Shown: piece after piece, positions 1 to 64,000 of the stretch
Layout: every line of letters begins with the position of its first letter
Numbering within the stretch: the stretch's first letter is position 1
Virus record (IMG/VR): IMGVR_UViG_3300042468_000945
Coordinates: 1 to 64,000 of that record
DNA from: a virus
Length of the DNA: 64,000 bases
Strand: one strand, 5' to 3'
Position numbers and translations under genes: made by a program
Notes under the pieces: generated by a model
What the model was told of the DNA's origin: nothing
Database searches by the model: none
The model's input: only the letters and a program-made list of their open reading frames with translations

Positions 1-138
1 AACGGTCCATTTGTTATATCTAATCAAGGAAAGAATTTAAGAATTGTTTCTTCAAGACTAATCAATAAAATGAAAAATTATGGAGGATTCCCTAAAAATT
101 ATAGTTTTTATTCCTCTTATGAACCTAATTTAAAATGA
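1..138 (+). CDS. C-terminal end of an unidentified protein (cut by window edge)
   Basis: An open frame enters from the left edge and ends at the TGA at 136-138; about 45 residues are visible, ending in SYEPNLK. The stop overlaps the ATG of the next gene (ATGA, 135-138), the usual arrangement of translationally coupled phage genes, which supports it being real coding sequence. The visible part is rich in Asn, Lys, Ser and Tyr and shows no motif I recognise. Function unknown; the start lies outside the window. Confidence 0.6.
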   Translation, partial: NGPFVISNQGKNLRIVSSRLINKMKNYGGFPKNYSFYSSYEPNLK

Positions 139-362
139 TTTGTAAATCATGTTATAAGGCAAGTGTAGACACTTTTGTTGTTATAGTATACTCTGGTAAA
201 GAAGTATATAAAACAACATCAAAGTTAAAAGCATTAGACTATTATAATGCTAATAAAAGCCTTTTTCTTGATTTTGATTTTATTATTATAGAAGTTATAG
301 ATGAATGTCCAAGATGTAAAAAACGAACAACCAAACAACGGGAACCACACTCAACAAACTGA
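135..362 (+). CDS. Small protein with two CxxC pairs, possible zinc-binding
   Basis: A 75-residue ORF starting at an ATGA overlap with the previous gene. A CKSC pair near the N terminus (residues 3-6) and CPRC near residue 58 could together form a four-cysteine zinc site around a small beta-rich core; this is inference from spacing only. The C-terminal tail is basic (KKRTTKQR). Its end overlaps the next ORF by about 60 bases, longer than usual here, so either this stop or the next gene's start may be misjudged. No family recognised. Confidence 0.55.
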   Translation: MICKSCYKASVDTFVVIVYSGKEVYKTTSKLKALDYYNANKSLFLDFDFIIIEVIDECPRCKKRTTKQREPHSTN

Positions 363-792
363 TTTTATAGACCTAAATAGTCTCTTAGATGATTATATTG
401 AATGGGCTAGTATTTCCTATTCATATGAAGGTATTTCTTATGCTCATATTACTTTAGCTAGATTAAATTATCTAAAAAAACTTGAGAACAAAAGAGAAGA
501 TTTAGCGTTATATAGTATACTGTGGGATATTTCTTTATGGATTCATGGGTACTGCTATTTAGAGCATCCAAAAGAAACCTTTTTTGAATTACTTAAAGAC
601 TCTGGTGTTCAAGAAGTAACTGAATCAGAAATTGCTTGTTTCTACGTATTTGATGATATGCTTCATAAAGGAGAAGCACAAAAATATATAAATACAGCAA
701 TTGATTCAATTAACTTTGCACCAATAGCTAAGAATAAATTTAAAAAAGTCCTCTTTAGTATAGTAAATTATAATGGCAAAAGTAAAGTTTGA
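301..792 (+). CDS. Hypothetical protein upstream of DNA polymerase
   Basis: A 163-residue acidic, mostly helical-looking protein with a polar N-terminal tail rich in Asn and Gln (residues 8-20) that looks disordered. No recognised motif. The end overlaps the DNA polymerase start by 20 bases, so the two are probably translated together. The chosen ATG at 301 gives a long overlap with the upstream gene and has only a weak upstream purine stretch. No other in-frame ATG occurs until late in the gene, so the N terminus is uncertain while the ORF itself is well supported by its length and place in the operon. Confidence 0.6.
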   Translation: MNVQDVKNEQPNNGNHTQQTDFIDLNSLLDDYIEWASISYSYEGISYAHITLARLNYLKKLENKREDLALYSILWDISLWIHGYCYLEHPKETFFELLKDSGVQEVTESEIACFYVFDDMLHKGEAQKYINTAIDSINFAPIAKNKFKKVLFSIVNYNGKSKV

Positions 793-2956
793 AGGTATTA
801 GAGAAAGTAATAAATCTGAGAAGAAACCATACGCGGCTGGAATTAGTAGAGACTTAGATGGTAAGTTTATTGGTAAGTATGTTTACTTAGAAGGTGAACA
901 AGACCAGGAAAAATTATATAAATTACTAGACTCATTTTTAAAAACTTATGAGTCTAATAAAAACTTTTATTTAACATGTGACTTAGAAACTCAGAGTTTG
1001 GATTATATTAATAATCAAATTCTTTTAATATCTGTTAGTTGGAATGGCTCTAATGCTGTAGTTTGGTCTCCTTACTTCTTATGGGGTAAGAAGGATAGTA
1101 CTGGAAGTGATGCTTCTTACTTTAAGTGGTTAGAAGTTCTTGAAACCATTCCTATTAACAATCAAGCTACAAAGTTTGATGCTAAGTTTTTACTTGCTAA
1201 GTATGGTAAGAGAATTAATATTGGTTTTGATACTTTAACAGCTTGTCAATTAGGTTGGGCAGGTACTTGGCCAGGTAAGTTATTTAACTTAGGTAACATA
1301 TCTAAAAATTTATTACCGTATAACTTAGATAAAGAACTACAAACATCGTTTGTAGGTCAACCTGTTGAACAAGAGTTTACAAATGAGCAAATAAGTTATG
1401 CTGCTGTTGACACAATGGCAGTACATAAACTCCCAGAAATAATCCAGAAAAGATTTAAGAATACTGGATTAGATTGGGTTTGGGAACATGAAGATTTACC
1501 TATGTTAAACTCTCTTCTTAAGAGTGAGTTTAGAGGTATATACATGGATACTCCTTTACTTGAATCTATTAGAGAAGAACAGCTAAATAAGATTCATTCT
1601 ATAAATACTGAACTTCAAGATATTTTTGATAATTTGGATCCAGCAATTAAACCGAAAGAAGTAAAAAATGGGTTATTTAATGCAAACAGTCCCAAACAAA
1701 AAGTTGCTTTTTTAAATGCTGTTGGTATTAAAGTTAAAGGTACTGGAGTTGAGGTATTAGAAGAAGTTAGAGTCAACTATCCTCACAGAGTAATTGACTT
1801 ATTTATAGAACATGCTAATATCTATACAAGATATATTAAAACTATAAATAAGATGTTGGATGAGGAAATTAATCCAACTACTAATTGCTTCCATACTAAC
1901 TACTTTCCAAACGGAGCAGCATCTACTGGGCGTTTGAGCAGTAGCCCCAATAGTCAAAATAAGCCGCCACAAGTTCGAAATGCGTTCATTGCTAGGCCTG
2001 GTTATAGTCTAATTACTGCTGACTATTCTCAGTTTGAATTTAGAGCATGTGCTGGTTTAGTTCAAGAAGAATACTTATTAAGTGTTTTTGTTGAGAGAGC
2101 CAAAGTTATTGATGAAGCAAGATCAATAAGTTTAAAATATGGGTATATTGATCCAGATGCTTGTGTTAAAGATCTTAACAAAGGTAAGATACAAGTTGCA
2201 CCTGGTGATAAAGAATTCTTAATTCATTTTGGAACACTAGACATTCATAAAATGAATGCTGCTCTGATCTTTAATAAAAATGTTAAAGATGTTACTGATG
2301 AAGAAAGAAAGATTTCTAAGCAATTAGGTTATGCATTACTTTATGGGTCTGGAGAAGGTACAATCTTACAACAACTATTGGGAGAAGGTATTACTCACAT
2401 TAGTTTAAGAGAAGTTGGAGAACACAAAAAAACATTCTATAAAGAACTTCCTAAAGTTGAGAACTTTATTAAGAGTGTTCATGAGTCTGTTACTAGACCT
2501 GGTTATGTAGTTAATACATTAGGTAGAAAGAGATGGTTTGCTTTACCTCCTAAGTATAAAACCTCTATGTATGAAAAAGCTCTTGCAGACGCAAGAAGAG
2601 AAGCAGTAAACTGGCATTTCCAATCTAGTAATGCTGATGCTTTGAAACTTGCTATTCCTTTAATGGATGAAGTATTTGAAGAAAGATTTGATATGGAATT
2701 TTCTTTAAACTTTATAAAAGAACATCCAATTGAATTTCCAACTAAGCACGATGAAAACTACTTTAATATATTTGGACTTGCTCCTGTAGTTCTTTTAAAC
2801 GTTCATGACGAAGTTTGCGTAGAAGCAAAAGATGAAATAGTTGAAGATACAACAAAGATAGTTATAGATACATTGGTAGAATCTGGTAGTAGAGCAATTA
2901 ACCATACTTGCCCTATAGAATGTTCTCTCGTAGTAGGACCTTGCTGGTCTAAATAG
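773..2956 (+). CDS. Family A (Pol I-like) DNA polymerase with 3'-5' exonuclease
   Basis: Replicative phage DNA polymerase of 727 residues. The N-terminal proofreading exonuclease looks intact: CDLETQ holds D70 and E72, KFDAKF holds D137, and YAAVD gives Y209 and D213. The polymerase domain shows TGRLSS (382-387), motif A DYSQFEFR (414-421), a motif B with R509, K513, Y517 and Y521, and motif C HDE (675-677). The residue aligned with E. coli Pol I F762 is tyrosine (Y517), as in T7 polymerase. There is no 5' nuclease domain, as is usual for phage enzymes. It heads a replication block with UvsX/RecA and SSB. No helicase or primase is visible in the window, so those must lie upstream or elsewhere. 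Confidence 0.96.
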   Translation: MAKVKFEGIRESNKSEKKPYAAGISRDLDGKFIGKYVYLEGEQDQEKLYKLLDSFLKTYESNKNFYLTCDLETQSLDYINNQILLISVSWNGSNAVVWSPYFLWGKKDSTGSDASYFKWLEVLETIPINNQATKFDAKFLLAKYGKRINIGFDTLTACQLGWAGTWPGKLFNLGNISKNLLPYNLDKELQTSFVGQPVEQEFTNEQISYAAVDTMAVHKLPEIIQKRFKNTGLDWVWEHEDLPMLNSLLKSEFRGIYMDTPLLESIREEQLNKIHSINTELQDIFDNLDPAIKPKEVKNGLFNANSPKQKVAFLNAVGIKVKGTGVEVLEEVRVNYPHRVIDLFIEHANIYTRYIKTINKMLDEEINPTTNCFHTNYFPNGAASTGRLSSSPNSQNKPPQVRNAFIARPGYSLITADYSQFEFRACAGLVQEEYLLSVFVERAKVIDEARSISLKYGYIDPDACVKDLNKGKIQVAPGDKEFLIHFGTLDIHKMNAALIFNKNVKDVTDEERKISKQLGYALLYGSGEGTILQQLLGEGITHISLREVGEHKKTFYKELPKVENFIKSVHESVTRPGYVVNTLGRKRWFALPPKYKTSMYEKALADARREAVNWHFQSSNADALKLAIPLMDEVFEERFDMEFSLNFIKEHPIEFPTKHDENYFNIFGLAPVVLLNVHDEVCVEAKDEIVEDTTKIVIDTLVESGSRAINHTCPIECSLVVGPCWSK

Positions 2957-2968
2957 CATAAAAATTAT

Positions 2969-4108
2969 ATGTCAAGTGAATTAAATAACATTATAGGTAA
3001 GATTAATAAAAAGTTTCTGAAGGGATCACCTCACAGTAAACCTATTATTGTAAGAGGTGAAGATGTAAAAGAACACCTAAAACCAAAATTTCAAACTACT
3101 GGTATTCATGAGCTAGATACAGCATTAGGTGGTGGCATACCTCATGGTGCTATTACTACTTTGTTTGGTGATCCAGGTGGTGGTAAGTCTTCTGCTGCAC
3201 TAATGCTTGTAAAAGAAGTTCAAGCAAGAGGTGGTACTGCTGTTTGGGTAAATGCAGAACCTCCATTCCCATATCTAGTTGCTACTATGATTGGAGTAGA
3301 TTTAGATAATCTAATCCTTATTGACTGTAGGGATTATGGTGAGCAAATCCTTGACGTTATTAGGGAACTACTTTTTGATAGTGATAATAGGATTACTAGG
3401 CAAATTGTTGATCTGGTTGTTGTTGACTCACTTAATGGTTTGATTCCTAAAGCTCAGGTTAATAGTACTGAAGAAAAAGGTTCTGAAGGTCATACAATGG
3501 GTCGTAGAGCAGCTATGCTTTCTAAGTGGCTAGAAGAGCTTTCTGGACGTGGTATGCTTAGAGAGGGTTGTATACTACTCAACGTTGCACAAATGCGTGT
3601 AGACATCAATGCTTACGGTGCGCCTAAGAAAATGAGTGGTGGTATGGCTGTAGAGTTCTTTTCAAAAGTTGCTATTAAGATGCTTAAGAAAAGAACAGAT
3701 GGAGTTGATAGAGATAAAGGCCATACTGTAGAATGTGAAGTAACTAAGAATAATATTCTAGGTAGGCTAGGTAATTTTAGTTACGATGTACTGTATGGTA
3801 GCGGAGTTAATGATTCTGAAAAGGTTATTGCTCAAGCTATGGAACTTGGTATTGTTAAAAAGATTAAAGGTAAACTACATGAAATTACCGTACAAGAAGA
3901 AACAATAACCGTAGAAGATGGTATTGCTGCTGTAAGATCTTTAATTAAGTCTGATCTTAATGTAAAGAATAAGATTAAAGAACAGATTGAACATCTTCAA
4001 AAAGCACAACCAGAAGAAGAAAAAGATTTATTAGACATAGCTGAAATTCCTATTTCAGAAGATCTATTAAAAGAAGAAGTTAATACTTCAAACGTCGGAG
4101 AAAAATAA
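2969..4108 (+). CDS. uvsX: UvsX/RecA-like recombinase
   Basis: RecA-family strand-exchange ATPase of 379 residues. Walker A is GDPGGGKSS (67-75), the catalytic glutamate position is in VNAEP (E97), and Walker B is LVVVDSLNG (149-157, D153). An N-terminal region of about 40 residues precedes the core, and a charged acidic tail (after about residue 320) follows it. It follows the DNA polymerase by 12 bases and precedes SSB by 5, matching a joint role in replication and recombination repair. Whether it is closer to phage UvsX or to bacterial RecA cannot be settled by eye; both belong to the same superfamily. Confidence 0.92.
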   Translation: MSSELNNIIGKINKKFLKGSPHSKPIIVRGEDVKEHLKPKFQTTGIHELDTALGGGIPHGAITTLFGDPGGGKSSAALMLVKEVQARGGTAVWVNAEPPFPYLVATMIGVDLDNLILIDCRDYGEQILDVIRELLFDSDNRITRQIVDLVVVDSLNGLIPKAQVNSTEEKGSEGHTMGRRAAMLSKWLEELSGRGMLREGCILLNVAQMRVDINAYGAPKKMSGGMAVEFFSKVAIKMLKKRTDGVDRDKGHTVECEVTKNNILGRLGNFSYDVLYGSGVNDSEKVIAQAMELGIVKKIKGKLHEITVQEETITVEDGIAAVRSLIKSDLNVKNKIKEQIEHLQKAQPEEEKDLLDIAEIPISEDLLKEEVNTSNVGEK

Positions 4109-4113
4109 TATAA

Positions 4114-4521
4114 ATGATACAAGCAACTGTAATTGGTAGATTAACAAGAGACCCTGAAACAAAGACTGTAGGTAATAGTACAGTTACAAAGTTTTCAGTG
4201 GCTTCAAATAACTACACAAAAGGTGATGGAGAAAGTTCTGCAACTTATGTCACATGTAATTTGTGGGGTAAGAGAGGAGAAGCAGTTCAAAACAACTTCT
4301 CTAAAGGTGATGGAATCATTGTGTTTGGAACTTTAGAAGTTAGAACATATGATGCTGGTGATGGTAAAGGAATTAAGACTAGTTTAGACTGTAATGTTAC
4401 AGAGTTTCAATTCCCTCAAGGTAAAGTAGCTGCTGACAGTGTAACATTAGTTGGTGCTGCTGCTAAAGCAAAACCAGCTTCTGCTGCTACTATTGATGAC
4501 TATGATCCATTTGCTGATTAA
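4114..4521 (+). CDS. ssb: Single-stranded DNA-binding protein
   Basis: A 135-residue bacterial-type SSB. The OB fold starts MIQATVIGRLTRDPE, followed by the typical TKFSVASN and VTCNLWGKRGE segments. A short Ala/Lys-rich linker leads to the acidic tip DDYDPFAD, which corresponds to the partner-binding tail (DDDIPF) of bacterial SSB, here with two residues after the Phe. It coats single-stranded DNA for the adjacent polymerase and recombinase. The stop overlaps the next start by one base (TAATG). Confidence 0.93.
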   Translation: MIQATVIGRLTRDPETKTVGNSTVTKFSVASNNYTKGDGESSATYVTCNLWGKRGEAVQNNFSKGDGIIVFGTLEVRTYDAGDGKGIKTSLDCNVTEFQFPQGKVAADSVTLVGAAAKAKPASAATIDDYDPFAD

Positions 4522-4937
4522 TGACTAATATAGGAAAGGTTATTGAGATACGAACTCCTGTTGTAGGAACAACTTATATAAAACAAGGTTACGAGTTTTG
4601 TTTAAGCCTACAAAAAGGAGATATTGTGGAACTTGTTCCTGACCCAAAAAATCAATATGACGAAGACGCTATTAAGGTCTTTGTTAAAGATACTCAAATA
4701 GGATTCATTCCTAACCAAGGCTTAACTTGTGGACATTGTTGGCATGCTGTAAGTACACAGACTTTTATGTGCAATAATTGTTCAGAATCAGATAATATAG
4801 TTTCTAAGGGTTTAGCCACTCGAATAATCAAACAAGGCCTGTTAACTAAGAATTACGGTGCCATTGTTGATGTAATAAAATCTTCTTCAAAAACTGCTCC
4901 AGTTATTATAAAACTGGTAGTTGTTCCTGAAAACTAA
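4521..4937 (+). CDS. Stand-alone HIRAN-domain protein with zinc finger
   Basis: A 138-residue protein. Residues about 12-65 match the HIRAN domain, a small beta-barrel that in HLTF/Rad5 helicases binds DNA 3' ends: the features seen are GDIVELVPDPKNQYDEDAI and IGFIPNQ. Inserted after it is a four-cysteine motif, CGHC then CNNC about 15 residues later, likely binding zinc. No helicase domain is attached. Translational coupling to SSB (TAATG) and the position after polymerase and recombinase suggest a role at replication ends or stalled forks; that is inference from context. Confidence 0.8.
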   Translation: MTNIGKVIEIRTPVVGTTYIKQGYEFCLSLQKGDIVELVPDPKNQYDEDAIKVFVKDTQIGFIPNQGLTCGHCWHAVSTQTFMCNNCSESDNIVSKGLATRIIKQGLLTKNYGAIVDVIKSSSKTAPVIIKLVVVPEN

Positions 4938-4952
4938 ACTTCTCTATATGTC

Positions 4953-5002
4953 TTACAAATTACATATGGTACAAACTTTATCGTACCATATGTAGTTTGT
5001 AA
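4953..5002 (+). promoter_or_regulatory. Long hairpin at the nrdA translation start
   Basis: Left arm 4953-4972 and right arm 4983-5002 pair over 20 bases with one G-U wobble and a 10-base loop (AAACTTTATC). A further weak outer pairing, TCTCT (4941-4945) with AGAGA (5005-5009), could bury the purine-rich ribosome-binding stretch of nrdA. The right arm ends on the first possible nrdA ATG. There is no U-run, so it is not a classical terminator. It could be an RNase processing site, a translation control element or a protein-binding palindrome. Confidence 0.7.
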
Positions 5003-5016
5003 TGAGAGATTTATTT

Positions 5017-7281
5017 ATGTCAACGAAAAGTATAAGAGTAATAAAAAGAGACAATACATTACAAGAATTTGATATTGAAAAGATTAATAATATCTTAAAA
5101 TGGGCTACAGATAACGTAGATAACGTTAGCCTTTCCGATATTGTTATTAACGCGCAAATTAGTATTTCAGATAAAACTAAAACTTCTGATGTTCATGAAA
5201 TTTTAATTAAGGCAGCATTAAATTGCTTCTCTGAAGAGTATCCTAATTATCAGTATGTAGCTTCAAGGTTACTGAATTTTAGTTTAAGAAAGAACGTATG
5301 GGGTGGTACAGAACCACCTAAATTTTTTGATCATATTTCAAAATTAGTTAATCTAAATTTGTATGATAAGAGAATACTAGAAGAGTATACTGAGGAAGAA
5401 ATTAGAGAGCTTGAGGGTTATATTGAACATGATAGGGACTTTATTTTTACTTATGCTGGTATTAAGCAATTAGTAGATAAGTATCTAGTTCAAGATAGAG
5501 AGTCAAAGGAAATTTTTGAAACACCACAATTTGCATATATGTTAATTGCAATGGTGGGTTTTTCTAAGTATCCGAAAGAAACTAGATTAGTATTTGTTAA
5601 GAACATGTATGATCTTTTTTCTCAGCATAAGGTTAACTTACCTACACCACAAATGGCAGGTATTAGAACACCTCTTAGATCTTATGCCTCCTGTATGTTA
5701 ATTCAAACTGATGATACTAAGGAAAGTATTTTTGCTACAAATACAGCTATTGGATTAGCTACTTGTGCTAGATATGGTATTGGTTTAGATATTGGAAGAA
5801 TTAGAGCTATTGGTTCATCAGTAAAGAATGGCGCACTGCTTCATACAGGAGTTATTCCTTATTTAAAGATGTACCAAGCAACTGCAAAGTCTTGCCAGCA
5901 AAATGGTTTAAGAGGCGGAGGAGCAACTGTTTATTTCCCTTGGTGGCATTTAGAATCGGAAGATATGTTATCATTAAAGAATAATGGTGGCACTGAGGAT
6001 AATAGAGTTCGTTCTTTAGACTATGGTATTTGTGTAGATTCTTTATTTTATGGTAGATTCTTAAAGGGTGAGGATATTACTTTATTCTCTCCTCAAGAAG
6101 TACCAGACTTATATGAAGCTTTTGGAACTCCAAAGTTTGATGAGATCTATTTAAAGTATGAAAGTAATCCTAAACTTACTAAGTATAAGAAAACTATTTC
6201 AGCTGCTTCATTATTTACACACATAATGAAAGAGCGTGTTGAAACTGGAAGGATTTATATTTTCCATATTGATCATGCTAATTCTCATGGTGCTTGGGCA
6301 GATACAGTTACTCAAAGTAATCTATGTATTGAAATTTTCACTCCTACAGTGCCTTTAAAATCTTTAGAAGACCCAGAAGGTTTGATTGGTATTTGTACTT
6401 TAAGTGCAATAAACCCATTCTTAATTAAGAATGATAGAGAACATGAACATGCTTGTTACATGACTGTTGCTTTCTTAGATGAAGTTCTTGATTTACAAGA
6501 TTACTTCTTACCAGCTGCTAGTAGATTTGCTCAAGATTATAGAAGCTTAGGTATTGGTGTAACTAACTGGGCAGCATATATGGCTAAGAATGGGGTTAAG
6601 TTTACTGATGAAGAAGCACCAAACTTTGCTGCTGCTTTCCATGAAAAACAACAATACTTCTTACTTAAAGCATCAAACAAATTAGCTGAACTGAAAGGAC
6701 CTTGTGCTGCATTTAGTACAAGTAAGTATTCAAAGGGTATTTTACCTATTGATACTTATAAGAAAACTATTGATAGTGTTATAACTCAACCTTTACAAAT
6801 GGATTGGGAAAAGCTTAGAAAGGATATAGCTGAGTTTGGACTTAGAAATTGTACTCTTTCTGCACAAATGCCAGTGGAATCATCTTCAGTTATAACTAAT
6901 AGTACTAATGGTATTGAACCACCAAGAGAATTATTAAGCTATAAGAAATCTAAAGCTGGTACCATTCCTATCTTAGTTCCTAGTTATGCTAAGTTAAAGA
7001 AGAACTATCAAACAGCTTTTGATATTAAGAATAACAAAGCTATTCTAAACATTGTTGCTGCTCAAGTTAAGTTTCTGGATATGGGAGTATCTACTAATCT
7101 TTATTATAATTATAGAGATTATCCAAATGGATTACTTCCAGATAAGGAACTAATTGGCGACACACTGTATGCATACAAGATGGGTATTCCATCATTGTAT
7201 TATTTAAACACTTCTTCAGAAAGTTCTTTTGGTTACGCTGAAGAAGAAAGTAACTGCGCTGGCGGAGCTTGTACGCTCTGA
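5017..7281 (+). CDS. nrdA: Ribonucleotide reductase class Ia, large subunit
   Basis: Catalytic alpha subunit that reduces ribonucleotides to deoxyribonucleotides. The N terminus (about residues 1-90) resembles an ATP cone. The active-site cysteine lies in SYASCML (C226), the N-x-C-x-E site in QSNLCIEIF, and the second redox cysteine in IGICTLSAIN. The tyrosine pair of the radical path is in TNLYYNY, and the C-terminal cysteine pair ends in CAGGACTL. All parts of a working class I enzyme are present. I prefer the ATG at 5017 (purine-rich GAGAGA 7 bases upstream) to the in-frame ATG at 5002, which lies inside a hairpin. NrdB is 4.4 kb downstream in the same operon, separated by the rII genes. 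Confidence 0.95.
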   Translation: MSTKSIRVIKRDNTLQEFDIEKINNILKWATDNVDNVSLSDIVINAQISISDKTKTSDVHEILIKAALNCFSEEYPNYQYVASRLLNFSLRKNVWGGTEPPKFFDHISKLVNLNLYDKRILEEYTEEEIRELEGYIEHDRDFIFTYAGIKQLVDKYLVQDRESKEIFETPQFAYMLIAMVGFSKYPKETRLVFVKNMYDLFSQHKVNLPTPQMAGIRTPLRSYASCMLIQTDDTKESIFATNTAIGLATCARYGIGLDIGRIRAIGSSVKNGALLHTGVIPYLKMYQATAKSCQQNGLRGGGATVYFPWWHLESEDMLSLKNNGGTEDNRVRSLDYGICVDSLFYGRFLKGEDITLFSPQEVPDLYEAFGTPKFDEIYLKYESNPKLTKYKKTISAASLFTHIMKERVETGRIYIFHIDHANSHGAWADTVTQSNLCIEIFTPTVPLKSLEDPEGLIGICTLSAINPFLIKNDREHEHACYMTVAFLDEVLDLQDYFLPAASRFAQDYRSLGIGVTNWAAYMAKNGVKFTDEEAPNFAAAFHEKQQYFLLKASNKLAELKGPCAAFSTSKYSKGILPIDTYKKTIDSVITQPLQMDWEKLRKDIAEFGLRNCTLSAQMPVESSSVITNSTNGIEPPRELLSYKKSKAGTIPILVPSYAKLKKNYQTAFDIKNNKAILNIVAAQVKFLDMGVSTNLYYNYRDYPNGLLPDKELIGDTLYAYKMGIPSLYYLNTSSESSFGYAEEESNCAGGACTL

Positions 7282-7302
7282 TTTAATAAAACAAAATAAT
7301 AA

Positions 7303-7890
7303 ATGACAAAAACTAAATACATACGAAATATAAATCAACTAATCAAAAATACTAAAGAAGAAGATATTCGTAATGGTTTAGAGTGGTATGATAATGCTTA
7401 CTCTTTCTGCACTGAAATTGCAAACAAATATAATAAAGATTCTAAGGTTGTGGCAGCTGTTTTAGCTGTCACTTCCCCACAACAAGCTTGGGAAAGAAAT
7501 AAGCAAATAACTGATGAGATGTTTGCTGTTAACTATTCTAGGTTCTTATCTCAATCAACAATAAATCAATGTAAGCAAATACTTGAGGGTCAAGATATAC
7601 ATACTGTATCAAAAGGATTAAAGGTACTAAATTTCTATGAGTCTATTATAGGAAATAAAGATGTTGTTTGTGTAGATACTCATGTAATTAATCTAGTCAA
7701 TAGGGGCATCGCTAGTCCTGAATTTAAAACTAAGATATGGTCTAGTAAAGCAAGGTATAATCTAATTGTTGATAGCTATAAACACGTAGCAAAGAAGATT
7801 GGGTATTCACCAAGAGACTTACAGGCAATTACTTGGACAAGTTGGAAAACATTACTTGATTCTAATATAGCATTAAAACCTTTAAAATAA
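7303..7890 (+). CDS. Hypothetical protein with endonuclease III-like VDTH motif
   Basis: A 195-residue protein. The segment VCVDTHVINLVNRG (about residues 124-137) resembles the VDTH.xR region of endonuclease III and related helix-hairpin-helix glycosylases, and VAAVLAVTSPQQAWERN resembles the start of their helical domain. No iron-sulphur cysteine cluster is seen and I cannot find the catalytic lysine of the HhH-GPD motif, so glycosylase activity is unproven. It probably belongs to a phage family of catalytically uncertain relatives. It lies just after nrdA, 21 bases apart, in the rightward operon. Confidence 0.6.
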   Translation: MTKTKYIRNINQLIKNTKEEDIRNGLEWYDNAYSFCTEIANKYNKDSKVVAAVLAVTSPQQAWERNKQITDEMFAVNYSRFLSQSTINQCKQILEGQDIHTVSKGLKVLNFYESIIGNKDVVCVDTHVINLVNRGIASPEFKTKIWSSKARYNLIVDSYKHVAKKIGYSPRDLQAITWTSWKTLLDSNIALKPLK

Positions 7891-7899
7891 TGAAACTTA

Positions 7900-8070
7900 A
7901 TGAAATTTGAATATTGGGATATTAACTTTAATCAGTACTCTTACAAAATAGGTTTTCCCCACCATAATTTTGTGGTTCAATTTTTGTATGATAGTGAAGT
8001 AAATTTTAAATATTATAGTTCATCAGCTTGGGGATGTACTTTTAGCAAAGAAACAAATATTTTAAACTAA
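7900..8070 (+). CDS. Small hypothetical protein (56 aa)
   Basis: ORF of 56 residues, MKFEYWDINFN to ETNILN, filling the otherwise empty space between the VDTH-motif gene and the next small ORF. It is rich in aromatic residues (Phe, Tyr, Trp), as are the next ORF and several small ORFs at 11.2-11.6 kb. The ribosome-binding site is weak. Its fit in the gap and matching composition favour a real gene; function unknown. Confidence 0.45.
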   Translation: MKFEYWDINFNQYSYKIGFPHHNFVVQFLYDSEVNFKYYSSSAWGCTFSKETNILN

Positions 8071-8076
8071 CTCAAA

Positions 8077-8262
8077 ATGAAATCTAGTTTTACTAAAGGC
8101 AAAATATACTTATACTCTGAAAATTACTTGTGTAATTTATCTATTCTTTACGTAGAAGGATATATTCGAATTCACTTTTCTGATTGGGTTGCTCAATCTC
8201 TTTGTTATTATTATAACATTAACACCGATATTCTAGACTTAAATTACAATGAAATTAATTGA
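8077..8262 (+). CDS. Small hypothetical protein (61 aa)
   Basis: ORF of 61 residues, Tyr- and Ser-rich, starting MKSSFTKGKIYLY. It overlaps the rIIA start by 14 bases, which suggests coupling. It is similar in size and aromatic composition to the preceding 56-residue ORF, but I cannot show homology by eye. Function unknown. Confidence 0.5.
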   Translation: MKSSFTKGKIYLYSENYLCNLSILYVEGYIRIHFSDWVAQSLCYYYNINTDILDLNYNEIN

Positions 8263-10339
8263 AACAAATCTCAAAACAGAATCTGCTGGTATTATGGCAG
8301 AATCATTCTTTAACATAGACAAAGATAATATACCTTTTATTATGGGTATTCTTAGAAACAATTTATATTCTAACAAGCCACTAGCTTTAATTAGAGAGTA
8401 TAGCTGTAATGCTTTAGATGCTCACAAAGATGCTGGAATTCCAGATAGGCCATTTACTGTACAACTTCCGACAAGGCTTGCTAATGATTTAACCATTCGT
8501 GATTACGGTAAGGGTTTAAGTGAAGATGGTGTTCTAAATGTATTTTCTTCTTATGGTATGTCAACTAAGAGAGATACTAATGAGCAGATTGGTGGATTTG
8601 GTATTGGTTGTAAGTCTGCTTTCTCATATACAAATACTTTTAGAATTACTAGTTATTTTGAAGGAGTTAAGTCAATTTATGAAGCGTATATTGATGAAAC
8701 TAATTTAGGTAAAATTTCTAAATTGTATTCCGAACCTTCAAAAGAAGAGTCTGGTTTAGAAATAAAAATTAATATTCAACCTAAAGATATACAATTATTT
8801 CATGACTGTGCTAAAGAGTTTTTTGTTAATTTTGATGTAATTCCAGACATTAATGAAGATGTTAAGAATCATATTATTACAAGTAAAGAAATATTAGAGA
8901 AGTCAACTTTAGTATCTTTTGAAAACTGGAAATTTTTAGGTTCTCGTTCAAACTACACATGTTTTAAAGTTATTGTAGGAAGTGTTTGTTATCCTGTTAA
9001 TTTAAACTTATTAGGAAACAACAAAGAAATTCAAGATATTGAACGTTCAATTTCTAGCTCGACTATTTTAATTAATTTACCTATTGGTTCTGTTCAGGTT
9101 TCAGCCAGTAGAGAAGCTTTAGAGTATAACACACAAACTATTGAAGTTCTTACTGACAGTCTTATTAAGGCTTATGGTCAGTTAAATACTAAATTACTAG
9201 AAAAAGTTAATTCGTTAGAAACACTCTGGCAAAAAAGATTTTTTATTTACAGAACTAGAAAACATGTAAACAAGTTTTTAACTACGGGCGATAATTATGG
9301 TTGTGTTGATCATTATATGAATCATCCGTATAGTGGTTTTACTAGAAAGTTTGGTGGTCAATTAAGAATAAAATATTCTTATGCTTCTAATTTTAACGAT
9401 GCTAATGGTTTGGCAACTGATAATGAACCTACTCTTTTAATAAATGATAAATCATTTTCTCAGGCAACGGTAGTTAGAAGAGCTAATGCTTGGATAAGAG
9501 ATAATCCAAATGAAAGGTATTATTACATTTGTACTATAGATCAACCTATAGATGAATTTTTAAGTCACGAAGAAATTGTGGGTTGTAAATATGTAAACTT
9601 AGCTGAAATTGTTCCTACAGGTATTAGTAAAAGAACTTATTCTTTACAAGTAGCAGCCGATGAAATTAAAGTATACAAAGGTTGTTCTTATAGTGATAGA
9701 AAATCTGAGAAATGGATTACAGATACCATGAAAACTGATTCTGATCCAAATAGTTTCGTTTATGTAACTACTATTAATAAAGCAACACTAGGTGAAAATA
9801 AGTATGATGAGTATCTTATGTTATACTCATGGCTAAAACTTGAGTTAAAAGATGCCCCAACTTTAATAGCAGTTCAATCTGAAAATGTTCAACCTAATTG
9901 GGTTTCTTTTGAAGCTTGGATGTTAGTAAGAATTAATCAGTTAATGAATGCAAATATTAATTTTAAAGCTGATCTTTATAGGCATTACTTAAAAATTAAT
10001 ATGTCTATTGAAAATTTTACTGTTTTACAAACTCTTGATATTTTAGGAGAGTATGAAAATATATCTAAATTATTAAAAGAACCAAGCCCAGGATTTCCTC
10101 CTGTTTACAAAAGATCAAGTCCTATGTATCTTATTCATGATTACAACACTTCAAGAATAATACATAAGCATATTCCTTTTGATACATTAGATAAGCAACT
10201 TTCCGAACAAGTTACTAAACTAAATAAAGTAATGAATGACACTATTAATAAGTACCCAATTTTGAGATTAATTAATAGTACTAATTTAAAAACATCTCAA
10301 CAATCTATTGACTTTTTAAAACAACATATAAAACTATGA
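8249..10339 (+). CDS. rIIA: rIIA-like GHKL ATPase
   Basis: A 696-residue protein with an N-terminal GHKL (Bergerat-fold) ATPase domain: REYSCNALDAH supplies the Mg-binding Asn, IRDYGKGLSED the D-x-G-x-G box, and GGFGIGCKSAF the glycine lid. This start and the pairing with the next gene match phage T4 rIIA, a membrane-associated protein that governs lysis timing and exclusion phenotypes in T4. The C-terminal half shows no motif I recognise. The stop overlaps the rIIB start by four bases. Confidence 0.9.
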   Translation: MKLIETNLKTESAGIMAESFFNIDKDNIPFIMGILRNNLYSNKPLALIREYSCNALDAHKDAGIPDRPFTVQLPTRLANDLTIRDYGKGLSEDGVLNVFSSYGMSTKRDTNEQIGGFGIGCKSAFSYTNTFRITSYFEGVKSIYEAYIDETNLGKISKLYSEPSKEESGLEIKINIQPKDIQLFHDCAKEFFVNFDVIPDINEDVKNHIITSKEILEKSTLVSFENWKFLGSRSNYTCFKVIVGSVCYPVNLNLLGNNKEIQDIERSISSSTILINLPIGSVQVSASREALEYNTQTIEVLTDSLIKAYGQLNTKLLEKVNSLETLWQKRFFIYRTRKHVNKFLTTGDNYGCVDHYMNHPYSGFTRKFGGQLRIKYSYASNFNDANGLATDNEPTLLINDKSFSQATVVRRANAWIRDNPNERYYYICTIDQPIDEFLSHEEIVGCKYVNLAEIVPTGISKRTYSLQVAADEIKVYKGCSYSDRKSEKWITDTMKTDSDPNSFVYVTTINKATLGENKYDEYLMLYSWLKLELKDAPTLIAVQSENVQPNWVSFEAWMLVRINQLMNANINFKADLYRHYLKINMSIENFTVLQTLDILGEYENISKLLKEPSPGFPPVYKRSSPMYLIHDYNTSRIIHKHIPFDTLDKQLSEQVTKLNKVMNDTINKYPILRLINSTNLKTSQQSIDFLKQHIKL

Positions 10340-11160
10340 ACACACCTCCATTCAATTATGTAGAGAATTTCTCCCTTACCGTTATTTTTGATGGTACTCC
10401 TTTTACTGTAAAGAACACTGATCCAAATTTCAATACTTGTGTAGAGCATTTAAAGAATCAAGATTTTGAGTCTCTTAAAGATTCTATTTCTATTGTAAAT
10501 AGTTTTAATAAAACACTATATACTTATGAAAATATTGAGATTAGAGGTAACTCTGTTTACTTTGGTGGACAAGAAGTATCTAGTTTCATTACTGAAAAGA
10601 TTATAGATTTCTTCTATCAAGGGTTACCTTATGAGCCTTTAGTTAAGTTCTTTGCAAAGTTGCAAGAGAATCCATCTAAACGTGCTGTAGATGAGCTTTA
10701 TACATTCTTACAACATAAGCATATGCCTATTGCTGAGAATGGAAACTTTTTAGCTTACAAAGGAGTAGGAAATGACTACTTTTCAATTCGGAGTGGTAAT
10801 GCGGTACTATTAAAAGGTATTTCTTATGGTGGAAAGATTTATAATGGTATTGGTAGTATTATTGAAGTAGTTAGAAATTATGTAGATGATGATAAGAATA
10901 GGGGATGTTCTCAAGGTCTTCACGTTGGTAGTTACGATTATGCTAATAATTGGAGAGGTTCTACTGGTAAGCTATTAATGGTTGAGGTAAACCCTAAAGA
11001 TGTTGTTAGTGTTCCATTAGATTGTGAATGTCAAAAACTTAGAACTTGTAAGTATAAAGTTATTTCAGAAATTGAAGCACCTTATCCTGATCTTGTTTAT
11101 TTAAACAATTTAGATAACTATAACGAAGACGAAGAAGAATATGAAGATTATTCTTATTAA
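10336..11160 (+). CDS. rIIB: rIIB-like protein
   Basis: A 274-residue homologue of T4 rIIB: the core block around MPIAENGNFLAYKGVGNDY and the SQGLHVGSYDYA segment is the conserved signature of this family. The C terminus is strongly acidic (NEDEEEYEDYSY). It is coupled to rIIA by an ATGA overlap, as in T4. In T4 the two proteins act together at the membrane; the exact biochemical role is unclear. In this genome the pair sits between the two ribonucleotide reductase genes. Confidence 0.88.
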   Translation: MNTPPFNYVENFSLTVIFDGTPFTVKNTDPNFNTCVEHLKNQDFESLKDSISIVNSFNKTLYTYENIEIRGNSVYFGGQEVSSFITEKIIDFFYQGLPYEPLVKFFAKLQENPSKRAVDELYTFLQHKHMPIAENGNFLAYKGVGNDYFSIRSGNAVLLKGISYGGKIYNGIGSIIEVVRNYVDDDKNRGCSQGLHVGSYDYANNWRGSTGKLLMVEVNPKDVVSVPLDCECQKLRTCKYKVISEIEAPYPDLVYLNNLDNYNEDEEEYEDYSY

Positions 11161-11163
11161 GTA

Positions 11164-11388
11164 ATGTTTATTGACTACGACGAATACGATACTAAGACTG
11201 CCTTATCCTCAGAATCTTTTTATTATAAAAATAATCTTAGTATCCATTTTTGTAGGGGTGATGTTGAGATTTCAAGAACTGAATATAACCCCTACAGGTT
11301 TATAATACATACATTAAATACTTATACTAATGAACTAGAAGTTTGTATTCATAAGGGAACAGATTTTTGGGAGGATTTTAATTTATGA
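11164..11388 (+). CDS. Small hypothetical protein (74 aa)
   Basis: ORF of 74 residues that starts three bases after rIIB and ends in a four-base overlap with the next gene. It is acidic, with many aromatic residues, and beta-strand-like in its middle (YRFIIHTLNTY). No recognised family. Tight packing in the operon supports it being expressed. Confidence 0.5.
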   Translation: MFIDYDEYDTKTALSSESFYYKNNLSIHFCRGDVEISRTEYNPYRFIIHTLNTYTNELEVCIHKGTDFWEDFNL

Positions 11389-11645
11389 TTCTTAGAAATT
11401 TTTATAGTAAACTTCGTACAGCTTATAGGTATATGAATAGTACAGATTTATTAGACATAGAATATAATAATAACTCAAAATTTATAGAGCTTATAATTGT
11501 TGATACTACAAAAACATCAGCAAATTTTCAATATAAATACTATATTGAAACAGAAAAAACAACCTCAACTAAAAAATGTTATGTTTATAGTCATATAAAT
11601 GACTGTATAGCATACATACCAAAATATAAGATTGTAGAGAAATGA
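11385..11645 (+). CDS. Small hypothetical protein (86 aa)
   Basis: ORF of 86 residues with ATGA overlaps at both ends, to the preceding small gene and to nrdB. The protein is basic and Tyr/Asn-rich (FIELIIVDTTKTS in the middle) with no recognised domain. Its place between rIIB and nrdB makes it part of the same translationally coupled chain. Confidence 0.5.
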   Translation: MILRNFYSKLRTAYRYMNSTDLLDIEYNNNSKFIELIIVDTTKTSANFQYKYYIETEKTTSTKKCYVYSHINDCIAYIPKYKIVEK

Positions 11646-12706
11646 AAACTGTAATGAATTTTAACAATGTTGATCCAAGATCAGAACCTCTTTTCTTGGG
11701 CGAATCTTTGTCTTTACAAAGATATGACCGTCTAAAGTATCCAACATTCTATAAATTAGCTCAAGCTCAAGAGAAACAATATTGGCAAGCAGAAGAGGTT
11801 AGTCTTTTAAAAGATAGAAATGACTACAAAGCTTTAACACCAGTTGAGAAGTTTATCTTTGATAGTAACTTAAAATACCAAACGCTTGGCGATAGTTGTC
11901 TTTCTAGGTCTATTGATACTATCAAGGCATATGTTAGTAACCCAGAATTAGAAGCTTGTTTTGGTGTATGGAGTTTCTTTGAAAGTAATATTCACTCTAG
12001 AAGCTATTCTCACATTCTAAAGAATGTATATGCTGATGAAAGTGTGTTTTGGGATTCCATTTTAGAAGACAAGGAAATTATAAATAGGTTAACTAGATTT
12101 ACTAGTTCTTATGATAATATCTTTGAAGATGATGCTAAGTCATTAAGACATAGAATTTTTAATGCTATCGTTGAAACTAATGTAACTGAAAGCTTATCAT
12201 TCTATGTATCGTTTGCTTGTTCATTCTTCTTTGCAGCTAAGGGTGTAATGGAAGGTAATGGTAAGATTATCAAGTTCATTGAAAAAGATGAAATTCTTCA
12301 TGCTGCAATTACAACTGAACTATTAAAAATATTTAAGGATGTCCCAGAAGAAGGATTCCAAGACATTTATGATGAAGCTAAGATTGTAGAATCATTTAGA
12401 GTTGGTGTTGAAAATGAAAAGCAATGGGCAGATTATCTATTTTCCCAAGGTGACTTATTAGGTTTAACTATTGAACAGTTTAAACTATTTGCAGAGTATA
12501 GAGCAAACGAAAGATTAGCTATTTTGAAAATTGATCCAATCTTTGAAAAGCAAAAGCAAAATCCATTAGGTAGCTGGTACCAAGAGTTTATTAGACCTAA
12601 AGCAGTCCAGGTGGCTCCACAAGAGTCTGAATTAGGAGCTAACTACTTAATTGGGGCAAGAGACTCTTCTATTGCTAAAGACGATTTTGAAGGATTTGAA
12701 CTATAA
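11642..12706 (+). CDS. nrdB: Ribonucleotide reductase class Ia, small subunit
   Basis: A 354-residue R2 subunit that generates the tyrosyl radical for NrdA. IHSRSYSHI carries H118 and the radical tyrosine Y122. VTESLSFYVSFACSFFFA carries a conserved helix with an iron-ligand Glu, and EKDEILH holds the last Glu/His ligand pair. The Glu before H118 is four residues away (ESNIH) rather than three as in the E. coli ETIH that I recall. The C-terminal tail (DDFEGFEL) would dock on NrdA. It overlaps the previous gene by four bases. The pair would raise dNTP supply for phage DNA synthesis. Confidence 0.94.
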   Translation: MKTVMNFNNVDPRSEPLFLGESLSLQRYDRLKYPTFYKLAQAQEKQYWQAEEVSLLKDRNDYKALTPVEKFIFDSNLKYQTLGDSCLSRSIDTIKAYVSNPELEACFGVWSFFESNIHSRSYSHILKNVYADESVFWDSILEDKEIINRLTRFTSSYDNIFEDDAKSLRHRIFNAIVETNVTESLSFYVSFACSFFFAAKGVMEGNGKIIKFIEKDEILHAAITTELLKIFKDVPEEGFQDIYDEAKIVESFRVGVENEKQWADYLFSQGDLLGLTIEQFKLFAEYRANERLAILKIDPIFEKQKQNPLGSWYQEFIRPKAVQVAPQESELGANYLIGARDSSIAKDDFEGFEL

Positions 12707-12710
12707 GTTA

Positions 12711-13100
12711 ATGGAACTTAAAGCATTTAAAGATCGAGTATTTGATCCTACTGAACCTGTTGAAGTTTATAGGAACTTACATTTAAAAGGTAGAGTATAT
12801 TCTATTAGACAAAAAGGAAAGGTTATAGGACATACAAGTAATATAAACCTTATCCATTGTAAGTTTATTGTAGGTCAAAAGTCTAGAGAACGTGCAGTAA
12901 GGGCTGCTGGTAGGAATGTCCATGCTTGGATTAAGGGGTATGTTGATGAAACTAATGTACCTTTTGTCAAACATAAAAGAGTTGGATATAATCCTTTTAA
13001 ACACACATCTTTTGTAGATATCTTTAATGCTCCTGTTACAGAATCAGAACTTGTAAAAATAATAGAAGGAGATGTATTAGTTAATGTCAAATTGGATTAA
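12711..13100 (+). CDS. Conserved phage-type hypothetical protein (129 aa)
   Basis: Basic protein of 129 residues. Segments VEVYRNLHLKGRVYSIRQ, KVIGHTSNI, and RAAGRNVHAWIKG look like a family of small proteins I recall from phages and bacteria with the pattern N-L-H..., V-I-A-H and R-K-N-V-H-A, of unknown function. I chose the ATG at 12711, four bases after the nrdB stop, over an upstream TTG that would overlap nrdB by 56 bases. It overlaps the next gene by 17 bases. Confidence 0.6.
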   Translation: MELKAFKDRVFDPTEPVEVYRNLHLKGRVYSIRQKGKVIGHTSNINLIHCKFIVGQKSRERAVRAAGRNVHAWIKGYVDETNVPFVKHKRVGYNPFKHTSFVDIFNAPVTESELVKIIEGDVLVNVKLD

Positions 13101-13422
13101 AGTAGACGATTTAAATAACTATAAAGATGTAGCAGAGAATAAGAAACATGTTTTAATTAGATACTACAAGTCTGGTAAAAGTTATCGTACTAAGCACTCA
13201 AAGATTTATGTCATTACTGAGGGGTATTATGATCCTTTGACAGTAAGAGTGTATACTAGAAATGATGGTTCTACTTATAGTGTTGAAATGTCAGGTCATT
13301 GGAATGATGCTTTAGGTAGATTAATACAAGATACGAAAGCAAAGAAGTCTGTTAGTATTGTAAGCCATTTTATGGAGTTACCAGAATTTAAAGAAGAGAA
13401 AAACAATGTCAAAACCAACTGA
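13084..13422 (+). CDS. Hypothetical protein (112 aa)
   Basis: ORF of 112 residues, basic and beta-rich in appearance (KIYVITEGYYDPLTVRVYT), starting 17 bases inside the previous gene and ending 17 bases inside the next. No motif recognised. Position in the compact rightward operon is the main support. Confidence 0.5.
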   Translation: MSNWIKVDDLNNYKDVAENKKHVLIRYYKSGKSYRTKHSKIYVITEGYYDPLTVRVYTRNDGSTYSVEMSGHWNDALGRLIQDTKAKKSVSIVSHFMELPEFKEEKNNVKTN

Positions 13423-13636
13423 ATACACTATTGATATAATTGCCCCTTTTGGGGATTATAAAGGAACTAGACTTCTTACAATAACGTACTACGATGATGT
13501 TGTTACTAGTATTAAATTTCGTGAAAGAGATGGGTCAATGGGTTCACTAGTAATTTCTTCTTTCCAAACTGATCCATGTGAAAATTGTGAAAATTGTGAA
13601 GGTTGTGCAGATTGTGTTCCAGGAGAACCATATTAA
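13406..13636 (+). CDS. Small protein ending in a CxxC ladder
   Basis: ORF of 76 residues. The N-terminal 50 residues look like a small beta domain. The C terminus is CENCENCEGCADC, five cysteines spaced exactly three apart, encoded by an imperfect nine-base tandem repeat. Such a ladder could bind zinc or an iron-sulphur cluster, but acidic residues between the cysteines are more typical of metal binding than of nucleic-acid binding; this is inference. It overlaps the previous gene by 17 bases. Confidence 0.5.
   Translation: MSKPTEYTIDIIAPFGDYKGTRLLTITYYDDVVTSIKFRERDGSMGSLVISSFQTDPCENCENCEGCADCVPGEPY
13577..13615 (+). repeat. Nine-base tandem repeat encoding the CxxC ladder
   Basis: Unit TGTGAAAAT, two near-perfect copies followed by two diverged copies and a final TGT. 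Each unit encodes Cys plus two residues (CEN, CEN, CEG, CAD, C). The pattern suggests growth of the cysteine ladder by unit duplication. It lies wholly inside the preceding 76-residue ORF. Confidence 0.7.
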
Positions 13637-13638
13637 AT

Positions 13639-13875
13639 ATGATAACAAACGATAAAATAAATAAATTAATTGAAGCTATTGAAAAAAATACTTCTAGAAG
13701 AACTCTTAGTGATAATGACGACTACGTATATGAAGCATGTGGTGGAAATTTTGACGATGCTTATAGCCTTGGTAGAGAAGATGGTATAACTGATTTTTCT
13801 CGTGACTTAATGAATATATTAGAATTACCATATACTATTGAAGAGGAAGAAGACTACGAAGGAGAACAAGAATAA
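13639..13875 (+). CDS. Small acidic hypothetical protein (78 aa)
   Basis: ORF of 78 residues with a very acidic tail (IEEEEDYEGEQE). I chose the ATG at 13639, two bases after the previous stop, rather than an upstream non-ATG start that would overlap the cysteine-ladder gene. The region GGNFDDAYSLGREDG resembles the short helix-loop motifs of many phage small proteins, but I cannot name a family. Confidence 0.5.
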   Translation: MITNDKINKLIEAIEKNTSRRTLSDNDDYVYEACGGNFDDAYSLGREDGITDFSRDLMNILELPYTIEEEEDYEGEQE

Positions 13876-13876
13876 T

Positions 13877-14233
13877 ATGAATATTCAAGATCAAATAACT
13901 GGAGCGTATGTTACTCCACTAATAACAGCAGAAAAGGCATTAGTAAAAACCAATGAAAGACGTAAATATTTTGAAGTTGTAGATAGTCAACTCAATAAAA
14001 TTTCAAAGAAAATAAACTATGAAACAAAATACAGTGGAGCAAAGAATATTAAGTGGAAAATTACTTCAGGAAGTACTAGAAGTTTATTGGATGCTGTAGA
14101 AGAATTAGTCAAAGCTGGTTACTTAATACTTGATAATAGTTTTAAACCAATTGATACAGCAGATCCTTCTTGGCCTTTAGATAAGGAAGAAATAATTATT
14201 AGTTGGGAATTAGATAGAAAAGAGGAAGAGTAA
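13877..14233 (+). CDS. Hypothetical protein (118 aa)
   Basis: ORF of 118 residues from the ATG one base after the previous stop; an upstream in-frame start would overlap by about 40 bases and is less likely. It is helical and charged. The end (DKEEIIISWELDRKEEE) is strongly acidic, like its neighbours. No domain recognised. Confidence 0.5.
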   Translation: MNIQDQITGAYVTPLITAEKALVKTNERRKYFEVVDSQLNKISKKINYETKYSGAKNIKWKITSGSTRSLLDAVEELVKAGYLILDNSFKPIDTADPSWPLDKEEIIISWELDRKEEE

Positions 14234-14235
14234 TA

Positions 14236-14790
14236 ATGTGCTATATGAAACCAGACTACGGACCATTTAATGATCCTTTAAAAGGAATTCCTAGAAATCC
14301 TAATCAACAACCTATTAGAGATTTTCCTAAAAATGTTCCTTGGAGACTTAATCCAAATGAAAAGAAATGGCCTCCAACTCATCCAAGTCCACTAGATGAT
14401 GCACCTCTAAATGTTCATGACAAATTAAATAATTTAATTTATACCAAGTGTTCAATTGAAGAAGCTACGCACCTTAAAAATTTAAAAACTAATAAGCTTT
14501 ACTTAAAAAGTCCTCAGAGAACAGATAAAAATACTTTTAAAGTAGTTAAAAATGAGGTGTGGGTTAGTGAGGGTTTATCATTAATTTGTGCTATTAATAT
14601 TAATGATATAAATTATAGTGTTTACGAGCCTTTAAAGGATAGGTTTAAAAATATTAACCTTGAAGGTAACATTATATCTACTGATTATGATTCAATCAAT
14701 TTTACAACTAAAATAACTATAGTAGTAAATGGAAACCATGTTGGTCTTGATCTTTCAACTGATAAAGTAAAAATAACTTCATTAGATTAA
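14236..14790 (+). CDS. Hypothetical protein with proline-rich N terminus
   Basis: ORF of 184 residues, two bases after the previous stop. Residues 1-60 are proline-rich (PRNPNQQPIRDFPKNVP and PPTHPSPLDDAP) and likely disordered. The remainder is beta-rich and has a SIEEATHLKNLKTNKLYLKS segment. No family recognised. A 40-base untranslated gap follows, in which I see no clear promoter or terminator. Confidence 0.5.
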   Translation: MCYMKPDYGPFNDPLKGIPRNPNQQPIRDFPKNVPWRLNPNEKKWPPTHPSPLDDAPLNVHDKLNNLIYTKCSIEEATHLKNLKTNKLYLKSPQRTDKNTFKVVKNEVWVSEGLSLICAININDINYSVYEPLKDRFKNINLEGNIISTDYDSINFTTKITIVVNGNHVGLDLSTDKVKITSLD

Positions 14791-14830
14791 ATTTTCATAA
14801 GAATAAAAGTAAATAAAATGAAAAATTATT

Positions 14831-15112
14831 ATGGAAAAAACACCAATTTATTATGCTAGAGTTAAGTATGTAAATACTGTAACTCAAGTAGCTGATGTCC
14901 TTGTTCCTATCTATGAGGAAGATTTAAAGGACAGTACTATGGTTGAAGTTGTAGAAGCATCTGAAAGGGTTGCTTTAAAGAACCAACATTTACTTGATAA
15001 CAAAGACTCAGTACTAAAAATAGAAAAAGTTTCTACTTACCACCAAGTTCTTGGATTTGCTCCTGTTGATTCTAATGGGGAAGTAATAGAAGAAGAGTTT
15101 GTTGAGTTGTAA
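14831..15112 (+). CDS. Small hypothetical protein (93 aa)
   Basis: ORF of 93 residues with a beta-strand-like, acidic sequence (VADVLVPIYEEDL, VEVVEASERVAL). An overlapping ATG at 14818 in another frame yields only a short peptide. The stop is two bases before the next ATG. Function unknown. Confidence 0.5.
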   Translation: MEKTPIYYARVKYVNTVTQVADVLVPIYEEDLKDSTMVEVVEASERVALKNQHLLDNKDSVLKIEKVSTYHQVLGFAPVDSNGEVIEEEFVEL

Positions 15113-15114
15113 TT

Positions 15115-15375
15115 ATGTCTATTTCTGAATATGCAGATCTACAACACTTTGTGTTAAGAACCTGCCCTTACTATGCATTCTTATTAAATCTTCCAAGTGA
15201 TTCAGAATTTTTGTGTTACTCTTGGAAGAAAAAATACAATGATTACCCTATCCTAGAAAAAGAACCCATATATCAGGGAAAAGCAATCGTCTCTAGAAAT
15301 AAAATACCTCTGGTCTTAGTTCCTTTTTATATAAAAGAACAAGATAAATATATTTTTGGAAGTCTGATTACTTAA
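15115..15375 (+). CDS. Small hypothetical protein (86 aa)
   Basis: ORF of 86 residues, aromatic-rich, with no recognised motif (starts MSISEYADLQHF). Its TAATG junction with the following gene shows coupling. It is the second to last gene of the rightward operon. Confidence 0.5.
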   Translation: MSISEYADLQHFVLRTCPYYAFLLNLPSDSEFLCYSWKKKYNDYPILEKEPIYQGKAIVSRNKIPLVLVPFYIKEQDKYIFGSLIT

Positions 15376-15659
15376 TGAATATTATAAATGTGCTATTAGC
15401 ATTTCTGTCCTTTTTACTTTCCTTCACTAAAAAAGTTTTAGATGAAGACTACTCTGATTTAAATAAAATTAAATCTGCTATAGTTAACTTAAATGAGATA
15501 ACTATGTCTTGCTTCTCTTTTATTTCTTTCTTTGTTGCTTCTTTTAGAATTCTTATACAAGATATTTATGAAAACAATGTTTCTAATTTTTTTCATTATC
15601 ATTTAAATAAGAATCACCCTAAAATTTACTTCCTATTTAAAAATAACTACAGCAATTAA
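15375..15659 (+). CDS. Small membrane protein, last gene of the rightward operon
   Basis: ORF of 94 residues with two probable membrane segments: residues about 3-18 (IINVLLAFLSFLLSF) and about 42-62 (around CFSFISFFVASFRILI). Between them is a charged loop. Two-helix proteins of this size include phage holins, but the gene is far from the endolysin gene and its C terminus is polar and Asn/His-rich, so holin is only a possibility. Its stop codon lies inside the terminator palindrome. Confidence 0.5.
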   Translation: MNIINVLLAFLSFLLSFTKKVLDEDYSDLNKIKSAIVNLNEITMSCFSFISFFVASFRILIQDIYENNVSNFFHYHLNKNHPKIYFLFKNNYSN

Positions 15660-15673
15660 TTGCTGTAGTTATT
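15642..15673 (-). terminator. Perfect 32-bp palindrome, leftward terminator
   Basis: Two 16-base arms (AATAACTACAGCAATT and its exact complement) with no spacer, centred between 15657 and 15658. Read leftward the stem is followed by TTTTTAAATAGG, giving the U-run of an intrinsic terminator for the long leftward unit. Read rightward the U-run is absent. The rightward gene 15375-15659 ends within it. Confidence 0.8.
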
Positions 15674-15686
15674 GACTTTCACTATA

Positions 15687-15713
15687 ACCCTACTTTTTAG
15701 TGGGGTATTTTTT
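15687..15713 (+). terminator. Rightward intrinsic terminator
   Basis: Stem ACCCTACT / AGTGGGGT (8 pairs, one G-U) around a TTTT loop, followed by ATTTTTT. This is a standard Rho-independent terminator for the rightward replication operon. Together with the palindrome 14 bases to its left it separates the two converging transcription units. Confidence 0.85.
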
Positions 15714-15728
15714 AAGCGGAATTTTTTC

Positions 15729-16109
15729 TTACTTGCTTAATTCCAGACCAACCGTAAGATCAGCTGTTACGCCTCTTACATTATTGAGCCTGATTCTAAG
15801 ACCAGGTGTTTTAAGGGTTTTAAGATCTACTTTGACGGTCTGAGTATAGAGAGGAAGTCCAAATCCGTCTAATACCAGAGAAGCTTCAAAGTTTGCTTCC
15901 TTGTCGTCAACAGAAACAATTTTAAGGACAAGATCAACTGGTCCAGGAATACCAACTACTCTTGATGTGGTAGAAGGTAAGTTAACCTTTCCAAGATCAA
16001 CTGTTTCGTTTACTTTAGTCGTATATGTTCTGTTTATTTTAATTCCAAATGGGAGATTAACTCTAAACTTAACACTTAAGGGGCCAGTAATAGTTACTTT
16101 TGCGTTCAT
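15729..16109 (-). CDS. Beta-rich hypothetical protein, last gene of leftward unit
   Basis: ORF of 126 residues with alternating hydrophobic and polar residues throughout (KVTITGPLSVKFRVNLPFG), suggesting a beta-sandwich. No Cys and no recognised motif. A good ribosome-binding stretch AAGGAA lies 8 bases before the ATG. It is separated from the tail spike gene by a small rightward gene and may have its own promoter. A structural or accessory virion role is possible from its place next to the tail spike, but unproven. Confidence 0.6.
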   Translation of the reverse strand: MNAKVTITGPLSVKFRVNLPFGIKINRTYTTKVNETVDLGKVNLPSTTSRVVGIPGPVDLVLKIVSVDDKEANFEASLVLDGFGLPLYTQTVKVDLKTLKTPGLRIRLNNVRGVTADLTVGLELSK

Positions 16110-16130
16110 TTATTTTGTTCCTTATAGTGG

Positions 16131-16136
16131 ATTATA
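16131..16136 (-). promoter_or_regulatory. Possible -10 box (TATAAT) for 15729-16109
   Basis: On the leftward strand TATAAT is preceded by GTGTAA, and the following AAGGAACA lies just before the ATG at 16109. No -35 match is seen at 16-18 bases upstream (TCGCCC at that place). It would serve the beta-rich gene, which is cut off from upstream leftward transcription only by an opposite-strand gene. Weak support. Confidence 0.3.
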
Positions 16137-16150
16137 TTACACTACTAATT

Positions 16151-16393
16151 ATGGGCGATGAAAAAATTGTAAGAGTTCTTAAGAGCGAATTTAAAAAAGC
16201 AAAAAGAAAGGAAATATATTTAAGAACTCTTATGTTGTGGTTAAAAAGATTTGTTGATAAAAATGTTCAATGTGTTGAAAGTTCTAGTGAGTATGTTTTT
16301 TCTTTTTCTGAAGAAAGGCAAGCTATGTATGGTACTATGTTGTTGAATCAGGTTATAAGGGATGGGTATCCGTCTAGAACGTTGTTTAGTTAA
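16151..16393 (+). CDS. Small rightward basic protein inside the leftward unit
   Basis: ORF of 80 residues from ATG at 16151 (MGDEKIVRVLKSEFKKAKRK); a longer reading from 16100 overlaps the opposite gene and is less likely. The N-terminal half is strongly basic and helical. The sequence FSEERQAMYGTMLLNQVIRDG near the end looks like a folded helix pair. It is the only supported rightward gene right of the terminators and fills the gap exactly, overlapping the tail spike stop by 8 bases tail to tail. No clear ribosome-binding site. Could be a small regulator; function unknown. Confidence 0.5.
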   Translation: MGDEKIVRVLKSEFKKAKRKEIYLRTLMLWLKRFVDKNVQCVESSSEYVFSFSEERQAMYGTMLLNQVIRDGYPSRTLFS

Positions 16394-18401
16394 ATTGTCT
16401 GCTTTTAGGTACTTGAATGTTCCCTTTATTTAGTGTACCAAATGTGCTGCTAAATAGAACACCACTTGCTGTGTTAAAGAAACTGGTATCAACACTCATA
16501 AAGTTTTCTTTACAGTTTTGATAATCATTTATGGGTCCACTAAGATATGCTGCAAGTAATGGATATCTTGTACTGTAAGGAGGTTTGTCGTAGTTAACAT
16601 CTTTAAGAAGCTTAAAGAATTCCCATACCCCTTCAAGTTTACCTATAGAGTTATTTGCTAAATTCAGTGTAGCTGATGTAATAGGAATGTTAGTTCCATT
16701 AATGGCTACGTCTGCTGTTACTTTAACTCTAGTATCGCCAAACCATAAAAACTCACCAGTACCAATAGCTCCAGTTATCGGTAGGGTTGTTAGTGCAGAT
16801 ACTGTACCATTAACCGCACCAGAAAGCTGAACAGCTACACTTAGTGATGACTTATCTGGAACCATTGTTCTTCTTTGAGCCCACGTATTGAGTGCATTAT
16901 CTAAATGGAATCCTACAAGACAATCTTTAAAAGTATTTTCGTCTGATACAATATAACTACCACCATTTGTTCTGATTGCAAAGTCAATGTTTTCAAATAA
17001 GCAGTTACTAATTGTGAAATCACTTACACCATCATCCAGATAAACTCCAGCTAGTACGTTACCTGCATACTTAGCATTTTCAGAGTACATAGTTGTTTTG
17101 TGATTTTTAATTGTAGAATTTGAAATACTGTTTCCTCTGAAAGATGGGTCTCGTCCACTATAGACTGTACCGTTGTCTGCATTATTTCTTGCTGTATTAT
17201 CTATGTACAAATTGGATAGTTTACACTCATTACCCCACAAGAAACAAGCTGCTCCATTAGAGTTTTCAAACCTACAGGTTTTAACAGTTAAACCACAACC
17301 ATAAAAAACGATTCCAGCACCGTGAACTTGAGCAAACCTACCACTACCAGAAAACTTAACATTTTCAAATAATGTACCACTATCTAGTAATGTTTCTCTT
17401 GAAGTTGTTGTAATATAGAATGATTGTGCTCCAATATCGTTAATAGTTGAGTTTGTTACCTTCAAGCCCGTACCAGTATATACAACACCAGCATTACCTA
17501 TAGCTGTAAGGTATGAATTATTAAAAGTAAAGTTAGTACAATTATTACAGGTTATAGCTGTGCCTCTAAGCCCTCTAATTGTAATTTCTAGGTTAACGTT
17601 ATTACAGTTATTAAAAGTAATAGCTGACCCAACAAACTCTCCACCAGTCAACGCTGTTTTTTGAGTATTAGGATTAAACCCTACAGGAGCAACATAATAG
17701 ACTTTACCGTAGTTACCAAAACTAGAAATTCTATCAATCCAATAATAACCTGCTTGGGTTAGGTATTCTGGAAGATTAAATGCGTAATATTTAGCTGTGT
17801 TTGATATTAAGTTAGTTACACCATTACTTACAGATGAGATTGTTAAAACATTCGTACCTGTATTAATAGCTGAAACTGTTTTCAATTCACTTGCATACAG
17901 TACTCCAACATTACCAATAACACACATACCATTAACATTAGTTAATGTATCAAACTCAGAGTTGCTGTAACCAAGAGAAACAGCATCTCCAGGAGATGTT
18001 GTATTTGCTACCCAAATATTTTGTCTTGCACACTCTGCAATGTTGTCTTGAATAATTAATTCTGCTGGTGGGATTGAAGTAAATGGAGTTTTTTGAAGTC
18101 CACCATGAACAACATTACTGTATGTCCCGAGACTAGCTCCATCCTTTAAAGTTGTAACCCAAACTTGTCCAGTTACACTTGCTGGAATCCTAGAAAAGAT
18201 TGGGTCTTGTGCTGTTAACTGTGTCCAGGTATTTAGACTATAAGAATAGTCTAAAGTACCTTTAATTGTAATATTGCTTTTGTTTGATATTACAATTTGA
18301 CGATCAGTATTTATTACACCAATATCAATTGATGTATTGTTTGCAAGCTGTTCAAGACTGAACTCAGCTTTACCTCTAGCTGCTCCTTTTATAGTTCTCA
18401 T
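16386..18401 (-). CDS. Parallel beta-helix tail spike protein
   Basis: A 671-residue protein. Residues about 240-480 consist of short repeats rich in Asn, Gly, Thr and Ser (NNCNNVNLEITIRG, CNNCTNFTFNNSYL, LKVTNSTINDIG, CGLTVKTCRFENSNG), the pattern of right-handed parallel beta-helices found in phage tail spikes that bind or cleave surface polysaccharide. The N-terminal 130 residues likely attach it to the virion or to a preceding fibre, and the C-terminal 150 are beta-rich. Catalytic residues cannot be placed by eye. Translationally coupled (4-base overlap) to the fibre gene before it. Confidence 0.8.
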   Translation of the reverse strand: MRTIKGAARGKAEFSLEQLANNTSIDIGVINTDRQIVISNKSNITIKGTLDYSYSLNTWTQLTAQDPIFSRIPASVTGQVWVTTLKDGASLGTYSNVVHGGLQKTPFTSIPPAELIIQDNIAECARQNIWVANTTSPGDAVSLGYSNSEFDTLTNVNGMCVIGNVGVLYASELKTVSAINTGTNVLTISSVSNGVTNLISNTAKYYAFNLPEYLTQAGYYWIDRISSFGNYGKVYYVAPVGFNPNTQKTALTGGEFVGSAITFNNCNNVNLEITIRGLRGTAITCNNCTNFTFNNSYLTAIGNAGVVYTGTGLKVTNSTINDIGAQSFYITTTSRETLLDSGTLFENVKFSGSGRFAQVHGAGIVFYGCGLTVKTCRFENSNGAACFLWGNECKLSNLYIDNTARNNADNGTVYSGRDPSFRGNSISNSTIKNHKTTMYSENAKYAGNVLAGVYLDDGVSDFTISNCLFENIDFAIRTNGGSYIVSDENTFKDCLVGFHLDNALNTWAQRRTMVPDKSSLSVAVQLSGAVNGTVSALTTLPITGAIGTGEFLWFGDTRVKVTADVAINGTNIPITSATLNLANNSIGKLEGVWEFFKLLKDVNYDKPPYSTRYPLLAAYLSGPINDYQNCKENFMSVDTSFFNTASGVLFSSTFGTLNKGNIQVPKSRQFN

Positions 18402-19183
18402 GCTGAGTATGACCAGAACCAGTCAATAGCTGCTGGGGAAGCAGCACCTTGTATTTCTGTAAAACCAGTAGCGTTAAGTGATGCAAAAGAAGTTGGGAAG
18501 TTAAAAGCAGCAAATTCAGCTTGTGTATTAAACATGTTAGTGGCTAGTCCTGCGTTAAGATTAAAGCCCCTATTTGTCCAACCTGCTGGGTATACGTTAA
18601 AACCAGCTGGTGACCCCAAGTTAAGAAGCCGGGTTGCGCTGAAAGTCCCAGCTGAAGTTACACCAGATGCTGCAAACCTATTTGTAACCCATGCAATAAC
18701 ATAATCTCCAACATAAGGAAGTGCAGTTGGTGTTAAACAACCTGTACCAGACATTGTGTAAGCAGTACCAGACACAACAGAAAAAGTATTTTCAATTCCC
18801 GAAACTTTTGTATTAGGCAAACCTTGAGCGTTTAATGTATACAACGCAAACTTAATTTGAGGTTGAACACCCCCTGTTACAGAGTGTGCTGTAGCATCGT
18901 GTTGAATACCTACCTTATCAATTGGTTTAAGCGTAGGACTAAAAATTCTTTTACAGTATACTGTAGATTGTGAGCCTGTGGTTGGAAGAACACCTGTTGT
19001 TAGTGTGCTTTCAATAGGCATAAAACCAAATGCTCTTGAGGAGAAAAATCTTACGTTATCACTAAGTGCTCCAGTCACATTAGCGAGTAGGCTACTAAGT
19101 CCAACAACTTCGCTAACCAAAATCTGTGGGTAGTCCGGTGTTGTTGGGGTTCTAAAACTGTTAGGATCGTTAATTAGTGACAT
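18398..19183 (-). CDS. Tail fibre-like protein
   Basis: A 261-residue beta-rich protein low in charge and rich in Thr, Ser, Ala, Gly and Pro, as in tail fibre heads. The start (NSFRTPTTPDYPQILVSEV) and a Gly-rich aromatic tail ending in DWFWSYSA are notable. It precedes the beta-helix spike with an ATGA overlap, so the two probably form one adhesion device, with this protein as base or partner. No named domain recognised. Confidence 0.6.
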   Translation of the reverse strand: MSLINDPNSFRTPTTPDYPQILVSEVVGLSSLLANVTGALSDNVRFFSSRAFGFMPIESTLTTGVLPTTGSQSTVYCKRIFSPTLKPIDKVGIQHDATAHSVTGGVQPQIKFALYTLNAQGLPNTKVSGIENTFSVVSGTAYTMSGTGCLTPTALPYVGDYVIAWVTNRFAASGVTSAGTFSATRLLNLGSPAGFNVYPAGWTNRGFNLNAGLATNMFNTQAEFAAFNFPTSFASLNATGFTEIQGAASPAAIDWFWSYSA

Positions 19184-19203
19184 GTCAAAGTAAATAGAGG
19201 AGT

Positions 19204-19791
19204 CTAAGGTCGTAAATAAGAAGATAAAATTGACTTTAATTTATCAGGTATTTTTACCTTCTCACCAGCTAACACACTTTCAATTATTTCTTGATGTTCT
19301 GGTGTTTGTTGGCTTATAAATATAGATAAAAGAGTATCATCTTCTAAATCTATTGAATGGTCTAGTGTTTCGTAATCTGTATGTGTTGTAGGAACTTTGT
19401 CTTTAATTGTTTGAGTTATTTGTTCTTTAAAGCAATAAACAATAGTGGAAGCCAAATTGGTTTCACACCTAATAATGGCTTCCATAACTGCTACTTGCCC
19501 TAAAGTAAATAGTTCATCTTTATCATAACAAGATAACTTATGCTTCAACATCATAGCTGTATTTTCTAATGGTGTTGATTTACTTGCAAAGGTCCTTAGA
19601 AATGCTTTTTGGTAAGAAGAAAAAGGATTAATTTTTCCTGTCAAACATACGCTTACCAAAGAAACTATAAGTCTTTGGAACATATATAAAAGTAGGTCCC
19701 TAGCTTCCATATCCCCCGCCTTTGCTTTTTCAATCAAAGGCGGGATTGTTAGTGGGTCAAACCGTTCATTCTTTGCTTTAGTTTTTCTCAT
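19204..19791 (-). CDS. Divergent sigma-70-like protein (candidate)
   Basis: A 195-residue protein. LIEKAKAGDMEARDLLLYMF resembles the start of sigma region 2; KDELFTLGQVAVMEAIIRCE resembles the DLVQEG..GL..A..RFD helix; and CFKEQITQTIKD the following helix that contacts the -10 element. An insertion of about 45 residues separates the first from the second block. The C-terminal 40 residues have a short helical end but no clear region 4 helix-turn-helix. It may redirect host RNA polymerase to phage late promoters. It follows the Ycf45-like gene. Call is moderate: sequence similarity is by pattern only. Confidence 0.5.
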   Translation of the reverse strand: MRKTKAKNERFDPLTIPPLIEKAKAGDMEARDLLLYMFQRLIVSLVSVCLTGKINPFSSYQKAFLRTFASKSTPLENTAMMLKHKLSCYDKDELFTLGQVAVMEAIIRCETNLASTIVYCFKEQITQTIKDKVPTTHTDYETLDHSIDLEDDTLLSIFISQQTPEHQEIIESVLAGEKVKIPDKLKSILSSYLRP

Positions 19792-19796
19792 TAAAA

Positions 19797-20942
19797 CTAC
19801 TTTCTTCTTCTAAAATTTTTCTTGGGGCTTTTAGATTCTTCAGTTGAAAATCTATTAGATCTTCTTCTTTCAAACGATTCTCTGTTTGGTTCCGAGAACA
19901 TTTCAAAAGTATTAGTTTCTTCGTTTTTGACTTCAATTTTAGGTTCAGACAATTTTAGAATCCTACCATTAACAATTCTTCTTGTTTCTGGGGTAATCTT
20001 TTTACCTGTCAAAAATGCGTCAACAACTGCTGTGGTGCTGTGGTGAATTGCAATTTCATCATGCGAATGAATTTCTACAATACAGTCAAAAGGAGGATTA
20101 CCTTCTCTTTCTTGAATAGTTTTTTGAGTTCCTCTCTTTGTTGCCATCTCGTCTGTGAGAGTAACGGTTTTTACACCACCAATAAGTTCTGAAATTGATT
20201 TGTTTCTAATAATATCTTCTATTGTATTACCGTGTGCTGTAACTATGATTTGTACTCCTCTTTGAGATATAGTTTGGGCGGCAAGGCTCTCAGTATTGGT
20301 AGAGACTTCATCAACAATAATAACTTGTGGCATATGGTTTTCAACAGCTTCGATCATTACTTCATGTTGGTTCTTACTTCGGGGTACTTGCAATCGTCTA
20401 CTCTTTCCAACTGCCAAGTGTGGAACATCTCCTTCTCCAGCAATTTCGTTTGATGTATCAACAATCACAACTCTTTTTTGCATTTCAACAGACAGAATCT
20501 TTGCAGCTTCTCTTAGCAAACTCGTTTTTCCTACGCCTGGTGGCCCTACAATTAATAGGCTCTTTCCTTCATGTAACAAATCTTCAATAAGTTTTGCGTT
20601 TCCAACGTGGGGTTTTCCAATACGAATAGTTAAGCCAATAATATCCTCGTTTCTATTAACAATGACACTTATTCGGTGAAGGGTACCATCAATACCACAA
20701 CGATTATCAATATTAGGTTTACTTAGGTTACTAAGTATGTCGTTAATTAACTTTCTATCTGTAAGGATGTCTGTCTCATAGGCACTATCATTTTCATATC
20801 TAAACTCAACAAACCTACCTAAATCAACAACAATTTCAATTAATGTGTCAATATCAGTAATGCTATCTGAGATTTGATTTGGTAAGGTATCAAGTAATAA
20901 CTCAATGTCAGCGTAAACTGCTTCGTCAAAATTAGGGTTCAT
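19797..20942 (-). CDS. ycf45: Ycf45-like AAA ATPase (SpoIIIAA-related)
   Basis: A 381-residue ATPase. From the ATG at 20942 (strong AAGGAAA before it; an upstream GTG at 20963 is possible) the order is a helical N-terminal region, GTLHRISVI, Walker A GPPGVGKTS (133-141), VVIVDTSNEIAGEGDVPH, then HQVMIEAVENHMP-like text, Walker B VIIVDEV, and VTLTDEMATKRGTQKT. These blocks follow the Ycf45 family of cyanobacteria and plastids closely, and more distantly the Firmicutes SpoIIIAA ATPase. The basic tail (ERRRSNRFS, KNFRRRK) replaces the usual R3H nucleic-acid-binding domain. Role in Ycf45 itself is not well known. Its presence hints at a cyanobacterial host. Confidence 0.9.
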   Translation of the reverse strand: MNPNFDEAVYADIELLLDTLPNQISDSITDIDTLIEIVVDLGRFVEFRYENDSAYETDILTDRKLINDILSNLSKPNIDNRCGIDGTLHRISVIVNRNEDIIGLTIRIGKPHVGNAKLIEDLLHEGKSLLIVGPPGVGKTSLLREAAKILSVEMQKRVVIVDTSNEIAGEGDVPHLAVGKSRRLQVPRSKNQHEVMIEAVENHMPQVIIVDEVSTNTESLAAQTISQRGVQIIVTAHGNTIEDIIRNKSISELIGGVKTVTLTDEMATKRGTQKTIQEREGNPPFDCIVEIHSHDEIAIHHSTTAVVDAFLTGKKITPETRRIVNGRILKLSEPKIEVKNEETNTFEMFSEPNRESFERRRSNRFSTEESKSPKKNFRRRK

Positions 20943-20982
20943 AAGTTTCCTTTGGTTTCCCACTTAAATAGGGGACTAGAAA

Positions 20983-21846
20983 CTAAGTTACAATTACAGA
21001 ATTAGTAGCGCGATCAAGGAAGGATTTTCCTTTTAAATTGCTATCTGTGAAACTTAATGCTTCTCTAATCCAAACATATAATATATTCCCATCCATAAAT
21101 GAATCTTCTATAGCTGTACCGCCATAATAATGCTCTTCTGAGGAGACAAAATGGAATTTACTGTCAAATTTTTCTTTTGTTAAATTATTAATAAATTCTC
21201 TAAAAGGAACATAAATTTTATCTCCATACATCCTTGCTGAAGAAATTTTAGTTTTTTTCAGGAAACTAGATTTTACTACATTCCAATTTTCATATTTTTC
21301 TGGTTGGGCTTTAGGTTTTGAAGCCTCTTTCATAAGATTCAATACAAATGTTTTTGTTACCCGATTACCAGGACAAGACTTTGTTGTTTTAGGGTCATCT
21401 CTATGAAATAGGATAGTCTTTGTAGTAACAGGTAAACCTAGCCACTCAGCTAAGATAACACCCAATTCAGTTGCTGTTTTCCAGCAAGCTAAACCCCTTC
21501 CTGATGATGGATTTTCTGTATCATAATCTCCCAGTACTTCAATACCTATACTGGATGAGTTAAAACTTGCAGCATGGATACCTTTTTCAGTAACTGATGT
21601 CATACCAAAAATTTGGTCTTCATCCACAAAGAAGTGAGGACCTCGATCCCATCGCTTCTCATTTTCATAAAAACTTTTAATATTAGCAATGTGTTGAATT
21701 GTAAAACCTTTAGGCCTGTCTTTTAATGCTGGAAACCATGTGTGGTGAAACGTAATACTTTTTACCCAGCCAGGTTTTGGCTGGGTTTGTAAATATGTTT
21801 TTAATGTTTCTGGTGTCCAGACTTTGCCTACTTCTTTAAAACCCAT
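20983..21846 (-). CDS. N-acetylmuramoyl-L-alanine amidase (endolysin)
   Basis: A 287-residue cell-wall hydrolase of the amidase_2/PGRP fold, cutting the bond between N-acetylmuramic acid and L-alanine. The zinc ligands are readable: FHHTW (H34 or H35), FHRDD (H148) and KSCPG (C158), with GIHAASFNSSSIGIEV as the typical core strand. Residues after about 175 form a separate C-terminal domain, beta-rich (KIYVPFREFINNL), likely for cell-wall binding. No signal peptide is seen, so a holin would be needed. The start overlaps the previous gene by 11 bases. Likely the lysis enzyme of this phage. Confidence 0.9.
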   Translation of the reverse strand: MGFKEVGKVWTPETLKTYLQTQPKPGWVKSITFHHTWFPALKDRPKGFTIQHIANIKSFYENEKRWDRGPHFFVDEDQIFGMTSVTEKGIHAASFNSSSIGIEVLGDYDTENPSSGRGLACWKTATELGVILAEWLGLPVTTKTILFHRDDPKTTKSCPGNRVTKTFVLNLMKEASKPKAQPEKYENWNVVKSSFLKKTKISSARMYGDKIYVPFREFINNLTKEKFDSKFHFVSSEEHYYGGTAIEDSFMDGNILYVWIREALSFTDSNLKGKSFLDRATNSVIVT

Positions 21847-22414
21847 TATGCATTCCGTCCATTACTGTACCAACAAGTACATCACTTTCTTTTTCAACTA
21901 CTGGTGCAAGGAGTGCGACCAACATAGCAAGGAATCTCTTTTCTTGGATTGTTGGTTGGAAAGGAAGCCTTGCTTTTGTAAGTTTAGCAATGGTTCCAGA
22001 AGATTCTAAGAAGGAATCAAGAGCATAGTTCAACTTCTCTGAAGATCTAAGTACTTGAATAAAGAGTTGACTATCTTCTAAATTAGCTAAAGCCTCAGAA
22101 CCAAATGATTCTAACTCTTCATTTGTCAAACTTCTAATTGCAATCTTGTCACAATACTTTTGAAATTCTTCATTAGCATCTTCCCAAGTAACGTTAGGAC
22201 TACCAGTATCAAAGTTTTCTGGGAGAGTCAACTTTTGAAGTGCTTTCATTAAAGGTGCAATAAAAGCTTCATGTGCAGTAATACTTACAACTGCATCGTT
22301 TTGAGCAAGAGTGGCTACAATAATGCCTTGTAAGTCTTTTCTAAGTGCCTCTTCTTGTTCGTCTTCTGTTAACTTGTAAAGGGCAAAATTATTTAGTCTT
22401 TCTTGAATCGTCAT
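21836..22414 (-). CDS. Hypothetical helical protein upstream of endolysin
   Basis: A 192-residue acidic protein made mainly of amphipathic helices. A C-terminal stretch LAMLVALLAPVVEKESDVLVG (about residues 161-181) is hydrophobic enough to consider a single membrane segment. Position directly before the amidase (11-base overlap) would suit a holin or spanin-like partner, but the protein lacks a typical holin layout. Function unknown. Confidence 0.55.
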   Translation of the reverse strand: MTIQERLNNFALYKLTEDEQEEALRKDLQGIIVATLAQNDAVVSITAHEAFIAPLMKALQKLTLPENFDTGSPNVTWEDANEEFQKYCDKIAIRSLTNEELESFGSEALANLEDSQLFIQVLRSSEKLNYALDSFLESSGTIAKLTKARLPFQPTIQEKRFLAMLVALLAPVVEKESDVLVGTVMDGMHNGF

Positions 22415-22526
22415 CTTTATTATTCCTTTTCTTCTTCTTTTTCTCTTGTGCTTTAGTAATTTCTTCTTCTATGATTTTGGTGCTTTCAAGGTTACCATCT
22501 AACCCTATAAATTTAATTTCTTCCAT
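22389..22526 (-). CDS. Tiny charged protein (45 aa)
   Basis: ORF of 45 residues starting with a TAATG overlap at the preceding gene's stop and ending 26 bases into the next gene. It is highly charged, with an acidic half (STKIIEEEITKAQ) followed by a run of five lysines. It fills the gap between the flanking genes in a packed operon, which supports it as real. Function unknown. Confidence 0.45.
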   Translation of the reverse strand: MEEIKFIGLDGNLESTKIIEEEITKAQEKKKKKRNNKDDDSRKTK

Positions 22527-22996
22527 TATTCAGACCACCCAGCAATTGTTTTTGGATTAGAAAAGTCTGGTGAGTATTGTCCTTCTAGTACTTTGAAGAT
22601 GTGTTTGTCTTTTTCCTTTAGTATTGTAATTCTTAGTGTACCAGGTTTGTTAGTTTCTTTATCTAATGCTTGTAATTCCCATACACATTCTTCACATAAT
22701 TTACCTACTTCATTAATATACTGTAGGAGCTTTTTATAATTTTTTCCAACAAATGCGACATAGTATCTTTCATTAACAGTAACAAAGTTTACAGGATCGG
22801 AATCAATTTTATTACTTGGTACTTTAATTGAATCACTAATTGGTGAAAAGATCATATCTGAATCAACATAAAGAGCAGGGTCTTCTGAGTTGTACTTATG
22901 TAGTTTTTGCTTGTTTCCCCAACCCCCGTCTACCTTTACTGAACCAATCCATACGTTTGGTTCAATGTATTTTTTAATTAAATCTTTATTAGTCAT
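22526..22996 (-). CDS. Hypothetical protein (156 aa)
   Basis: ORF of 156 residues, beta-rich, with no recognised domain. Aromatic and Lys-rich segments (RYYVAFVGKNYKKLLQYI) and a single CEEC pair are seen. It lies two bases from the 69-residue gene before it and one base overlaps the 45-residue ORF after it. Sits between the sugar cassette and the lysis genes. Confidence 0.55.
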   Translation of the reverse strand: MTNKDLIKKYIEPNVWIGSVKVDGGWGNKQKLHKYNSEDPALYVDSDMIFSPISDSIKVPSNKIDSDPVNFVTVNERYYVAFVGKNYKKLLQYINEVGKLCEECVWELQALDKETNKPGTLRITILKEKDKHIFKVLEGQYSPDFSNPKTIAGWSE

Positions 22997-22997
22997 A

Positions 22998-23207
22998 CTA
23001 CACGCACATCACTATATCACTATCTAGTTGTAATAAATATTTTGCTTTCTTTCTACCTTTTGGGTAGGTTAAAAAATATTTATACTCGTAATAAGCTGAG
23101 TTATATTCCATCCACTCATGGACAGCACATTTTTCTCTGTCAATACTATTCTTTATATTGGCTAGATTTATATAACCAAGTTTAGTATTAATCCATTTTG
23201 AACTCAT
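22998..23207 (-). CDS. Small hypothetical protein (69 aa)
   Basis: ORF of 69 residues that starts 20 bases inside the end of the aminotransferase gene, suggesting coupling. Two parts: an N-terminal segment with WINTKLGYINLANI and a basic, Tyr-rich centre (SAYYEYKYFLTYPKGRKKAK). No family recognised. Confidence 0.5.
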   Translation of the reverse strand: MSSKWINTKLGYINLANIKNSIDREKCAVHEWMEYNSAYYEYKYFLTYPKGRKKAKYLLQLDSDIVMCV

Positions 23208-24255
23208 TAATTAACCTTACAATTTCTTTTCTTTGCTCTTTTGTTACCCAGAAACCATTTGGTATTGATATTTGAGTTTTGTCAAAATATTCTGTATTTG
23301 GAAGGTCAATCTTAGAATCTTTAAAGACTGTGTGTTTGTCGTTTCTTGCGTGGACTTGTGAAGTTGATACACCATTGATTTTCATGTAATCAATAAACCC
23401 ATCCCTGAGTTTTTGATTTTTTAATTGTAGTGTATAAATCCAATAATTACATGTTGGATCATACTCATGTAAAATAACATCTGAGTTTGTAATCTTATCA
23501 CAATAGTATTTAGCATTTTTTCTTGATTTGACAACTGCTTTCTTAGCATTTTCAATATTTCCTAAACCAATAGCTGAACCGACATCATGTGGTTGAAATT
23601 TGTATCCTGGAATTTTAATATCTTGTTTACAGCGGAAGGATTCGTTTGCATCACGATTTAATCCAAACCATCTCATAAGCTTGGCATTTTCATACTTATC
23701 TTGTGGAACCATTAATGCACCACCATCTACAGTAGTTAAGAATTTAATTGCTTGGAAGCTCCAGCAAATGTAGTCGCCACAGTTATCAGGATCAACGTAC
23801 AGGCAATGTGCGGCATCTTGAATAATAGGAATACCAAACTTCTTTAAAGCGTTGTAATCACAAAATCTTCCTGCCCAATCAACAGCAATAATTGCTTTGG
23901 TTTCTGGAGTTATTTTCCTTCCAACATCTTCTGGATCAATCAACCCAAACTCATTAATGTCTGCCCATATAATGCTTGCGTAATGGTGAAGAACAGGTAG
24001 GTTTGAGGCGGTGCAGGTCTGTGCAGTTGATATAACTTGTGTTCCTGGTTCAACCCCACAAAGAGTCAAAGCCATTGTTATTGCACTTGTACAAGAGTTA
24101 ACAGATAATGGTTTAACAGGAAGGTTTGGATTCAAAGCATAGAAAGCTTCTTCAAATTCTTCAACAACTTTTCCTTGTCCAATATATCCAGACTTAATTA
24201 CTTGATTAAGTAATTTACTTCTAGAATTCATGTTAACTTTAAATAGTGGTATCAT
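23188..24255 (-). CDS. DegT/DnrJ/EryC1-family sugar aminotransferase
   Basis: A 355-residue PLP-dependent enzyme that transfers an amino group to a keto-sugar nucleotide. Seen: GYIGQGKVVEEFEEAF at the start, NSCTSAITMAL (53-63), IIQDAAHC with D147 as the PLP pyridine partner, and SFQAIKFLTTVDGG in which K171 is the expected PLP lysine. Length is normal for the family. It overlaps the previous glycosyltransferase start-to-stop by a base. It implies the cassette makes or consumes an amino sugar. Confidence 0.9.
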   Translation of the reverse strand: MIPLFKVNMNSRSKLLNQVIKSGYIGQGKVVEEFEEAFYALNPNLPVKPLSVNSCTSAITMALTLCGVEPGTQVISTAQTCTASNLPVLHHYASIIWADINEFGLIDPEDVGRKITPETKAIIAVDWAGRFCDYNALKKFGIPIIQDAAHCLYVDPDNCGDYICWSFQAIKFLTTVDGGALMVPQDKYENAKLMRWFGLNRDANESFRCKQDIKIPGYKFQPHDVGSAIGLGNIENAKKAVVKSRKNAKYYCDKITNSDVILHEYDPTCNYWIYTLQLKNQKLRDGFIDYMKINGVSTSQVHARNDKHTVFKDSKIDLPNTEYFDKTQISIPNGFWVTKEQRKEIVRLINEFKMD

Positions 24256-24968
24256 TATTGTTTGTCTACTACATTATATGTGTTAGTTCTTCCACCTAGT
24301 TGGTCACTAAAAAATGCTTTGTACTGGGAGGTAATTGAATTAAAAGGACATAAACCTAAAGAATTATATAATTGATCATATATAGATGCATCTAAATTTC
24401 TTGTCCCTTGTGGGTAGTGTAATTGATTATCATTAAAAGCATTTATCCTATAACTTACTTGCGTAGAATCAACTGTACAACTTGGTATTAAATTATGGGT
24501 GTGGTTTAATCCATGACCTCTAGTTATATTATTATCTACTAATTCTCGATAAGTTTCTATATACGGGTCAAATGGAATTATATGTGAATAAGAATAGTTT
24601 ATATTAGGATTGTCTGTATAAAATTTATTGAGGTTTTCTAAATAGTCTGGAAGAAGTGCATCATCGTCACACAAACAAATAAATACATCTTCTGTAGAAG
24701 ATCTTATAGCTTCAGTCATAAACAAACCATGTCTACTACCGCCCTGTGTTTCTTTTTGTTCAATACTATCTTCAATGTAGATAAACTCAATTTGATCAAG
24801 GTAATCTTTTAAAACTTCTTCTACAATTGGTCTACCTTTGTTAGTAGAACCGTCATCAATAAATACTAATCGCCAATTTTTATATGTTTGATCTCTTATG
24901 GACTCTAGAGCATTTAGAAACATTTTGGGTCTCTCAAAATAAACTAAACAAATTAAAAATTTTAACAT
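24255..24968 (-). CDS. Family 2 glycosyltransferase
   Basis: A 237-residue GT-A enzyme. FIDDGSTNKGRPIVEEVL is the usual nucleotide-sugar binding block and CLCDDDALLPDYL contains the metal-binding DDD motif. It starts 7 bases within the end of the SDR gene and ends on the aminotransferase start (one-base overlap). No membrane segment, so it probably acts on a cytoplasmic acceptor. Donor and acceptor cannot be told by sequence. Confidence 0.88.
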   Translation of the reverse strand: MLKFLICLVYFERPKMFLNALESIRDQTYKNWRLVFIDDGSTNKGRPIVEEVLKDYLDQIEFIYIEDSIEQKETQGGSRHGLFMTEAIRSSTEDVFICLCDDDALLPDYLENLNKFYTDNPNINYSYSHIIPFDPYIETYRELVDNNITRGHGLNHTHNLIPSCTVDSTQVSYRINAFNDNQLHYPQGTRNLDASIYDQLYNSLGLCPFNSITSQYKAFFSDQLGGRTNTYNVVDKQ

Positions 24969-25585
24969 TGTCCACCATCTAATTTTAGTGTAGATGCATT
25001 AAAGTACTCTGTGTTTACAATAAATTCAATTGCATTACAAATTTCTTCTACATTTCCTAGTCTTTTTAATGGATTAGTTGATAATACTTTTTCAAGAATC
25101 TTTTCAGGTACTTTGTTTGTAAGACCACCATTAAAGTAACCAAGAGCAATTGAGTTTGCAGTTATACCATATTTAGCATTTTCTAATCCAATTGTCCTAG
25201 TAAGAGTTTCACAAAACTTCTTACCTGCGGCATAGATAGATGTACCTTTAATTGGATTATCTCCTAATATAGACGAGATATAAATAATTCTACCATACCC
25301 TTTAAGTTTCATGTAAGGTATACAAGCAGCACAAACATGAGAGTGACCAATAACATTTACTTGAATCATTTTCTCAATATCTGAATCCATTAAATTTGTA
25401 AATAGACCATCAATATTGATCGTTGCAAGGTTGATTACAATGTCATAGTCTAGTCCCATCTTTAATGGTTCTTGAATACTCATATCTGATCCAAAAGAAT
25501 CTACATGATATTTGTCTTTAAGAATATCGTAAACTTGTTTTCCTAATCCGCCCGTACCCCCAACTAGAAGAAGTCGTTTAGTCAT
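24962..25585 (-). CDS. Short-chain dehydrogenase/reductase
   Basis: A 207-residue SDR enzyme. NAD(P)-binding GGTGGLG lies at residues 9-15, the SSI of ISSILGDN (S104-S105) is at the catalytic serine place, and SIYAAGK gives Y118 and K122. The later segment NEKAKYG-like (LENAKYGITANSIALGYFNGG) is a common SDR pattern. It sits in the sugar cassette and may reduce or epimerise a nucleotide sugar; substrate unknown. Confidence 0.87.
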   Translation of the reverse strand: MTKRLLLVGGTGGLGKQVYDILKDKYHVDSFGSDMSIQEPLKMGLDYDIVINLATINIDGLFTNLMDSDIEKMIQVNVIGHSHVCAACIPYMKLKGYGRIIYISSILGDNPIKGTSIYAAGKKFCETLTRTIGLENAKYGITANSIALGYFNGGLTNKVPEKILEKVLSTNPLKRLGNVEEICNAIEFIVNTEYFNASTLKLDGGQC

Positions 25586-25718
25586 TATAAAACTCCCCGT
25601 ATTTAGGATCGAACTCAGTGATCCATAAAGGAATGTTTGTATTCTGAATTGTAGCTGACTGTAGTTCCCAGAAAGTTTCTGCTAATTTTATTTGACCCAA
25701 CCAATTAATGTAATTCAT
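25578..25718 (-). CDS. Tiny protein in the sugar cassette (46 aa)
   Basis: ORF of 46 residues (MNYINWLGQIKLAETF to YGEFYND) that exactly bridges the gap between the PhyH and SDR genes, overlapping the former by 14 and the latter by 8 bases. Overlaps at both ends are the rule for genes here, so translation is likely. No homologue recognised. Confidence 0.45.
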   Translation of the reverse strand: MNYINWLGQIKLAETFWELQSATIQNTNIPLWITEFDPKYGEFYND

Positions 25719-26619
25719 AGTCTCTTATATTTTTAGATTTAACATCTTTTAGTACGTAGTGTCCTTCTCGATAATCAGAATAAAAAGGAGTATAGTATTT
25801 TAATTTTGAATCATCAAAAGCAACGTGAGTAGCCTGGCTCCATCTTGTGCTTTCTGGATTTGTGATTTCTGACCCACCATGCAAAAGATTTGCGGCCCAT
25901 ATTAGTGCAGAACCTTTCTTACCTAAAAACTGTTCTTGTTTATATTGTTTAGCTTTAATCAAACTAGAAACAAAGTTCTCGTATTCAGTATAGTTATCTT
26001 TCTCTTGTTTATATTCTGTGTGAGCCATGTTTAAATCTTGAAACTCAAATATAGGTTCTTTATGTGATTTAGGGTAATAAACTAAAGGACCCTGTTCTGG
26101 ACCGATATCTTCTAAGGCAGTCCAAAAACCACACACCCACCTATGTGGCATAGAAGCAAAATGACAATGATCAGAGTGGGTCGGCTGATTACTACCTAAC
26201 TTAAAATTAATTGTTTGGAATGGCATAGCTGGTCTCCCATATAAAAACTCAATTATGCTCATAGCTCTGGCATTTTTTGCAAGATTTAAAACGTTTTGGT
26301 TCCACTTCCAAGCCTCAAAAATTCTTGGGCCATCGTTATAATGGAAATGACCTTCTTGAGTTTTTACTGCACCTTCCATGAGTTTATTGTCTAACTCTAA
26401 AACTAAGTCATCAATAAAAGTTTCCTCTAGATCTAAATCAATTACAGCATACCCATCAGAGTTAAAGTTTCTAGCTATTTTCTCTAATTCTTTAATATCA
26501 ACGTTAGTCGTGTTTTTTTGTTTTTCTTCTTCTAGTTTTACTTGTAGAAGGGTTTCAAAAAATGGTGATTCTACCCAAGGAATGTTTAGTGCTTCTGGGT
26601 CTATATTATAATTCTTCAT
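25705..26619 (-). CDS. PhyH-family Fe(II)/2-oxoglutarate dioxygenase
   Basis: A 304-residue oxygenase of the phytanoyl-CoA dioxygenase superfamily. The iron site is THSDHCHF (H148 and D150) with distal H247 in NLLHGGS, and R259 in STRWSQ would bind 2-oxoglutarate. All four key residues are present, so it is probably active. In bacteria such enzymes hydroxylate small molecules, sugars or lipids. Placement between SDR and acyltransferase-glycosyltransferase genes suggests a sugar or glycolipid substrate; that is inference. Confidence 0.85.
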   Translation of the reverse strand: MKNYNIDPEALNIPWVESPFFETLLQVKLEEEKQKNTTNVDIKELEKIARNFNSDGYAVIDLDLEETFIDDLVLELDNKLMEGAVKTQEGHFHYNDGPRIFEAWKWNQNVLNLAKNARAMSIIEFLYGRPAMPFQTINFKLGSNQPTHSDHCHFASMPHRWVCGFWTALEDIGPEQGPLVYYPKSHKEPIFEFQDLNMAHTEYKQEKDNYTEYENFVSSLIKAKQYKQEQFLGKKGSALIWAANLLHGGSEITNPESTRWSQATHVAFDDSKLKYYTPFYSDYREGHYVLKDVKSKNIRDYELH

Positions 26620-26620
26620 A

Positions 26621-27901
26621 TTAAAATCCTACTTTATATATGTGTGGTAATGTTAAATCAAAATTGTGTATGTGGTTGCATTGTGATTCGTGAGACATGT
26701 AATTAGAACAAAGTGGGGACACTCCCCTAAGATTTTCTATTGTCATACCGTGTTGGTAGTATATAGACGTAAATTTTTGTTCAATATATTCAAAGTCTCC
26801 ATAGCTAGTATTGTTGTTATGTGGTAAAGAACCTGTTTCTTTAGAAATAATATTTAAATTTTTAGTCGAAGCATAGCCACAACCCCCACCAGAGTGCATT
26901 CCTCCAACACAAGAAACTATAGGGGCTAAACTTACAAATCCGATATTAGGGGAAGATTCTAAAAGATTAATTGCTTCTTTAAACACACCCTCTCTCGTAA
27001 TAATAACATCATCCTCTAAGAAACAAAAGTAATCATAATCATTCTTATGTTTTTGATAAGCAAAATTATACCCAGCAAATGACCCACCTGTGTTTTCTCT
27101 GGTGTAACACAAATACTTTCCATTTTTTGAATTTGTGTTATTTAAAGAATCAACGTACAAATTACCTTCGTGAAATCCAGCTTGATTGTTAATTATAATT
27201 GTATCACAACTGACGCCAGGATCAATTTGTTCATCTGTATCAATATGGTGTTTCAGTAACTCCAATGTATTCTCGGGTGTGGTGGTATTGTTATTTCTTG
27301 GTCTTCTTGAACCAAAGTACGTTACAATAACTTTACAACATTTAGCATTATTATTCTTAGAAGTTTTTAAAATATTTTCTTTGTTTCTATCTTTTATGTG
27401 TTTTATTGGGTTACCAAACCAAATACTCCAAGGAGTTAATTGATTTTTAGTATATACAAAAGATTTTGCACCAATTGTACACCCAATAGGTAGTGTAACA
27501 TTTGGCATTACAATTACATCACTTGCAACTCCAGAGTAATCTTCAAATGTAATATCTCCTCTGTTTATTTTGTTACTACCCCAAAACTCATTAACAGGTC
27601 CAAAGTCCCCACTATAATCTTCGGAAGCACAAAATAACTTTGAACCATAACCAATAAAAGTCCAGTTACCTAAAGTTATTGTATGTTGATTTCCACCCCC
27701 GAGCACACAGTGGCTGGTTATTTGTATATTGTCTCCTGTCTTTAATCCTGTTGTTATCAAAGTAAAAGGATCAATTCGTACATTATTACCAAGAAAAACT
27801 TTACTTGGATTAGTAAAAATCACGTTTTTACCGATATAAACATTCTCACCACAGGAACCGAGTTGTGGTCTCCAATATTCAGTATCCCAGCCAATGCTCA
27901 T
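26621..27901 (-). CDS. Hexapeptide acyltransferase-glycosyltransferase fusion
   Basis: A 426-residue two-part enzyme. Residues about 1-190 form a left-handed beta-helix of hexapeptide repeats (IGKNVIFTNPSKVFLGNN, ITLGNWTFIGYG, VIVMPNVTLPIGCTIGAKS), as in sugar O- or N-acetyltransferases. Residues about 205-426 look like a GT-A glycosyltransferase: KVIVTYFGSRR start and CFLEDDVII carrying a metal-binding DD. Fusion of the two in one chain is notable. The HHTTP-like short linker (KTSKNNNAK) joins them. Flanked by the GNAT-like and PhyH genes. Products unknown. Confidence 0.8.
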   Translation of the reverse strand: MSIGWDTEYWRPQLGSCGENVYIGKNVIFTNPSKVFLGNNVRIDPFTLITTGLKTGDNIQITSHCVLGGGNQHTITLGNWTFIGYGSKLFCASEDYSGDFGPVNEFWGSNKINRGDITFEDYSGVASDVIVMPNVTLPIGCTIGAKSFVYTKNQLTPWSIWFGNPIKHIKDRNKENILKTSKNNNAKCCKVIVTYFGSRRPRNNNTTTPENTLELLKHHIDTDEQIDPGVSCDTIIINNQAGFHEGNLYVDSLNNTNSKNGKYLCYTRENTGGSFAGYNFAYQKHKNDYDYFCFLEDDVIITREGVFKEAINLLESSPNIGFVSLAPIVSCVGGMHSGGGCGYASTKNLNIISKETGSLPHNNNTSYGDFEYIEQKFTSIYYQHGMTIENLRGVSPLCSNYMSHESQCNHIHNFDLTLPHIYKVGF

Positions 27902-28290
27902 TATATATTTACCTCTAAGTAATTATTTCTTGTATTTGTTTTATATTGATCTGAAACTTGTTTGAGGAAATTTAAATTGTTTGACTCTAGATAAATTTTA
28001 TTAATTGAACCATATTCAATTGCTTTGGTTGAGCCAATTAAGAGTGGAATAATATCTTTGTTATAATCATCAGAAGATACATAACAACTAGCAACTACAG
28101 TATTAGGAGAATCAATAGGAGTTATAAACATAGCCCCCTGAACTTTTCCATCTATTTTTACTACATAAGAGAACTTTTGTGTTGTCACAAAATGAACCCA
28201 CTCAGTATAATTTAAAGAAGTGTTAAGCTTTTTGTGTATATTCTTTAAAGCACTATCGTTACAGCCAATTTTATCCAGTGTTATATTCAT
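27901..28290 (-). CDS. GNAT-like acetyltransferase (tentative)
   Basis: A 129-residue protein from the ATG at 28290; a longer upstream reading uses a non-optimal start within the GT9 gene. FSYVVKIDGKVQGAMFI and the VASCYVSSDDYNKDIIPLLI segment fit a short GNAT fold in which acetyl-CoA would bind after a strand pair, but the signature R/Q-x-x-G-x-G/A is not clear. It overlaps the previous gene by 20 bases. Function tentative. Confidence 0.45.
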   Translation of the reverse strand: MNITLDKIGCNDSALKNIHKKLNTSLNYTEWVHFVTTQKFSYVVKIDGKVQGAMFITPIDSPNTVVASCYVSSDDYNKDIIPLLIGSTKAIEYGSINKIYLESNNLNFLKQVSDQYKTNTRNNYLEVNI

Positions 28291-29140
28291 TTGAACCCCC
28301 AAATAATGGTTTAAGTAAAGGTGTAATAAAGTTAACATCAATATTTGTAACTGGCATATTAAGTTCAATTCCTAGTTGATTTGGAAATTGTGGTTTTGCT
28401 GATACTAACCAATTAGGTAAAGCACATGAAATAACAAGGAAATTTGCACCCACAGCAGCCGCTAAGAATCTTAGTCCTGTATCAACACTTAACACACCAT
28501 TAGATAAAGTCATTAAAGCAGCTATATGTTCAATAGGCTTACCGTACATTTTTGTATAGTTCCAATCACTAAACCTATCTTCTTCAAGTTCTTTTAATGA
28601 TCCCACTGCTACAGGTATAATTCCCATTCCATTCAAATAATCTGCAATCTGTTTCCAGTACATATTACTAAAACACTTGTTTGGTTTGTTTCCTTGGTCG
28701 TCATTATGTGAAGTACATGACCAACTATGTCTGCCAATTAAAATAAATGGTTTACCACCTAATTCTGTTTCAAAGATTTGTTTTGCGGCATCTAAATCTT
28801 CTTGTGTCGGAACATAAATATAATCCTTATTGATTAAAGGAATACTTAATTGTGAAGCAAACGCGTCTATCATAGGTACGTGTGCTTGTAAACCAACATC
28901 CATTGCTTTAACACAACTTAAAACTACATCTGATTCTTGTTTATCACCAATTAAAATATTATCAATGTAAGGATTTCTTGAATGAATTAGGGAACTTACA
29001 CTACCTTCTTTACACCTATAATTAATTTCTAAGTCTGGACGATATATTTTTAAATTCCTAATTGTAGGTGACTGCATAATAGCATCACCAATAAGATCAT
29101 CACTAAAGAATGTTAAAGATTTAATTAGTTCGTTATTCAT
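28271..29140 (-). CDS. Glycosyltransferase family 9 (heptosyltransferase-like)
   Basis: A 289-residue GT-B type enzyme. The start is set at the ATG at 29140, with GGAG six bases before it; a longer start would overlap the previous gene by 50 bases. DDLIGDAIMQSPTIRNLK is the family 9 N-terminal signature, and GVLSVDTGLRFLAAAVG the C-terminal nucleotide-sugar site. Family 9 enzymes add heptose or related sugars to lipopolysaccharide cores. In this phage it may act on host surface glycan or a virion component. Confidence 0.82.
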   Translation of the reverse strand: MNNELIKSLTFFSDDLIGDAIMQSPTIRNLKIYRPDLEINYRCKEGSVSSLIHSRNPYIDNILIGDKQESDVVLSCVKAMDVGLQAHVPMIDAFASQLSIPLINKDYIYVPTQEDLDAAKQIFETELGGKPFILIGRHSWSCTSHNDDQGNKPNKCFSNMYWKQIADYLNGMGIIPVAVGSLKELEEDRFSDWNYTKMYGKPIEHIAALMTLSNGVLSVDTGLRFLAAAVGANFLVISCALPNWLVSAKPQFPNQLGIELNMPVTNIDVNFITPLLKPLFGGSNEYNTG

Positions 29141-29930
29141 TAATTGCTCCAATAAATTTGGGTTCAAGTAAGCCAGGGACAACTAGTTCATTAGTAGGTT
29201 CCCACAGAAGCTCTAAATTAAAATTGGCTAACCACCCCAGGTCATGATTCCATGATTTACCTGCTTGGTGCTCTACACCAGGATAATTTACATATACTGT
29301 TTTAAACCCAGCTTTCCTAGCATCATTAGAAAATAGTCTATCACTTCCTATATGTGCAAGCCCTTTAAATGGTGCAAACTCTGGGTATGTGGTTGTTGGA
29401 CCACCTAAATCAGTTTCACAAAAGACACCAATCGTTTCAAAAACCTCTTTCTTAACACAGAACATATGTCCAGTTACATATCCAGGATCTTCTACATATG
29501 TTAATAATGGGTCGCCATGTTGAGGAGAATCAGTATACCCAGCAATACCAATAGTAGGATCATCTTCAAATGCTTTTAATAACATCTCAAAACAACCTTC
29601 TTTTAAATCACAATCACTATTAACAATAAAGTAGTGAGTTAATTCAGGGTCCCACATGTATAAATTTCTTATTCCAATATTAACAGTACGAGTGAATAAT
29701 TGTTGCTGTTTCCACGATACACCATAAAATTTACCATTTTTTTTAGTTTTTATTACAGCCATTGTCCTATCTAAAGTTTCTTGGTTTGATGCATCTTGTA
29801 CAGTTATACCTGTCATACCATACTTATTACTATAGTTTTCAACAATAAAAGATAAAGATCGTTCTACATAATCAGGAGCATTATGTATAGGCATTACCCA
29901 ACCGCAATTACTTAATTTGTTATTATCCAT
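29133..29930 (-). CDS. Family 2-like glycosyltransferase
   Basis: A 265-residue GT-A enzyme. CGWVMPIHNAPDYVERSLSF is the N-terminal nucleotide-sugar fold; FIVNSDCDLKEGCF contains a DxD metal site; later YVTGHMFCVKKEVFETIG and the acidic LGGPTTTYPEFAPFKG region match GT2 chain-adding enzymes. It precedes the GT9 gene by an 8-base overlap. First glycosyltransferase of the sugar cassette in transcription order. Confidence 0.82.
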   Translation of the reverse strand: MDNNKLSNCGWVMPIHNAPDYVERSLSFIVENYSNKYGMTGITVQDASNQETLDRTMAVIKTKKNGKFYGVSWKQQQLFTRTVNIGIRNLYMWDPELTHYFIVNSDCDLKEGCFEMLLKAFEDDPTIGIAGYTDSPQHGDPLLTYVEDPGYVTGHMFCVKKEVFETIGVFCETDLGGPTTTYPEFAPFKGLAHIGSDRLFSNDARKAGFKTVYVNYPGVEHQAGKSWNHDLGWLANFNLELLWEPTNELVVPGLLEPKFIGAINE

Positions 29931-29931
29931 G

Positions 29932-30615
29932 TTATTTTCTGTCTATAACTAGTGTAGGTTTATATAAAATTGATTCATCAATTTCTATCTCTTTAAAACG
30001 ATTTTTTATTTGTTTTGATACAACAGAACTAACTCTATTTAATTCTTCCCACAGTCTGGTGGAAGAGTTTAGCTCTACTTTAATGTATTTGGGTTCTTTT
30101 CTATTTCTAACAATGTTAGTTATTTTTTCAACTAACTCTTCTGAGAATTCTACTTCAAAATTATTTGGAGTTTTTAATTTTCTTCCATATAAACCAAAAA
30201 CAATATCAACTACTGGGAGATCTTTATGGAATCCCAGCATATTATCAATACTGCATGCTCTAGCCCATATCTTACAAGACGTGGTATAGTTTGTAACTAC
30301 AACAGGACCTATCTTTAAAAGGTTGGCTATTTCAATCCTTTTTTCCTGTATGTTTGCGGCATACATATGGAACCACCAATGCTTTTCTTTTTCTAGGTTT
30401 TTTGGGTTTTTGGACATGATCTCAATCAATGCCCTTCCAGTATAACTACCGTAATCAAGAAAAGGAAGACATACAACATTCCCGCCAATCTTCTTGGCTA
30501 TTAGCTGTGCAATAAGCCTTTTACCGCAATCAGGAGTTCCTGTTATTTCAATTAGGGGGTGTTGAGGTATCGGACTCTTTAACCCATGCAGTTTTTTTGT
30601 TCGTCTTTTCCTCAA
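29932..30615 (-). CDS. Degenerate thymidylate-kinase-like protein
   Basis: A 227-residue P-loop protein resembling phage and bacterial dTMP kinases: ITGTPDCGKRL is the P-loop, and FHMYAANIQEKRIEIANL, VVTNYTTSCKIWARA resemble the LFAADR/VLCDRY regions. The P-loop has GKR where GKS/T is normal, so phosphate binding may be altered. The start is a TTG at 30615 preceded by GAGGAAG six to nine bases away; no ATG is present upstream of the P-loop. It overlaps the RemA-like gene by 68 bases. It could be a nucleotide-salvage enzyme or an inactive relative. Confidence 0.65.
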   Translation of the reverse strand: MRKRRTKKLHGLKSPIPQHPLIEITGTPDCGKRLIAQLIAKKIGGNVVCLPFLDYGSYTGRALIEIMSKNPKNLEKEKHWWFHMYAANIQEKRIEIANLLKIGPVVVTNYTTSCKIWARACSIDNMLGFHKDLPVVDIVFGLYGRKLKTPNNFEVEFSEELVEKITNIVRNRKEPKYIKVELNSSTRLWEELNRVSSVVSKQIKNRFKEIEIDESILYKPTLVIDRK

Positions 30616-30874
30616 TTATATCTTCCTCAATGTTAAGTTCTTTTTTATATCTTTTAACAATTGTAATTACAGGTATTGCACTAATTATGTATCTGTTAGC
30701 TGTTAGTACAATTAAAGTAAATGCTCTTCTTCCTTTTGTAAGGTTAAGGATTGCTGTAGGTCTTTCAAGTTCTACTAGTTTAATTATCTTCTTAATTGCG
30801 CGAACCTTGTAATCAAGAATAGCTACAATTTGATCAGCTGGTATGAAGTTATTAAATCCGACATGTATTAACAT
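30548..30874 (-). CDS. remA: RemA (DUF370)-like DNA-binding regulator
   Basis: A 108-residue protein matching the RemA/DUF370 family, known from Bacillus subtilis as a DNA-binding activator of biofilm matrix genes. MLIHVGFNNFIPADQIVAIL matches the family start (HVGFNN.xVxADRIVAIL); TKGRRAFTLIVLTANRYIISAI matches its GRRxRxVxxxDSxHxxxSAx block. Residues 80-108 are an extra charged tail (LNIEEDIIEEKTNKKT). The start overlaps the previous gene by one base. Likely a regulator of phage genes; targets unknown. Confidence 0.85.
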   Translation of the reverse strand: MLIHVGFNNFIPADQIVAILDYKVRAIKKIIKLVELERPTAILNLTKGRRAFTLIVLTANRYIISAIPVITIVKRYKKELNIEEDIIEEKTNKKTAWVKESDTSTPPN

Positions 30875-31290
30875 TAAAGTAAACCATTCAATTTTGCTTT
30901 GTCAACATCAGAAAGTTCCATGTACACATCTTCCTCTGTGACTCTACCACCCCATTGCTTGAGTACTTCAACTGATTCTTGGTACTCTTGGTAGTCTCCA
31001 GGAGACATGCCCATAGAAGTAGGTGTTGCGTCTGGGTGAGAAAAAGGATTATTTAATGCTTTCTGAATTACTTTAATAGCTTTTTGAATATCTGGTTGGA
31101 ATTCTCCTTCTGCTAAATACCCTCCAAGCTGTTGTGCTGGTCTAACTCTTGATTCACATACATTACACATTAGCATATGCTTATCATAGTTTTGGCATTT
31201 ATTAGAGACAGTACAACGAGAAAACATTGGACACCTGTTCTTTAGGTTTGTAGGGTAAAAATATCCTCTTGCTATACTAGGTAGTTGCAT
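30874..31290 (-). CDS. Cysteine-containing hypothetical protein (138 aa)
   Basis: ORF of 138 residues with an N-terminal Cys cluster: C20, C26, C32 in the CPMFSRCTVSNKCQNY region and CNVC (42-45), which could bind zinc or an iron-sulphur group. The rest is polar with GDYQEYQESVEVLKQWGG. It overlaps the RemA-like gene start by one base, linking the two in translation. No family recognised. Confidence 0.5.
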   Translation of the reverse strand: MQLPSIARGYFYPTNLKNRCPMFSRCTVSNKCQNYDKHMLMCNVCESRVRPAQQLGGYLAEGEFQPDIQKAIKVIQKALNNPFSHPDATPTSMGMSPGDYQEYQESVEVLKQWGGRVTEEDVYMELSDVDKAKLNGLL

Positions 31291-31721
31291 TAAATTTCCT
31301 CAACGGTTCCTGGATTAGAAAGCTTCTCAATCCCGTCAATTTGATCTTCAAGTTCTTGTAATCTAGCTACAATCCTTCTTAGTGATTGTGTAAGCCAATC
31401 ATAAGTTACTGGTTGAAGTGCTACCTCATTTTCAGGGAGCGTATCAAGATTTGTTCTCCAGTCTGAGAGATACTGATAGAAGTCAGTTAGGAATTCTTTT
31501 TCCATTACTAAACCAATAATCGTAGTACCTTCAAATTCTTGAAGCATTTTATTAACTACATTTACACCCTCATGTGCGGTATTCTTTGAAAGGGTAAAAG
31601 CACGTTCAATTAATTGATCTCGATTTTGTGGAGACCATGAATCTTTATTTGCAAGTTCTTCTATATCTTCTTTGAAGATAGGAAGAGTTTCATTTAACAA
31701 AATTTTATCTAGTGTTGACAT
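31290..31721 (-). CDS. Helical acidic hypothetical protein (143 aa)
   Basis: ORF of 143 residues, mostly acidic helices, with a coiled-coil-like C terminus (SLRRIVARLQELEDQIDGIE). One-base overlaps to the genes on both sides. No motif recognised; it may be a structural or assembly factor in the operon headed by the sigma-like gene. Confidence 0.5.
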   Translation of the reverse strand: MSTLDKILLNETLPIFKEDIEELANKDSWSPQNRDQLIERAFTLSKNTAHEGVNVVNKMLQEFEGTTIIGLVMEKEFLTDFYQYLSDWRTNLDTLPENEVALQPVTYDWLTQSLRRIVARLQELEDQIDGIEKLSNPGTVEEI

Positions 31722-32014
31722 TATTTTACCCAGCTGTGCTCATATTTTTCATGAAGAGTTTTTACATTCTGGAAGAGGTGGTTTTCTAATTTCTGTGCTG
31801 ATTCAATACTCTTTCTTTTTGTAATAAACCAGTATAGGCTCTGTAGGAATGGTTTTGGAAGTGGAGGTTGATTAGGAATAGTATTTTGATTTAAAACTGT
31901 TGTTAATGTTTCTAACAACAGTTCTGCTTCACTATACTTTTTTGCAACCATTAACCTAGTAATTTGAGAATTGATTTTATTAATATATTCAACAACACGA
32001 CGGCTATTAATCAT
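31721..32014 (-). CDS. Helical hypothetical protein (97 aa)
   Basis: ORF of 97 residues from the ATG at 32014, overlapping the co-chaperonin stop by 8 bases (an upstream TTG is possible). It is basic and helical (AKKYSEAELLLETLTTVL). No domain recognised. One-base overlap to the next gene. Confidence 0.5.
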   Translation of the reverse strand: MINSRRVVEYINKINSQITRLMVAKKYSEAELLLETLTTVLNQNTIPNQPPLPKPFLQSLYWFITKRKSIESAQKLENHLFQNVKTLHEKYEHSWVK

Positions 32015-32600
32015 TACTAACAAGTTCTCCGTAAATATCTGTGTGCATTATGAGGTATCTTTTTTCATTGAAACCTAATGGCTCCAAATCAACAATTAAA
32101 GTATTATATGGGTTAAACACAACAGTAGAGCCTACTGATACTTGGTGCTCAATTGGATTACCTGTTGCATCAGTCCAACCATAACCTAAACTCTTTACAA
32201 CACCCAAAGCAGGTGGGACAGTTTTTGAGTCTGGCATTAAAATTAAAGAGTCTTCTTCTTTTGTTTCAATCTTTTCAATTTCAATGTAGTTACCCAAAGG
32301 TTTGAGGGTTAAGTTTTCTAAGTCTATTTTACACATTATATCTAATTCAGAGGCAACATAAAAAGGATCAGAATTTGGTAATTCAACAACTTCTTTTCCG
32401 TGTGCCATTACATAAACTGTATCTTCTTGTTTCAGTTGAGAGGGTTGAATCTTACCATTAAAGTCAGGGAAGCCAGGACCAACATCTAAAACTTTACCCC
32501 ATCTATATTCTTTCTTTGCACTGTCAATACTAACAATGTCAGGGTTTGCGTCGTCTATAAGATTAAATGTCAAATAATTATTAACAGGTTTGATTTTCAT
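32007..32600 (-). CDS. groES: Tandem GroES-like co-chaperonin (two Cpn10 domains)
   Basis: A 197-residue protein of two consecutive Cpn10 folds. Domain 1 (about 2-94): MKIKPVNNYL, mobile-loop IVSIDSAKKEYRWGKVLDVG, GFPDFNG, and DTVYVMAHGKEVVEL. Domain 2 (about 95-197): LKPLGNYIEIEK, SLILMPDSKTVPPALGVVKS, then a long insert to TDIYGEL. The loop tips IVS and LIL occupy the place of the IVL of GroES. A fused pair resembles chloroplast Cpn20/21 rather than the one-domain T4 gp31. GroEL is encoded about 21 kb away in the same leftward unit, so the two likely form a phage folding machine. No duplicate stop or frameshift. Confidence 0.85.
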   Translation of the reverse strand: MKIKPVNNYLTFNLIDDANPDIVSIDSAKKEYRWGKVLDVGPGFPDFNGKIQPSQLKQEDTVYVMAHGKEVVELPNSDPFYVASELDIMCKIDLENLTLKPLGNYIEIEKIETKEEDSLILMPDSKTVPPALGVVKSLGYGWTDATGNPIEHQVSVGSTVVFNPYNTLIVDLEPLGFNEKRYLIMHTDIYGELVSND

Positions 32601-32606
32601 ATTATT

Positions 32607-33035
32607 TTATTCAGAATCCATATCCTCAGATTCTTCTGGAGGAAGAGGTTTTGGTTTCTTCTTATTTGTTGGTTTCTTTTTTTCAGTTGCTTCTGCTTCT
32701 TCTTTTGCAAAATCAGCTGAAATCATTTCTTGAATTTTGCTAAATTCAGCATCAACCCTTCTCTTTTCTACTGTAGTCATAATTTGAACTGTGCTATTTA
32801 GAAGAGTTGCTAACATAAACAATGTATCTTTTGGTAGAGAAGTTGACAAAATAGTTTCCAACATCTTAGCATCTCTGTAAGAGTCTGCTGTTGAGATATT
32901 TCCTGTAGGAGAAAACAGGACTACTTGTGGGTTGTTTCTTGTTGCGGAAACAAATACAGATTCTACGCTTACTGTAACGGGTGTGTTGTTAGGAATGGCG
33001 TCGCCATCTTCGTCGTAAAGTGCATCAAAATTCAT
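32607..33035 (-). CDS. Hypothetical protein with acidic/basic tail (142 aa)
   Basis: ORF of 142 residues. The first 90 residues are a compact domain with no known signature; the last 40 are a charged, proline-rich tail (PTNKKKPKPLPPEESEDMDSE) that looks disordered and resembles interaction tails. It overlaps the preceding gene by one base. Located between the co-chaperonin and the next hypothetical gene. Function unknown. Confidence 0.5.
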   Translation of the reverse strand: MNFDALYDEDGDAIPNNTPVTVSVESVFVSATRNNPQVVLFSPTGNISTADSYRDAKMLETILSTSLPKDTLFMLATLLNSTVQIMTTVEKRRVDAEFSKIQEMISADFAKEEAEATEKKKPTNKKKPKPLPPEESEDMDSE

Positions 33036-33403
33036 TAACTTAAAACCTCATAACTAAAAGCTCTATTACCTTTTACAGAAATATCTTTTACAGCTGGTCC
33101 AATACCTTTTTCAATGTATTCTCTCCAATCTTTATAACCACTAGCAACCCCGTTAGAGGTTGTCCAAACAAATGCAGTATCAAGATACTCCGTTAAGTTT
33201 AGTGTTGGGATTCTACTTGGATTTTTAATTGACCTAATTGTTTCTGAAATACCAAAAGCGGTTATACTTACTTCTGGTTTATCAGCACCATTAAATTTAA
33301 CAGCCAATTTAACTGTGTCACCCTCTTCAGTACTAATAGTTAGAAACCTAGTAAATGCTTCTTCTATTGTTGGTCTAACTAACTTTCTATGAAAATTACT
33401 CAT
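33035..33403 (-). CDS. Hypothetical protein (122 aa)
   Basis: ORF of 122 residues, a mixture of helix and strand (LAVKFNGADKPEVSITAFG in the middle), overlapping the sigma-like gene's stop by 8 bases and the next gene's start by one. No recognised motif. Confidence 0.5.
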   Translation of the reverse strand: MSNFHRKLVRPTIEEAFTRFLTISTEEGDTVKLAVKFNGADKPEVSITAFGISETIRSIKNPSRIPTLNLTEYLDTAFVWTTSNGVASGYKDWREYIEKGIGPAVKDISVKGNRAFSYEVLS

Positions 33404-34082
33404 TTATATTATTTAAAACTTCCTTTATTTTCTCAATTGACTGTTGTAATTTTTTTGTTGACAATTTTAATTCTCTTTTAATGTCAATCCTAGTGTAACC
33501 TTCAGACAACATAATTGATACTATTCTTTCTAAACTTTCATTTTCAAATAAACCAGGATATGGTTCACTCCCATAATTCTTTAAATCTTGAACTAATGAG
33601 GAGCTTTGAGCATAATCAAATTCTTTAATTTTTAAAATTTTCTTCTTAGCATTAATTTTATTTCTAACAAGAAAACGTAAACTAATAGTAATATAGTTAT
33701 ATACTCTTTTATTTAAATCTCTTAAATTTAGTTCTTGATCTGAAAGAGAAGTTGTTGATTTTGGAATTAGTGTTGGATAAACAGAACAAAGCTCCGAACA
33801 TGGATTAGTCCTTACAGATTGAATATAATCAATTAACTCATTATAAGATAACTTCTTACAGATTATATTATAAACCATACTCTTTGCTTCTTGTACGAAA
33901 TCATCATTATCCTCTTCAGTCTGAAAATATAATTTACCTGCTTTTCTGAAGGAAAGGTTAATTAGTTTATTGACTGTTTCAATTGTCTGAAAATCGTTAT
34001 TTAAAGGGTCCAGTTTAAATTTAAGTATTTGTAGAATTAACTGTGTTTCTCTACTAATTGGCTTACTCTTTAATTTTGTCAT
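33396..34082 (-). CDS. Sigma-70-like protein (candidate), first gene after the 34.1-kb promoter
   Basis: A 228-residue protein. EEDNDDFVQEAKSMVYNIICK resembles sigma region 2 (DDLVQEAxxxxxKA). LNKRVYNYITISLRFLVRNKINAKKK resembles the strand-melting helix. The C terminus, IVSIMLSEGYTRIDIKRELKLS, is like a region 4 helix-turn-helix (L.eG.s..eIa..LgiS). An insert of about 50 residues separates the parts. It is the first gene after a candidate promoter and heads the RemA, co-chaperonin and sugar operon. Likely a phage sigma factor for late genes, by pattern only. Confidence 0.55.
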   Translation of the reverse strand: MTKLKSKPISRETQLILQILKFKLDPLNNDFQTIETVNKLINLSFRKAGKLYFQTEEDNDDFVQEAKSMVYNIICKKLSYNELIDYIQSVRTNPCSELCSVYPTLIPKSTTSLSDQELNLRDLNKRVYNYITISLRFLVRNKINAKKKILKIKEFDYAQSSSLVQDLKNYGSEPYPGLFENESLERIVSIMLSEGYTRIDIKRELKLSTKKLQQSIEKIKEVLNNINE

Positions 34083-34111
34083 AATACTGTTGTGTTGTTA
34101 TTCTTTAGTAT

Positions 34112-34140
34112 ATATATACTATATACGTTTAAAATTACAA
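34112..34140 (-). promoter_or_regulatory. Candidate leftward promoter before the sigma-like gene
   Basis: On the leftward strand TTGTAA (34140-34135) stands 16 bases before TATATA (about 34118-34113), close to a vegetative sigma-70 promoter. The 14-bp palindrome AGTATATATATACT (34107-34120) overlaps the -10 area. This 104-base gap is the largest true intergenic region in the leftward unit, apart from the one holding the small rightward gene, so it is a natural place for an internal promoter. Confidence 0.5.
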
Positions 34141-34174
34141 AAATTGCTGAAAAACAACAAAAATTGTGAAAAAA
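34137..34174 (-). repeat. Two 18-base direct repeats, 20 bases apart
   Basis: ACAAAAATTGCTGAAAAA (34137-34154) and ACAAAAATTGTGAAAAAA (34157-34174) lie exactly 20 bases apart, so on the same helix face. They overlap and extend upstream of the -35 element of the candidate promoter, the place for an activator site. One could be bound by the RemA-like protein or another phage regulator; no protein can be assigned from sequence. Confidence 0.55.
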
Positions 34175-34186
34175 CTGGTAATTATA

Positions 34187-35257
34187 CTAGGCTAATTCCA
34201 TCACAATTCTAGAAATGACAGGGGTAGAGTATGTTGAAGGTGATGATAAATCAAGCCTTGCTTTTGTTGTAGTAATGACAGTTGGAATCAATGCAAGATC
34301 AAGTGGGTCCTTACCATAAATAGTTATGGTATCTAAATCCCTTGTAGCATCTTGTACAGTTAATGTTGCATTTTGATTATACGTATTACTTAAAACCCTT
34401 AAATTATAAAGTCCAGGTTTGTAACTTCCAACAGGTTCCATCTTAAACATTATTTCATTTATTGGTTCCCCGTCTAAATGAATTTTTAATGGTCCAGCAT
34501 TTTTAACTTTACTTGTACCAGAATCATAACCTGGCAGATAAGTAATATCTATATCTTCCCAGACAGCACTACCAGAAGACTTTCTAACTTTAACATCAGA
34601 AATGTGACAACCAAAAGCAGGGAAAGGATAAATTTCAAGAATATTAGGATTTAATCCTAAATACTGTAATGGGGCTTTAACCTTAATCCACACAGACTCT
34701 CCAGGCTTGTTAATGACCCACACACCTCTTCTGAGCAGCATATCTAGTCCATCAGAAGCACTTACAAACAAACCGTCAGCTGGTGTCGTTACAGAGGTTG
34801 AATAACCCAAACTAACTTCTGATGATACTTGATTAAAACCAAAGGAATCAGTTTGAACCAGTAGATCAGAAGAACTTGTAACAGGTAGAGTTACTTGTCC
34901 AAATAAATTATCTACGTTAGCAGTTGTGTTACCAGAATCAACGTAATCAGATTTAAAGAAGTCTGCCATTACATAGTTAGTATCTGTTAGTAGTGTGTCA
35001 ACTCTTGTTGTTAGGGTTGTTAATGGAGCACTTAAAGCAGCACCTTGCGATGCAGAAGCATCTGCAATCTTTGAAGACCTGTCAAGTAACTTATTTAAAT
35101 AAATAATAATTGAACCAATATCTTTAACAATACTTTGATTAAACCTATTTAAAACGGAGCTACTAGAAGATCCGCCCCCTTTAATACTAGGAGTTTCTAA
35201 GCTGTCCACAGTTAAAGAAACTGTATTAATGGTATCTGTAAATTTATTTTTATTCAT
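34187..35257 (-). CDS. Virion-associated hypothetical protein (356 aa)
   Basis: A 356-residue beta-rich protein with a Ser/Gly-rich patch (GGGSSSSS, residues 27-34), a helical part up to about 95 and then sandwich-like strands. Residues about 103-125 hold DYVDSGNTTANVDNLFG followed by QVTLP, a motif also seen in the 747- and 684-residue neighbours, marking it as a member of the same tail-protein set. The C terminus has no cysteine. Likely structural. Confidence 0.55.
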   Translation of the reverse strand: MNKNKFTDTINTVSLTVDSLETPSIKGGGSSSSSVLNRFNQSIVKDIGSIIIYLNKLLDRSSKIADASASQGAALSAPLTTLTTRVDTLLTDTNYVMADFFKSDYVDSGNTTANVDNLFGQVTLPVTSSSDLLVQTDSFGFNQVSSEVSLGYSTSVTTPADGLFVSASDGLDMLLRRGVWVINKPGESVWIKVKAPLQYLGLNPNILEIYPFPAFGCHISDVKVRKSSGSAVWEDIDITYLPGYDSGTSKVKNAGPLKIHLDGEPINEIMFKMEPVGSYKPGLYNLRVLSNTYNQNATLTVQDATRDLDTITIYGKDPLDLALIPTVITTTKARLDLSSPSTYSTPVISRIVMELA

Positions 35258-36102
35258 TAATTAAACCACCTGGTTTTAATTTTTCTTCCTCTGACATCTT
35301 CATAGAATTTAACTTGTATTAAATTGTGTTGCATGTCTTGAATGATTGCGTCGCTAGGGTACGTTGATAAAAGATTTGTAGAAGAGTCTTCAATTCTAAA
35401 TCTAAGCAAATCTAACATTGTAAAAAATATGTATTGAAGTTTTTGCTTGAACAAAAGATATTTTGTGGATTCTCTTGCACCTCTGTATCTATGGTTTAAT
35501 TTAAAAGGAACTATAGAAACTCCAAGGCTTTTTGGTGCGCTTAAATAGTTTACTGCACCCCTGTTTCCACTACTTAAATCAGACCCAGGTATTTCAGTTG
35601 ATGTATTTGTGTTTCCTGGAGTAGTATTAGAAACTGTAGTTAATCCTCCTTGTGAGGTGTTACTAGTATTACTACTTCCTGGATTTGTAACAACTCCAGC
35701 ATTTGAAATTGGTGTTTGAGTATTATTAATTGGTGTTTGAGTATTGGATATGTTTCCAATACTAGGTGTATCAGAACCTGTTGTTGGATTTGCTACTGGT
35801 ATATTAGAACCAGTAAAATCAATCCCTGTGTGAGCACCAATAGTTTCTATTTCAATTATGGCTGGTATTTTACCATTACTATTTCCATAATTGTATTCTG
35901 GAGGTGTTGAAGGTGTAAGACCAGGAATAGTAAAAGTTACATCAACAGTACTGCCTGTATCAACACCTGATCCTGTTTCATTAGTTGGAGGTTCTGGGGG
36001 TCCTGGAGGTTGACTACCTTCAGGTAGTCCAATAATAGGAGGACCATCACCTAAATCATCACCACTGTAATATAGTTTATCGTCAAACCCGTCTCTTGGC
36101 AT
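35257..36102 (-). CDS. Low-complexity Pro/Ser/Thr/Asn-rich virion linker protein
   Basis: A 281-residue protein. Residues about 18-185 are almost wholly Pro, Gly, Ser, Thr and Asn with repeats such as NTQTPINNTQTPISN. Residues after about 200 form a basic, aromatic, likely folded end (YLLFKQKLQYIFFTMLDLLRF and VKFYEDVRGRKIKTRWFN). Such linkers join virion parts or carry sugars; either is inference. It overlaps the neighbouring gene by one base and lies among the tail genes. Confidence 0.55.
   Translation of the reverse strand: MPRDGFDDKLYYSGDDLGDGPPIIGLPEGSQPPGPPEPPTNETGSGVDTGSTVDVTFTIPGLTPSTPPEYNYGNSNGKIPAIIEIETIGAHTGIDFTGSNIPVANPTTGSDTPSIGNISNTQTPINNTQTPISNAGVVTNPGSSNTSNTSQGGLTTVSNTTPGNTNTSTEIPGSDLSSGNRGAVNYLSAPKSLGVSIVPFKLNHRYRGARESTKYLLFKQKLQYIFFTMLDLLRFRIEDSSTNLLSTYPSDAIIQDMQHNLIQVKFYEDVRGRKIKTRWFN
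35707..35745 (-). repeat. 21-bp tandem repeat in the linker gene
   Basis: AATTGGTGTTTGAGTATT occurs at 35707-35724 and again at 35728-35745, a 21-base period. It encodes NTQTPIN then NTQTPIS in the leftward frame. Marks growth of the low-complexity linker by slippage or recombination. Confidence 0.75.
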
Positions 36103-36103
36103 A

Positions 36104-38347
36104 TTATCTCACTGTTATTTTGTAATCTTCAAGAATAGGACCAGAAAAAGTTAATGGTTCCTTAATTAAATCAAAACGAAGTTTTACAGAACTAATAGAG
36201 TTCAAAGTTTCAGGACTACTTGTGTACTCAAGTTCATAGTTGGGGTTGCTTCCTTTAATATAACCATCAACACTAACAGTATCCCACGCATTGAACAAGA
36301 TAGCTTTTCCTTGTGTATCCCACGCCCAAAAGTTAAAATCTTGTGGTGTGTTCCACATAAGCTCAAATTCTGAGTTTGCTTTAGACTCTCCACTTGCTAC
36401 TACCTTGGTTATTCCAGCATCAAGTTGAAACTTCTTGTCAAAGAAAGATGGGAACATAGAAAACTGTAACATTGGTTTAAAACCACCTGCTCCATTATCG
36501 TTTCCGTATAAATCAGGGTCTAGTGTGTGTAGGTATGTTTCAATAAGATTCCAACCTTTTCTAAGAGTAAAGTTAAAAGATGATCCAAGATTACCAATTC
36601 CATTTACCCCACCCTCAACAAAACAACCATTTGTATCAGCTGTTGTGTAAACTGTAAAAGGTTTGTTAGATGTAATAACAGTAGACTTGTTAATGTCCAA
36701 AGTAAAACCACCATAAACCTTACTAACTTCAGTAAAGGATTTAAATGATCTATCTCTATATCCTTGTAGGAAAGAATACTTAGCTTGGTCAACAAAAAAG
36801 TCATTCTCACAGTAAACAAAGTAACTTACTTTGTATGTAAAGTTTGGTTGACATACATTCTTTGTTTTACCGCCACCTAACATTAAATAACAAAGATTTT
36901 GGTATTTATCTCCTGTTACTTGAAACTCAAACGGAAGAATTTCTGCTCCCTTAATTGCAGATGTATTTTGTGAGCTTGTAGGTGGTAAGAATAATTGAGT
37001 TGTATTTGTTCTTTCATTAAGAGTAGGTACATTAAGCCATGTTCTAAACTTCTTAATGTCCTGACTTAGAAAATCATTTTCTGCTGGTGTGTGTGGGAGT
37101 TCACCTAAAGCTGTATAATCTTTTTTGAAAGCAGTTACTTCAACTTGATTTTTACCAACTAAAAGAGATCCTTCTGTATAAGTGGTAGGTGCATTAGTTA
37201 CATCTACAACCCAGAAACTTCCTTCCTTTCTTACCTTTGATTTATCAATTTTAACAATATTGTTTTGATTTAGTTGCAGATATTTCCATGCTTGTTTTTT
37301 AATTTCAGTCCAAGTAACCCCAGAGTCGTTTGATATGTATGACTTAATGTATGTACCAGCTGGAATTTTAGATGTAAAATCTAAAAGTATTTGAGAATAG
37401 TTTATTGGTATGTTAATATCTCTACTACGAAGAGTAGCTATATCTACGGTATTCTCTGTAAACAATCTGATATTTCTGATACCAACTGTTTTAGGTAACA
37501 CAGCTGATGCTGGCTTGTATGTTATTTTTAATTTGCGTACATTACTATGTCCAACAATAAAAGTAGTTGTCTTGTAGATAATCTCAGTATTAACAAGTTC
37601 AAAACCGTTTCCTTTATTTACTTCAATTTTTACTTCACAACCAAAACCTGTTGGGTCAATTTGAATGTTAGATATATTATACTCCTTATCAAAAGAGTAC
37701 ACAGCATAGCTTTCTGCATTAGCTGTTACAAACATGGTCTTCCAACTGGTATTCTCTAAACCATCAACAGCATCAAGAGGAGATGAACCTAGAGAATCTG
37801 ATCCTTCATCATTATCAACAGAATCCACTCTAATATTTTTAGGGTCTATTGAACTTGAAACTACTGAGTTAGGTAAAAATACAATTCCTTCACTAACATC
37901 AAACCATGCTGAGGTGTTTGTTAAATCAATATTCTCGGCACTTGTAAAACTATCACCAAAAACAAACGTCCCATTATAACCAGACTTGAATCCTTCTAGG
38001 TCTGCTGTTGCTTTTAAATATTTGGCTTTGTTTTTTAAATTCTGAGATCGCACCCAAAATTCATTCTTTATATAAAGAATTTTTTGCTCAACTTCACTTG
38101 CAGCTTGGTTACCAACTTTCAAGTCTCTTCCATAACCTACAAAGTATTCTGAAATCTTCTTTATATTAATGCTTTCGTTTGATACTGCAATATACTGATT
38201 TACTAAAGGCAAACCAAAAGATTTCTTTTCAATTGATCCCAACATTCTTTTAAATGTCTCAGGAGTTGACAAAATTTCAAATCGAGTAAGACCCAATTTT
38301 GCCGCATCATCAAAAAGAACTTTCTTTTGTGTGTTATCAATTATCAT
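36104..38347 (-). CDS. Large tail adhesin-like protein with discoidin-like module
   Basis: A 747-residue protein. The N-terminal 115 residues are mostly helical (KKISEYFVGYG, KILYIKNEFW). Then NIDLTNTSAWFD, EGIVFLP (140-160) and DGLENTSW (195-202), the signature of a galactose-binding (F5/8C, discoidin-like) beta-sandwich, with the rest of that domain to about 295. The remaining 450 residues are beta-rich, with GVRKLKITYKP-like strands. No membrane segment. It lies between the linker protein and another adhesin. Likely a virion protein that recognises glycans, from family resemblance only. Confidence 0.65.
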   Translation of the reverse strand: MIIDNTQKKVLFDDAAKLGLTRFEILSTPETFKRMLGSIEKKSFGLPLVNQYIAVSNESINIKKISEYFVGYGRDLKVGNQAASEVEQKILYIKNEFWVRSQNLKNKAKYLKATADLEGFKSGYNGTFVFGDSFTSAENIDLTNTSAWFDVSEGIVFLPNSVVSSSIDPKNIRVDSVDNDEGSDSLGSSPLDAVDGLENTSWKTMFVTANAESYAVYSFDKEYNISNIQIDPTGFGCEVKIEVNKGNGFELVNTEIIYKTTTFIVGHSNVRKLKITYKPASAVLPKTVGIRNIRLFTENTVDIATLRSRDINIPINYSQILLDFTSKIPAGTYIKSYISNDSGVTWTEIKKQAWKYLQLNQNNIVKIDKSKVRKEGSFWVVDVTNAPTTYTEGSLLVGKNQVEVTAFKKDYTALGELPHTPAENDFLSQDIKKFRTWLNVPTLNERTNTTQLFLPPTSSQNTSAIKGAEILPFEFQVTGDKYQNLCYLMLGGGKTKNVCQPNFTYKVSYFVYCENDFFVDQAKYSFLQGYRDRSFKSFTEVSKVYGGFTLDINKSTVITSNKPFTVYTTADTNGCFVEGGVNGIGNLGSSFNFTLRKGWNLIETYLHTLDPDLYGNDNGAGGFKPMLQFSMFPSFFDKKFQLDAGITKVVASGESKANSEFELMWNTPQDFNFWAWDTQGKAILFNAWDTVSVDGYIKGSNPNYELEYTSSPETLNSISSVKLRFDLIKEPLTFSGPILEDYKITVR

Positions 38348-38349
38348 TA

Positions 38350-40404
38350 TTACTCTGGAACCCCTTGTAGTGTGTAGTGGTTTAAGTATGGTGACCTGAA
38401 AGGATCATCAGGGTTCCCCTTTAAAACTGCTTTAAAATAAATGTCTTGAGAGGGTTTTTCTAGTTGGAAAGAGCTTTCCAATGTAGTATCTGAAAGAGGA
38501 ATAACTGGACTCCAATTTGTACCATCTGTAGATAAGTAGAAACTAATCCAATCTCCTTGACCCCACTCAGAAGGTACTGTATAATCAACAATAAGACCTA
38601 CAAGCCTTACAGGACGACTAAAAGATCTCTTCTTAGATAAGACTTCACTAACTGTACTATATACACTTCGTGTTAATGTAATATCTCGTATAGCAACATA
38701 AGATCTGAAACCACTAAAAATATCGTAACCTGTAACCTTTTCTAGTGTTTTGATCGTTTTACTTGTACCAAACGCATTTTTAATTAAATCAACAACCGCT
38801 AACCCAGCACCTATGTACGGAGTTACTTTTGATAAGAATGCACCAGCTTTTCCAAGTGCGGCACCGACTTTTGATTGTTGTAATTCTGGTAGTCCGTACC
38901 TACCCCTTCCAGCAACAATTCTTGGTGCAAGTCCAGGTAAGTTACTTAAGCTTGTTAGAATATTCCCACTGTCTCCATTTAGTATAGAGTTAGTTCCGCC
39001 ACCTAATTCATAAATACTATTAAAGAATGGTTGAGTTGAACCTAGTAAGTTTAATTGTTTACTTTCAACTGAAATTGTTGGAGTCTCTTCTGTTGTTGGT
39101 TTTCGTTCCCATGCCTTGCGTCTGTCTACTGAGGAGAATAGTCCATACTTTCTAACTGTTCTTTTCTCAACGAACTCTTCTGAAAATTGGTGAGCAAGTC
39201 CAGTTGTTACTTGATAAGGTTTACCACTGAACACCATTTTAATTTCACTAATGTCTCTGTTTGTAGGAACTGTAAAGACTGCGCCAATACTACTTGATCC
39301 AGTTCTTCTTAAAATTTCCTTTTGTAATGTTTTTGTTGATTTAGCTTGTACTGTTAAATCAACATTTCTTGCTATTGGAATAGTCTGACCATCTGTTACA
39401 ATGTATAAAGTTTCTAAAGCCATTTGACCTTGATTACTTCTTATAAAAGGAACAATCTTAACTTCTGAAACTGGTTGTGGAGTTAGCAAAGTCATTTTAA
39501 CTTCTAGCTTTGCATTATATGTTGCACTGTTTAGAGGATTTACATTATCCTCTAACCATTCCACAACATATGTCCCCGCCTTGTCTGGTCCAGCATCAAC
39601 AAAACCATCAGGGTAAACAATGGTTGCTTTCCAATCGTAATCTGAGGTTATTGCTTTTACGTTCTCTTTGTTTGCACCTAAGTTATATACCCAAGCCCTA
39701 CCTGCTCTTCTAACTGGTTGGTTTAAAGGTACTAGATTTCGTTCAATCTCAAACCAGGTTTGATTATTATTATCAGCAAGACCAGCTAAATCTTTAACCT
39801 CAGTTTTTTCTAAAGTAGGAGAAGGTTCTACATCAATATTAGATAAAGACTTAGAATCTAAAGCTAATAAATTACAACCTGGAATACCCACAAGACCATC
39901 TCTTTCTAGGTCAACTGTTACGTTAGGAATACTATAAAATTCTTGAACCCCTAAAGATGTGTTACCCATATCTGTGTCAACTAATGTAGTTGATTTGTCA
40001 AGGTCTACATAAGAGTTTGTATTAAAACTATCGCTTACCCACAAGTAATTTGAATCTTGGTCTTGTGTTAATGCAGTAATGTTTTGAACTGCATCTGTAG
40101 TTTCTAAAATAGTTTTCTCAGCACTTTCAATATCAGCCATGTAGCTGTTATTAGTATTTGACAAGTCTGAGTAAAGAGAGTCTACTTTTTGTGCTAGGCT
40201 TTCAATTTCCTGTATTGAGTATTGAATTGAATCATCAACTAACTCTCCAATATTTACTGGGTCAGCTAGTGGTGCAATCGGTGGTGGAGTAAGTTTATTT
40301 GTTTCCCTGTTAACATGTTTAGAAAGTGCTTGTATAATAGCAAGCTCACTTTCAGAAACAAAAGGAGAATTAAAATCAATATTTTTTAGTGGGTCGTTAT
40401 TCAT
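38350..40404 (-). CDS. Large tail adhesin-like protein (684 aa)
   Basis: A 684-residue protein. Residues about 55-110 form a likely coiled coil (IQEIESLAQKVDSLYSDL), followed by SYVDLDKSTTLVDTD (131-145) and DNNNQTWFEIE (211-221), equivalents of motifs in the 747-residue neighbour. A mid-part runs to about 400 with strands (SEVKIVPFIRSNQGQM), then a linker with an AGAFLSKVTPYIGAGLAVV hydrophobic patch (about 535-553) and a C-terminal beta domain. Likely a virion protein of the same set. Confidence 0.6.
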   Translation of the reverse strand: MNNDPLKNIDFNSPFVSESELAIIQALSKHVNRETNKLTPPPIAPLADPVNIGELVDDSIQYSIQEIESLAQKVDSLYSDLSNTNNSYMADIESAEKTILETTDAVQNITALTQDQDSNYLWVSDSFNTNSYVDLDKSTTLVDTDMGNTSLGVQEFYSIPNVTVDLERDGLVGIPGCNLLALDSKSLSNIDVEPSPTLEKTEVKDLAGLADNNNQTWFEIERNLVPLNQPVRRAGRAWVYNLGANKENVKAITSDYDWKATIVYPDGFVDAGPDKAGTYVVEWLEDNVNPLNSATYNAKLEVKMTLLTPQPVSEVKIVPFIRSNQGQMALETLYIVTDGQTIPIARNVDLTVQAKSTKTLQKEILRRTGSSSIGAVFTVPTNRDISEIKMVFSGKPYQVTTGLAHQFSEEFVEKRTVRKYGLFSSVDRRKAWERKPTTEETPTISVESKQLNLLGSTQPFFNSIYELGGGTNSILNGDSGNILTSLSNLPGLAPRIVAGRGRYGLPELQQSKVGAALGKAGAFLSKVTPYIGAGLAVVDLIKNAFGTSKTIKTLEKVTGYDIFSGFRSYVAIRDITLTRSVYSTVSEVLSKKRSFSRPVRLVGLIVDYTVPSEWGQGDWISFYLSTDGTNWSPVIPLSDTTLESSFQLEKPSQDIYFKAVLKGNPDDPFRSPYLNHYTLQGVPE

Positions 40405-43400
40405 TATAATGTTCCCTCTCTAACAGGAGCCGCTGAACCTTCTTTTGTTCTTAGATTAAATCCAGATAACTTAGGTGTCGTGTGTGCACCTGATGATCTT
40501 ACAACACTTACTTCAACTCTTGGTGCTACACCTAAAGTCTCATACTCAACAGATATTTTTGCAGGTAAATCTCCGTATGTAAAGAAGTCTCTTGAAAATA
40601 TAATATCACCGTCTGGTGTAATGTAGTATTCAATAACAGGATAGTATTCTGTACTTAATGTATCAAAATTAGGTTTCTTCATATTAGGAACTTCACCAGT
40701 AATGTAGTTTGTCATATTTCTACATACAGGGAAATATTTAGATCCAATAATAACATCTTCTGAAGTTGACTCAGTATTAACAAGAGAAAGAATATCTGCA
40801 AACTGAGAATTTTCGTCTACTTTATTAATGTACTTGTAACTAGCAATTACCTTGTCATAGTTTTCTGGTTTTGGAATCCTAATAATTACTGTTCCATTAT
40901 TAGAGTTTAATTTATAATCGTTAGGAGAGATAATTAACTTACTACCGTCCTCAGAATTAAACCAATATAGTTTAAATAAGCTACCACTTTCTCCAGCAAC
41001 GATTGGACTAAATTCTGTCTTATACGCATTGCTTTCTTTTACAGTAGTTGTTTTTGATGTAACAACATCTCTAGTTTTAGGTAATTGCTTATTTGCTTTT
41101 AAGTTATCGTAATCTTGGTTAATAAGTCTTGTTATATTGTTAACCAAATTACTTGTATTACCAGCATTTCTAAGTTGTGTTTTGATTCTGTTTTTAAGTG
41201 TTAGTTCTTTTAAGAAGTTTGAACTGTTGAAGTTTAATTCTTCAACAAATTGATTGATGTTATTTGATTTAAGAATATCAAGAACTTCTTTGACAGACCT
41301 GGTAGCTAGTACTGTTCCAGTAAGTCTGGAAGATGTTAGGGTTAAAGACCCGATTGTTGTCGGATATTTGCTAACAAAATCACTCATCTTTAAAACAGCC
41401 ATGTACTGATCTAAAGTAACATAGTCTGCATCAGATTCAACTGATGTAGTTACAATTTCGGTTTCATTAAGAACCTCTTGATCTATGCTTCTAAGAGTTA
41501 CCGTGTCTGGTTTACCATAAATATCTTGGGAAGCTGTCCACTTTGCAGTTGACACAGTTACTTTAATAGGTAAGTAGCCATTTGAAGATGCTACATCACC
41601 CTGGGAAATTGTACTTGTCAAACTTCCGTTTCTTATGTTTTCTTTTAATACAGAACTAGTTATACCGTTAATTGTTTCAGAGTTTGGATCAAAGAAATTT
41701 GGCCAAAGAGAATACAAACCAAACCACTCATTGATTCTTCTAATTTGAACTCTTCTTGTGTGGGGTACTTTATCTAAAACTACTTTGCCTTCTCTATCGG
41801 TACCATCAAATACTTCTTTTAACTTGATAGGTTCAGTAACTATTTTCAGTCCTGTGCCTCTTGCCCAACCAGCTGCTTCTTCCTCAGCTGTAAAGATATT
41901 AAGGACAGATCCTTCACTGTAAACATTCTGTCCAGAAGAGTCTTCTTGACTTACTTTATAAGCTTTTAAAGGAACCTTAAAAGTATCATCTTTATCAAAT
42001 GGAATAACATTAAAACCGATTCCTGAACTATACAGGGGATCAACATCAGCACTAATCCATAGTGATCTAATCTCTTTTCTTGTAAGAAGAGGAATAGATG
42101 TTAATGAACCTCTAGGTACGTATTCTCTATACCTTAAGTCTAACTCTCTTAATCCAAATTTATATGCAAAAACAACATGTCCAGGACCACTATTTAGTTC
42201 CTGTTCTCTCGCAAGCTCTATTGCACTAACTAAAGTTGAGTCTATATAATCAGGAACAAAGTCTGAAAAGATATCTGTTTTTTGAGCTTGGTTTTTTAAA
42301 GTTTCTCTTCGTGGAGAAGTTTGAGTTAGAGTAAAACTAACTCTTTGACTTGTTATTACTTTTGGAAGTGGTATTGTAGTTGTGTTATCTATTCTTTGAT
42401 TACATACCCACTTTTCTTCACCAGCAAACAGTTCAACTTTATTGATAAAGGCAGTGCAACCTGATGTTAATGAGTTAATATAAAAATTAATTTTACCGCT
42501 AACTGCATTTTGTGGTGCGTAGTCTGAAAACTTAAAGCTTTGATAAAAATTAGCTAATGTCTGTTGTTGTCTTGTTGTTGAGATTTCTGCTCCAAGACTA
42601 TCTAACCATGTAAAGCCAAGTGTTAGAGGCACATCACCAATTGTCTTTGCGCTGTAATACAACTCAAAACGTTGACCAACAGTAATTGAACCAGAAGCCA
42701 CGCTTCCACTAAGGCTTGTAGAAATAGCATTGTTAATACCAAAAGTTTGAGATATAAGTCCAGTAGGGGCTAATATAACTCCAAGATTATTAACAGTATC
42801 CCTATAAGCTGTACCAGAGTATGCCCATCGTGATGACGCATTAAACAGCGGTGTGTTTAAAGCATTTTGTATTGTTTGTGGTGTCCAACTTACTCCTAGT
42901 AAAGTAAAAGATTCTGTAGTAAGGGGATCTAAATAAACCTCACCAACAATTGTTGGTCTATCCATAAAGTAGGATAACAATACAGCAGAACCTTGTGTGT
43001 ATTGTGCTGGTAACCACGGAATAGATCCACTAGACGCTTTAACTAATGAAGGCAAGTATGAGGAAGCTAACCAGTAAGATTCTCTAGACCCATCAGTAAT
43101 ATTACTAATAGTTCCAACCTGTTCTAATGGTGTTAAAGTCTTTTCAATGGCGGCATAGCCACCCATAGCGTTGTTAGACCTAATAGCACTAAACCAACCA
43201 GTATCTGGAAGCCTATAACAACCTTCCTCAGACACAAATTGAAGGGGGTCTGAGTTTGTGTAATACTTAGAATTTAAATCAACCCAACTAGTGTCACCAC
43301 CAGAAATTGAAATTGTATTGGTAGCTGAGTTTGCTAAGACAGTTCTAACAGATCGTATAGATGCTTCAAGACTACGAAGTTTCTTTTCACCTTCTTCAAT

Positions 43401-43682
43401 ACGAGCTAAAAGCTTTTGTCTAAGTGTATTAGTATAATCATCTAACTTACTGATGGATACATAAATACCAGCTATGTCAGATACTAATTGACTTGTTGTT
43501 TGGTTCCAATCTGAAGCTGAGTTAATATCTTTTACGTATACAGACAGACTATCAAGTATGTTTTTATTTAAATCAGAATCCTGAATTGATACATTAGATG
43601 AAGTATCTTCTGATAAAATACTATTAAAAGCATTTCTTGCCCATATAAATGGCATATTATAAGCTGTCAGATATTCGTTCAT
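40404..43682 (-). CDS. Very large tail adhesin-like protein (1092 aa)
   Basis: A 1092-residue protein with a coiled coil at about 60-118 (KLLARIEEGEKKLRSLEA), SWVDLNSKYYTNSDP (132-146), and a discoidin-like ITDGSRESYW at 195-204. Beyond about 300 it is a series of beta domains; a region rich in Lys/Asn (TSNLVNNITRLINQDYDN) near 810 is helical. Longest gene in the window. The N-terminal plan matches the next two proteins in the operon, so the three arose by duplication. Overlaps its neighbour by one base. Probable receptor-binding or baseplate-attached fibre. Confidence 0.6.
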   Translation of the reverse strand: MNEYLTAYNMPFIWARNAFNSILSEDTSSNVSIQDSDLNKNILDSLSVYVKDINSASDWNQTTSQLVSDIAGIYVSISKLDDYTNTLRQKLLARIEEGEKKLRSLEASIRSVRTVLANSATNTISISGGDTSWVDLNSKYYTNSDPLQFVSEEGCYRLPDTGWFSAIRSNNAMGGYAAIEKTLTPLEQVGTISNITDGSRESYWLASSYLPSLVKASSGSIPWLPAQYTQGSAVLLSYFMDRPTIVGEVYLDPLTTESFTLLGVSWTPQTIQNALNTPLFNASSRWAYSGTAYRDTVNNLGVILAPTGLISQTFGINNAISTSLSGSVASGSITVGQRFELYYSAKTIGDVPLTLGFTWLDSLGAEISTTRQQQTLANFYQSFKFSDYAPQNAVSGKINFYINSLTSGCTAFINKVELFAGEEKWVCNQRIDNTTTIPLPKVITSQRVSFTLTQTSPRRETLKNQAQKTDIFSDFVPDYIDSTLVSAIELAREQELNSGPGHVVFAYKFGLRELDLRYREYVPRGSLTSIPLLTRKEIRSLWISADVDPLYSSGIGFNVIPFDKDDTFKVPLKAYKVSQEDSSGQNVYSEGSVLNIFTAEEEAAGWARGTGLKIVTEPIKLKEVFDGTDREGKVVLDKVPHTRRVQIRRINEWFGLYSLWPNFFDPNSETINGITSSVLKENIRNGSLTSTISQGDVASSNGYLPIKVTVSTAKWTASQDIYGKPDTVTLRSIDQEVLNETEIVTTSVESDADYVTLDQYMAVLKMSDFVSKYPTTIGSLTLTSSRLTGTVLATRSVKEVLDILKSNNINQFVEELNFNSSNFLKELTLKNRIKTQLRNAGNTSNLVNNITRLINQDYDNLKANKQLPKTRDVVTSKTTTVKESNAYKTEFSPIVAGESGSLFKLYWFNSEDGSKLIISPNDYKLNSNNGTVIIRIPKPENYDKVIASYKYINKVDENSQFADILSLVNTESTSEDVIIGSKYFPVCRNMTNYITGEVPNMKKPNFDTLSTEYYPVIEYYITPDGDIIFSRDFFTYGDLPAKISVEYETLGVAPRVEVSVVRSSGAHTTPKLSGFNLRTKEGSAAPVREGTL

Positions 43683-43687
43683 TATGC

Positions 43688-46045
43688 TCAGTCTTCAGTA
43701 ATTGTGATGTCAGATATTGTATGATACTCAGAACCAAAAGTTTTAGCCTCAACATAGATAGAAAGAACATTTCTTCTATACTCCATTGGAAACTTGGTTA
43801 CAGGCAATACAACGTTAAGAACTGGGTTGTCATTAAAAATAGAGTGTCCAATAACGTGTTCTAGTGGAATTTCAACTTGACCAAATTTTGTTAAGTCAAT
43901 TGTAACTGGGTTTATGTTAAAACTAGAATCATTAGCGTTTGAAAAATCTAATTCTATGTTTTGACCTATTTGTGTTGGCCAAAGAGCAGTAGCACTTCTT
44001 TCTGGGCTAAGACCAATTTTTATTTCATTAGCATCCCAACTCTTGCCACCAGGACTAACGACTAAATCAGTAAGAGTAAATTTAAGTTTCAAGTTGTCAT
44101 TAGTCAAATCAATTGTACCTGGTAATCTAATAAACAAACTAAACCTTGCACCACCAGTACCAGTTGATGTTCTTCGTACTGTAACTCCACTAGGTGAAAA
44201 AGTAATGGGATTATTACCTATTTGCCAGTAATGTTGTTGTGGTCCTACGCTATCATAAAAACCTGGGAATGGTATAGGAGGATCATAATCTGAAACACTC
44301 CAAGTAACATCTCTACCCCTTTGAATTGTGCTTAAAGGATCATCCCATTTAATTACTGTAGTAACAGGTTGGGTAGTAGTGCCACTACTGCTGTACGTTT
44401 CTATGTTGTCTAGTGTTATTTGACTATTAAGACCAGCTTTAACAAATAACGTATTTAAAGAAATACTTATAGGAGAAAAATCTGTTCCTGATGTAAAAAC
44501 AACATCATCAAATAAAGTGAATCTATTTCCATTATGCCCCTCACCAACTATTCGTTTAGGACAAGCAAACACACCAGGAGCACCAGTTGAGATGCCAGTA
44601 ACACTATCTGTGTAACTTAATAAAGTGCTCCAAGCTCCCCCACTTACTGATTCATTCAATGAAATAACATCGCCTTCTGCTTTAAATTGATACTTATAGT
44701 CGTCGGTTAAGGTACTAAATTGAAGAAGCTGAGAATTAGTCAAAATCTCCATTGACCCTGTTTGATTTCCAGCTGGTGTCTTAGCCTCTTCCATAACTAA
44801 AGACAATCCAGGTACACCACCACCAACAGTTGTTGACAATAATACATTTGAAGTTAAGTCTACTGTATTTGGGAATGTTCCCTTTATTGCAGATAAAACA
44901 CAATTATTGAACTTGACTAGTCTTGCAGTCCTAGGAGCTTGTTCAGTCAAAGGCGTAGCTGTGGTACTGTTAGTACCATTACTATCACCTAAAAGTACAC
45001 CATAACCGTTTACCTTTAAACTTCCACTGATTGGGTCTTTGCTTTGAACATTCCTTAACAAGAAACCAACAGCACCAAACGGAGTATTATAAAACGTTGT
45101 GTTAGACCAGAATCCTGTCAATCTAAACGTAACTGATTGATCAGAATCAAAGTTATTATCAAAAAAGGTATAAGACCCATAACGTCCAGCGGCCCTAAAA
45201 GCTGACGACATTGCTAGGGATGGTTTGCCGTTAGATACACCAAAACCATAACCACCAAAAGAACTGTTTGCCGGGAACCAACCAACAAATGGCCAAGGCT
45301 GTCCAGAATTGCCACTAGTCCCATAAAACCAATCGTATTTACTATGATCAAGGAAACCAAATTTTCTGTGAAGGTCATACTCTAAAGTGTTTCCTACAAG
45401 GTATACTGTAGTAGCTGGGAAACCAGGAACATCAACTTCTCTTCTCGGCCATTTCAATGAATCATTAAGCGACCTATTACTATCGTCTTGTTTAGAAAAC
45501 GAACCAGTTTTTAAGTTCTTGTTTAAAGTAGAAATATAGGCTACGTACTGTCTACCACTAACAGGGGTGACTGTACATTGAAAACTATTTTTACCTAGAA
45601 GAGTATTCCATGCTTCCCTACTTGAAGGGGAAGATGTTGCATATATTCCCTTTACTGTTGAAGGCGATGCTGAAACTTCATCTGCTCTAATAGCTAAAGA
45701 AAATCCTCTATCAAGGAATGGCGTACTTCCAAATAATGCTGGTGTTGTAAAAGTAAAACTTTCGTTATTAGTATTTAATGTTATTCCTGTGACTACTTGA
45801 CTAATGTATATATCTGTAGGTTGTATTGTGTTTCCACTTGGGTAATAACTTATTAAATTAGATCCGCCTAACGTTGTCAGGTTATTTTGTAAAGTAATAA
45901 CAGCATCAAAATAATGATTGATATGGTCTGCCAACTCTAAACTATCAGGAGCTAATGTGATATAAGACTGTTTTATTGCGAACTCATCTAGTTCACTTTC
46001 AGTTGGGTTAAAAGTTGATAATTGTCCTGTTCTATATCCTGCCAT
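43688..46045 (-). CDS. Large adhesin-like protein with lectin-like modules (785 aa)
   Basis: Start set at the ATG at 46045 with GGGGAG nine bases before it, overlapping the previous stop by one base (TAATG); an upstream in-frame ATG is less likely. The protein is beta-rich and aromatic-rich with little helix. The segments GYGVLLGDSNGTNSTTA and TLLSYTDSVTG occur in similar form in the next protein upstream in transcription (AYAVLFTRGSNTETA and TLLTYADSSSP). This looks like a ConA/LamG-like jelly roll. Likely glycan-binding fibre component. Confidence 0.6.
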   Translation of the reverse strand: MAGYRTGQLSTFNPTESELDEFAIKQSYITLAPDSLELADHINHYFDAVITLQNNLTTLGGSNLISYYPSGNTIQPTDIYISQVVTGITLNTNNESFTFTTPALFGSTPFLDRGFSLAIRADEVSASPSTVKGIYATSSPSSREAWNTLLGKNSFQCTVTPVSGRQYVAYISTLNKNLKTGSFSKQDDSNRSLNDSLKWPRREVDVPGFPATTVYLVGNTLEYDLHRKFGFLDHSKYDWFYGTSGNSGQPWPFVGWFPANSSFGGYGFGVSNGKPSLAMSSAFRAAGRYGSYTFFDNNFDSDQSVTFRLTGFWSNTTFYNTPFGAVGFLLRNVQSKDPISGSLKVNGYGVLLGDSNGTNSTTATPLTEQAPRTARLVKFNNCVLSAIKGTFPNTVDLTSNVLLSTTVGGGVPGLSLVMEEAKTPAGNQTGSMEILTNSQLLQFSTLTDDYKYQFKAEGDVISLNESVSGGAWSTLLSYTDSVTGISTGAPGVFACPKRIVGEGHNGNRFTLFDDVVFTSGTDFSPISISLNTLFVKAGLNSQITLDNIETYSSSGTTTQPVTTVIKWDDPLSTIQRGRDVTWSVSDYDPPIPFPGFYDSVGPQQHYWQIGNNPITFSPSGVTVRRTSTGTGGARFSLFIRLPGTIDLTNDNLKLKFTLTDLVVSPGGKSWDANEIKIGLSPERSATALWPTQIGQNIELDFSNANDSSFNINPVTIDLTKFGQVEIPLEHVIGHSIFNDNPVLNVVLPVTKFPMEYRRNVLSIYVEAKTFGSEYHTISDITITED

Positions 46046-48045
46046 TATTTCATTCTCCCCATACAAATAAATCTTGCTTCAAACACCACTTCAGGTCTTG
46101 TTTGTCCTTGCTTTAATCCAAAAACAAGATCTTCAAAGATTAGGTTTGTTGCGGTATTTACTTGGGTAGTAGGTATTGGTAAAGTTGCTCCAATGTTGAT
46201 TAGTCCAGATTTTGCTGGTACAGTTATTGGAGATGATGAGTCTGCGTAGGTTAGTAATGTTTCCCATTCACCAGTATCAGTATTAAATTCTTTTAGATTT
46301 AATGTACTAACTGCTCCACTTGTAGTTACAGAAAATTCATATGTTGGCCTATCACTTGTCCAATCATCGTCAGGATAACTAGTCAAAAGAGTTGCTGATG
46401 TTAGTGCAGTAATATTAGTAACTGAAGGGAATGTAGACCAGCTTGCAGCATTACTATAATTTGCATAAGCATAGTTAGAACTAATATTCCAACCAGAAAG
46501 CTTAACTAACCAAGCCGCAGTAGTTGTGGCTGTTTCTGTATTTGAGCCTCTTGTGAACAATACAGCATAAGCATTTAAGGTGGATGCTGTTGGTAATGAT
46601 CCATACAGGAAAAGACCTCCTCTAAAGAAGTCGCTTGTAGATGAACCTATCCCTTTAAGGATATTAAACCTTGCATACTCATAACCTATTGTCGTATTTG
46701 TTTCTCTTATGCCTTTGCTTACTGTATCATTATCAAGCACAATAGCTTTAATACCTTTTTTATAAGTTACTTCTCCATCTACATCTGTTTTTGTAAGAAG
46801 AGCTACCCTGAAAGGTGCGGCTACGCTATCACCAACATAAGCTGATATATATGTTCCAAGCAATCCAGAAATTTTAGTACTATTGTTAACGTTTTCTGGT
46901 ATAGTCATTAGCTCACTATAACCTTGAATTGCACTAGCGGCTCCGTCATTTGGTATGAATAAACCAGAATAACCATTAGCCTCAATTTCATCTGCTAAAC
47001 TTAAGCTATCGTTTGATCCAAGCCTAAAAGAAAGTCTATGTTTTGATGTTCCGTTTTTTGTATTTAAATTGTAATTGTTTAAACTACATACTAATGGTTT
47101 TTTAGTTTCAATTAAGTTTTTAGTTGCAACCCACCCGTAACCTGAAAGAAAATCAAAATCAATTTCTTTACCATCTGGAATTTTAATTAGATTTCTATTT
47201 AATGTTTTAATTCCTGTTGAAGTTATTTTTGATTCTGCCCCATTTTTAACTTCATCATATATTAAGTCTGATGAAAAGTCGCTTACTGTACCAGAAACAA
47301 ATAACGTAGTTAAAATTAAGTTCTCCCCAGACAAACCACCGACAGCCTTTAAGTTTGTACTGGTTTCGTTTTGATCTACAAAAATTCTTTGTAGGTTATA
47401 TAAACCATCACCAAGCAAGTTAACATCTGCACTTCTAACAACAGCAGAATCATCCACACCATTATTCTTTACTGGAAATATAACATCGGCTTGAGTTGCT
47501 AATACAGTTTTTGGTACAGGTGCTCGTGATCCTACAAGATGATCTTCTAGTGTGTAGTATGCTATTACTTTAATGTTTGATAAAGTAATTTGGGATGTTC
47601 CTTCTCTTCTAAAAGAAACAGCAAAACTACTGCTGTTAAAATCAAACCTAGACCAAAAAGACCTTGACCAATTATCGCTTACTGAACCAGTAACTACAGT
47701 TGAACCGCTAAGACCAGTTAAAACAATTGATTTTTCTGTCCCACCCTCTACAATTACGTTTGTATTTGAAAGTGCTCCAATATTAATTTTTAATATGTCA
47801 GAACCTGTAAATGTTCCAGATGTAGATACATCAAAACTTACAGCAACACCACTTACTTTAGCATCTAATGGCACTCCAGCAGTAAAGCTTTGAAGAAACA
47901 TAATCGCCTCTCCAGAAGTTGAGTGCCCAGAACCTAAACTCCAAGTTCCTCCTAATCCAAATCCAGGGACGCCTGTACCAGTCCAGGTATTTGGACTAGT
48001 CGGAGAAGCAGCCACTGCTTGAGGAATTAAATCTATGTTTGCCAT
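46045..48045 (-). CDS. Large adhesin-like protein (666 aa)
   Basis: A 666-residue beta-rich protein. The N-terminal 170 residues are Gly/Ser/Thr-rich strands (GVPGFGLGGTWSLGSGHS). The second half carries the lectin-like module seen in the next gene (FRGGLFLYGSLP; AYAVLFTRGSNTETA; TLLTYADSSSP). It is therefore a paralogue of the 785-residue protein in its C-terminal half. Virion adhesin by inference. Confidence 0.6.
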   Translation of the reverse strand: MANIDLIPQAVAASPTSPNTWTGTGVPGFGLGGTWSLGSGHSTSGEAIMFLQSFTAGVPLDAKVSGVAVSFDVSTSGTFTGSDILKINIGALSNTNVIVEGGTEKSIVLTGLSGSTVVTGSVSDNWSRSFWSRFDFNSSSFAVSFRREGTSQITLSNIKVIAYYTLEDHLVGSRAPVPKTVLATQADVIFPVKNNGVDDSAVVRSADVNLLGDGLYNLQRIFVDQNETSTNLKAVGGLSGENLILTTLFVSGTVSDFSSDLIYDEVKNGAESKITSTGIKTLNRNLIKIPDGKEIDFDFLSGYGWVATKNLIETKKPLVCSLNNYNLNTKNGTSKHRLSFRLGSNDSLSLADEIEANGYSGLFIPNDGAASAIQGYSELMTIPENVNNSTKISGLLGTYISAYVGDSVAAPFRVALLTKTDVDGEVTYKKGIKAIVLDNDTVSKGIRETNTTIGYEYARFNILKGIGSSTSDFFRGGLFLYGSLPTASTLNAYAVLFTRGSNTETATTTAAWLVKLSGWNISSNYAYANYSNAASWSTFPSVTNITALTSATLLTSYPDDDWTSDRPTYEFSVTTSGAVSTLNLKEFNTDTGEWETLLTYADSSSPITVPAKSGLINIGATLPIPTTQVNTATNLIFEDLVFGLKQGQTRPEVVFEARFICMGRMK

Positions 48046-48047
48046 AA

Positions 48048-48740
48048 TTAACTTAAGCTCTGTATTGTAATTTTAAGTTCGGGTCTTTGAATAGTACTAC
48101 TTTTCCATATGTCTAAAGTGTTACCATATTCTGCATCACCTGAACTTATTTGATAGTCTATAACAACACCCCTAATTAAAATAGTATTTGTCCCTACAAA
48201 AGCAGATACTATAACTTGATTTTTGTTGGGTGCTTTTGTAGTAAGACTAAATTTTTGAGTGTCGTTTATTACTAAATTTCCACTAACAAGTGTTTTAGAA
48301 CTTATTGGGGAAACAGCACCAAAAACTTTGCTTAATTCTAGTGAACTAGATTTCTCCAATAAAAAGTCAAATTCTGTCCTATTCTTTTGAATAAAATAAG
48401 GATCACCCGAGAATGTTACTACAAATTCAAAAGGAATAACATTACCTGGAAGTCTTAAGTCTGTCCCAACAGAAGCATCATAAGCACTATAAGTTAACAC
48501 ATCTTTTAAACTAACTCTAAAAGTATATGGAAAACTTAATCTTTTAACAGAACCATCACCAACACCAGCTTGACCATCTACAAGCAAAAGATAAGCTTTA
48601 ACAACAAAGTTTCTTACTTTATTGTAATGTTCCGCATAAAACTTTTCATCTTCATCAACAACAGATGATTCATTATTAAACACTGTTGGAAAATCAATGT
48701 CTTTAGACAGGGGCCAATTTATTCTATCATTGTATGGCAT
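48048..48740 (-). CDS. Virion-associated hypothetical protein (230 aa)
   Basis: A 230-residue beta-rich protein; YNDRINWPLSKDIDFPTVFNN at the start and VVDEDEKFYAEHYNKVRNF are notable. The latter resembles the helix that joins trimeric tail proteins, but I cannot name a family. Overlaps the neighbouring gene by one base. Probably a baseplate or fibre attachment component. Confidence 0.55.
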   Translation of the reverse strand: MPYNDRINWPLSKDIDFPTVFNNESSVVDEDEKFYAEHYNKVRNFVVKAYLLLVDGQAGVGDGSVKRLSFPYTFRVSLKDVLTYSAYDASVGTDLRLPGNVIPFEFVVTFSGDPYFIQKNRTEFDFLLEKSSSLELSKVFGAVSPISSKTLVSGNLVINDTQKFSLTTKAPNKNQVIVSAFVGTNTILIRGVVIDYQISSGDAEYGNTLDIWKSSTIQRPELKITIQSLS

Positions 48741-50302
48741 TATGTTACATCCTCAAACACCAGCTCAAATTTGATGCCCGGCGGTATTCTTTGTCTTACA
48801 ATTTCATCAACTTCAGGTTCTGTAAACTCTCCGCCATTGACTACTAATACAGATGGGTCTATTTTAACCGTGATTAATCCACCCTCTTGAACAGGTTGAC
48901 CATCCCAAATACCTAAATCGTAATAACTCTTCAAAGTAGTCAGAGCATCTGGTTCTGAATTGATTTTATTGAAATCAAATTCATCAGGTACACCACCACC
49001 TCTCACACGAATATCAGCAATCTTAACAGCATTAACATTTAACGGTGCTCTTAATAAAGCTCTACCTAGGGGAAGCATAGACGGAATTTTTCTTGAAAAA
49101 ATATCTCTCTTAGGTACACTGTTCTCATCATAATAGTTTCTACCAAATAAAGCAAAACCATATGTGTTAGCTGGGCCTTCTGAGAGTTTAGGAATAATTT
49201 CTTCTACCTGAGCACCAACAGCATGCCTTACAAAATGAGTCTCCCCATAACTGTATCCGCTATAAAACTTTATTTCAAGTGTCTTTAAACCGCTAGAGTC
49301 TAGTGTATCATCAACTGAAAATGTTGCTACAGCTGAGGGTATTGCAAAGATTGTTACGTGTTCTAGTAAACAAGTAGAAGATGACCTTATAATATTAAAT
49401 CTATCATCACCAATTACATGTCCATATTCTGGATTTAAATCCAATGGGAAATAAGTGTTTTTAACATTGTCCCTATATCCCAGATACACATACTCATCAA
49501 GATAAGTTAGATACTCAATAAAAATTGAACTGTCTGAGTCTAAAGTATCTTTTACTTCAACCTTGCCAAGATCTTGATCTATGCTTTTAATATACTCAGC
49601 ACCTACTGTACTGTTATATTTAATTAAATTATTAACAGTAATGCTTAATATTTTTGAGCATTTGTTTGGTAATTCAATAGTGCTAGGACCAAGGGCAACT
49701 ACTTTACTAAGTAGTTTTTTGTACTTAACATCCGTACCAGGAAAAGTATCATCATTTGATGATTGTGTTAAACAATAGTTTGCCTCTGGAACGGAATAAA
49801 TTAAAAGACATTGTTTTCCTATTGCACCACTTCCTGCTAGTTCAGGTATGCTTCTAAACCATATATCTGATTGTTCATATTCTGGAATAGTATATGTTCT
49901 GTAAACGGTTCCTGGAGTAATACCAACTCCCCAACTCTCAGAATTTGTTCTTTGAACTCCATTAACTGAAATTGTAGAGTTCAATGCTTTTAATACGTAG
50001 TTAGATTTTACAACGGGAATTTGATTTGCCGTATCACTAATACTGAAAGCACCTAAACCTGTTGTAGTAGTTAATAAGTTAGTCCCATCATACGTTAACT
50101 TTAACTTAATTTTTGTTGAGTTAAAAGAGTTTGCTAATACGTATTCTCTTAATGCGTCAGAGTTTTCCTTTGCAAACTTAAAAGATTCTAGCAATGCAAC
50201 GCTGAAATCTGGTTGCATCATTGGTGCGGCAATAAAACCTATACCAACGGCAGACTCTTTATCACTAGGTGCGCCTCCAAACTGTAAATTTAGGTTGTTC
50301 AT
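48740..50302 (-). CDS. Baseplate/tail hypothetical protein (520 aa)
   Basis: A 520-residue protein. Its C terminus (EPEVDEIVRQRIPPGIKFEL) looks like the end of phage tail or baseplate proteins that finish after a helix-proline-glycine-strand unit. A hydrophobic N-terminal stretch IGFIAAPMMQPDFSVALLE is not a membrane segment. It is coupled to the previous gene by an ATGA overlap and to the next by one base. Structural role by context. Confidence 0.55.
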   Translation of the reverse strand: MNNLNLQFGGAPSDKESAVGIGFIAAPMMQPDFSVALLESFKFAKENSDALREYVLANSFNSTKIKLKLTYDGTNLLTTTTGLGAFSISDTANQIPVVKSNYVLKALNSTISVNGVQRTNSESWGVGITPGTVYRTYTIPEYEQSDIWFRSIPELAGSGAIGKQCLLIYSVPEANYCLTQSSNDDTFPGTDVKYKKLLSKVVALGPSTIELPNKCSKILSITVNNLIKYNSTVGAEYIKSIDQDLGKVEVKDTLDSDSSIFIEYLTYLDEYVYLGYRDNVKNTYFPLDLNPEYGHVIGDDRFNIIRSSSTCLLEHVTIFAIPSAVATFSVDDTLDSSGLKTLEIKFYSGYSYGETHFVRHAVGAQVEEIIPKLSEGPANTYGFALFGRNYYDENSVPKRDIFSRKIPSMLPLGRALLRAPLNVNAVKIADIRVRGGGVPDEFDFNKINSEPDALTTLKSYYDLGIWDGQPVQEGGLITVKIDPSVLVVNGGEFTEPEVDEIVRQRIPPGIKFELVFEDVT

Positions 50303-51984
50303 AGTTCTTCTAAAAATGTAATAATTGGAGATTGTCCACTATCTGAAAGAGCAATTAAATTATCAGTTTTATTTACAACCACTCCAAGTTCTTCATAAAC
50401 ACCGCCCAATGAAAACGGATTAGTAACATTAGAATTTATTTTGTGGGTAGCTTGATTTGTAGAAATAGTTTCGTTTCCGTTTGTATCTACAAATTGCAAT
50501 GTTGAACCGTTCTTAGATTTAATTTTAATTCCATTTGATGATTGTTTAGGGATACCATCAGCGTAGGTTGCTCCGACATAGAATTTAGAATAGCCTTTAC
50601 TTGTCCTAAGTTTTGATTGAACTATGTTTGCAACTCCCTGTATATACTTTGTACTGTTCAATGCACTTGAGGCTGGAAGAGCTAGGAAGTTTGCTGTTGC
50701 TGATATGTTGTTACTGGTTAAAGCTGATAAAAGAACTTGTCCAGTAACTCCAACATTTGGAGCTTGCATTAACCAATGGACTTCTCCTCTATTATCTGTT
50801 TTGGTTATAAATGACCCACTAGCTGTGGTTGTAGGTGTGGGTAGTACAAACACCGACCCAGAACCAGGAGAAAGATTAAACCCTAACCTAATCTGTGTCT
50901 GTGGTATAGGTAAACCGTCTCTATCCCATACCCTTACTGTAGCCTTTACCATTTCCTTCCAAGAACCAACAGCAGACACCTTATCAACACACAACTCAAC
51001 CTTAGTAGGCACTGCTACAGTACCTGTCAAAGAGTGGTATAAAAATCCAACCCTAAAAGCGTCTGAAAATAGTGGATTAAATTGTAATACTTGTCCAGTA
51101 ACAGGATTGGCAAGCATAACCATTGAAGGATATTCTGGAACTGATCTCTCGTAGTGTACGTTTAATGTTGCACCTGACGCTTCTGTATTGTATACATGAA
51201 TTGTAGAATGATCAATTAAACAGTAGCTTCTATCAATGTAGTATTCTAAACAAACCCAATCACCTTTACTTGTGTCTAAAGTGTGAGTAACTAATCCGTC
51301 GTTAACATCAGTGCAAGTAACAACAGTACTTCCCCTGCTTGCCTTAATATCTCTTGCTTTAAGATAACTAGCCCTAACAGTGCTATCACCCTCGTCAACA
51401 ACTACTTCCCTAATTTTTAGATTAGGAGTATAATTCATTGTGTCTAAGAAAACATTAACAGGGCTTGTTAACGAGTAAGCTGTAACCCTACCAGTATTAT
51501 GATCAAAGTGGTATGATTTGGGACTTTGTACATGTCCACTAACAGCTTCACAAGCAAGTGAAATGTTTGTAAGATCACGAGCACCTATTACAACTACACC
51601 TGTAGGTACTACGGTTGTGTAGACATAAGAACTACCTACTTGTGTCCAAGTGGCTGTTAAAGCTGGGAAGTATGAGTTTCTATGTTCAGTATATACATGC
51701 TCACTTGTATCGTCAATTACATAGTTAGGACCCCAACTAGGTCTAAATGAGCTTGAAGCATTAATAACACCACTAAGAGAGGCAACCGCAAAAGTTTCTT
51801 CTCCCTTTGATATATAAGAGTATTGTTCAATACCCTGATCATAAAAAAATCCTGGTTTGATGTATGAAATCCACTTGCCAGCATTACCGACACCTATGAC
51901 AAGTTTAAGATCATCTAAGTCTCCAATTCCATTAGAAGGATAACCTGTATTGTCTCTCCAGTTTAGGTAAGTAGTGTTACTCAT
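50299..51984 (-). CDS. Tail protein with Ig-like (Big-1-type) domain
   Basis: A protein of 561 residues from the ATG at 51984 (an upstream TTG at 51993 is possible). Residues about 345-440 read as an Ig-like domain of the Big-1 type: ATVRVWDRDGLPIPQTQIRL, then TKTDNRGEVHWLM and GQVLLSALT, with the typical D-x-x-G-x-P-x-x-x and T-D-x-x-G marks. The rest is beta-rich. Such domains decorate phage tails and bind carbohydrates weakly. It overlaps the next gene by four bases. Confidence 0.65.
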   Translation of the reverse strand: MSNTTYLNWRDNTGYPSNGIGDLDDLKLVIGVGNAGKWISYIKPGFFYDQGIEQYSYISKGEETFAVASLSGVINASSSFRPSWGPNYVIDDTSEHVYTEHRNSYFPALTATWTQVGSSYVYTTVVPTGVVVIGARDLTNISLACEAVSGHVQSPKSYHFDHNTGRVTAYSLTSPVNVFLDTMNYTPNLKIREVVVDEGDSTVRASYLKARDIKASRGSTVVTCTDVNDGLVTHTLDTSKGDWVCLEYYIDRSYCLIDHSTIHVYNTEASGATLNVHYERSVPEYPSMVMLANPVTGQVLQFNPLFSDAFRVGFLYHSLTGTVAVPTKVELCVDKVSAVGSWKEMVKATVRVWDRDGLPIPQTQIRLGFNLSPGSGSVFVLPTPTTTASGSFITKTDNRGEVHWLMQAPNVGVTGQVLLSALTSNNISATANFLALPASSALNSTKYIQGVANIVQSKLRTSKGYSKFYVGATYADGIPKQSSNGIKIKSKNGSTLQFVDTNGNETISTNQATHKINSNVTNPFSLGGVYEELGVVVNKTDNLIALSDSGQSPIITFLEEL

Positions 51985-51985
51985 A

Positions 51986-53311
51986 TCAATCAAATATAGA
52001 TGTCGTTTTACTTGGGAACTTAATTGAACCCCAATTAAACTTTTCTAGTTTTACTTCCTTTTTAATTAACTCTACGGAAGTTGGTACTATACCATAAAAT
52101 AGAGTGGGTGTTAAGTTATTATTTACAATAGTTAATCCATTAACTGTTGTTTCTACTTTAAAATTTTCCGTAAGATACTCAACATTTATTTGATTTCCTA
52201 CTCCTGTAAATAATTCCGCATTTAGAGGTTGAATAAGGTTTCCTGATACTGAATAATTTATTGGGTCTAAAACAGTACCATTAATTAAAATCTTAACTCC
52301 ACCATAAGGTTTCTTTGTAAGAACAAAATTACTACCTATTAAACTAGCTTTTTCTGTGAATGTACCATATTTATTTAATGATACTAAATTAGGTTGAGAC
52401 CATCCAGTTGCGTTGATAGTTAACGAATCCGTAGACATCCAAGAAATTGGTACTGATCTTCCAAGAGCGGAACTGATGTGTTGTTCAGGTTTAATAGAAA
52501 ATGCAGATGTCTGATATCTTTTCCTAAGAGATAAATTATCCTCACCAGAAAACCTAGTAATGTTAAATAAAGAGCTAGTTGTATCAAGTATGTTTTTATT
52601 GTCAATACTTGTAACTTTTGAGATTCTATTGTTTACTGAAACTTTTGAATCGGCATTTAACAATGCACTAAAATTAATACAACTATACCGTATGCGATAG
52701 TTACCAGGGTATTTAAAAAGTATTGAGTTATTATTTAAAACAAATTTTTCTGGTGAGATAGTGAAGACTTCACCAAAAACATTTGAATAAGCTACAATAG
52801 TATCTTTAATAGGTGGGTTTTCTGTAAAGATACTAGAAAAATTAAAAGCTCCAGAACTGTTTGTAGTTATTGAGTATTCTATTAAGTCAAGATTTTTTGC
52901 TATGACTTTGTTTTCGTGGACACAAAAAACAGGTTCATGGTTTATTTTTAGTAGATCTGAGAAAGTTTTTACTTGTCTAACTTCTCCAAATACGTGTCCA
53001 CTTGTTATCTGTCCGAGATTTAAAGATAGTTGCTCATAACTAACATCAGAAGTTACAAGAAAACAATTCCTTGTAACTTCTAACGAGTGAAAAAATTTTG
53101 TTGATACATCAACTAATTTAACATCTTCTTGTGTTTTTGTAATACACGTATGGTAGATAGAAGATAAATTAGTTGGCTTATTTTGAGGGTTGCCGGGGTT
53201 GTTTGTCTCAACTGCGGAGTCCATCCATCTAGGAATCCAAGCAGATGGGGTATTTACAAATCTATATGTTTCTTCAAATTGTTCAGAAATATTACTTGTA
53301 AATTCAGACAT
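51986..53311 (-). CDS. Tail/baseplate protein (441 aa), paralogue of 55545-56972
   Basis: A 441-residue protein beginning with FEETYRFVNTPSAWIPRWMD and ending in KFPSKTTSIFD. The protein at 55545-56972 begins with TWTPPLINLPRWMS and ends in IKYSKGLSIFE: shared PRWM and SIF(D/E) ends at matching places suggest paralogues flanking the GroEL and RuvC genes. Mid-parts are beta-rich. Likely virion proteins; no family name. Confidence 0.55.
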   Translation of the reverse strand: MSEFTSNISEQFEETYRFVNTPSAWIPRWMDSAVETNNPGNPQNKPTNLSSIYHTCITKTQEDVKLVDVSTKFFHSLEVTRNCFLVTSDVSYEQLSLNLGQITSGHVFGEVRQVKTFSDLLKINHEPVFCVHENKVIAKNLDLIEYSITTNSSGAFNFSSIFTENPPIKDTIVAYSNVFGEVFTISPEKFVLNNNSILFKYPGNYRIRYSCINFSALLNADSKVSVNNRISKVTSIDNKNILDTTSSLFNITRFSGEDNLSLRKRYQTSAFSIKPEQHISSALGRSVPISWMSTDSLTINATGWSQPNLVSLNKYGTFTEKASLIGSNFVLTKKPYGGVKILINGTVLDPINYSVSGNLIQPLNAELFTGVGNQINVEYLTENFKVETTVNGLTIVNNNLTPTLFYGIVPTSVELIKKEVKLEKFNWGSIKFPSKTTSIFD

Positions 53312-53338
53312 TCAACCCCTAACATTAAATAGAGTCGT

Positions 53339-55024
53339 TTATTCCTTTGAATCTGGTAAATTATATACCAATGCTTCTGTAGTTAGGATAGTACCAGCCA
53401 CACTTGAAGCACTTAATACAACCTGTCTACTAACAAATGCAGGGTCAATGATTCCAAAATCAAACATATCACCGTACTCTCCAGTTCTGGCATTAAAACC
53501 ATACGTAGATTGTTTAGCTAGTGCCAGATTCTTTTCCTTATTAGGTCGTCCCCTCTCCCCAGTCTTTTCATTGTGTTCCAAGACTTTTTGATATACAACA
53601 GAACCATTATAACCAGCATTAGTTGCAATAGCAAGAAGAGGTGCCTTTAGGGTATCTAAGAATAGATTATAACCTACCTCAACATCACCATCCTTGAACT
53701 TTCTTGTTTGATTTGCCTTAACAACTTGTGCCGCTCTAATAAAGGACATCCCACCACCAACAACAATACCATTCTTTAAAGCAGTCTTTACAGCAGCAAC
53801 AGCATCTTCAAATCTGTACTTCTTTTCTTTCATTTCTGCTTCAGTGTTTGCACCAATACTGATAATACAAATACCACTTGTAAGTTTTGCTATTCTAAGT
53901 TCTAAGTACTCTTTCTGGAAAGGAGGTGTTTCTGGATCATTTTGCTTTTCCTTCAACTTATTTACATGAGCAGCAACAACCTCATCAGATGCAGAGCCAA
54001 TTAAAGTTGTAGTTTCTAAATCAATAATGATTTTCTTCGCCTTCCCTAATGAACGGAAGGATACATTATTAACCCTTGTACCTGATTCTTTTCTAATAAA
54101 TTCAGCACCAGTTATAACTGCCAAGTCTTCATACCAATCCTGAACCCTAGCACCATAGCCAGGAGCCTTAACACAAGCAAACATGTAACCTCTTTCTGCC
54201 CTATTCTTTGCCAATGTCATAAAAGCATCTTGACTGGTAGGTACGTTTCCAATAATCAAAAGATTACCTTCATGTTTTCTTGGGTTTTCTTTTAAGTATA
54301 CAGTAAGGAAGTCTGCCATTTCAGGTGCTGTCTTAATATCATCTTCAAAAAGCAAGATATCAACATCTTCCATAACGCACTCTAACTTGTCACGATCTGT
54401 AATAAAGTAAGGACTGAGGAGACCACTATCAAAATTCATGCCCTTACTATGCTTTAAAACCGTTTCTAGACCTCCTGGATGGAAAGTAACAAAACCATTA
54501 CCCCCTACCGAAGTAAACGCATCAGCGACTGTTTTACCAACATGTTCATCGTTACCAGAAATAGTAGCAAGATTCTCAATTACAGCATAATCCTCAGCTG
54601 TAATTGGTTTAGCCATTGAGTCAATTACTTCAACAACATCCCTAGCAGCTTCTTCAATACCTTCTTTAATTCTAATACCGTTTCTATTTAGGCCAACTTG
54701 CTTGTTACCTTCGTGAACCACTGCTTGGGCTAACACAATACTAGAGGTTGTCCCATCACCTACAGTATCATTAGTTCTAATTGCAGCTTGTTTTAGTAAT
54801 TGTGCTCCAATAGATTCAGCTGGGTCTGCTACCTTAATTGATCTTGCAACAGTTACACCGTCTTTTGTGACAATTGGCGGAACCCAAACATTGTCAGATT
54901 CAATAACAACATTAGAACCACCAGGACCTAACGTAACTGATACTGCTTTAGCAACCTTATCTACGCCTCTAATAATAGCCTTTCTAGCGTCATCTGAGTA
55001 CATTGTCTCGTTCTTATTATTCAT
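53339..55024 (-). CDS. groL: GroEL-like chaperonin (full length)
   Basis: A 561-residue chaperonin of the GroEL family. Conserved blocks: TLGPGG (31-36), TKDGVTVARSI, DTVGDGTTS (86-94, ATP site), the apical-domain region, and FEDAVAAVKTALKNG with the catalytic Asp equivalent to E. coli D398. VVGGGMSFIRAA follows. The length is near that of host GroEL, but the C terminus (VYNLPDSKE) lacks the GGM repeats. It lies among tail genes, 27 bases from the preceding gene in the opposite direction of reading and two from the RuvC-like gene. The phage also encodes a tandem GroES. Probable client: large beta-rich tail proteins. Confidence 0.93.
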   Translation of the reverse strand: MNNKNETMYSDDARKAIIRGVDKVAKAVSVTLGPGGSNVVIESDNVWVPPIVTKDGVTVARSIKVADPAESIGAQLLKQAAIRTNDTVGDGTTSSIVLAQAVVHEGNKQVGLNRNGIRIKEGIEEAARDVVEVIDSMAKPITAEDYAVIENLATISGNDEHVGKTVADAFTSVGGNGFVTFHPGGLETVLKHSKGMNFDSGLLSPYFITDRDKLECVMEDVDILLFEDDIKTAPEMADFLTVYLKENPRKHEGNLLIIGNVPTSQDAFMTLAKNRAERGYMFACVKAPGYGARVQDWYEDLAVITGAEFIRKESGTRVNNVSFRSLGKAKKIIIDLETTTLIGSASDEVVAAHVNKLKEKQNDPETPPFQKEYLELRIAKLTSGICIISIGANTEAEMKEKKYRFEDAVAAVKTALKNGIVVGGGMSFIRAAQVVKANQTRKFKDGDVEVGYNLFLDTLKAPLLAIATNAGYNGSVVYQKVLEHNEKTGERGRPNKEKNLALAKQSTYGFNARTGEYGDMFDFGIIDPAFVSRQVVLSASSVAGTILTTEALVYNLPDSKE

Positions 55025-55025
55025 A

Positions 55026-55532
55026 TTAATTTTTCTTAATTTCCTTTTCTAGTGCAATAAAAACTGCAACTGAATCTGATATGTTATACAAGTCTTTAAG
55101 TTTAGTTTTTTGTAGTCTGTCTCCAAACCCGTCAAATCTTAATTTAACAGCTTCTAAAATCTCTGTTTTTTCTGCTGTTCTATTATTACAAACTCTTTTT
55201 TTAACTTCTGATGCTGTGATATATTTAAATTCTATTTTTCTTGATATACACATAGATATAATACTACCCTCAACTAAAGCTAAAGCTTTAGCTGCTAGGC
55301 TGCTTTTAGATCCTAAAGGTATTTCAAAAAGAATGAGGTTAATAGAATAATCATCAATTAGTTTATTTAAGGTTGTAATTATATTTGATATTCTTTCAAT
55401 ATAATCGTCTTTTTGTTTTTTAGTTGAATCTTTTTTGGATGATATACACCCAAAGTCTTTGATTAAATCTCCAATAATAACTGACCATCCAAAGCCAGTT
55501 AGACTAGGATCTAAACATAAACAATTTCTCAT
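55026..55532 (-). CDS. RuvC-like Holliday-junction resolvase
   Basis: A 168-residue RNase H-fold nuclease of the RuvC type. CLDPSLTGFGWSV holds D8, LILFEIP holds E70, and NISDSVAVF holds D153; these are the acidic residues that bind catalytic metal. The GWSV signature and length match crossover junction resolvases. It would resolve branched replication intermediates before packaging. Its position inside the structural genes, two bases before GroEL, is unusual compared with the rightward recombination genes. Confidence 0.85.
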   Translation of the reverse strand: MRNCLCLDPSLTGFGWSVIIGDLIKDFGCISSKKDSTKKQKDDYIERISNIITTLNKLIDDYSINLILFEIPLGSKSSLAAKALALVEGSIISMCISRKIEFKYITASEVKKRVCNNRTAEKTEILEAVKLRFDGFGDRLQKTKLKDLYNISDSVAVFIALEKEIKKN

Positions 55533-55544
55533 TCAGTATTAGTG

Positions 55545-56972
55545 TCATTCAAATATGCTTAAACCTTTACTATATTTTATATAATTATCTGAAAAAGTCC
55601 ATTTTGGTGCTTTTTCTTTTCTTATATTAGTAATGTGGTCTGTTAAATTGTTATTAATAATATTAATGTTTCTTGTTTTTAAAACTTCTATAGGTTTTTG
55701 AATAGTTTTTATGTGATTATTAAAAACTACTCCACTCCCATTAGATGTCCAGTTATTAAGTCTCCATTCTACAATAATATCATCGGAAGCTTTTGGAATC
55801 ACATTATTAAATGATAGGCTACCACTTGTATTTGTAACTTGACAACTTAAACCATTTATAATTGCAATACCATTATCTACATTTGTGTATCTACTAACTA
55901 CACCAGTTCCTACAAAAGTAAGATTAGTTTCTAGTATTGTTGAGTATTCAGGAACATCCCTTACAGAAAAATTAGAATACGTTGCATCGTATGTACCAGA
56001 ACTAGTAGCTGATAATGCTTGGTACTCATAACTATCTAAACAAATACCTAATGATGCTTTAACATCTTTAGTATTTTGAGTTTTTGAAAACCAACTAGAA
56101 AATAAAATCTTATTTCCCAGGTCTAAGTTATCATCGTTGTTCTTTCTTTTAAGTAAGAAGTAAAGTCCTTTTTCATCAGCACTTGACCATATAGGAACCC
56201 TAGTTGCTTGGTAGTTACTACCATTAAGAACAACATCAACTTTTTTTAATTGTTTAGCGGCAGTTCTATTTACAGACCTTACCTTTAAATCTTTACTAGA
56301 CCTAAAACCTAAAAACCCATCTTCTCTTACTTTTGAAGGGGGAAGAGGAATCCATGACTTACTGTTTGGATGAAGCCAGAAAGATAAGGTAGAGTTATTG
56401 AACTTAGAAAAATCAGAGATATAGTGCCAGTCATCACTATTCTTTATTGTATCTTGTTCTTGTAAAGAAAGATTACAAATTAAAATATCATCATTTATCT
56501 TTTTGTATGTCCAAGTGTCTGAAAAGAATAGATTTAAATACGAATCAACTTGTTTGGGGGTTGTTGTAGTGTCGTCACTTAATCTAACACCAATAGTATC
56601 TAACTTTTCATTGAAGTTAACATACCAAGCAAAGTCAGGTTCACTTACATCAAAACCCCATGACTTAGCTGAATAAACTGAGTTAATACTTGGTAACAAG
56701 TATTGGAACTCACAAAACAAAGAATTAACTATTCTTTGTATATTATAATCTGTAAAATCTGTTGTGGGGTAATTAGTAAGATTCCACGATAAAGGAATTA
56801 CTGTACCACTAGCTGAAATTAAATTGTTTGAAAGCCCTATTGTTAATACTGATGGTATTTCTTGTACTTCATTAATTTGAGGGTATGAATTAGCAGACAT
56901 CCACCTCGGGAGATTTATTAGAGGTGGTGTCCAGGTATCTTGAATATTAGAGCTATAATAGTTCCAAACCAA
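55545..56972 (-). CDS. Tail/baseplate protein (475 aa)
   Basis: A 475-residue protein with the start TWTPPLINLPRWMS and end NYIKYSKGLSIFE, similar in layout to the 441-residue protein at 51986-53311. It is beta-rich with Asn- and Ser-rich loops. Lies just downstream of the baseplate J-like gene (11 bases), which suggests a baseplate or fibre-base position. No named family. Confidence 0.55.
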   Translation of the reverse strand: MVWNYYSSNIQDTWTPPLINLPRWMSANSYPQINEVQEIPSVLTIGLSNNLISASGTVIPLSWNLTNYPTTDFTDYNIQRIVNSLFCEFQYLLPSINSVYSAKSWGFDVSEPDFAWYVNFNEKLDTIGVRLSDDTTTTPKQVDSYLNLFFSDTWTYKKINDDILICNLSLQEQDTIKNSDDWHYISDFSKFNNSTLSFWLHPNSKSWIPLPPSKVREDGFLGFRSSKDLKVRSVNRTAAKQLKKVDVVLNGSNYQATRVPIWSSADEKGLYFLLKRKNNDDNLDLGNKILFSSWFSKTQNTKDVKASLGICLDSYEYQALSATSSGTYDATYSNFSVRDVPEYSTILETNLTFVGTGVVSRYTNVDNGIAIINGLSCQVTNTSGSLSFNNVIPKASDDIIVEWRLNNWTSNGSGVVFNNHIKTIQKPIEVLKTRNINIINNNLTDHITNIRKEKAPKWTFSDNYIKYSKGLSIFE

Positions 56973-56983
56973 TAATTAATCCC

Positions 56984-58096
56984 TTATTGTACTAACAATG
57001 TTCTTAGAATAATTTGTTCTCCAACACCCACATTAACTTCCCTATCAGGAGAAAGTTGAATACCATCAAGACTTGCTGTAATTGATGCATCAATTACAGC
57101 ACTATCAGAAGAAGCTGCAATAGTTCTAAGTTGAGATATAAATAAGGAACTACTGCCTCCACCTGTTTCTATTGGTAGGGCATTAATTAATGAAGATATT
57201 TGAGTTCTAACAGATGCTCTAATATTTTCTTGGTTAGTTGCAGTAGGTTTAAACCTTAAAGAAATTTTAACATCAAGGTTTCTTGCTGTTGGGACTCTAA
57301 CTACTGCGTTAATTCCTACATTAACTGCATCATCTAGTACAGCCTGGCATTTTTCAACAATATCGTTTGCCTGGTTCTGGTGGTAAGGTGTTACAATAAT
57401 GTCAAAAGTACCACCACCACGATTTAGATTTAAAAGAACAGCATCCTTAACACCAACAACACCCCTTACAAGTGCAATAACATTATCAGTATTTAATACG
57501 TTTCTTCTTCTAAACCCTTGTAGAATTCTTTCACGATAACTATCGTCAGACTCTTGTAAACTACCATTTGTAATTGGTAGAATATTACTTACTCGTACAT
57601 TGGGGTTAGGCACATTATGGGAGTCAATTTCTCCTGCACCTACATTATATGCTGGACCTGTTTGTGCCGCTGATACGTGAACATCAACTGATTGACCAGC
57701 ACCAACAGAAGCACCTTCAACAGTGAAGAAAGCATTATTTATATTACTAGAAACCCAAACCCGAGTACTAAAAGGTATTGAAACAGAAGAACCACTTAAG
57801 TTAGTAAATCTGATTGACTTTGTTTGACCTAGTGTAGTGGCTTTACTTTCTTCTTTCCTAGCCACCCCTACAATTAAACCTATTTGATCTAGGGATGGAC
57901 CTGTCGCAGTTGTTAAGTTAGATTGATTATTTAAATCTTCTAGGTATTCCCAAATACCATCTAACTCCTCAGCGACTAACCTTAAAAGAGTTCCAATTAC
58001 TGTGCCATTTAAGCTGGCAGTGATACTTGTTTCAGAGACAATTCTGCTGTATAAACTATTTAAAATTTCCTCTTTAGACGGTCTTGCTATGTTCAT
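56984..58096 (-). CDS. Baseplate J/gp47-like wedge protein
   Basis: A 370-residue protein matching phage baseplate J (P2 gpJ, Mu gp47): an N-terminal acidic helical region, GPSLDQIGLIVGVARK (residues about 65-80), TRVWVSSNINNAFF, VGAGEIDSHNVPNP, QESDDSYRERILQGF (about 180-195), and the C-terminal DREVNVGVGEQIIL. These segments together are diagnostic. It forms the baseplate wedge of contractile tails together with gp25-like protein, which is encoded 1.6 kb upstream in transcription. This is the best evidence for a myovirus. Confidence 0.92.
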   Translation of the reverse strand: MNIARPSKEEILNSLYSRIVSETSITASLNGTVIGTLLRLVAEELDGIWEYLEDLNNQSNLTTATGPSLDQIGLIVGVARKEESKATTLGQTKSIRFTNLSGSSVSIPFSTRVWVSSNINNAFFTVEGASVGAGQSVDVHVSAAQTGPAYNVGAGEIDSHNVPNPNVRVSNILPITNGSLQESDDSYRERILQGFRRRNVLNTDNVIALVRGVVGVKDAVLLNLNRGGGTFDIIVTPYHQNQANDIVEKCQAVLDDAVNVGINAVVRVPTARNLDVKISLRFKPTATNQENIRASVRTQISSLINALPIETGGGSSSLFISQLRTIAASSDSAVIDASITASLDGIQLSPDREVNVGVGEQIILRTLLVQ

Positions 58097-58098
58097 AA

Positions 58099-58437
58099 TT
58101 AAGTTCCAAAAATAATGCTGTCTCTAAACTTAAATAGAGGATTAATTTTTAGGTTAATAATTGCTTTAGTTAATTCTTCGTTATAATCAATTTCATAACT
58201 AATTAAACCAAAGTAAGCATACTTCTTGTCTTTAGATGTTTCAGATTCCAAAATTAAAGTTTCATTTAATTTTAAATGCGTTAAGTCTACTTTATCAATG
58301 TCTAATGTTAAAATTAATGTGTTTTTCTTTGTTAGTTCCACATTATTAACACTAAAACAAAGTTTCCTATCAAGATAACCTTCCTCACCAGGGTTTCCTT
58401 TCTTTAACAAATATAAATAATACTTTAAATTATCCAT
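58099..58437 (-). CDS. Small baseplate-region protein (112 aa)
   Basis: A 112-residue beta-rich protein (NTLILTLDIDKVDLTHLKL) with no recognised signature. It lies between the glycosyltransferase/SEC-C gene and the baseplate J gene, 8 bases overlap with the former and two from the latter. May be a baseplate wedge partner; unproven. Confidence 0.5.
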   Translation of the reverse strand: MDNLKYYLYLLKKGNPGEEGYLDRKLCFSVNNVELTKKNTLILTLDIDKVDLTHLKLNETLILESETSKDKKYAYFGLISYEIDYNEELTKAIINLKINPLFKFRDSIIFGT

Positions 58438-59722
58438 GACTTTCTCTACAACACTTCTTATATTTTAATCCAGAACCACAAGGGCAAAGTGCATTTCTAT
58501 CTACTTGACCCCAAACTCTACCACTTATTTTTTTATTAGGTCCTAGTTTTCCTTTTTGTGCTCTATCAATAATATCTTTCCAAGCATAAGGCCACTTATG
58601 AAAATTATTTTCTAGTGAGTATTCATTAATTGCAAGTTCTCGATTTTCCTTTTGCATCTTCTCTCTTCTTACAGTATTGGTTACAAGTTCTTCTAAAGCA
58701 GAAAACCATGTACTATAGTTACCCTCACCACTACCCACAATTAAAACACTTTCAGGGTGCTTTCTTTGGAGCTTAGAATATGGAGCAACATTACTTGCAA
58801 TCATGGCTTGACCAGCTGCAAAACCTTCAAGAAGTTTTAAAGGGGATTTTGAAATATTAAATTCACAAGGGTGAACAGGAGCTAAACCAATATCTGCACC
58901 AAACAATCCTGTTGGGTGATCCATAAAGTGTCTTGGTTCCACCAATTCATATCTACCTTCTGGAATGATATTATCTTTATTAAGGTGATTAAAGATGTCT
59001 GGCGCACCATAGTAAGCAAAAATAGTTTCTGGATATTTCTGTAAGATTCTAGAAATAGGAACCATTATCTGCTCTAAATCAGTAAGGTGCGAACTACCTC
59101 CACTCCATTGGATCACAACTTTATCTTTCCATCTATCTGGTTTTTTAATTTTTATAGGTTCAAAGAATGGTTCTCCGTCTTGCCAAGAAACATTAACCTT
59201 CCAATCTCTAAAACTAAAATCAATATAGTTAGGCAGGATTGCGTAGTTTGTGTTAAACTCAGAATAAGCACCAGCTAACTCCTCAGTGGTTACAGTCAAA
59301 CCGTGACAGTTTTCCATAAACTTCTCTAGCCACTTTAAAGTATCTGAACCAGGATAATATGCAGTATAGGCTGGACTTGTTTTTAAAACTTTATGCAGGT
59401 CGTCATCAACCTCAAAAACAATTATCTTTCCATCCCATTGAAGTGTTCTAAACATTTCATAGGCTTCTGGGCTATTTTGTCTTGGTGCAATAATAACATC
59501 TGCATGTATGAATTGATTCAAATTTTGAGATGTTCCATATACAACATCTGCTCCATGCATTTTTAACATGTGGAGCGGATTAATTACCCTATAATGCCCA
59601 CAAGCACCATTATCAGCAACTAAACCAACAACTTTAAGTCCAGCATACTTGTCGCTTACTTTGTAGTCTGGAAGTTTCCTAGATGTTGTGGATACTTTCT
59701 CAATTAAACTGTTTGTTTCCAT
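58430..59722 (-). CDS. Glycosyltransferase with C-terminal SEC-C motif
   Basis: A 430-residue protein. Residues up to about 390 look like a GT-B type (GT1/GT4-like) enzyme: KVVGLVADNGACGHYRV near the N terminus, WSGGSSHLTDLEQIM, APVHPCEFNISKSPLKLLEG and AAGQAMIASNVAPYSKL. The end holds ALCPCGSGLKYKKCC, a full SEC-C zinc motif as in SecA. Linking the two in one chain is unusual. It is embedded in baseplate genes; it may modify a virion or host component. Substrate not readable. Confidence 0.82.
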   Translation of the reverse strand: METNSLIEKVSTTSRKLPDYKVSDKYAGLKVVGLVADNGACGHYRVINPLHMLKMHGADVVYGTSQNLNQFIHADVIIAPRQNSPEAYEMFRTLQWDGKIIVFEVDDDLHKVLKTSPAYTAYYPGSDTLKWLEKFMENCHGLTVTTEELAGAYSEFNTNYAILPNYIDFSFRDWKVNVSWQDGEPFFEPIKIKKPDRWKDKVVIQWSGGSSHLTDLEQIMVPISRILQKYPETIFAYYGAPDIFNHLNKDNIIPEGRYELVEPRHFMDHPTGLFGADIGLAPVHPCEFNISKSPLKLLEGFAAGQAMIASNVAPYSKLQRKHPESVLIVGSGEGNYSTWFSALEELVTNTVRREKMQKENRELAINEYSLENNFHKWPYAWKDIIDRAQKGKLGPNKKISGRVWGQVDRNALCPCGSGLKYKKCCRESHG

Positions 59723-59742
59723 AAACTACAGATAGTGTAACG

Positions 59743-60153
59743 TTATATAGTATAATTTACCCTATCAAAAACTAAACCTTTCTGTAAGTCTAATTGACTG
59801 CTAACTTGAATTACTTTATCTGGATCATCTTTTGATGGTAATTCAATAAGTATAAATACCTCATCTTTATCTAAAGGGATACACGTAACTTCAACACTAG
59901 ATAATGATAAGTCAAACAAGAGAGCACTTCTTACCCTGTTTTCAATTCTTAGCCTTGTTGCTGTAGAGTTCTCTTCACCTATAAAATCTTCTAAGCTTAC
60001 ACCAATTTCAGGTTCAAGTAAGTTATCACCTGCTGTTGTTTTTAGTAAAAATACAATTTGTTGTGCTAACTGCTCATCACCTGAAACAACAGCTAAGTCT
60101 CCGTTTGCTCCAATAATAAGATCTCCGTTATCTGTTATTTTTAAATCTGTCAT
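59743..60153 (-). CDS. gp25/W-like baseplate wedge protein
   Basis: A 136-residue protein of the T4 gp25 / P2 W family: DLIIGANGDLAVVSGDEQL, then QQIVFLLKTTAGDNLLEPEIG and RIENRVRSALLF. These blocks are typical of the lysozyme-like gp25 fold that starts sheath polymerisation at the baseplate. It overlaps the previous gene by four bases. Confirms a contractile tail. Confidence 0.88.
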   Translation of the reverse strand: MTDLKITDNGDLIIGANGDLAVVSGDEQLAQQIVFLLKTTAGDNLLEPEIGVSLEDFIGEENSTATRLRIENRVRSALLFDLSLSSVEVTCIPLDKDEVFILIELPSKDDPDKVIQVSSQLDLQKGLVFDRVNYTI

Positions 60154-60692
60154 TTTAAGTTCTCCATGTAATAAGTTAAGTGATCCATTTCTGGTGAGTC
60201 TACTAAATCATAATCAACAAATAAAGTATCATTATTGCAGTAATTAGATAGGGGCTTTTTATTTATAATTTCCCCTGTTTCTGGAATAACTCTTGTTGTA
60301 TCATCCATAACATATATTTTACTAATATCAACATCTTTTTTAATTAGTAAAACATTATAGTCTTCATTTATTTTGGGATTAAAAACTTTATTACCTACAG
60401 GTAATGAAAACCAATCAGTATTTGGAAATGAAATAAACTTAGAGGTTACAATAGTTGAATTAGAAAGAAGGTATAATCCACCACTCATGTCCCCAAGCAT
60501 TCTTACCTGTCCAGCATAGATATCAAACTGACCTTGATCTCTAAATATAGCACCTACAGGAAGATCAGGGTGTCTTAATCCAATATCACTATCTGAATAA
60601 GTTAATTGATTTGATCGTATAGTATCATTCGTAACTTCTTCACTATACCTATCAATAGCTATCCTTGTTTGATCAAACATACTTAAACTCAT
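60150..60692 (-). CDS. Baseplate-region protein (180 aa)
   Basis: A 180-residue protein, beta-rich with an N-terminal acidic region (SMFDQTRIAIDRYSEEV). The DLPVGAIFRDQGQFDIYAGQ segment may form a folded beta core. It overlaps the gp25-like gene start by four bases. No named family, but its position suggests baseplate assembly. Confidence 0.55.
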   Translation of the reverse strand: MSLSMFDQTRIAIDRYSEEVTNDTIRSNQLTYSDSDIGLRHPDLPVGAIFRDQGQFDIYAGQVRMLGDMSGGLYLLSNSTIVTSKFISFPNTDWFSLPVGNKVFNPKINEDYNVLLIKKDVDISKIYVMDDTTRVIPETGEIINKKPLSNYCNNDTLFVDYDLVDSPEMDHLTYYMENLK

Positions 60693-61390
60693 TTTATTGT
60701 TGTCCCTGGCCCAAACGGATTCATTGGCTTAACAATGTTTCCTGTATTTGGTTTATTTATTTTATCTAATACTGATGGTAAGAATAAAGAAGTACCAGTT
60801 GCATTATTAGTCCCCTGAGAGGTTTTTGTTAAACCAGGTGTTTGTGGTTTTTCTTTATTACTTTTCCAGTTTTCAGGTACTTGTTGTGCTCCAAGTTTAC
60901 TGCCTTCAGGTGTTGGTCCTATGTCCCCAACCATAGGTGCAGGTGTACCAACATCGTTTGTTAAAGTACCACCTCTAGGTTGCTTCTTGGTCCTACCAGC
61001 AATAATAGTAGGCATTTGTATTCTACCAGCTGCAAAGTTAATTTCTGCCTCAATAAAATTATCACGAAGAAGCTCAGAATTAAAGTCACCGGTTTTTCCA
61101 GTATTGCCAGCTAGACCAGCCCAAGAAACTTTAGGGTTGAATATGGTACGATAATCCACCCCTTCAGAACTTCTACAAACAACTGCAAAACCTATTTTAG
61201 ATGCTTTAGCTTTCTGTGCCCAACTCTCCTCACTATAAAGATTAATACTAGTCGTAGACCTCATCCAAGGACTCTTGGCAAACTCTGCAACGACATCACC
61301 AGCATTTACCAAAATACCGCTAGTATATGTTAAGTTCTCTCTAATATTCTTTATATTATTCTTATCTAATTGATCTTTATAGTCGCTCAT
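60689..61390 (-). CDS. Baseplate-region protein with disordered C terminus (233 aa)
   Basis: Start set at the ATG at 61390; a longer upstream start overlaps the peptidase gene by 70 bases. The N-terminal 150 residues hold YTSGILVNAGDVVAEFAKSPW and WAQKAKASKIGFAVVCRS, a folded domain. The last 80 are Pro/Thr/Gly/Asn-rich (PTPEGSKLGAQQVPENWK). It is overlapped by 4 bases with the next gene. Likely a baseplate or tail-tip component. Confidence 0.55.
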   Translation of the reverse strand: MSDYKDQLDKNNIKNIRENLTYTSGILVNAGDVVAEFAKSPWMRSTTSINLYSEESWAQKAKASKIGFAVVCRSSEGVDYRTIFNPKVSWAGLAGNTGKTGDFNSELLRDNFIEAEINFAAGRIQMPTIIAGRTKKQPRGGTLTNDVGTPAPMVGDIGPTPEGSKLGAQQVPENWKSNKEKPQTPGLTKTSQGTNNATGTSLFLPSVLDKINKPNTGNIVKPMNPFGPGTTIK

Positions 61391-61395
61391 AATAA

Positions 61396-62100
61396 TTAAC
61401 CAACAAATTCCCAGTGCCAGCTCTCGTCTAGCGAACGCCCATCTCTCAAAAGAGGTGGGTTTTCCCAACCATACTGTCTACCAACTCTATCCATCCACTT
61501 GTATGTAGGTGTTTGGCGCATTCTTGCTGAACCTGCTACTGATTGTGCTCTTGAACCACTAAAATATAGTTCAGCAATATCTACTGCCAATGCCCAACCA
61601 TGCGGTGACCTTCCTGGTTTAGCTGCTCTTCCACCACCTATTGATGCTTGGTGATTATAGGTTCTATATGCTGATGTAACAGTTAAACGAACACCATCTT
61701 TTCTTGCATGCTCCATTAGTTTTAACCATGCGTCAGCGGCATCAGGTCTTAACCAATGAAAACCTTTATATTCTGCTGTTCTCGTACTTCTTTTACCTAT
61801 GGCTTTTAGTGCAGATAATGGCAACCTACCATTACTATAACCACCCCAAGCAGAGGGTCTTTTACCTGTAGGGTAGTTTGTACTTGATTGAATTGTATTT
61901 TCTTGTGGTACTTCAGCAAACTCTTCTGGGTCATCAAAAGACAATCCAAGCATATCAGATATGCCCTGGGAATCTCTCAATGATTGGTAGCTTAATTCCT
62001 TACCAAAACCCATATTTGATCGCTGCTCATACAAATACCTTGTAAAAGTAGCTTCTAATTCATCCATGTCTGGAGGGATATTTGATGAAAATTGTTCCAT
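61396..62100 (-). CDS. M15-type D-alanyl-D-alanine carboxypeptidase with docking N terminus
   Basis: A 234-residue VanY/M15B peptidase, cleaving peptidoglycan peptide. Zinc ligands are H167 and D174 in SPHGWALAVDIAE and H229 in SWHWEFVG; E231 is the likely general base. VRLTVTSAYRTYNHQASI precedes them. The first 45 residues (FSSNIPPDMDELEATFTRYL) match the N terminus of the next gene, a glucosaminidase. They probably dock both enzymes to the same virion part. Confidence 0.88.
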   Translation of the reverse strand: MEQFSSNIPPDMDELEATFTRYLYEQRSNMGFGKELSYQSLRDSQGISDMLGLSFDDPEEFAEVPQENTIQSSTNYPTGKRPSAWGGYSNGRLPLSALKAIGKRSTRTAEYKGFHWLRPDAADAWLKLMEHARKDGVRLTVTSAYRTYNHQASIGGGRAAKPGRSPHGWALAVDIAELYFSGSRAQSVAGSARMRQTPTYKWMDRVGRQYGWENPPLLRDGRSLDESWHWEFVG

Positions 62101-62101
62101 A

Positions 62102-62779
62102 TTAATATTGATACAGATTATTAGTTCTCATTAAATTAATTAATTTAGATGCGTATTCTGTATTTGTACCAGCATATCCAGCTGCCTGTAAAGCTCTAGC
62201 TACGTCATCTGCATTTTGTAATTTACCAATGCCTTGTTTCTTATACCTTGGTCCTGTAAGAAATCTTCCATGATCCATAATACTTTCTTCCCAGTTATGG
62301 TAAACCCTAAAGTTTGCTGTAGTAACAAACTGATTACTACCCGATCCTTCTCTTGTTCTTAAAGCAATTGTACCAGCAGGTCCAGAACCTTTAATACCAA
62401 ACAAGTTATTATATTTAGAAGCTAAATCACTTTTACCCCAACCGCTTTCTTCACACGCTTGTGCAAGTATAACAGCTACAGGAATATTGTATAGTTCAAA
62501 AGTTTTTTTAGCTCCTGGAAGTATTTTATCAATAAAGTCTTTCTTTGTTTTAGGTATGGGATTAGTATTTACAGGAGTGTTGTTATTTGTTGGCCCATTT
62601 GCAGCATTGATTATTTGTTGAAAAGCATTACCTACAGCCTGGAAGTAATTATTTGTTGGACCATATGGGAGTTTACTTTCAAACCCCATATTTGCACGTT
62701 GTTCAAATAAATACCTTTCAAGGAGCTTTTCAAGGTGTGAAGGGTCTTCTGGAATTATACTACTAAAATTTTCATTCAT
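62102..62779 (-). CDS. FlgJ-type glucosaminidase with docking N terminus
   Basis: A 225-residue peptidoglycan hydrolase. Residues 80-225 form the glucosaminidase domain with catalytic E111 in AQACEESGWGKSDLASKYN and the FGIKGSG and YASKLINLM marks. The N-terminal 45 residues (FSSIIPEDPSHLEKLLERYL) match those of the M15 peptidase. Residues 55-78 are a Thr/Asn/Pro linker. Position in the baseplate block suggests a tail-borne wall-cutting enzyme used at entry. Confidence 0.88.
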   Translation of the reverse strand: MNENFSSIIPEDPSHLEKLLERYLFEQRANMGFESKLPYGPTNNYFQAVGNAFQQIINAANGPTNNNTPVNTNPIPKTKKDFIDKILPGAKKTFELYNIPVAVILAQACEESGWGKSDLASKYNNLFGIKGSGPAGTIALRTREGSGSNQFVTTANFRVYHNWEESIMDHGRFLTGPRYKKQGIGKLQNADDVARALQAAGYAGTNTEYASKLINLMRTNNLYQY

Positions 62780-64000
62780 TTTTAGCTCCTATATTTTTAA
62801 TCCTCTTTAAGTATTCAGTGTCAGATTGTGTGTGGCCATAATCTGGAACTTCTATACCAACTAGAGCCGCTAAGATAGTTGTACCTTTAGCCGCTAGACC
62901 ATCATGTTGTCCACCTAACCAACCACCCAAGAAATTATCAAAAATAGATAGATCATCTCCTACAACACAACCTTGGTGTCCTCTAATACCAGCAACATAA
63001 GGAAGGGATGTACCATTACTATCTCTTGTTCTCAGAGGAATAATTGTTACAGCTTGTCTAGCTCTTAGTGTAGAGTTAGCATAGTCTATAATAGAAGCAC
63101 CAACTGTAAACCTAATAACCTCAACAGCAGCCCTTAAAACAATAGCAGGAGATAGCCATGATACTGCTTTAATAGACGGAGCAATTACTTTCTTCATTCT
63201 ACTTGCAGCTATGGCGACTTTTTCATTTTTGAAAACAACTCCCAACTCCTTAGCAGCTAGAAAATCATCAACTTTTTGTCCTGTTGCTTTAAGCGCATTC
63301 TCAGCAATTTTAATTCTTTCAACTAATCTAACAGGATTAGAGGCTTCCCTTACAACAGCTTTCAGTTCATCATCGGCAGTTGCAATACCAGCTGCCTGAG
63401 CAGCAGTAAATTGTTGTGCTGTTAAACCTTTTCGATCAGTAAGTAACTCAACAGTATCTAGTTCCTTAATAAAGTCATTCAACCTACCCGCATCATTAGG
63501 TAAGTCTGTTTCAATCATATAGTTTAAACTTTCAACGTCTTTTAAAAGATCATTCAGTCTCTTTTCAAGAACTATTTTTCCTTCAACTGTAGTAGCTGCA
63601 TTATAAGCAGTTTCAGCTTCTTTAATTTGTTCTGCCCTCTTAGCAATTAATTCATAGGCATTTTTTATCTCTTCTTTAATTTCTGGTTCTATTAATTTAA
63701 GCTGGTCCTTGAGTCTTTTTGCCACAATACTATCAGCAATCTCAATAACTTTATCTCTATCTAATGTGTCTTCAAACTTAGCTCCTAACTCTTTTAGAAG
63801 ATCAACATAATAAAGTTGACTTTCTACAGCGATGTTTAAAACCTTTTTCTGTAGGCCAGATGCTAGTCTTAAAGCTGGTAACTCAAGGTCTAAGTCTCTT
63901 GATCGTCTTAAAATATCAAATAAGTTATTACTTGATTTGTCATTAAGAATTCTTTTTAGTTCGTTTAATTGTTTTCTTCTTTTTGCCCCATAAAATGGTC
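62772..64000 (-). CDS. Coiled-coil virion protein (cut by right edge)
   Basis: The frame stays open from the stop at 62772 to the window end, giving at least 409 residues; the GTG at 63725 is internal and not the start. The N-terminal visible part (AKRRKQLNELKRILNDK, then more) and residues up to about 200 are long charged helices. A hydrophobic stretch (SWLSPAIVLRAAVEVIRFTVGA) follows, and the last 100 residues are a compact domain with GIRGHQGCVVGDDLSIF and a Gly-rich end. It overlaps the glucosaminidase start by 8 bases. It may be a tape-measure or hub protein; unproven. Confidence 0.6.
   Translation of the reverse strand, partial: PFYGAKRRKQLNELKRILNDKSSNNLFDILRRSRDLDLELPALRLASGLQKKVLNIAVESQLYYVDLLKELGAKFEDTLDRDKVIEIADSIVAKRLKDQLKLIEPEIKEEIKNAYELIAKRAEQIKEAETAYNAATTVEGKIVLEKRLNDLLKDVESLNYMIETDLPNDAGRLNDFIKELDTVELLTDRKGLTAQQFTAAQAAGIATADDELKAVVREASNPVRLVERIKIAENALKATGQKVDDFLAAKELGVVFKNEKVAIAASRMKKVIAPSIKAVSWLSPAIVLRAAVEVIRFTVGASIIDYANSTLRARQAVTIIPLRTRDSNGTSLPYVAGIRGHQGCVVGDDLSIFDNFLGGWLGGQHDGLAAKGTTILAALVGIEVPDYGHTQSDTEYLKRIKNIGAKNE

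What the first reader, a model, noticed from the sequence alone, without database searches (positions are those of the whole stretch)
32007..32600. Phage-encoded tandem two-domain GroES, paired with a phage GroEL
Residues 2-94 and 95-197 of the 197-residue protein each show the Cpn10 plan, with mobile-loop tips IVS and LIL at the GroES IVL place. Fused Cpn10 pairs are known from chloroplast Cpn20/21; the phage co-chaperonins I recall (T4 gp31 type) are single-domain. The same leftward unit encodes a full-length GroEL (53339-55024). The two together would be an autonomous phage folding chamber whose lid is built from two-domain subunits. The loops differ (IVS versus LIL), so the two halves may have diverged roles.
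Basis: partly seen in the sequence, partly recalled or inferred. Interest (0 to 1): 0.85.

Follow-up and report, generated by a model that had tools for sequence, protein, structure and literature searches.

The report
Two-domain phage lid for GroEL
A virus of bacteria carries its own protein-folding chamber plus a lid made of two fused GroES-like halves, an arrangement reviews give only to chloroplasts; it is real, and I found that a few other phages have such double lids too.

Summary
The ORF at 32007-32600(-) encodes 197 aa with two Cpn10 domains. Each half scanned alone passes Pfam's cut-off (31.4 and 46.1 bits; cut-off 21.1). An AlphaFold2 model (pLDDT 80.8, pTM 0.78) has the two-domain chloroplast co-chaperonin Cpn23 as its best PDB match over the full length. 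A full-length GroEL with intact ATPase residues lies 20.7 kb away on the same strand. No other Cpn10 is detectable in the ~131 kb held of this phage. Most likely it is a Cpn20-type lid for the phage's own GroEL. Oligomer number and the "autonomous" claim are untested. It is not unique: Flavobacterium phage MaF61 encodes a 187-aa two-domain Cpn10 next to its GroEL, plus a third, single Cpn10; and a large, very diverged ~187-aa double-Cpn10-like family (phrog_13932) sits upstream of terminase in Cellulophaga/Flavobacterium phages. None of 33 Cpn10-bearing IMG/VR groEL contigs and none of 120 bacterial genomes had one. Unexpectedly, the GroEL lid groove is altered: Y199L and V264K, both shared only with MaF61 among about 120 GroELs inspected. 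The host is unknown; a cyanobacterial host is unsupported.

The parts
32007..32600 (-). Two-domain (tandem Cpn10) co-chaperonin, 197 aa
32322..32600 (-). N-terminal Cpn10 domain, residues 1-93; mobile loop about four residues shorter than in GroES
   Evidence: Pfam 31.4 bits alone; alignment A3; AF2 domain, loop residues 12-16 and 21-26 at low confidence
32010..32321 (-). C-terminal Cpn10 domain, residues 94-197
   Evidence: Pfam 46.1 bits alone; alignment A4; AF2 domain mostly pLDDT above 90
32529..32537 (-). N-domain mobile-loop tripeptide IVS (residues 22-24)
   Evidence: Aligned to the IIV/IIP-D motif of 30 Cpn10s
32235..32243 (-). C-domain mobile-loop tripeptide ILM (residues 120-122), followed by P-D
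   Evidence: Aligned to IIV-PD of 18 Cpn10s
53339..55024 (-). Phage GroEL (Cpn60), 561 aa, catalytic D52/D87/D398 kept; apical groove altered (L199, A234, A263, K264); no GGM tail

Best explanation
The gene encodes a Cpn20-type co-chaperonin: two GroES barrels fused head to tail, each with a mobile loop. Three or four copies would form a ring of six to eight barrels that caps the seven-fold apical face of the phage's own GroEL, enclosing phage proteins (probably capsid or tail proteins) for folding. Shown here: two Cpn10 domains, a two-domain predicted fold, a co-encoded GroEL with intact ATPase residues, and no single-domain Cpn10 in the ~131 kb held. Inferred: that it caps this GroEL, that both loops bind, and the ring stoichiometry. 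The seven-fold mismatch is met either by leaving one site or one barrel unpaired, as chloroplast and apicoplast Cpn20 can do, or by adding one single-domain GroES from the host.
For: Both halves pass Pfam's cut-off separately. The AF2 model has the two-domain Chlamydomonas Cpn23 and Cpn20 chains (7ekq) as its full-length PDB matches, among GroES structures. GroEL is full length with D52, D87, D398, G415 and D495 intact. In 33 of 45 IMG/VR GroEL relatives a Cpn10 is present, so a phage GroEL normally comes with its own lid; here the tandem protein is the only candidate. In MaF61 the same architecture lies immediately upstream of GroEL. Groove changes at GroES-contact sites 234 and 264 (contacts per PMC3514286) fit a lid that has diverged together with its chaperonin. 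PMC5780408 reports that even-domain lids (Cpn20, 6- or 8-domain concatamers) work with seven-fold GroEL.
Against: The two genes are 20.7 kb apart, not an operon. The N-domain loop is short and its tripeptide ends in Ser, so that half may bind weakly. GroEL groove changes (L234A, V263A, V264K) could equally mean weakened lid binding. The phage genome held is incomplete, so a single-domain Cpn10 could be missing. No binding or oligomer data exist, and no complex was modelled. The AF2 alignment mixed single Cpn10s and the diverged phrog_13932 family, which biases it toward this fold.
Confidence: 0.68

Rival explanations
1. A gp31-like lid for the host GroEL: the double co-chaperonin retunes host GroEL for phage substrates, and the phage GroEL works without a lid or with host GroES.
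For: T4 gp31 acts so (established knowledge), and the model matches gp31 (1g31, E 6.6e-4). Some phage GroELs (AR9, cr108) lie in records with no detectable Cpn10.
Against: The phage encodes its own full GroEL. The altered GroEL groove is unlikely to suit a canonical IVL-loop GroES.
Confidence: 0.13
2. Only the C-terminal domain is a working loop-bearing unit; the N-domain is a spacer with a degenerate loop, so the ring offers alternating binding and non-binding barrels.
For: The N half scores lower (31 vs 46 bits), its loop is about four residues shorter and its tripeptide is IVS; the loop is the least confident part of the model.
Against: The N loop keeps two hydrophobic residues and the conserved D after the tripeptide; without close tandem relatives, selection on it cannot be measured.
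Confidence: 0.12
3. The Cpn10 fold has been put to another use, e.g. in virion assembly or packaging, as may hold for the terminase-adjacent phrog_13932 family.
For: A large diverged double-Cpn10-like family sits directly upstream of terminase, apart from groEL, in phages that also carry a standard groES-groEL pair.
Against: The window protein does not match that family's profile (-0.4 bits), keeps recognisable mobile loops, and has no groES partner gene that would make it dispensable.
Confidence: 0.05
4. Artefact: two groES genes joined by mis-assembly.
For: Only one record covers the locus; the overlapping record of the same phage does not reach it.
Against: One open frame with no stop; the halves are only 26% identical, so this is no repeat collapse; the same architecture occurs in an isolated phage, MaF61, sequenced at about 8000x.
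Confidence: 0.02

Closest known systems
Chloroplast/apicoplast Cpn20 (Cpn20, Cpn21, Chlamydomonas Cpn20 and Cpn23)
   Same: Two Cpn10 domains head to tail, ~200 aa; best full-length PDB match of the model (7ekq_Q, 7ekq_R)
   Different: 19-20% identity; encoded by a phage beside its own GroEL; no plastid link; N loop shorter
Flavobacterium phage MaF61 ORF64 (PQ858689.1 37807-38370)
   Same: 187 aa, two Cpn10 domains (Pfam 59.6 bits, two stretches), phage with own GroEL; its GroEL shares L199 and K264
   Different: Adjacent to groEL; genome carries a third single Cpn10 (ORF117); neither protein finds the other by tblastn; GroELs only 27% identical and not sisters in the tree
phrog_13932 'co-chaperonin GroES' (Cellulophaga phi38:1 gp089, Calle, Flavobacterium elemo; hundreds in IMG/VR)
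   Same: ~187 aa, two Cpn10-like halves (hhalign E 7.5e-7 and 9e-4), in phages with GroEL
   Different: Upstream of terminase and extra to a single groES in most records checked; mobile loops not recognisable; profile does not match the window protein
T4 gp31 type phage co-chaperonins
   Same: Phage-encoded Cpn10 fold; weak structural match (1g31)
   Different: Single domain, 111 aa, used with host GroEL
Phage groES-groEL pairs (e.g. Flavobacterium immuto, 33 IMG/VR contigs)
   Same: Phage GroEL with phage Cpn10
   Different: Single-domain lid of ~95 aa, directly next to groEL in the distinct cases checked

Membership tests
Cpn10/GroES (PF00166) | Score over the curated cut-off | tested here: met
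   Both halves separately, 31.4 and 46.1 bits vs 21.1
Cpn10/GroES (PF00166) | GroES beta-barrel fold | tested here: met
   AF2 pLDDT 80.8; Foldseek hits to GroES structures, E down to 3e-6. N-domain less confident than C-domain
Cpn10/GroES (PF00166) | Hydrophobic mobile-loop tripeptide | tested here: inconclusive
   C: ILM met; N: IVS, two of three hydrophobic
Cpn10/GroES (PF00166) | Ring assembly and nucleotide-dependent capping of GroEL | not testable with these tools
   Needs biochemistry
Cpn20-type (two-domain) co-chaperonin | Two Cpn10 domains in one chain | tested here: met
Cpn20-type (two-domain) co-chaperonin | Common descent with plastid Cpn20 | not tested
   No plant sequences were at hand for a tree; 19-20% structural-alignment identity only
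T4 gp31 type | Single-domain lid, no phage GroEL | tested here: not met
   Two domains, own GroEL
phrog_13932 double Cpn10 | Match to family profile | tested here: not met
   Not listed by hmmscan; -0.4 bits against a 74-member profile
Group I chaperonin GroEL (ORF 53339-55024) | Full-length Cpn60 with ATPase residues | tested here: met
   phrog_5725 426 bits over 4-559; D52, D87, D398, G415, D495
Group I chaperonin GroEL (ORF 53339-55024) | Canonical GroES-binding groove residues (Y199, L234, V263, V264); typical, not strictly defining | tested here: not met
   L, A, A, K; canonical or conservative in nearly all of 28 phage and 80 bacterial GroELs

The most novel reading that the evidence does not exclude
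Two-domain GroEL lids have arisen or persisted more than once in phages, and in at least two of them (this phage and MaF61) lid and chaperonin have co-diverged at the contact itself (GroEL Y199L and V264K; MaF61 loops GLEL, GIEI, DIEL with a central Glu), giving folding chambers orthogonal to the host's. In MaF61 and the phrog_13932 phages a double plus a single Cpn10 could give exactly seven domains (3x2+1), as in chloroplasts.
Probability: 0.28. Interest if true: 0.8.

Novelty: new variant of a known kind. Interest (0 to 1): 0.6.

Why it matters
A 2018 review describes co-chaperonins of two tandem Cpn10 domains as unique to chloroplasts (PMC5780408). Finding them in phages gives simple systems, one of them isolated with its host (MaF61 and Flavobacterium), in which to test how an even-numbered lid fits a seven-fold ring, whether a single-domain partner completes it, and whether phages evolve chaperonins insulated from the host's.

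Tried and rejected
tblastn of the tandem protein in 50,697 phage records (none) and pattern scans of IMG/VR with the tandem protein (none), the terminase (only another contig of the same phage) and the MaF61 tandem (none). AF2 on the single sequence was useless (pLDDT 29). hhalign of the two half-profiles shares rows and is circular, so not used. A tree of Cpn10 domains is too poorly supported to say whether tandems share one origin. The GroEL tree leaves the window GroEL on a long, unresolved branch. Exclusive linkage of a polar residue 264 to double lids was rejected: cr108 has R and no Cpn10 found, Calle3 has E, YC has T. A Bacteroidota host inferred from A-rich starts was dropped: SD-like motifs are enriched (30/76 vs 11 expected). 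A hidden second Cpn10 in the phage: the best other hit is E 0.025 in a 47-residue frame.

Full report
Observation. The window holds an uninterrupted ORF at 32007-32600 on the minus strand, 197 aa. Pfam Cpn10 matches it in two stretches, 1.7e-20 overall; cut in two, the N half scores 31.4 bits and the C half 46.1 bits against a gathering score of 21.1. PHROGs and PDB sequences (best chain the two-domain Cpn23 of 7ekq, hit in both halves) agree. The halves are about 26% identical to each other, so this is an old duplication or fusion, not a recent repeat.

Structure. A single-sequence prediction failed. With an alignment of 13 phage and 17 bacterial single Cpn10s and 35 diverged double-Cpn10-like phage proteins, AF2 gives pLDDT 80.8 and pTM 0.78, with two domains, the C-domain mostly above 90 and the N-domain loop below 50. 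Foldseek against the PDB ranks 7ekq_Q (Cpn23) first over 206 columns and 7ekq_R (Cpn20) fifth, the rest being single GroES and, further down, T4 gp31. Against predicted viral proteins the best match is an unnamed 183-aa protein (A0A516LTQ1) over 200 columns, with a 186-aa protein and a 200-aa 'chaperonin cpn10' of Cellulophaga phage phi18:3 also matched nearly full length.

The phage. The window is 1-64000 of a 118,098-base IMG/VR record. A second record is 100% identical over 41,005 bases and extends 13 kb further. The phage has a contractile-tail type gene (Baseplate_J), family-A-like DNA polymerase, UvsX-like recombinase, class Ia RNR, rIIA/rIIB, an intein-bearing terminase and at least 12 tRNAs. 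Its nearest portal proteins are 27-34% identical, in Bacillus, Moorella and Acinetobacter phages. The host is unknown. Nearly all genes from about 16 to 111 kb run leftward, so groES and groEL are co-oriented but 20.7 kb apart.

GroEL. The 561-aa protein covers the whole family (phrog_5725, 426 bits), is about 40% identical to E. coli GroEL, and keeps the ATPase residues. Four hydrophobic groove positions are changed: Y199L, L234A, V263A and V264K. Among 28 distinct IMG/VR phage GroELs and 80 bacterial ones none has L199 or K264; MaF61's GroEL has both. L234, L237 and V264 are the GroES IVL contacts (PMC3514286). This suggests co-divergence of lid and groove, but polar residues at 264 also occur in other fast-evolving phage GroELs and the tree is unresolved, so I hold it as a lead.

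Is it unique? No. Of 45 IMG/VR contigs with a GroEL relative, 33 carry a Cpn10, all single-domain (open frames 71-142 aa), next to groEL in the distinct cases checked. Of 120 bacterial genomes of one phylum, about 140 Cpn10 matches include no two in one frame. But Flavobacterium phage MaF61, an isolated myovirus, encodes a two-domain 187-aa Cpn10 (ORF64) directly upstream of its GroEL and a third single Cpn10 (ORF117); the paper on it mentions no chaperonin in its main text. Cellulophaga phages phi38:1 and Calle and Flavobacterium elemo phages carry a ~180-195-aa protein (phrog_13932, annotated co-chaperonin GroES) just upstream of terminase or its equivalent. hhalign finds Cpn10 in its C half (E 7.5e-7) and weakly in its N half (9e-4). 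Nine of 12 such records checked also hold GroEL, and 8 of 10 a single Cpn10 of 84-103 aa. The window protein does not belong to that family.

Mechanism. The best reading is a Cpn20-type lid for the phage's own GroEL. The symmetry problem is the known one for Cpn20: 6- or 8-domain lids work on seven-fold GroEL (PMC5780408), and in chloroplasts doubles and singles co-assemble. This phage shows no single Cpn10 in 131 kb, whereas MaF61 and the phrog_13932 phages have one, so the first would use an unpaired site or host GroES and the others could build 3x2+1. Binding, stoichiometry and the function of each loop remain inferred.

Novelty. The domain, the fold and the two-domain plan are known; their occurrence as a phage lid beside a phage GroEL was not found described in the papers searched, though database entries exist. 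I call it a new variant of a known kind.

Noticed in passing
PQ858689.1 37807-38370 (L093:1924-2487) and 91554-91925 (L100:2055-2426): Flavobacterium phage MaF61 has a two-domain Cpn10, a GroEL and a third single Cpn10; all three loops have hydrophobic-Glu-hydrophobic tips (GLEL, GIEI, DIEL) while its GroEL has K264, hinting at a swapped contact.
   Followed up: partly
L104-L183; L099:1242-1826; L101:2501-3043; L102:2501-3064: A very large ~187-aa double-Cpn10-like family lies upstream of terminase in phages that mostly also carry groEL and a single groES; function unknown.
   Followed up: partly
window 53339-55024: GroEL apical groove altered (Y199L, L234A, V263A, V264K) and inter-ring sites 109, 452 and 461 changed; single- versus double-ring state is open.
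   Followed up: partly
window 32334-32336 (codon 89): An in-frame ATG lies at the end of the N-domain; internal initiation there would give a ~109-aa single Cpn10 that could supply an odd seventh domain. No clear Shine-Dalgarno motif upstream.
   Followed up: no
L005:4641-8087 (record 105640-109086): Terminase large subunit of 1148 aa is interrupted by intein splicing and LAGLIDADG homing-endonuclease domains.
   Followed up: no
L005:15427-16491 and L082:11627-14745: Cluster of at least 12 tRNA genes near the end of the record.
   Followed up: no
IMGVR_UViG_3300042288_001682 (L082-L084): A second contig of the same phage, 100% identical over 41,005 bases, extends the genome by 13 kb.
   Followed up: yes
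window 23188-29930: Block downstream of the groES gene with DegT aminotransferase, two GT2 glycosyltransferases, SDR, PhyH dioxygenase and hexapeptide transferase: probable glycan-making cassette.
   Followed up: no
window 19797-20963: AAA ATPase whose best Pfam match is sporulation protein SpoIIIAA (45 bits), unusual in a phage.
   Followed up: no
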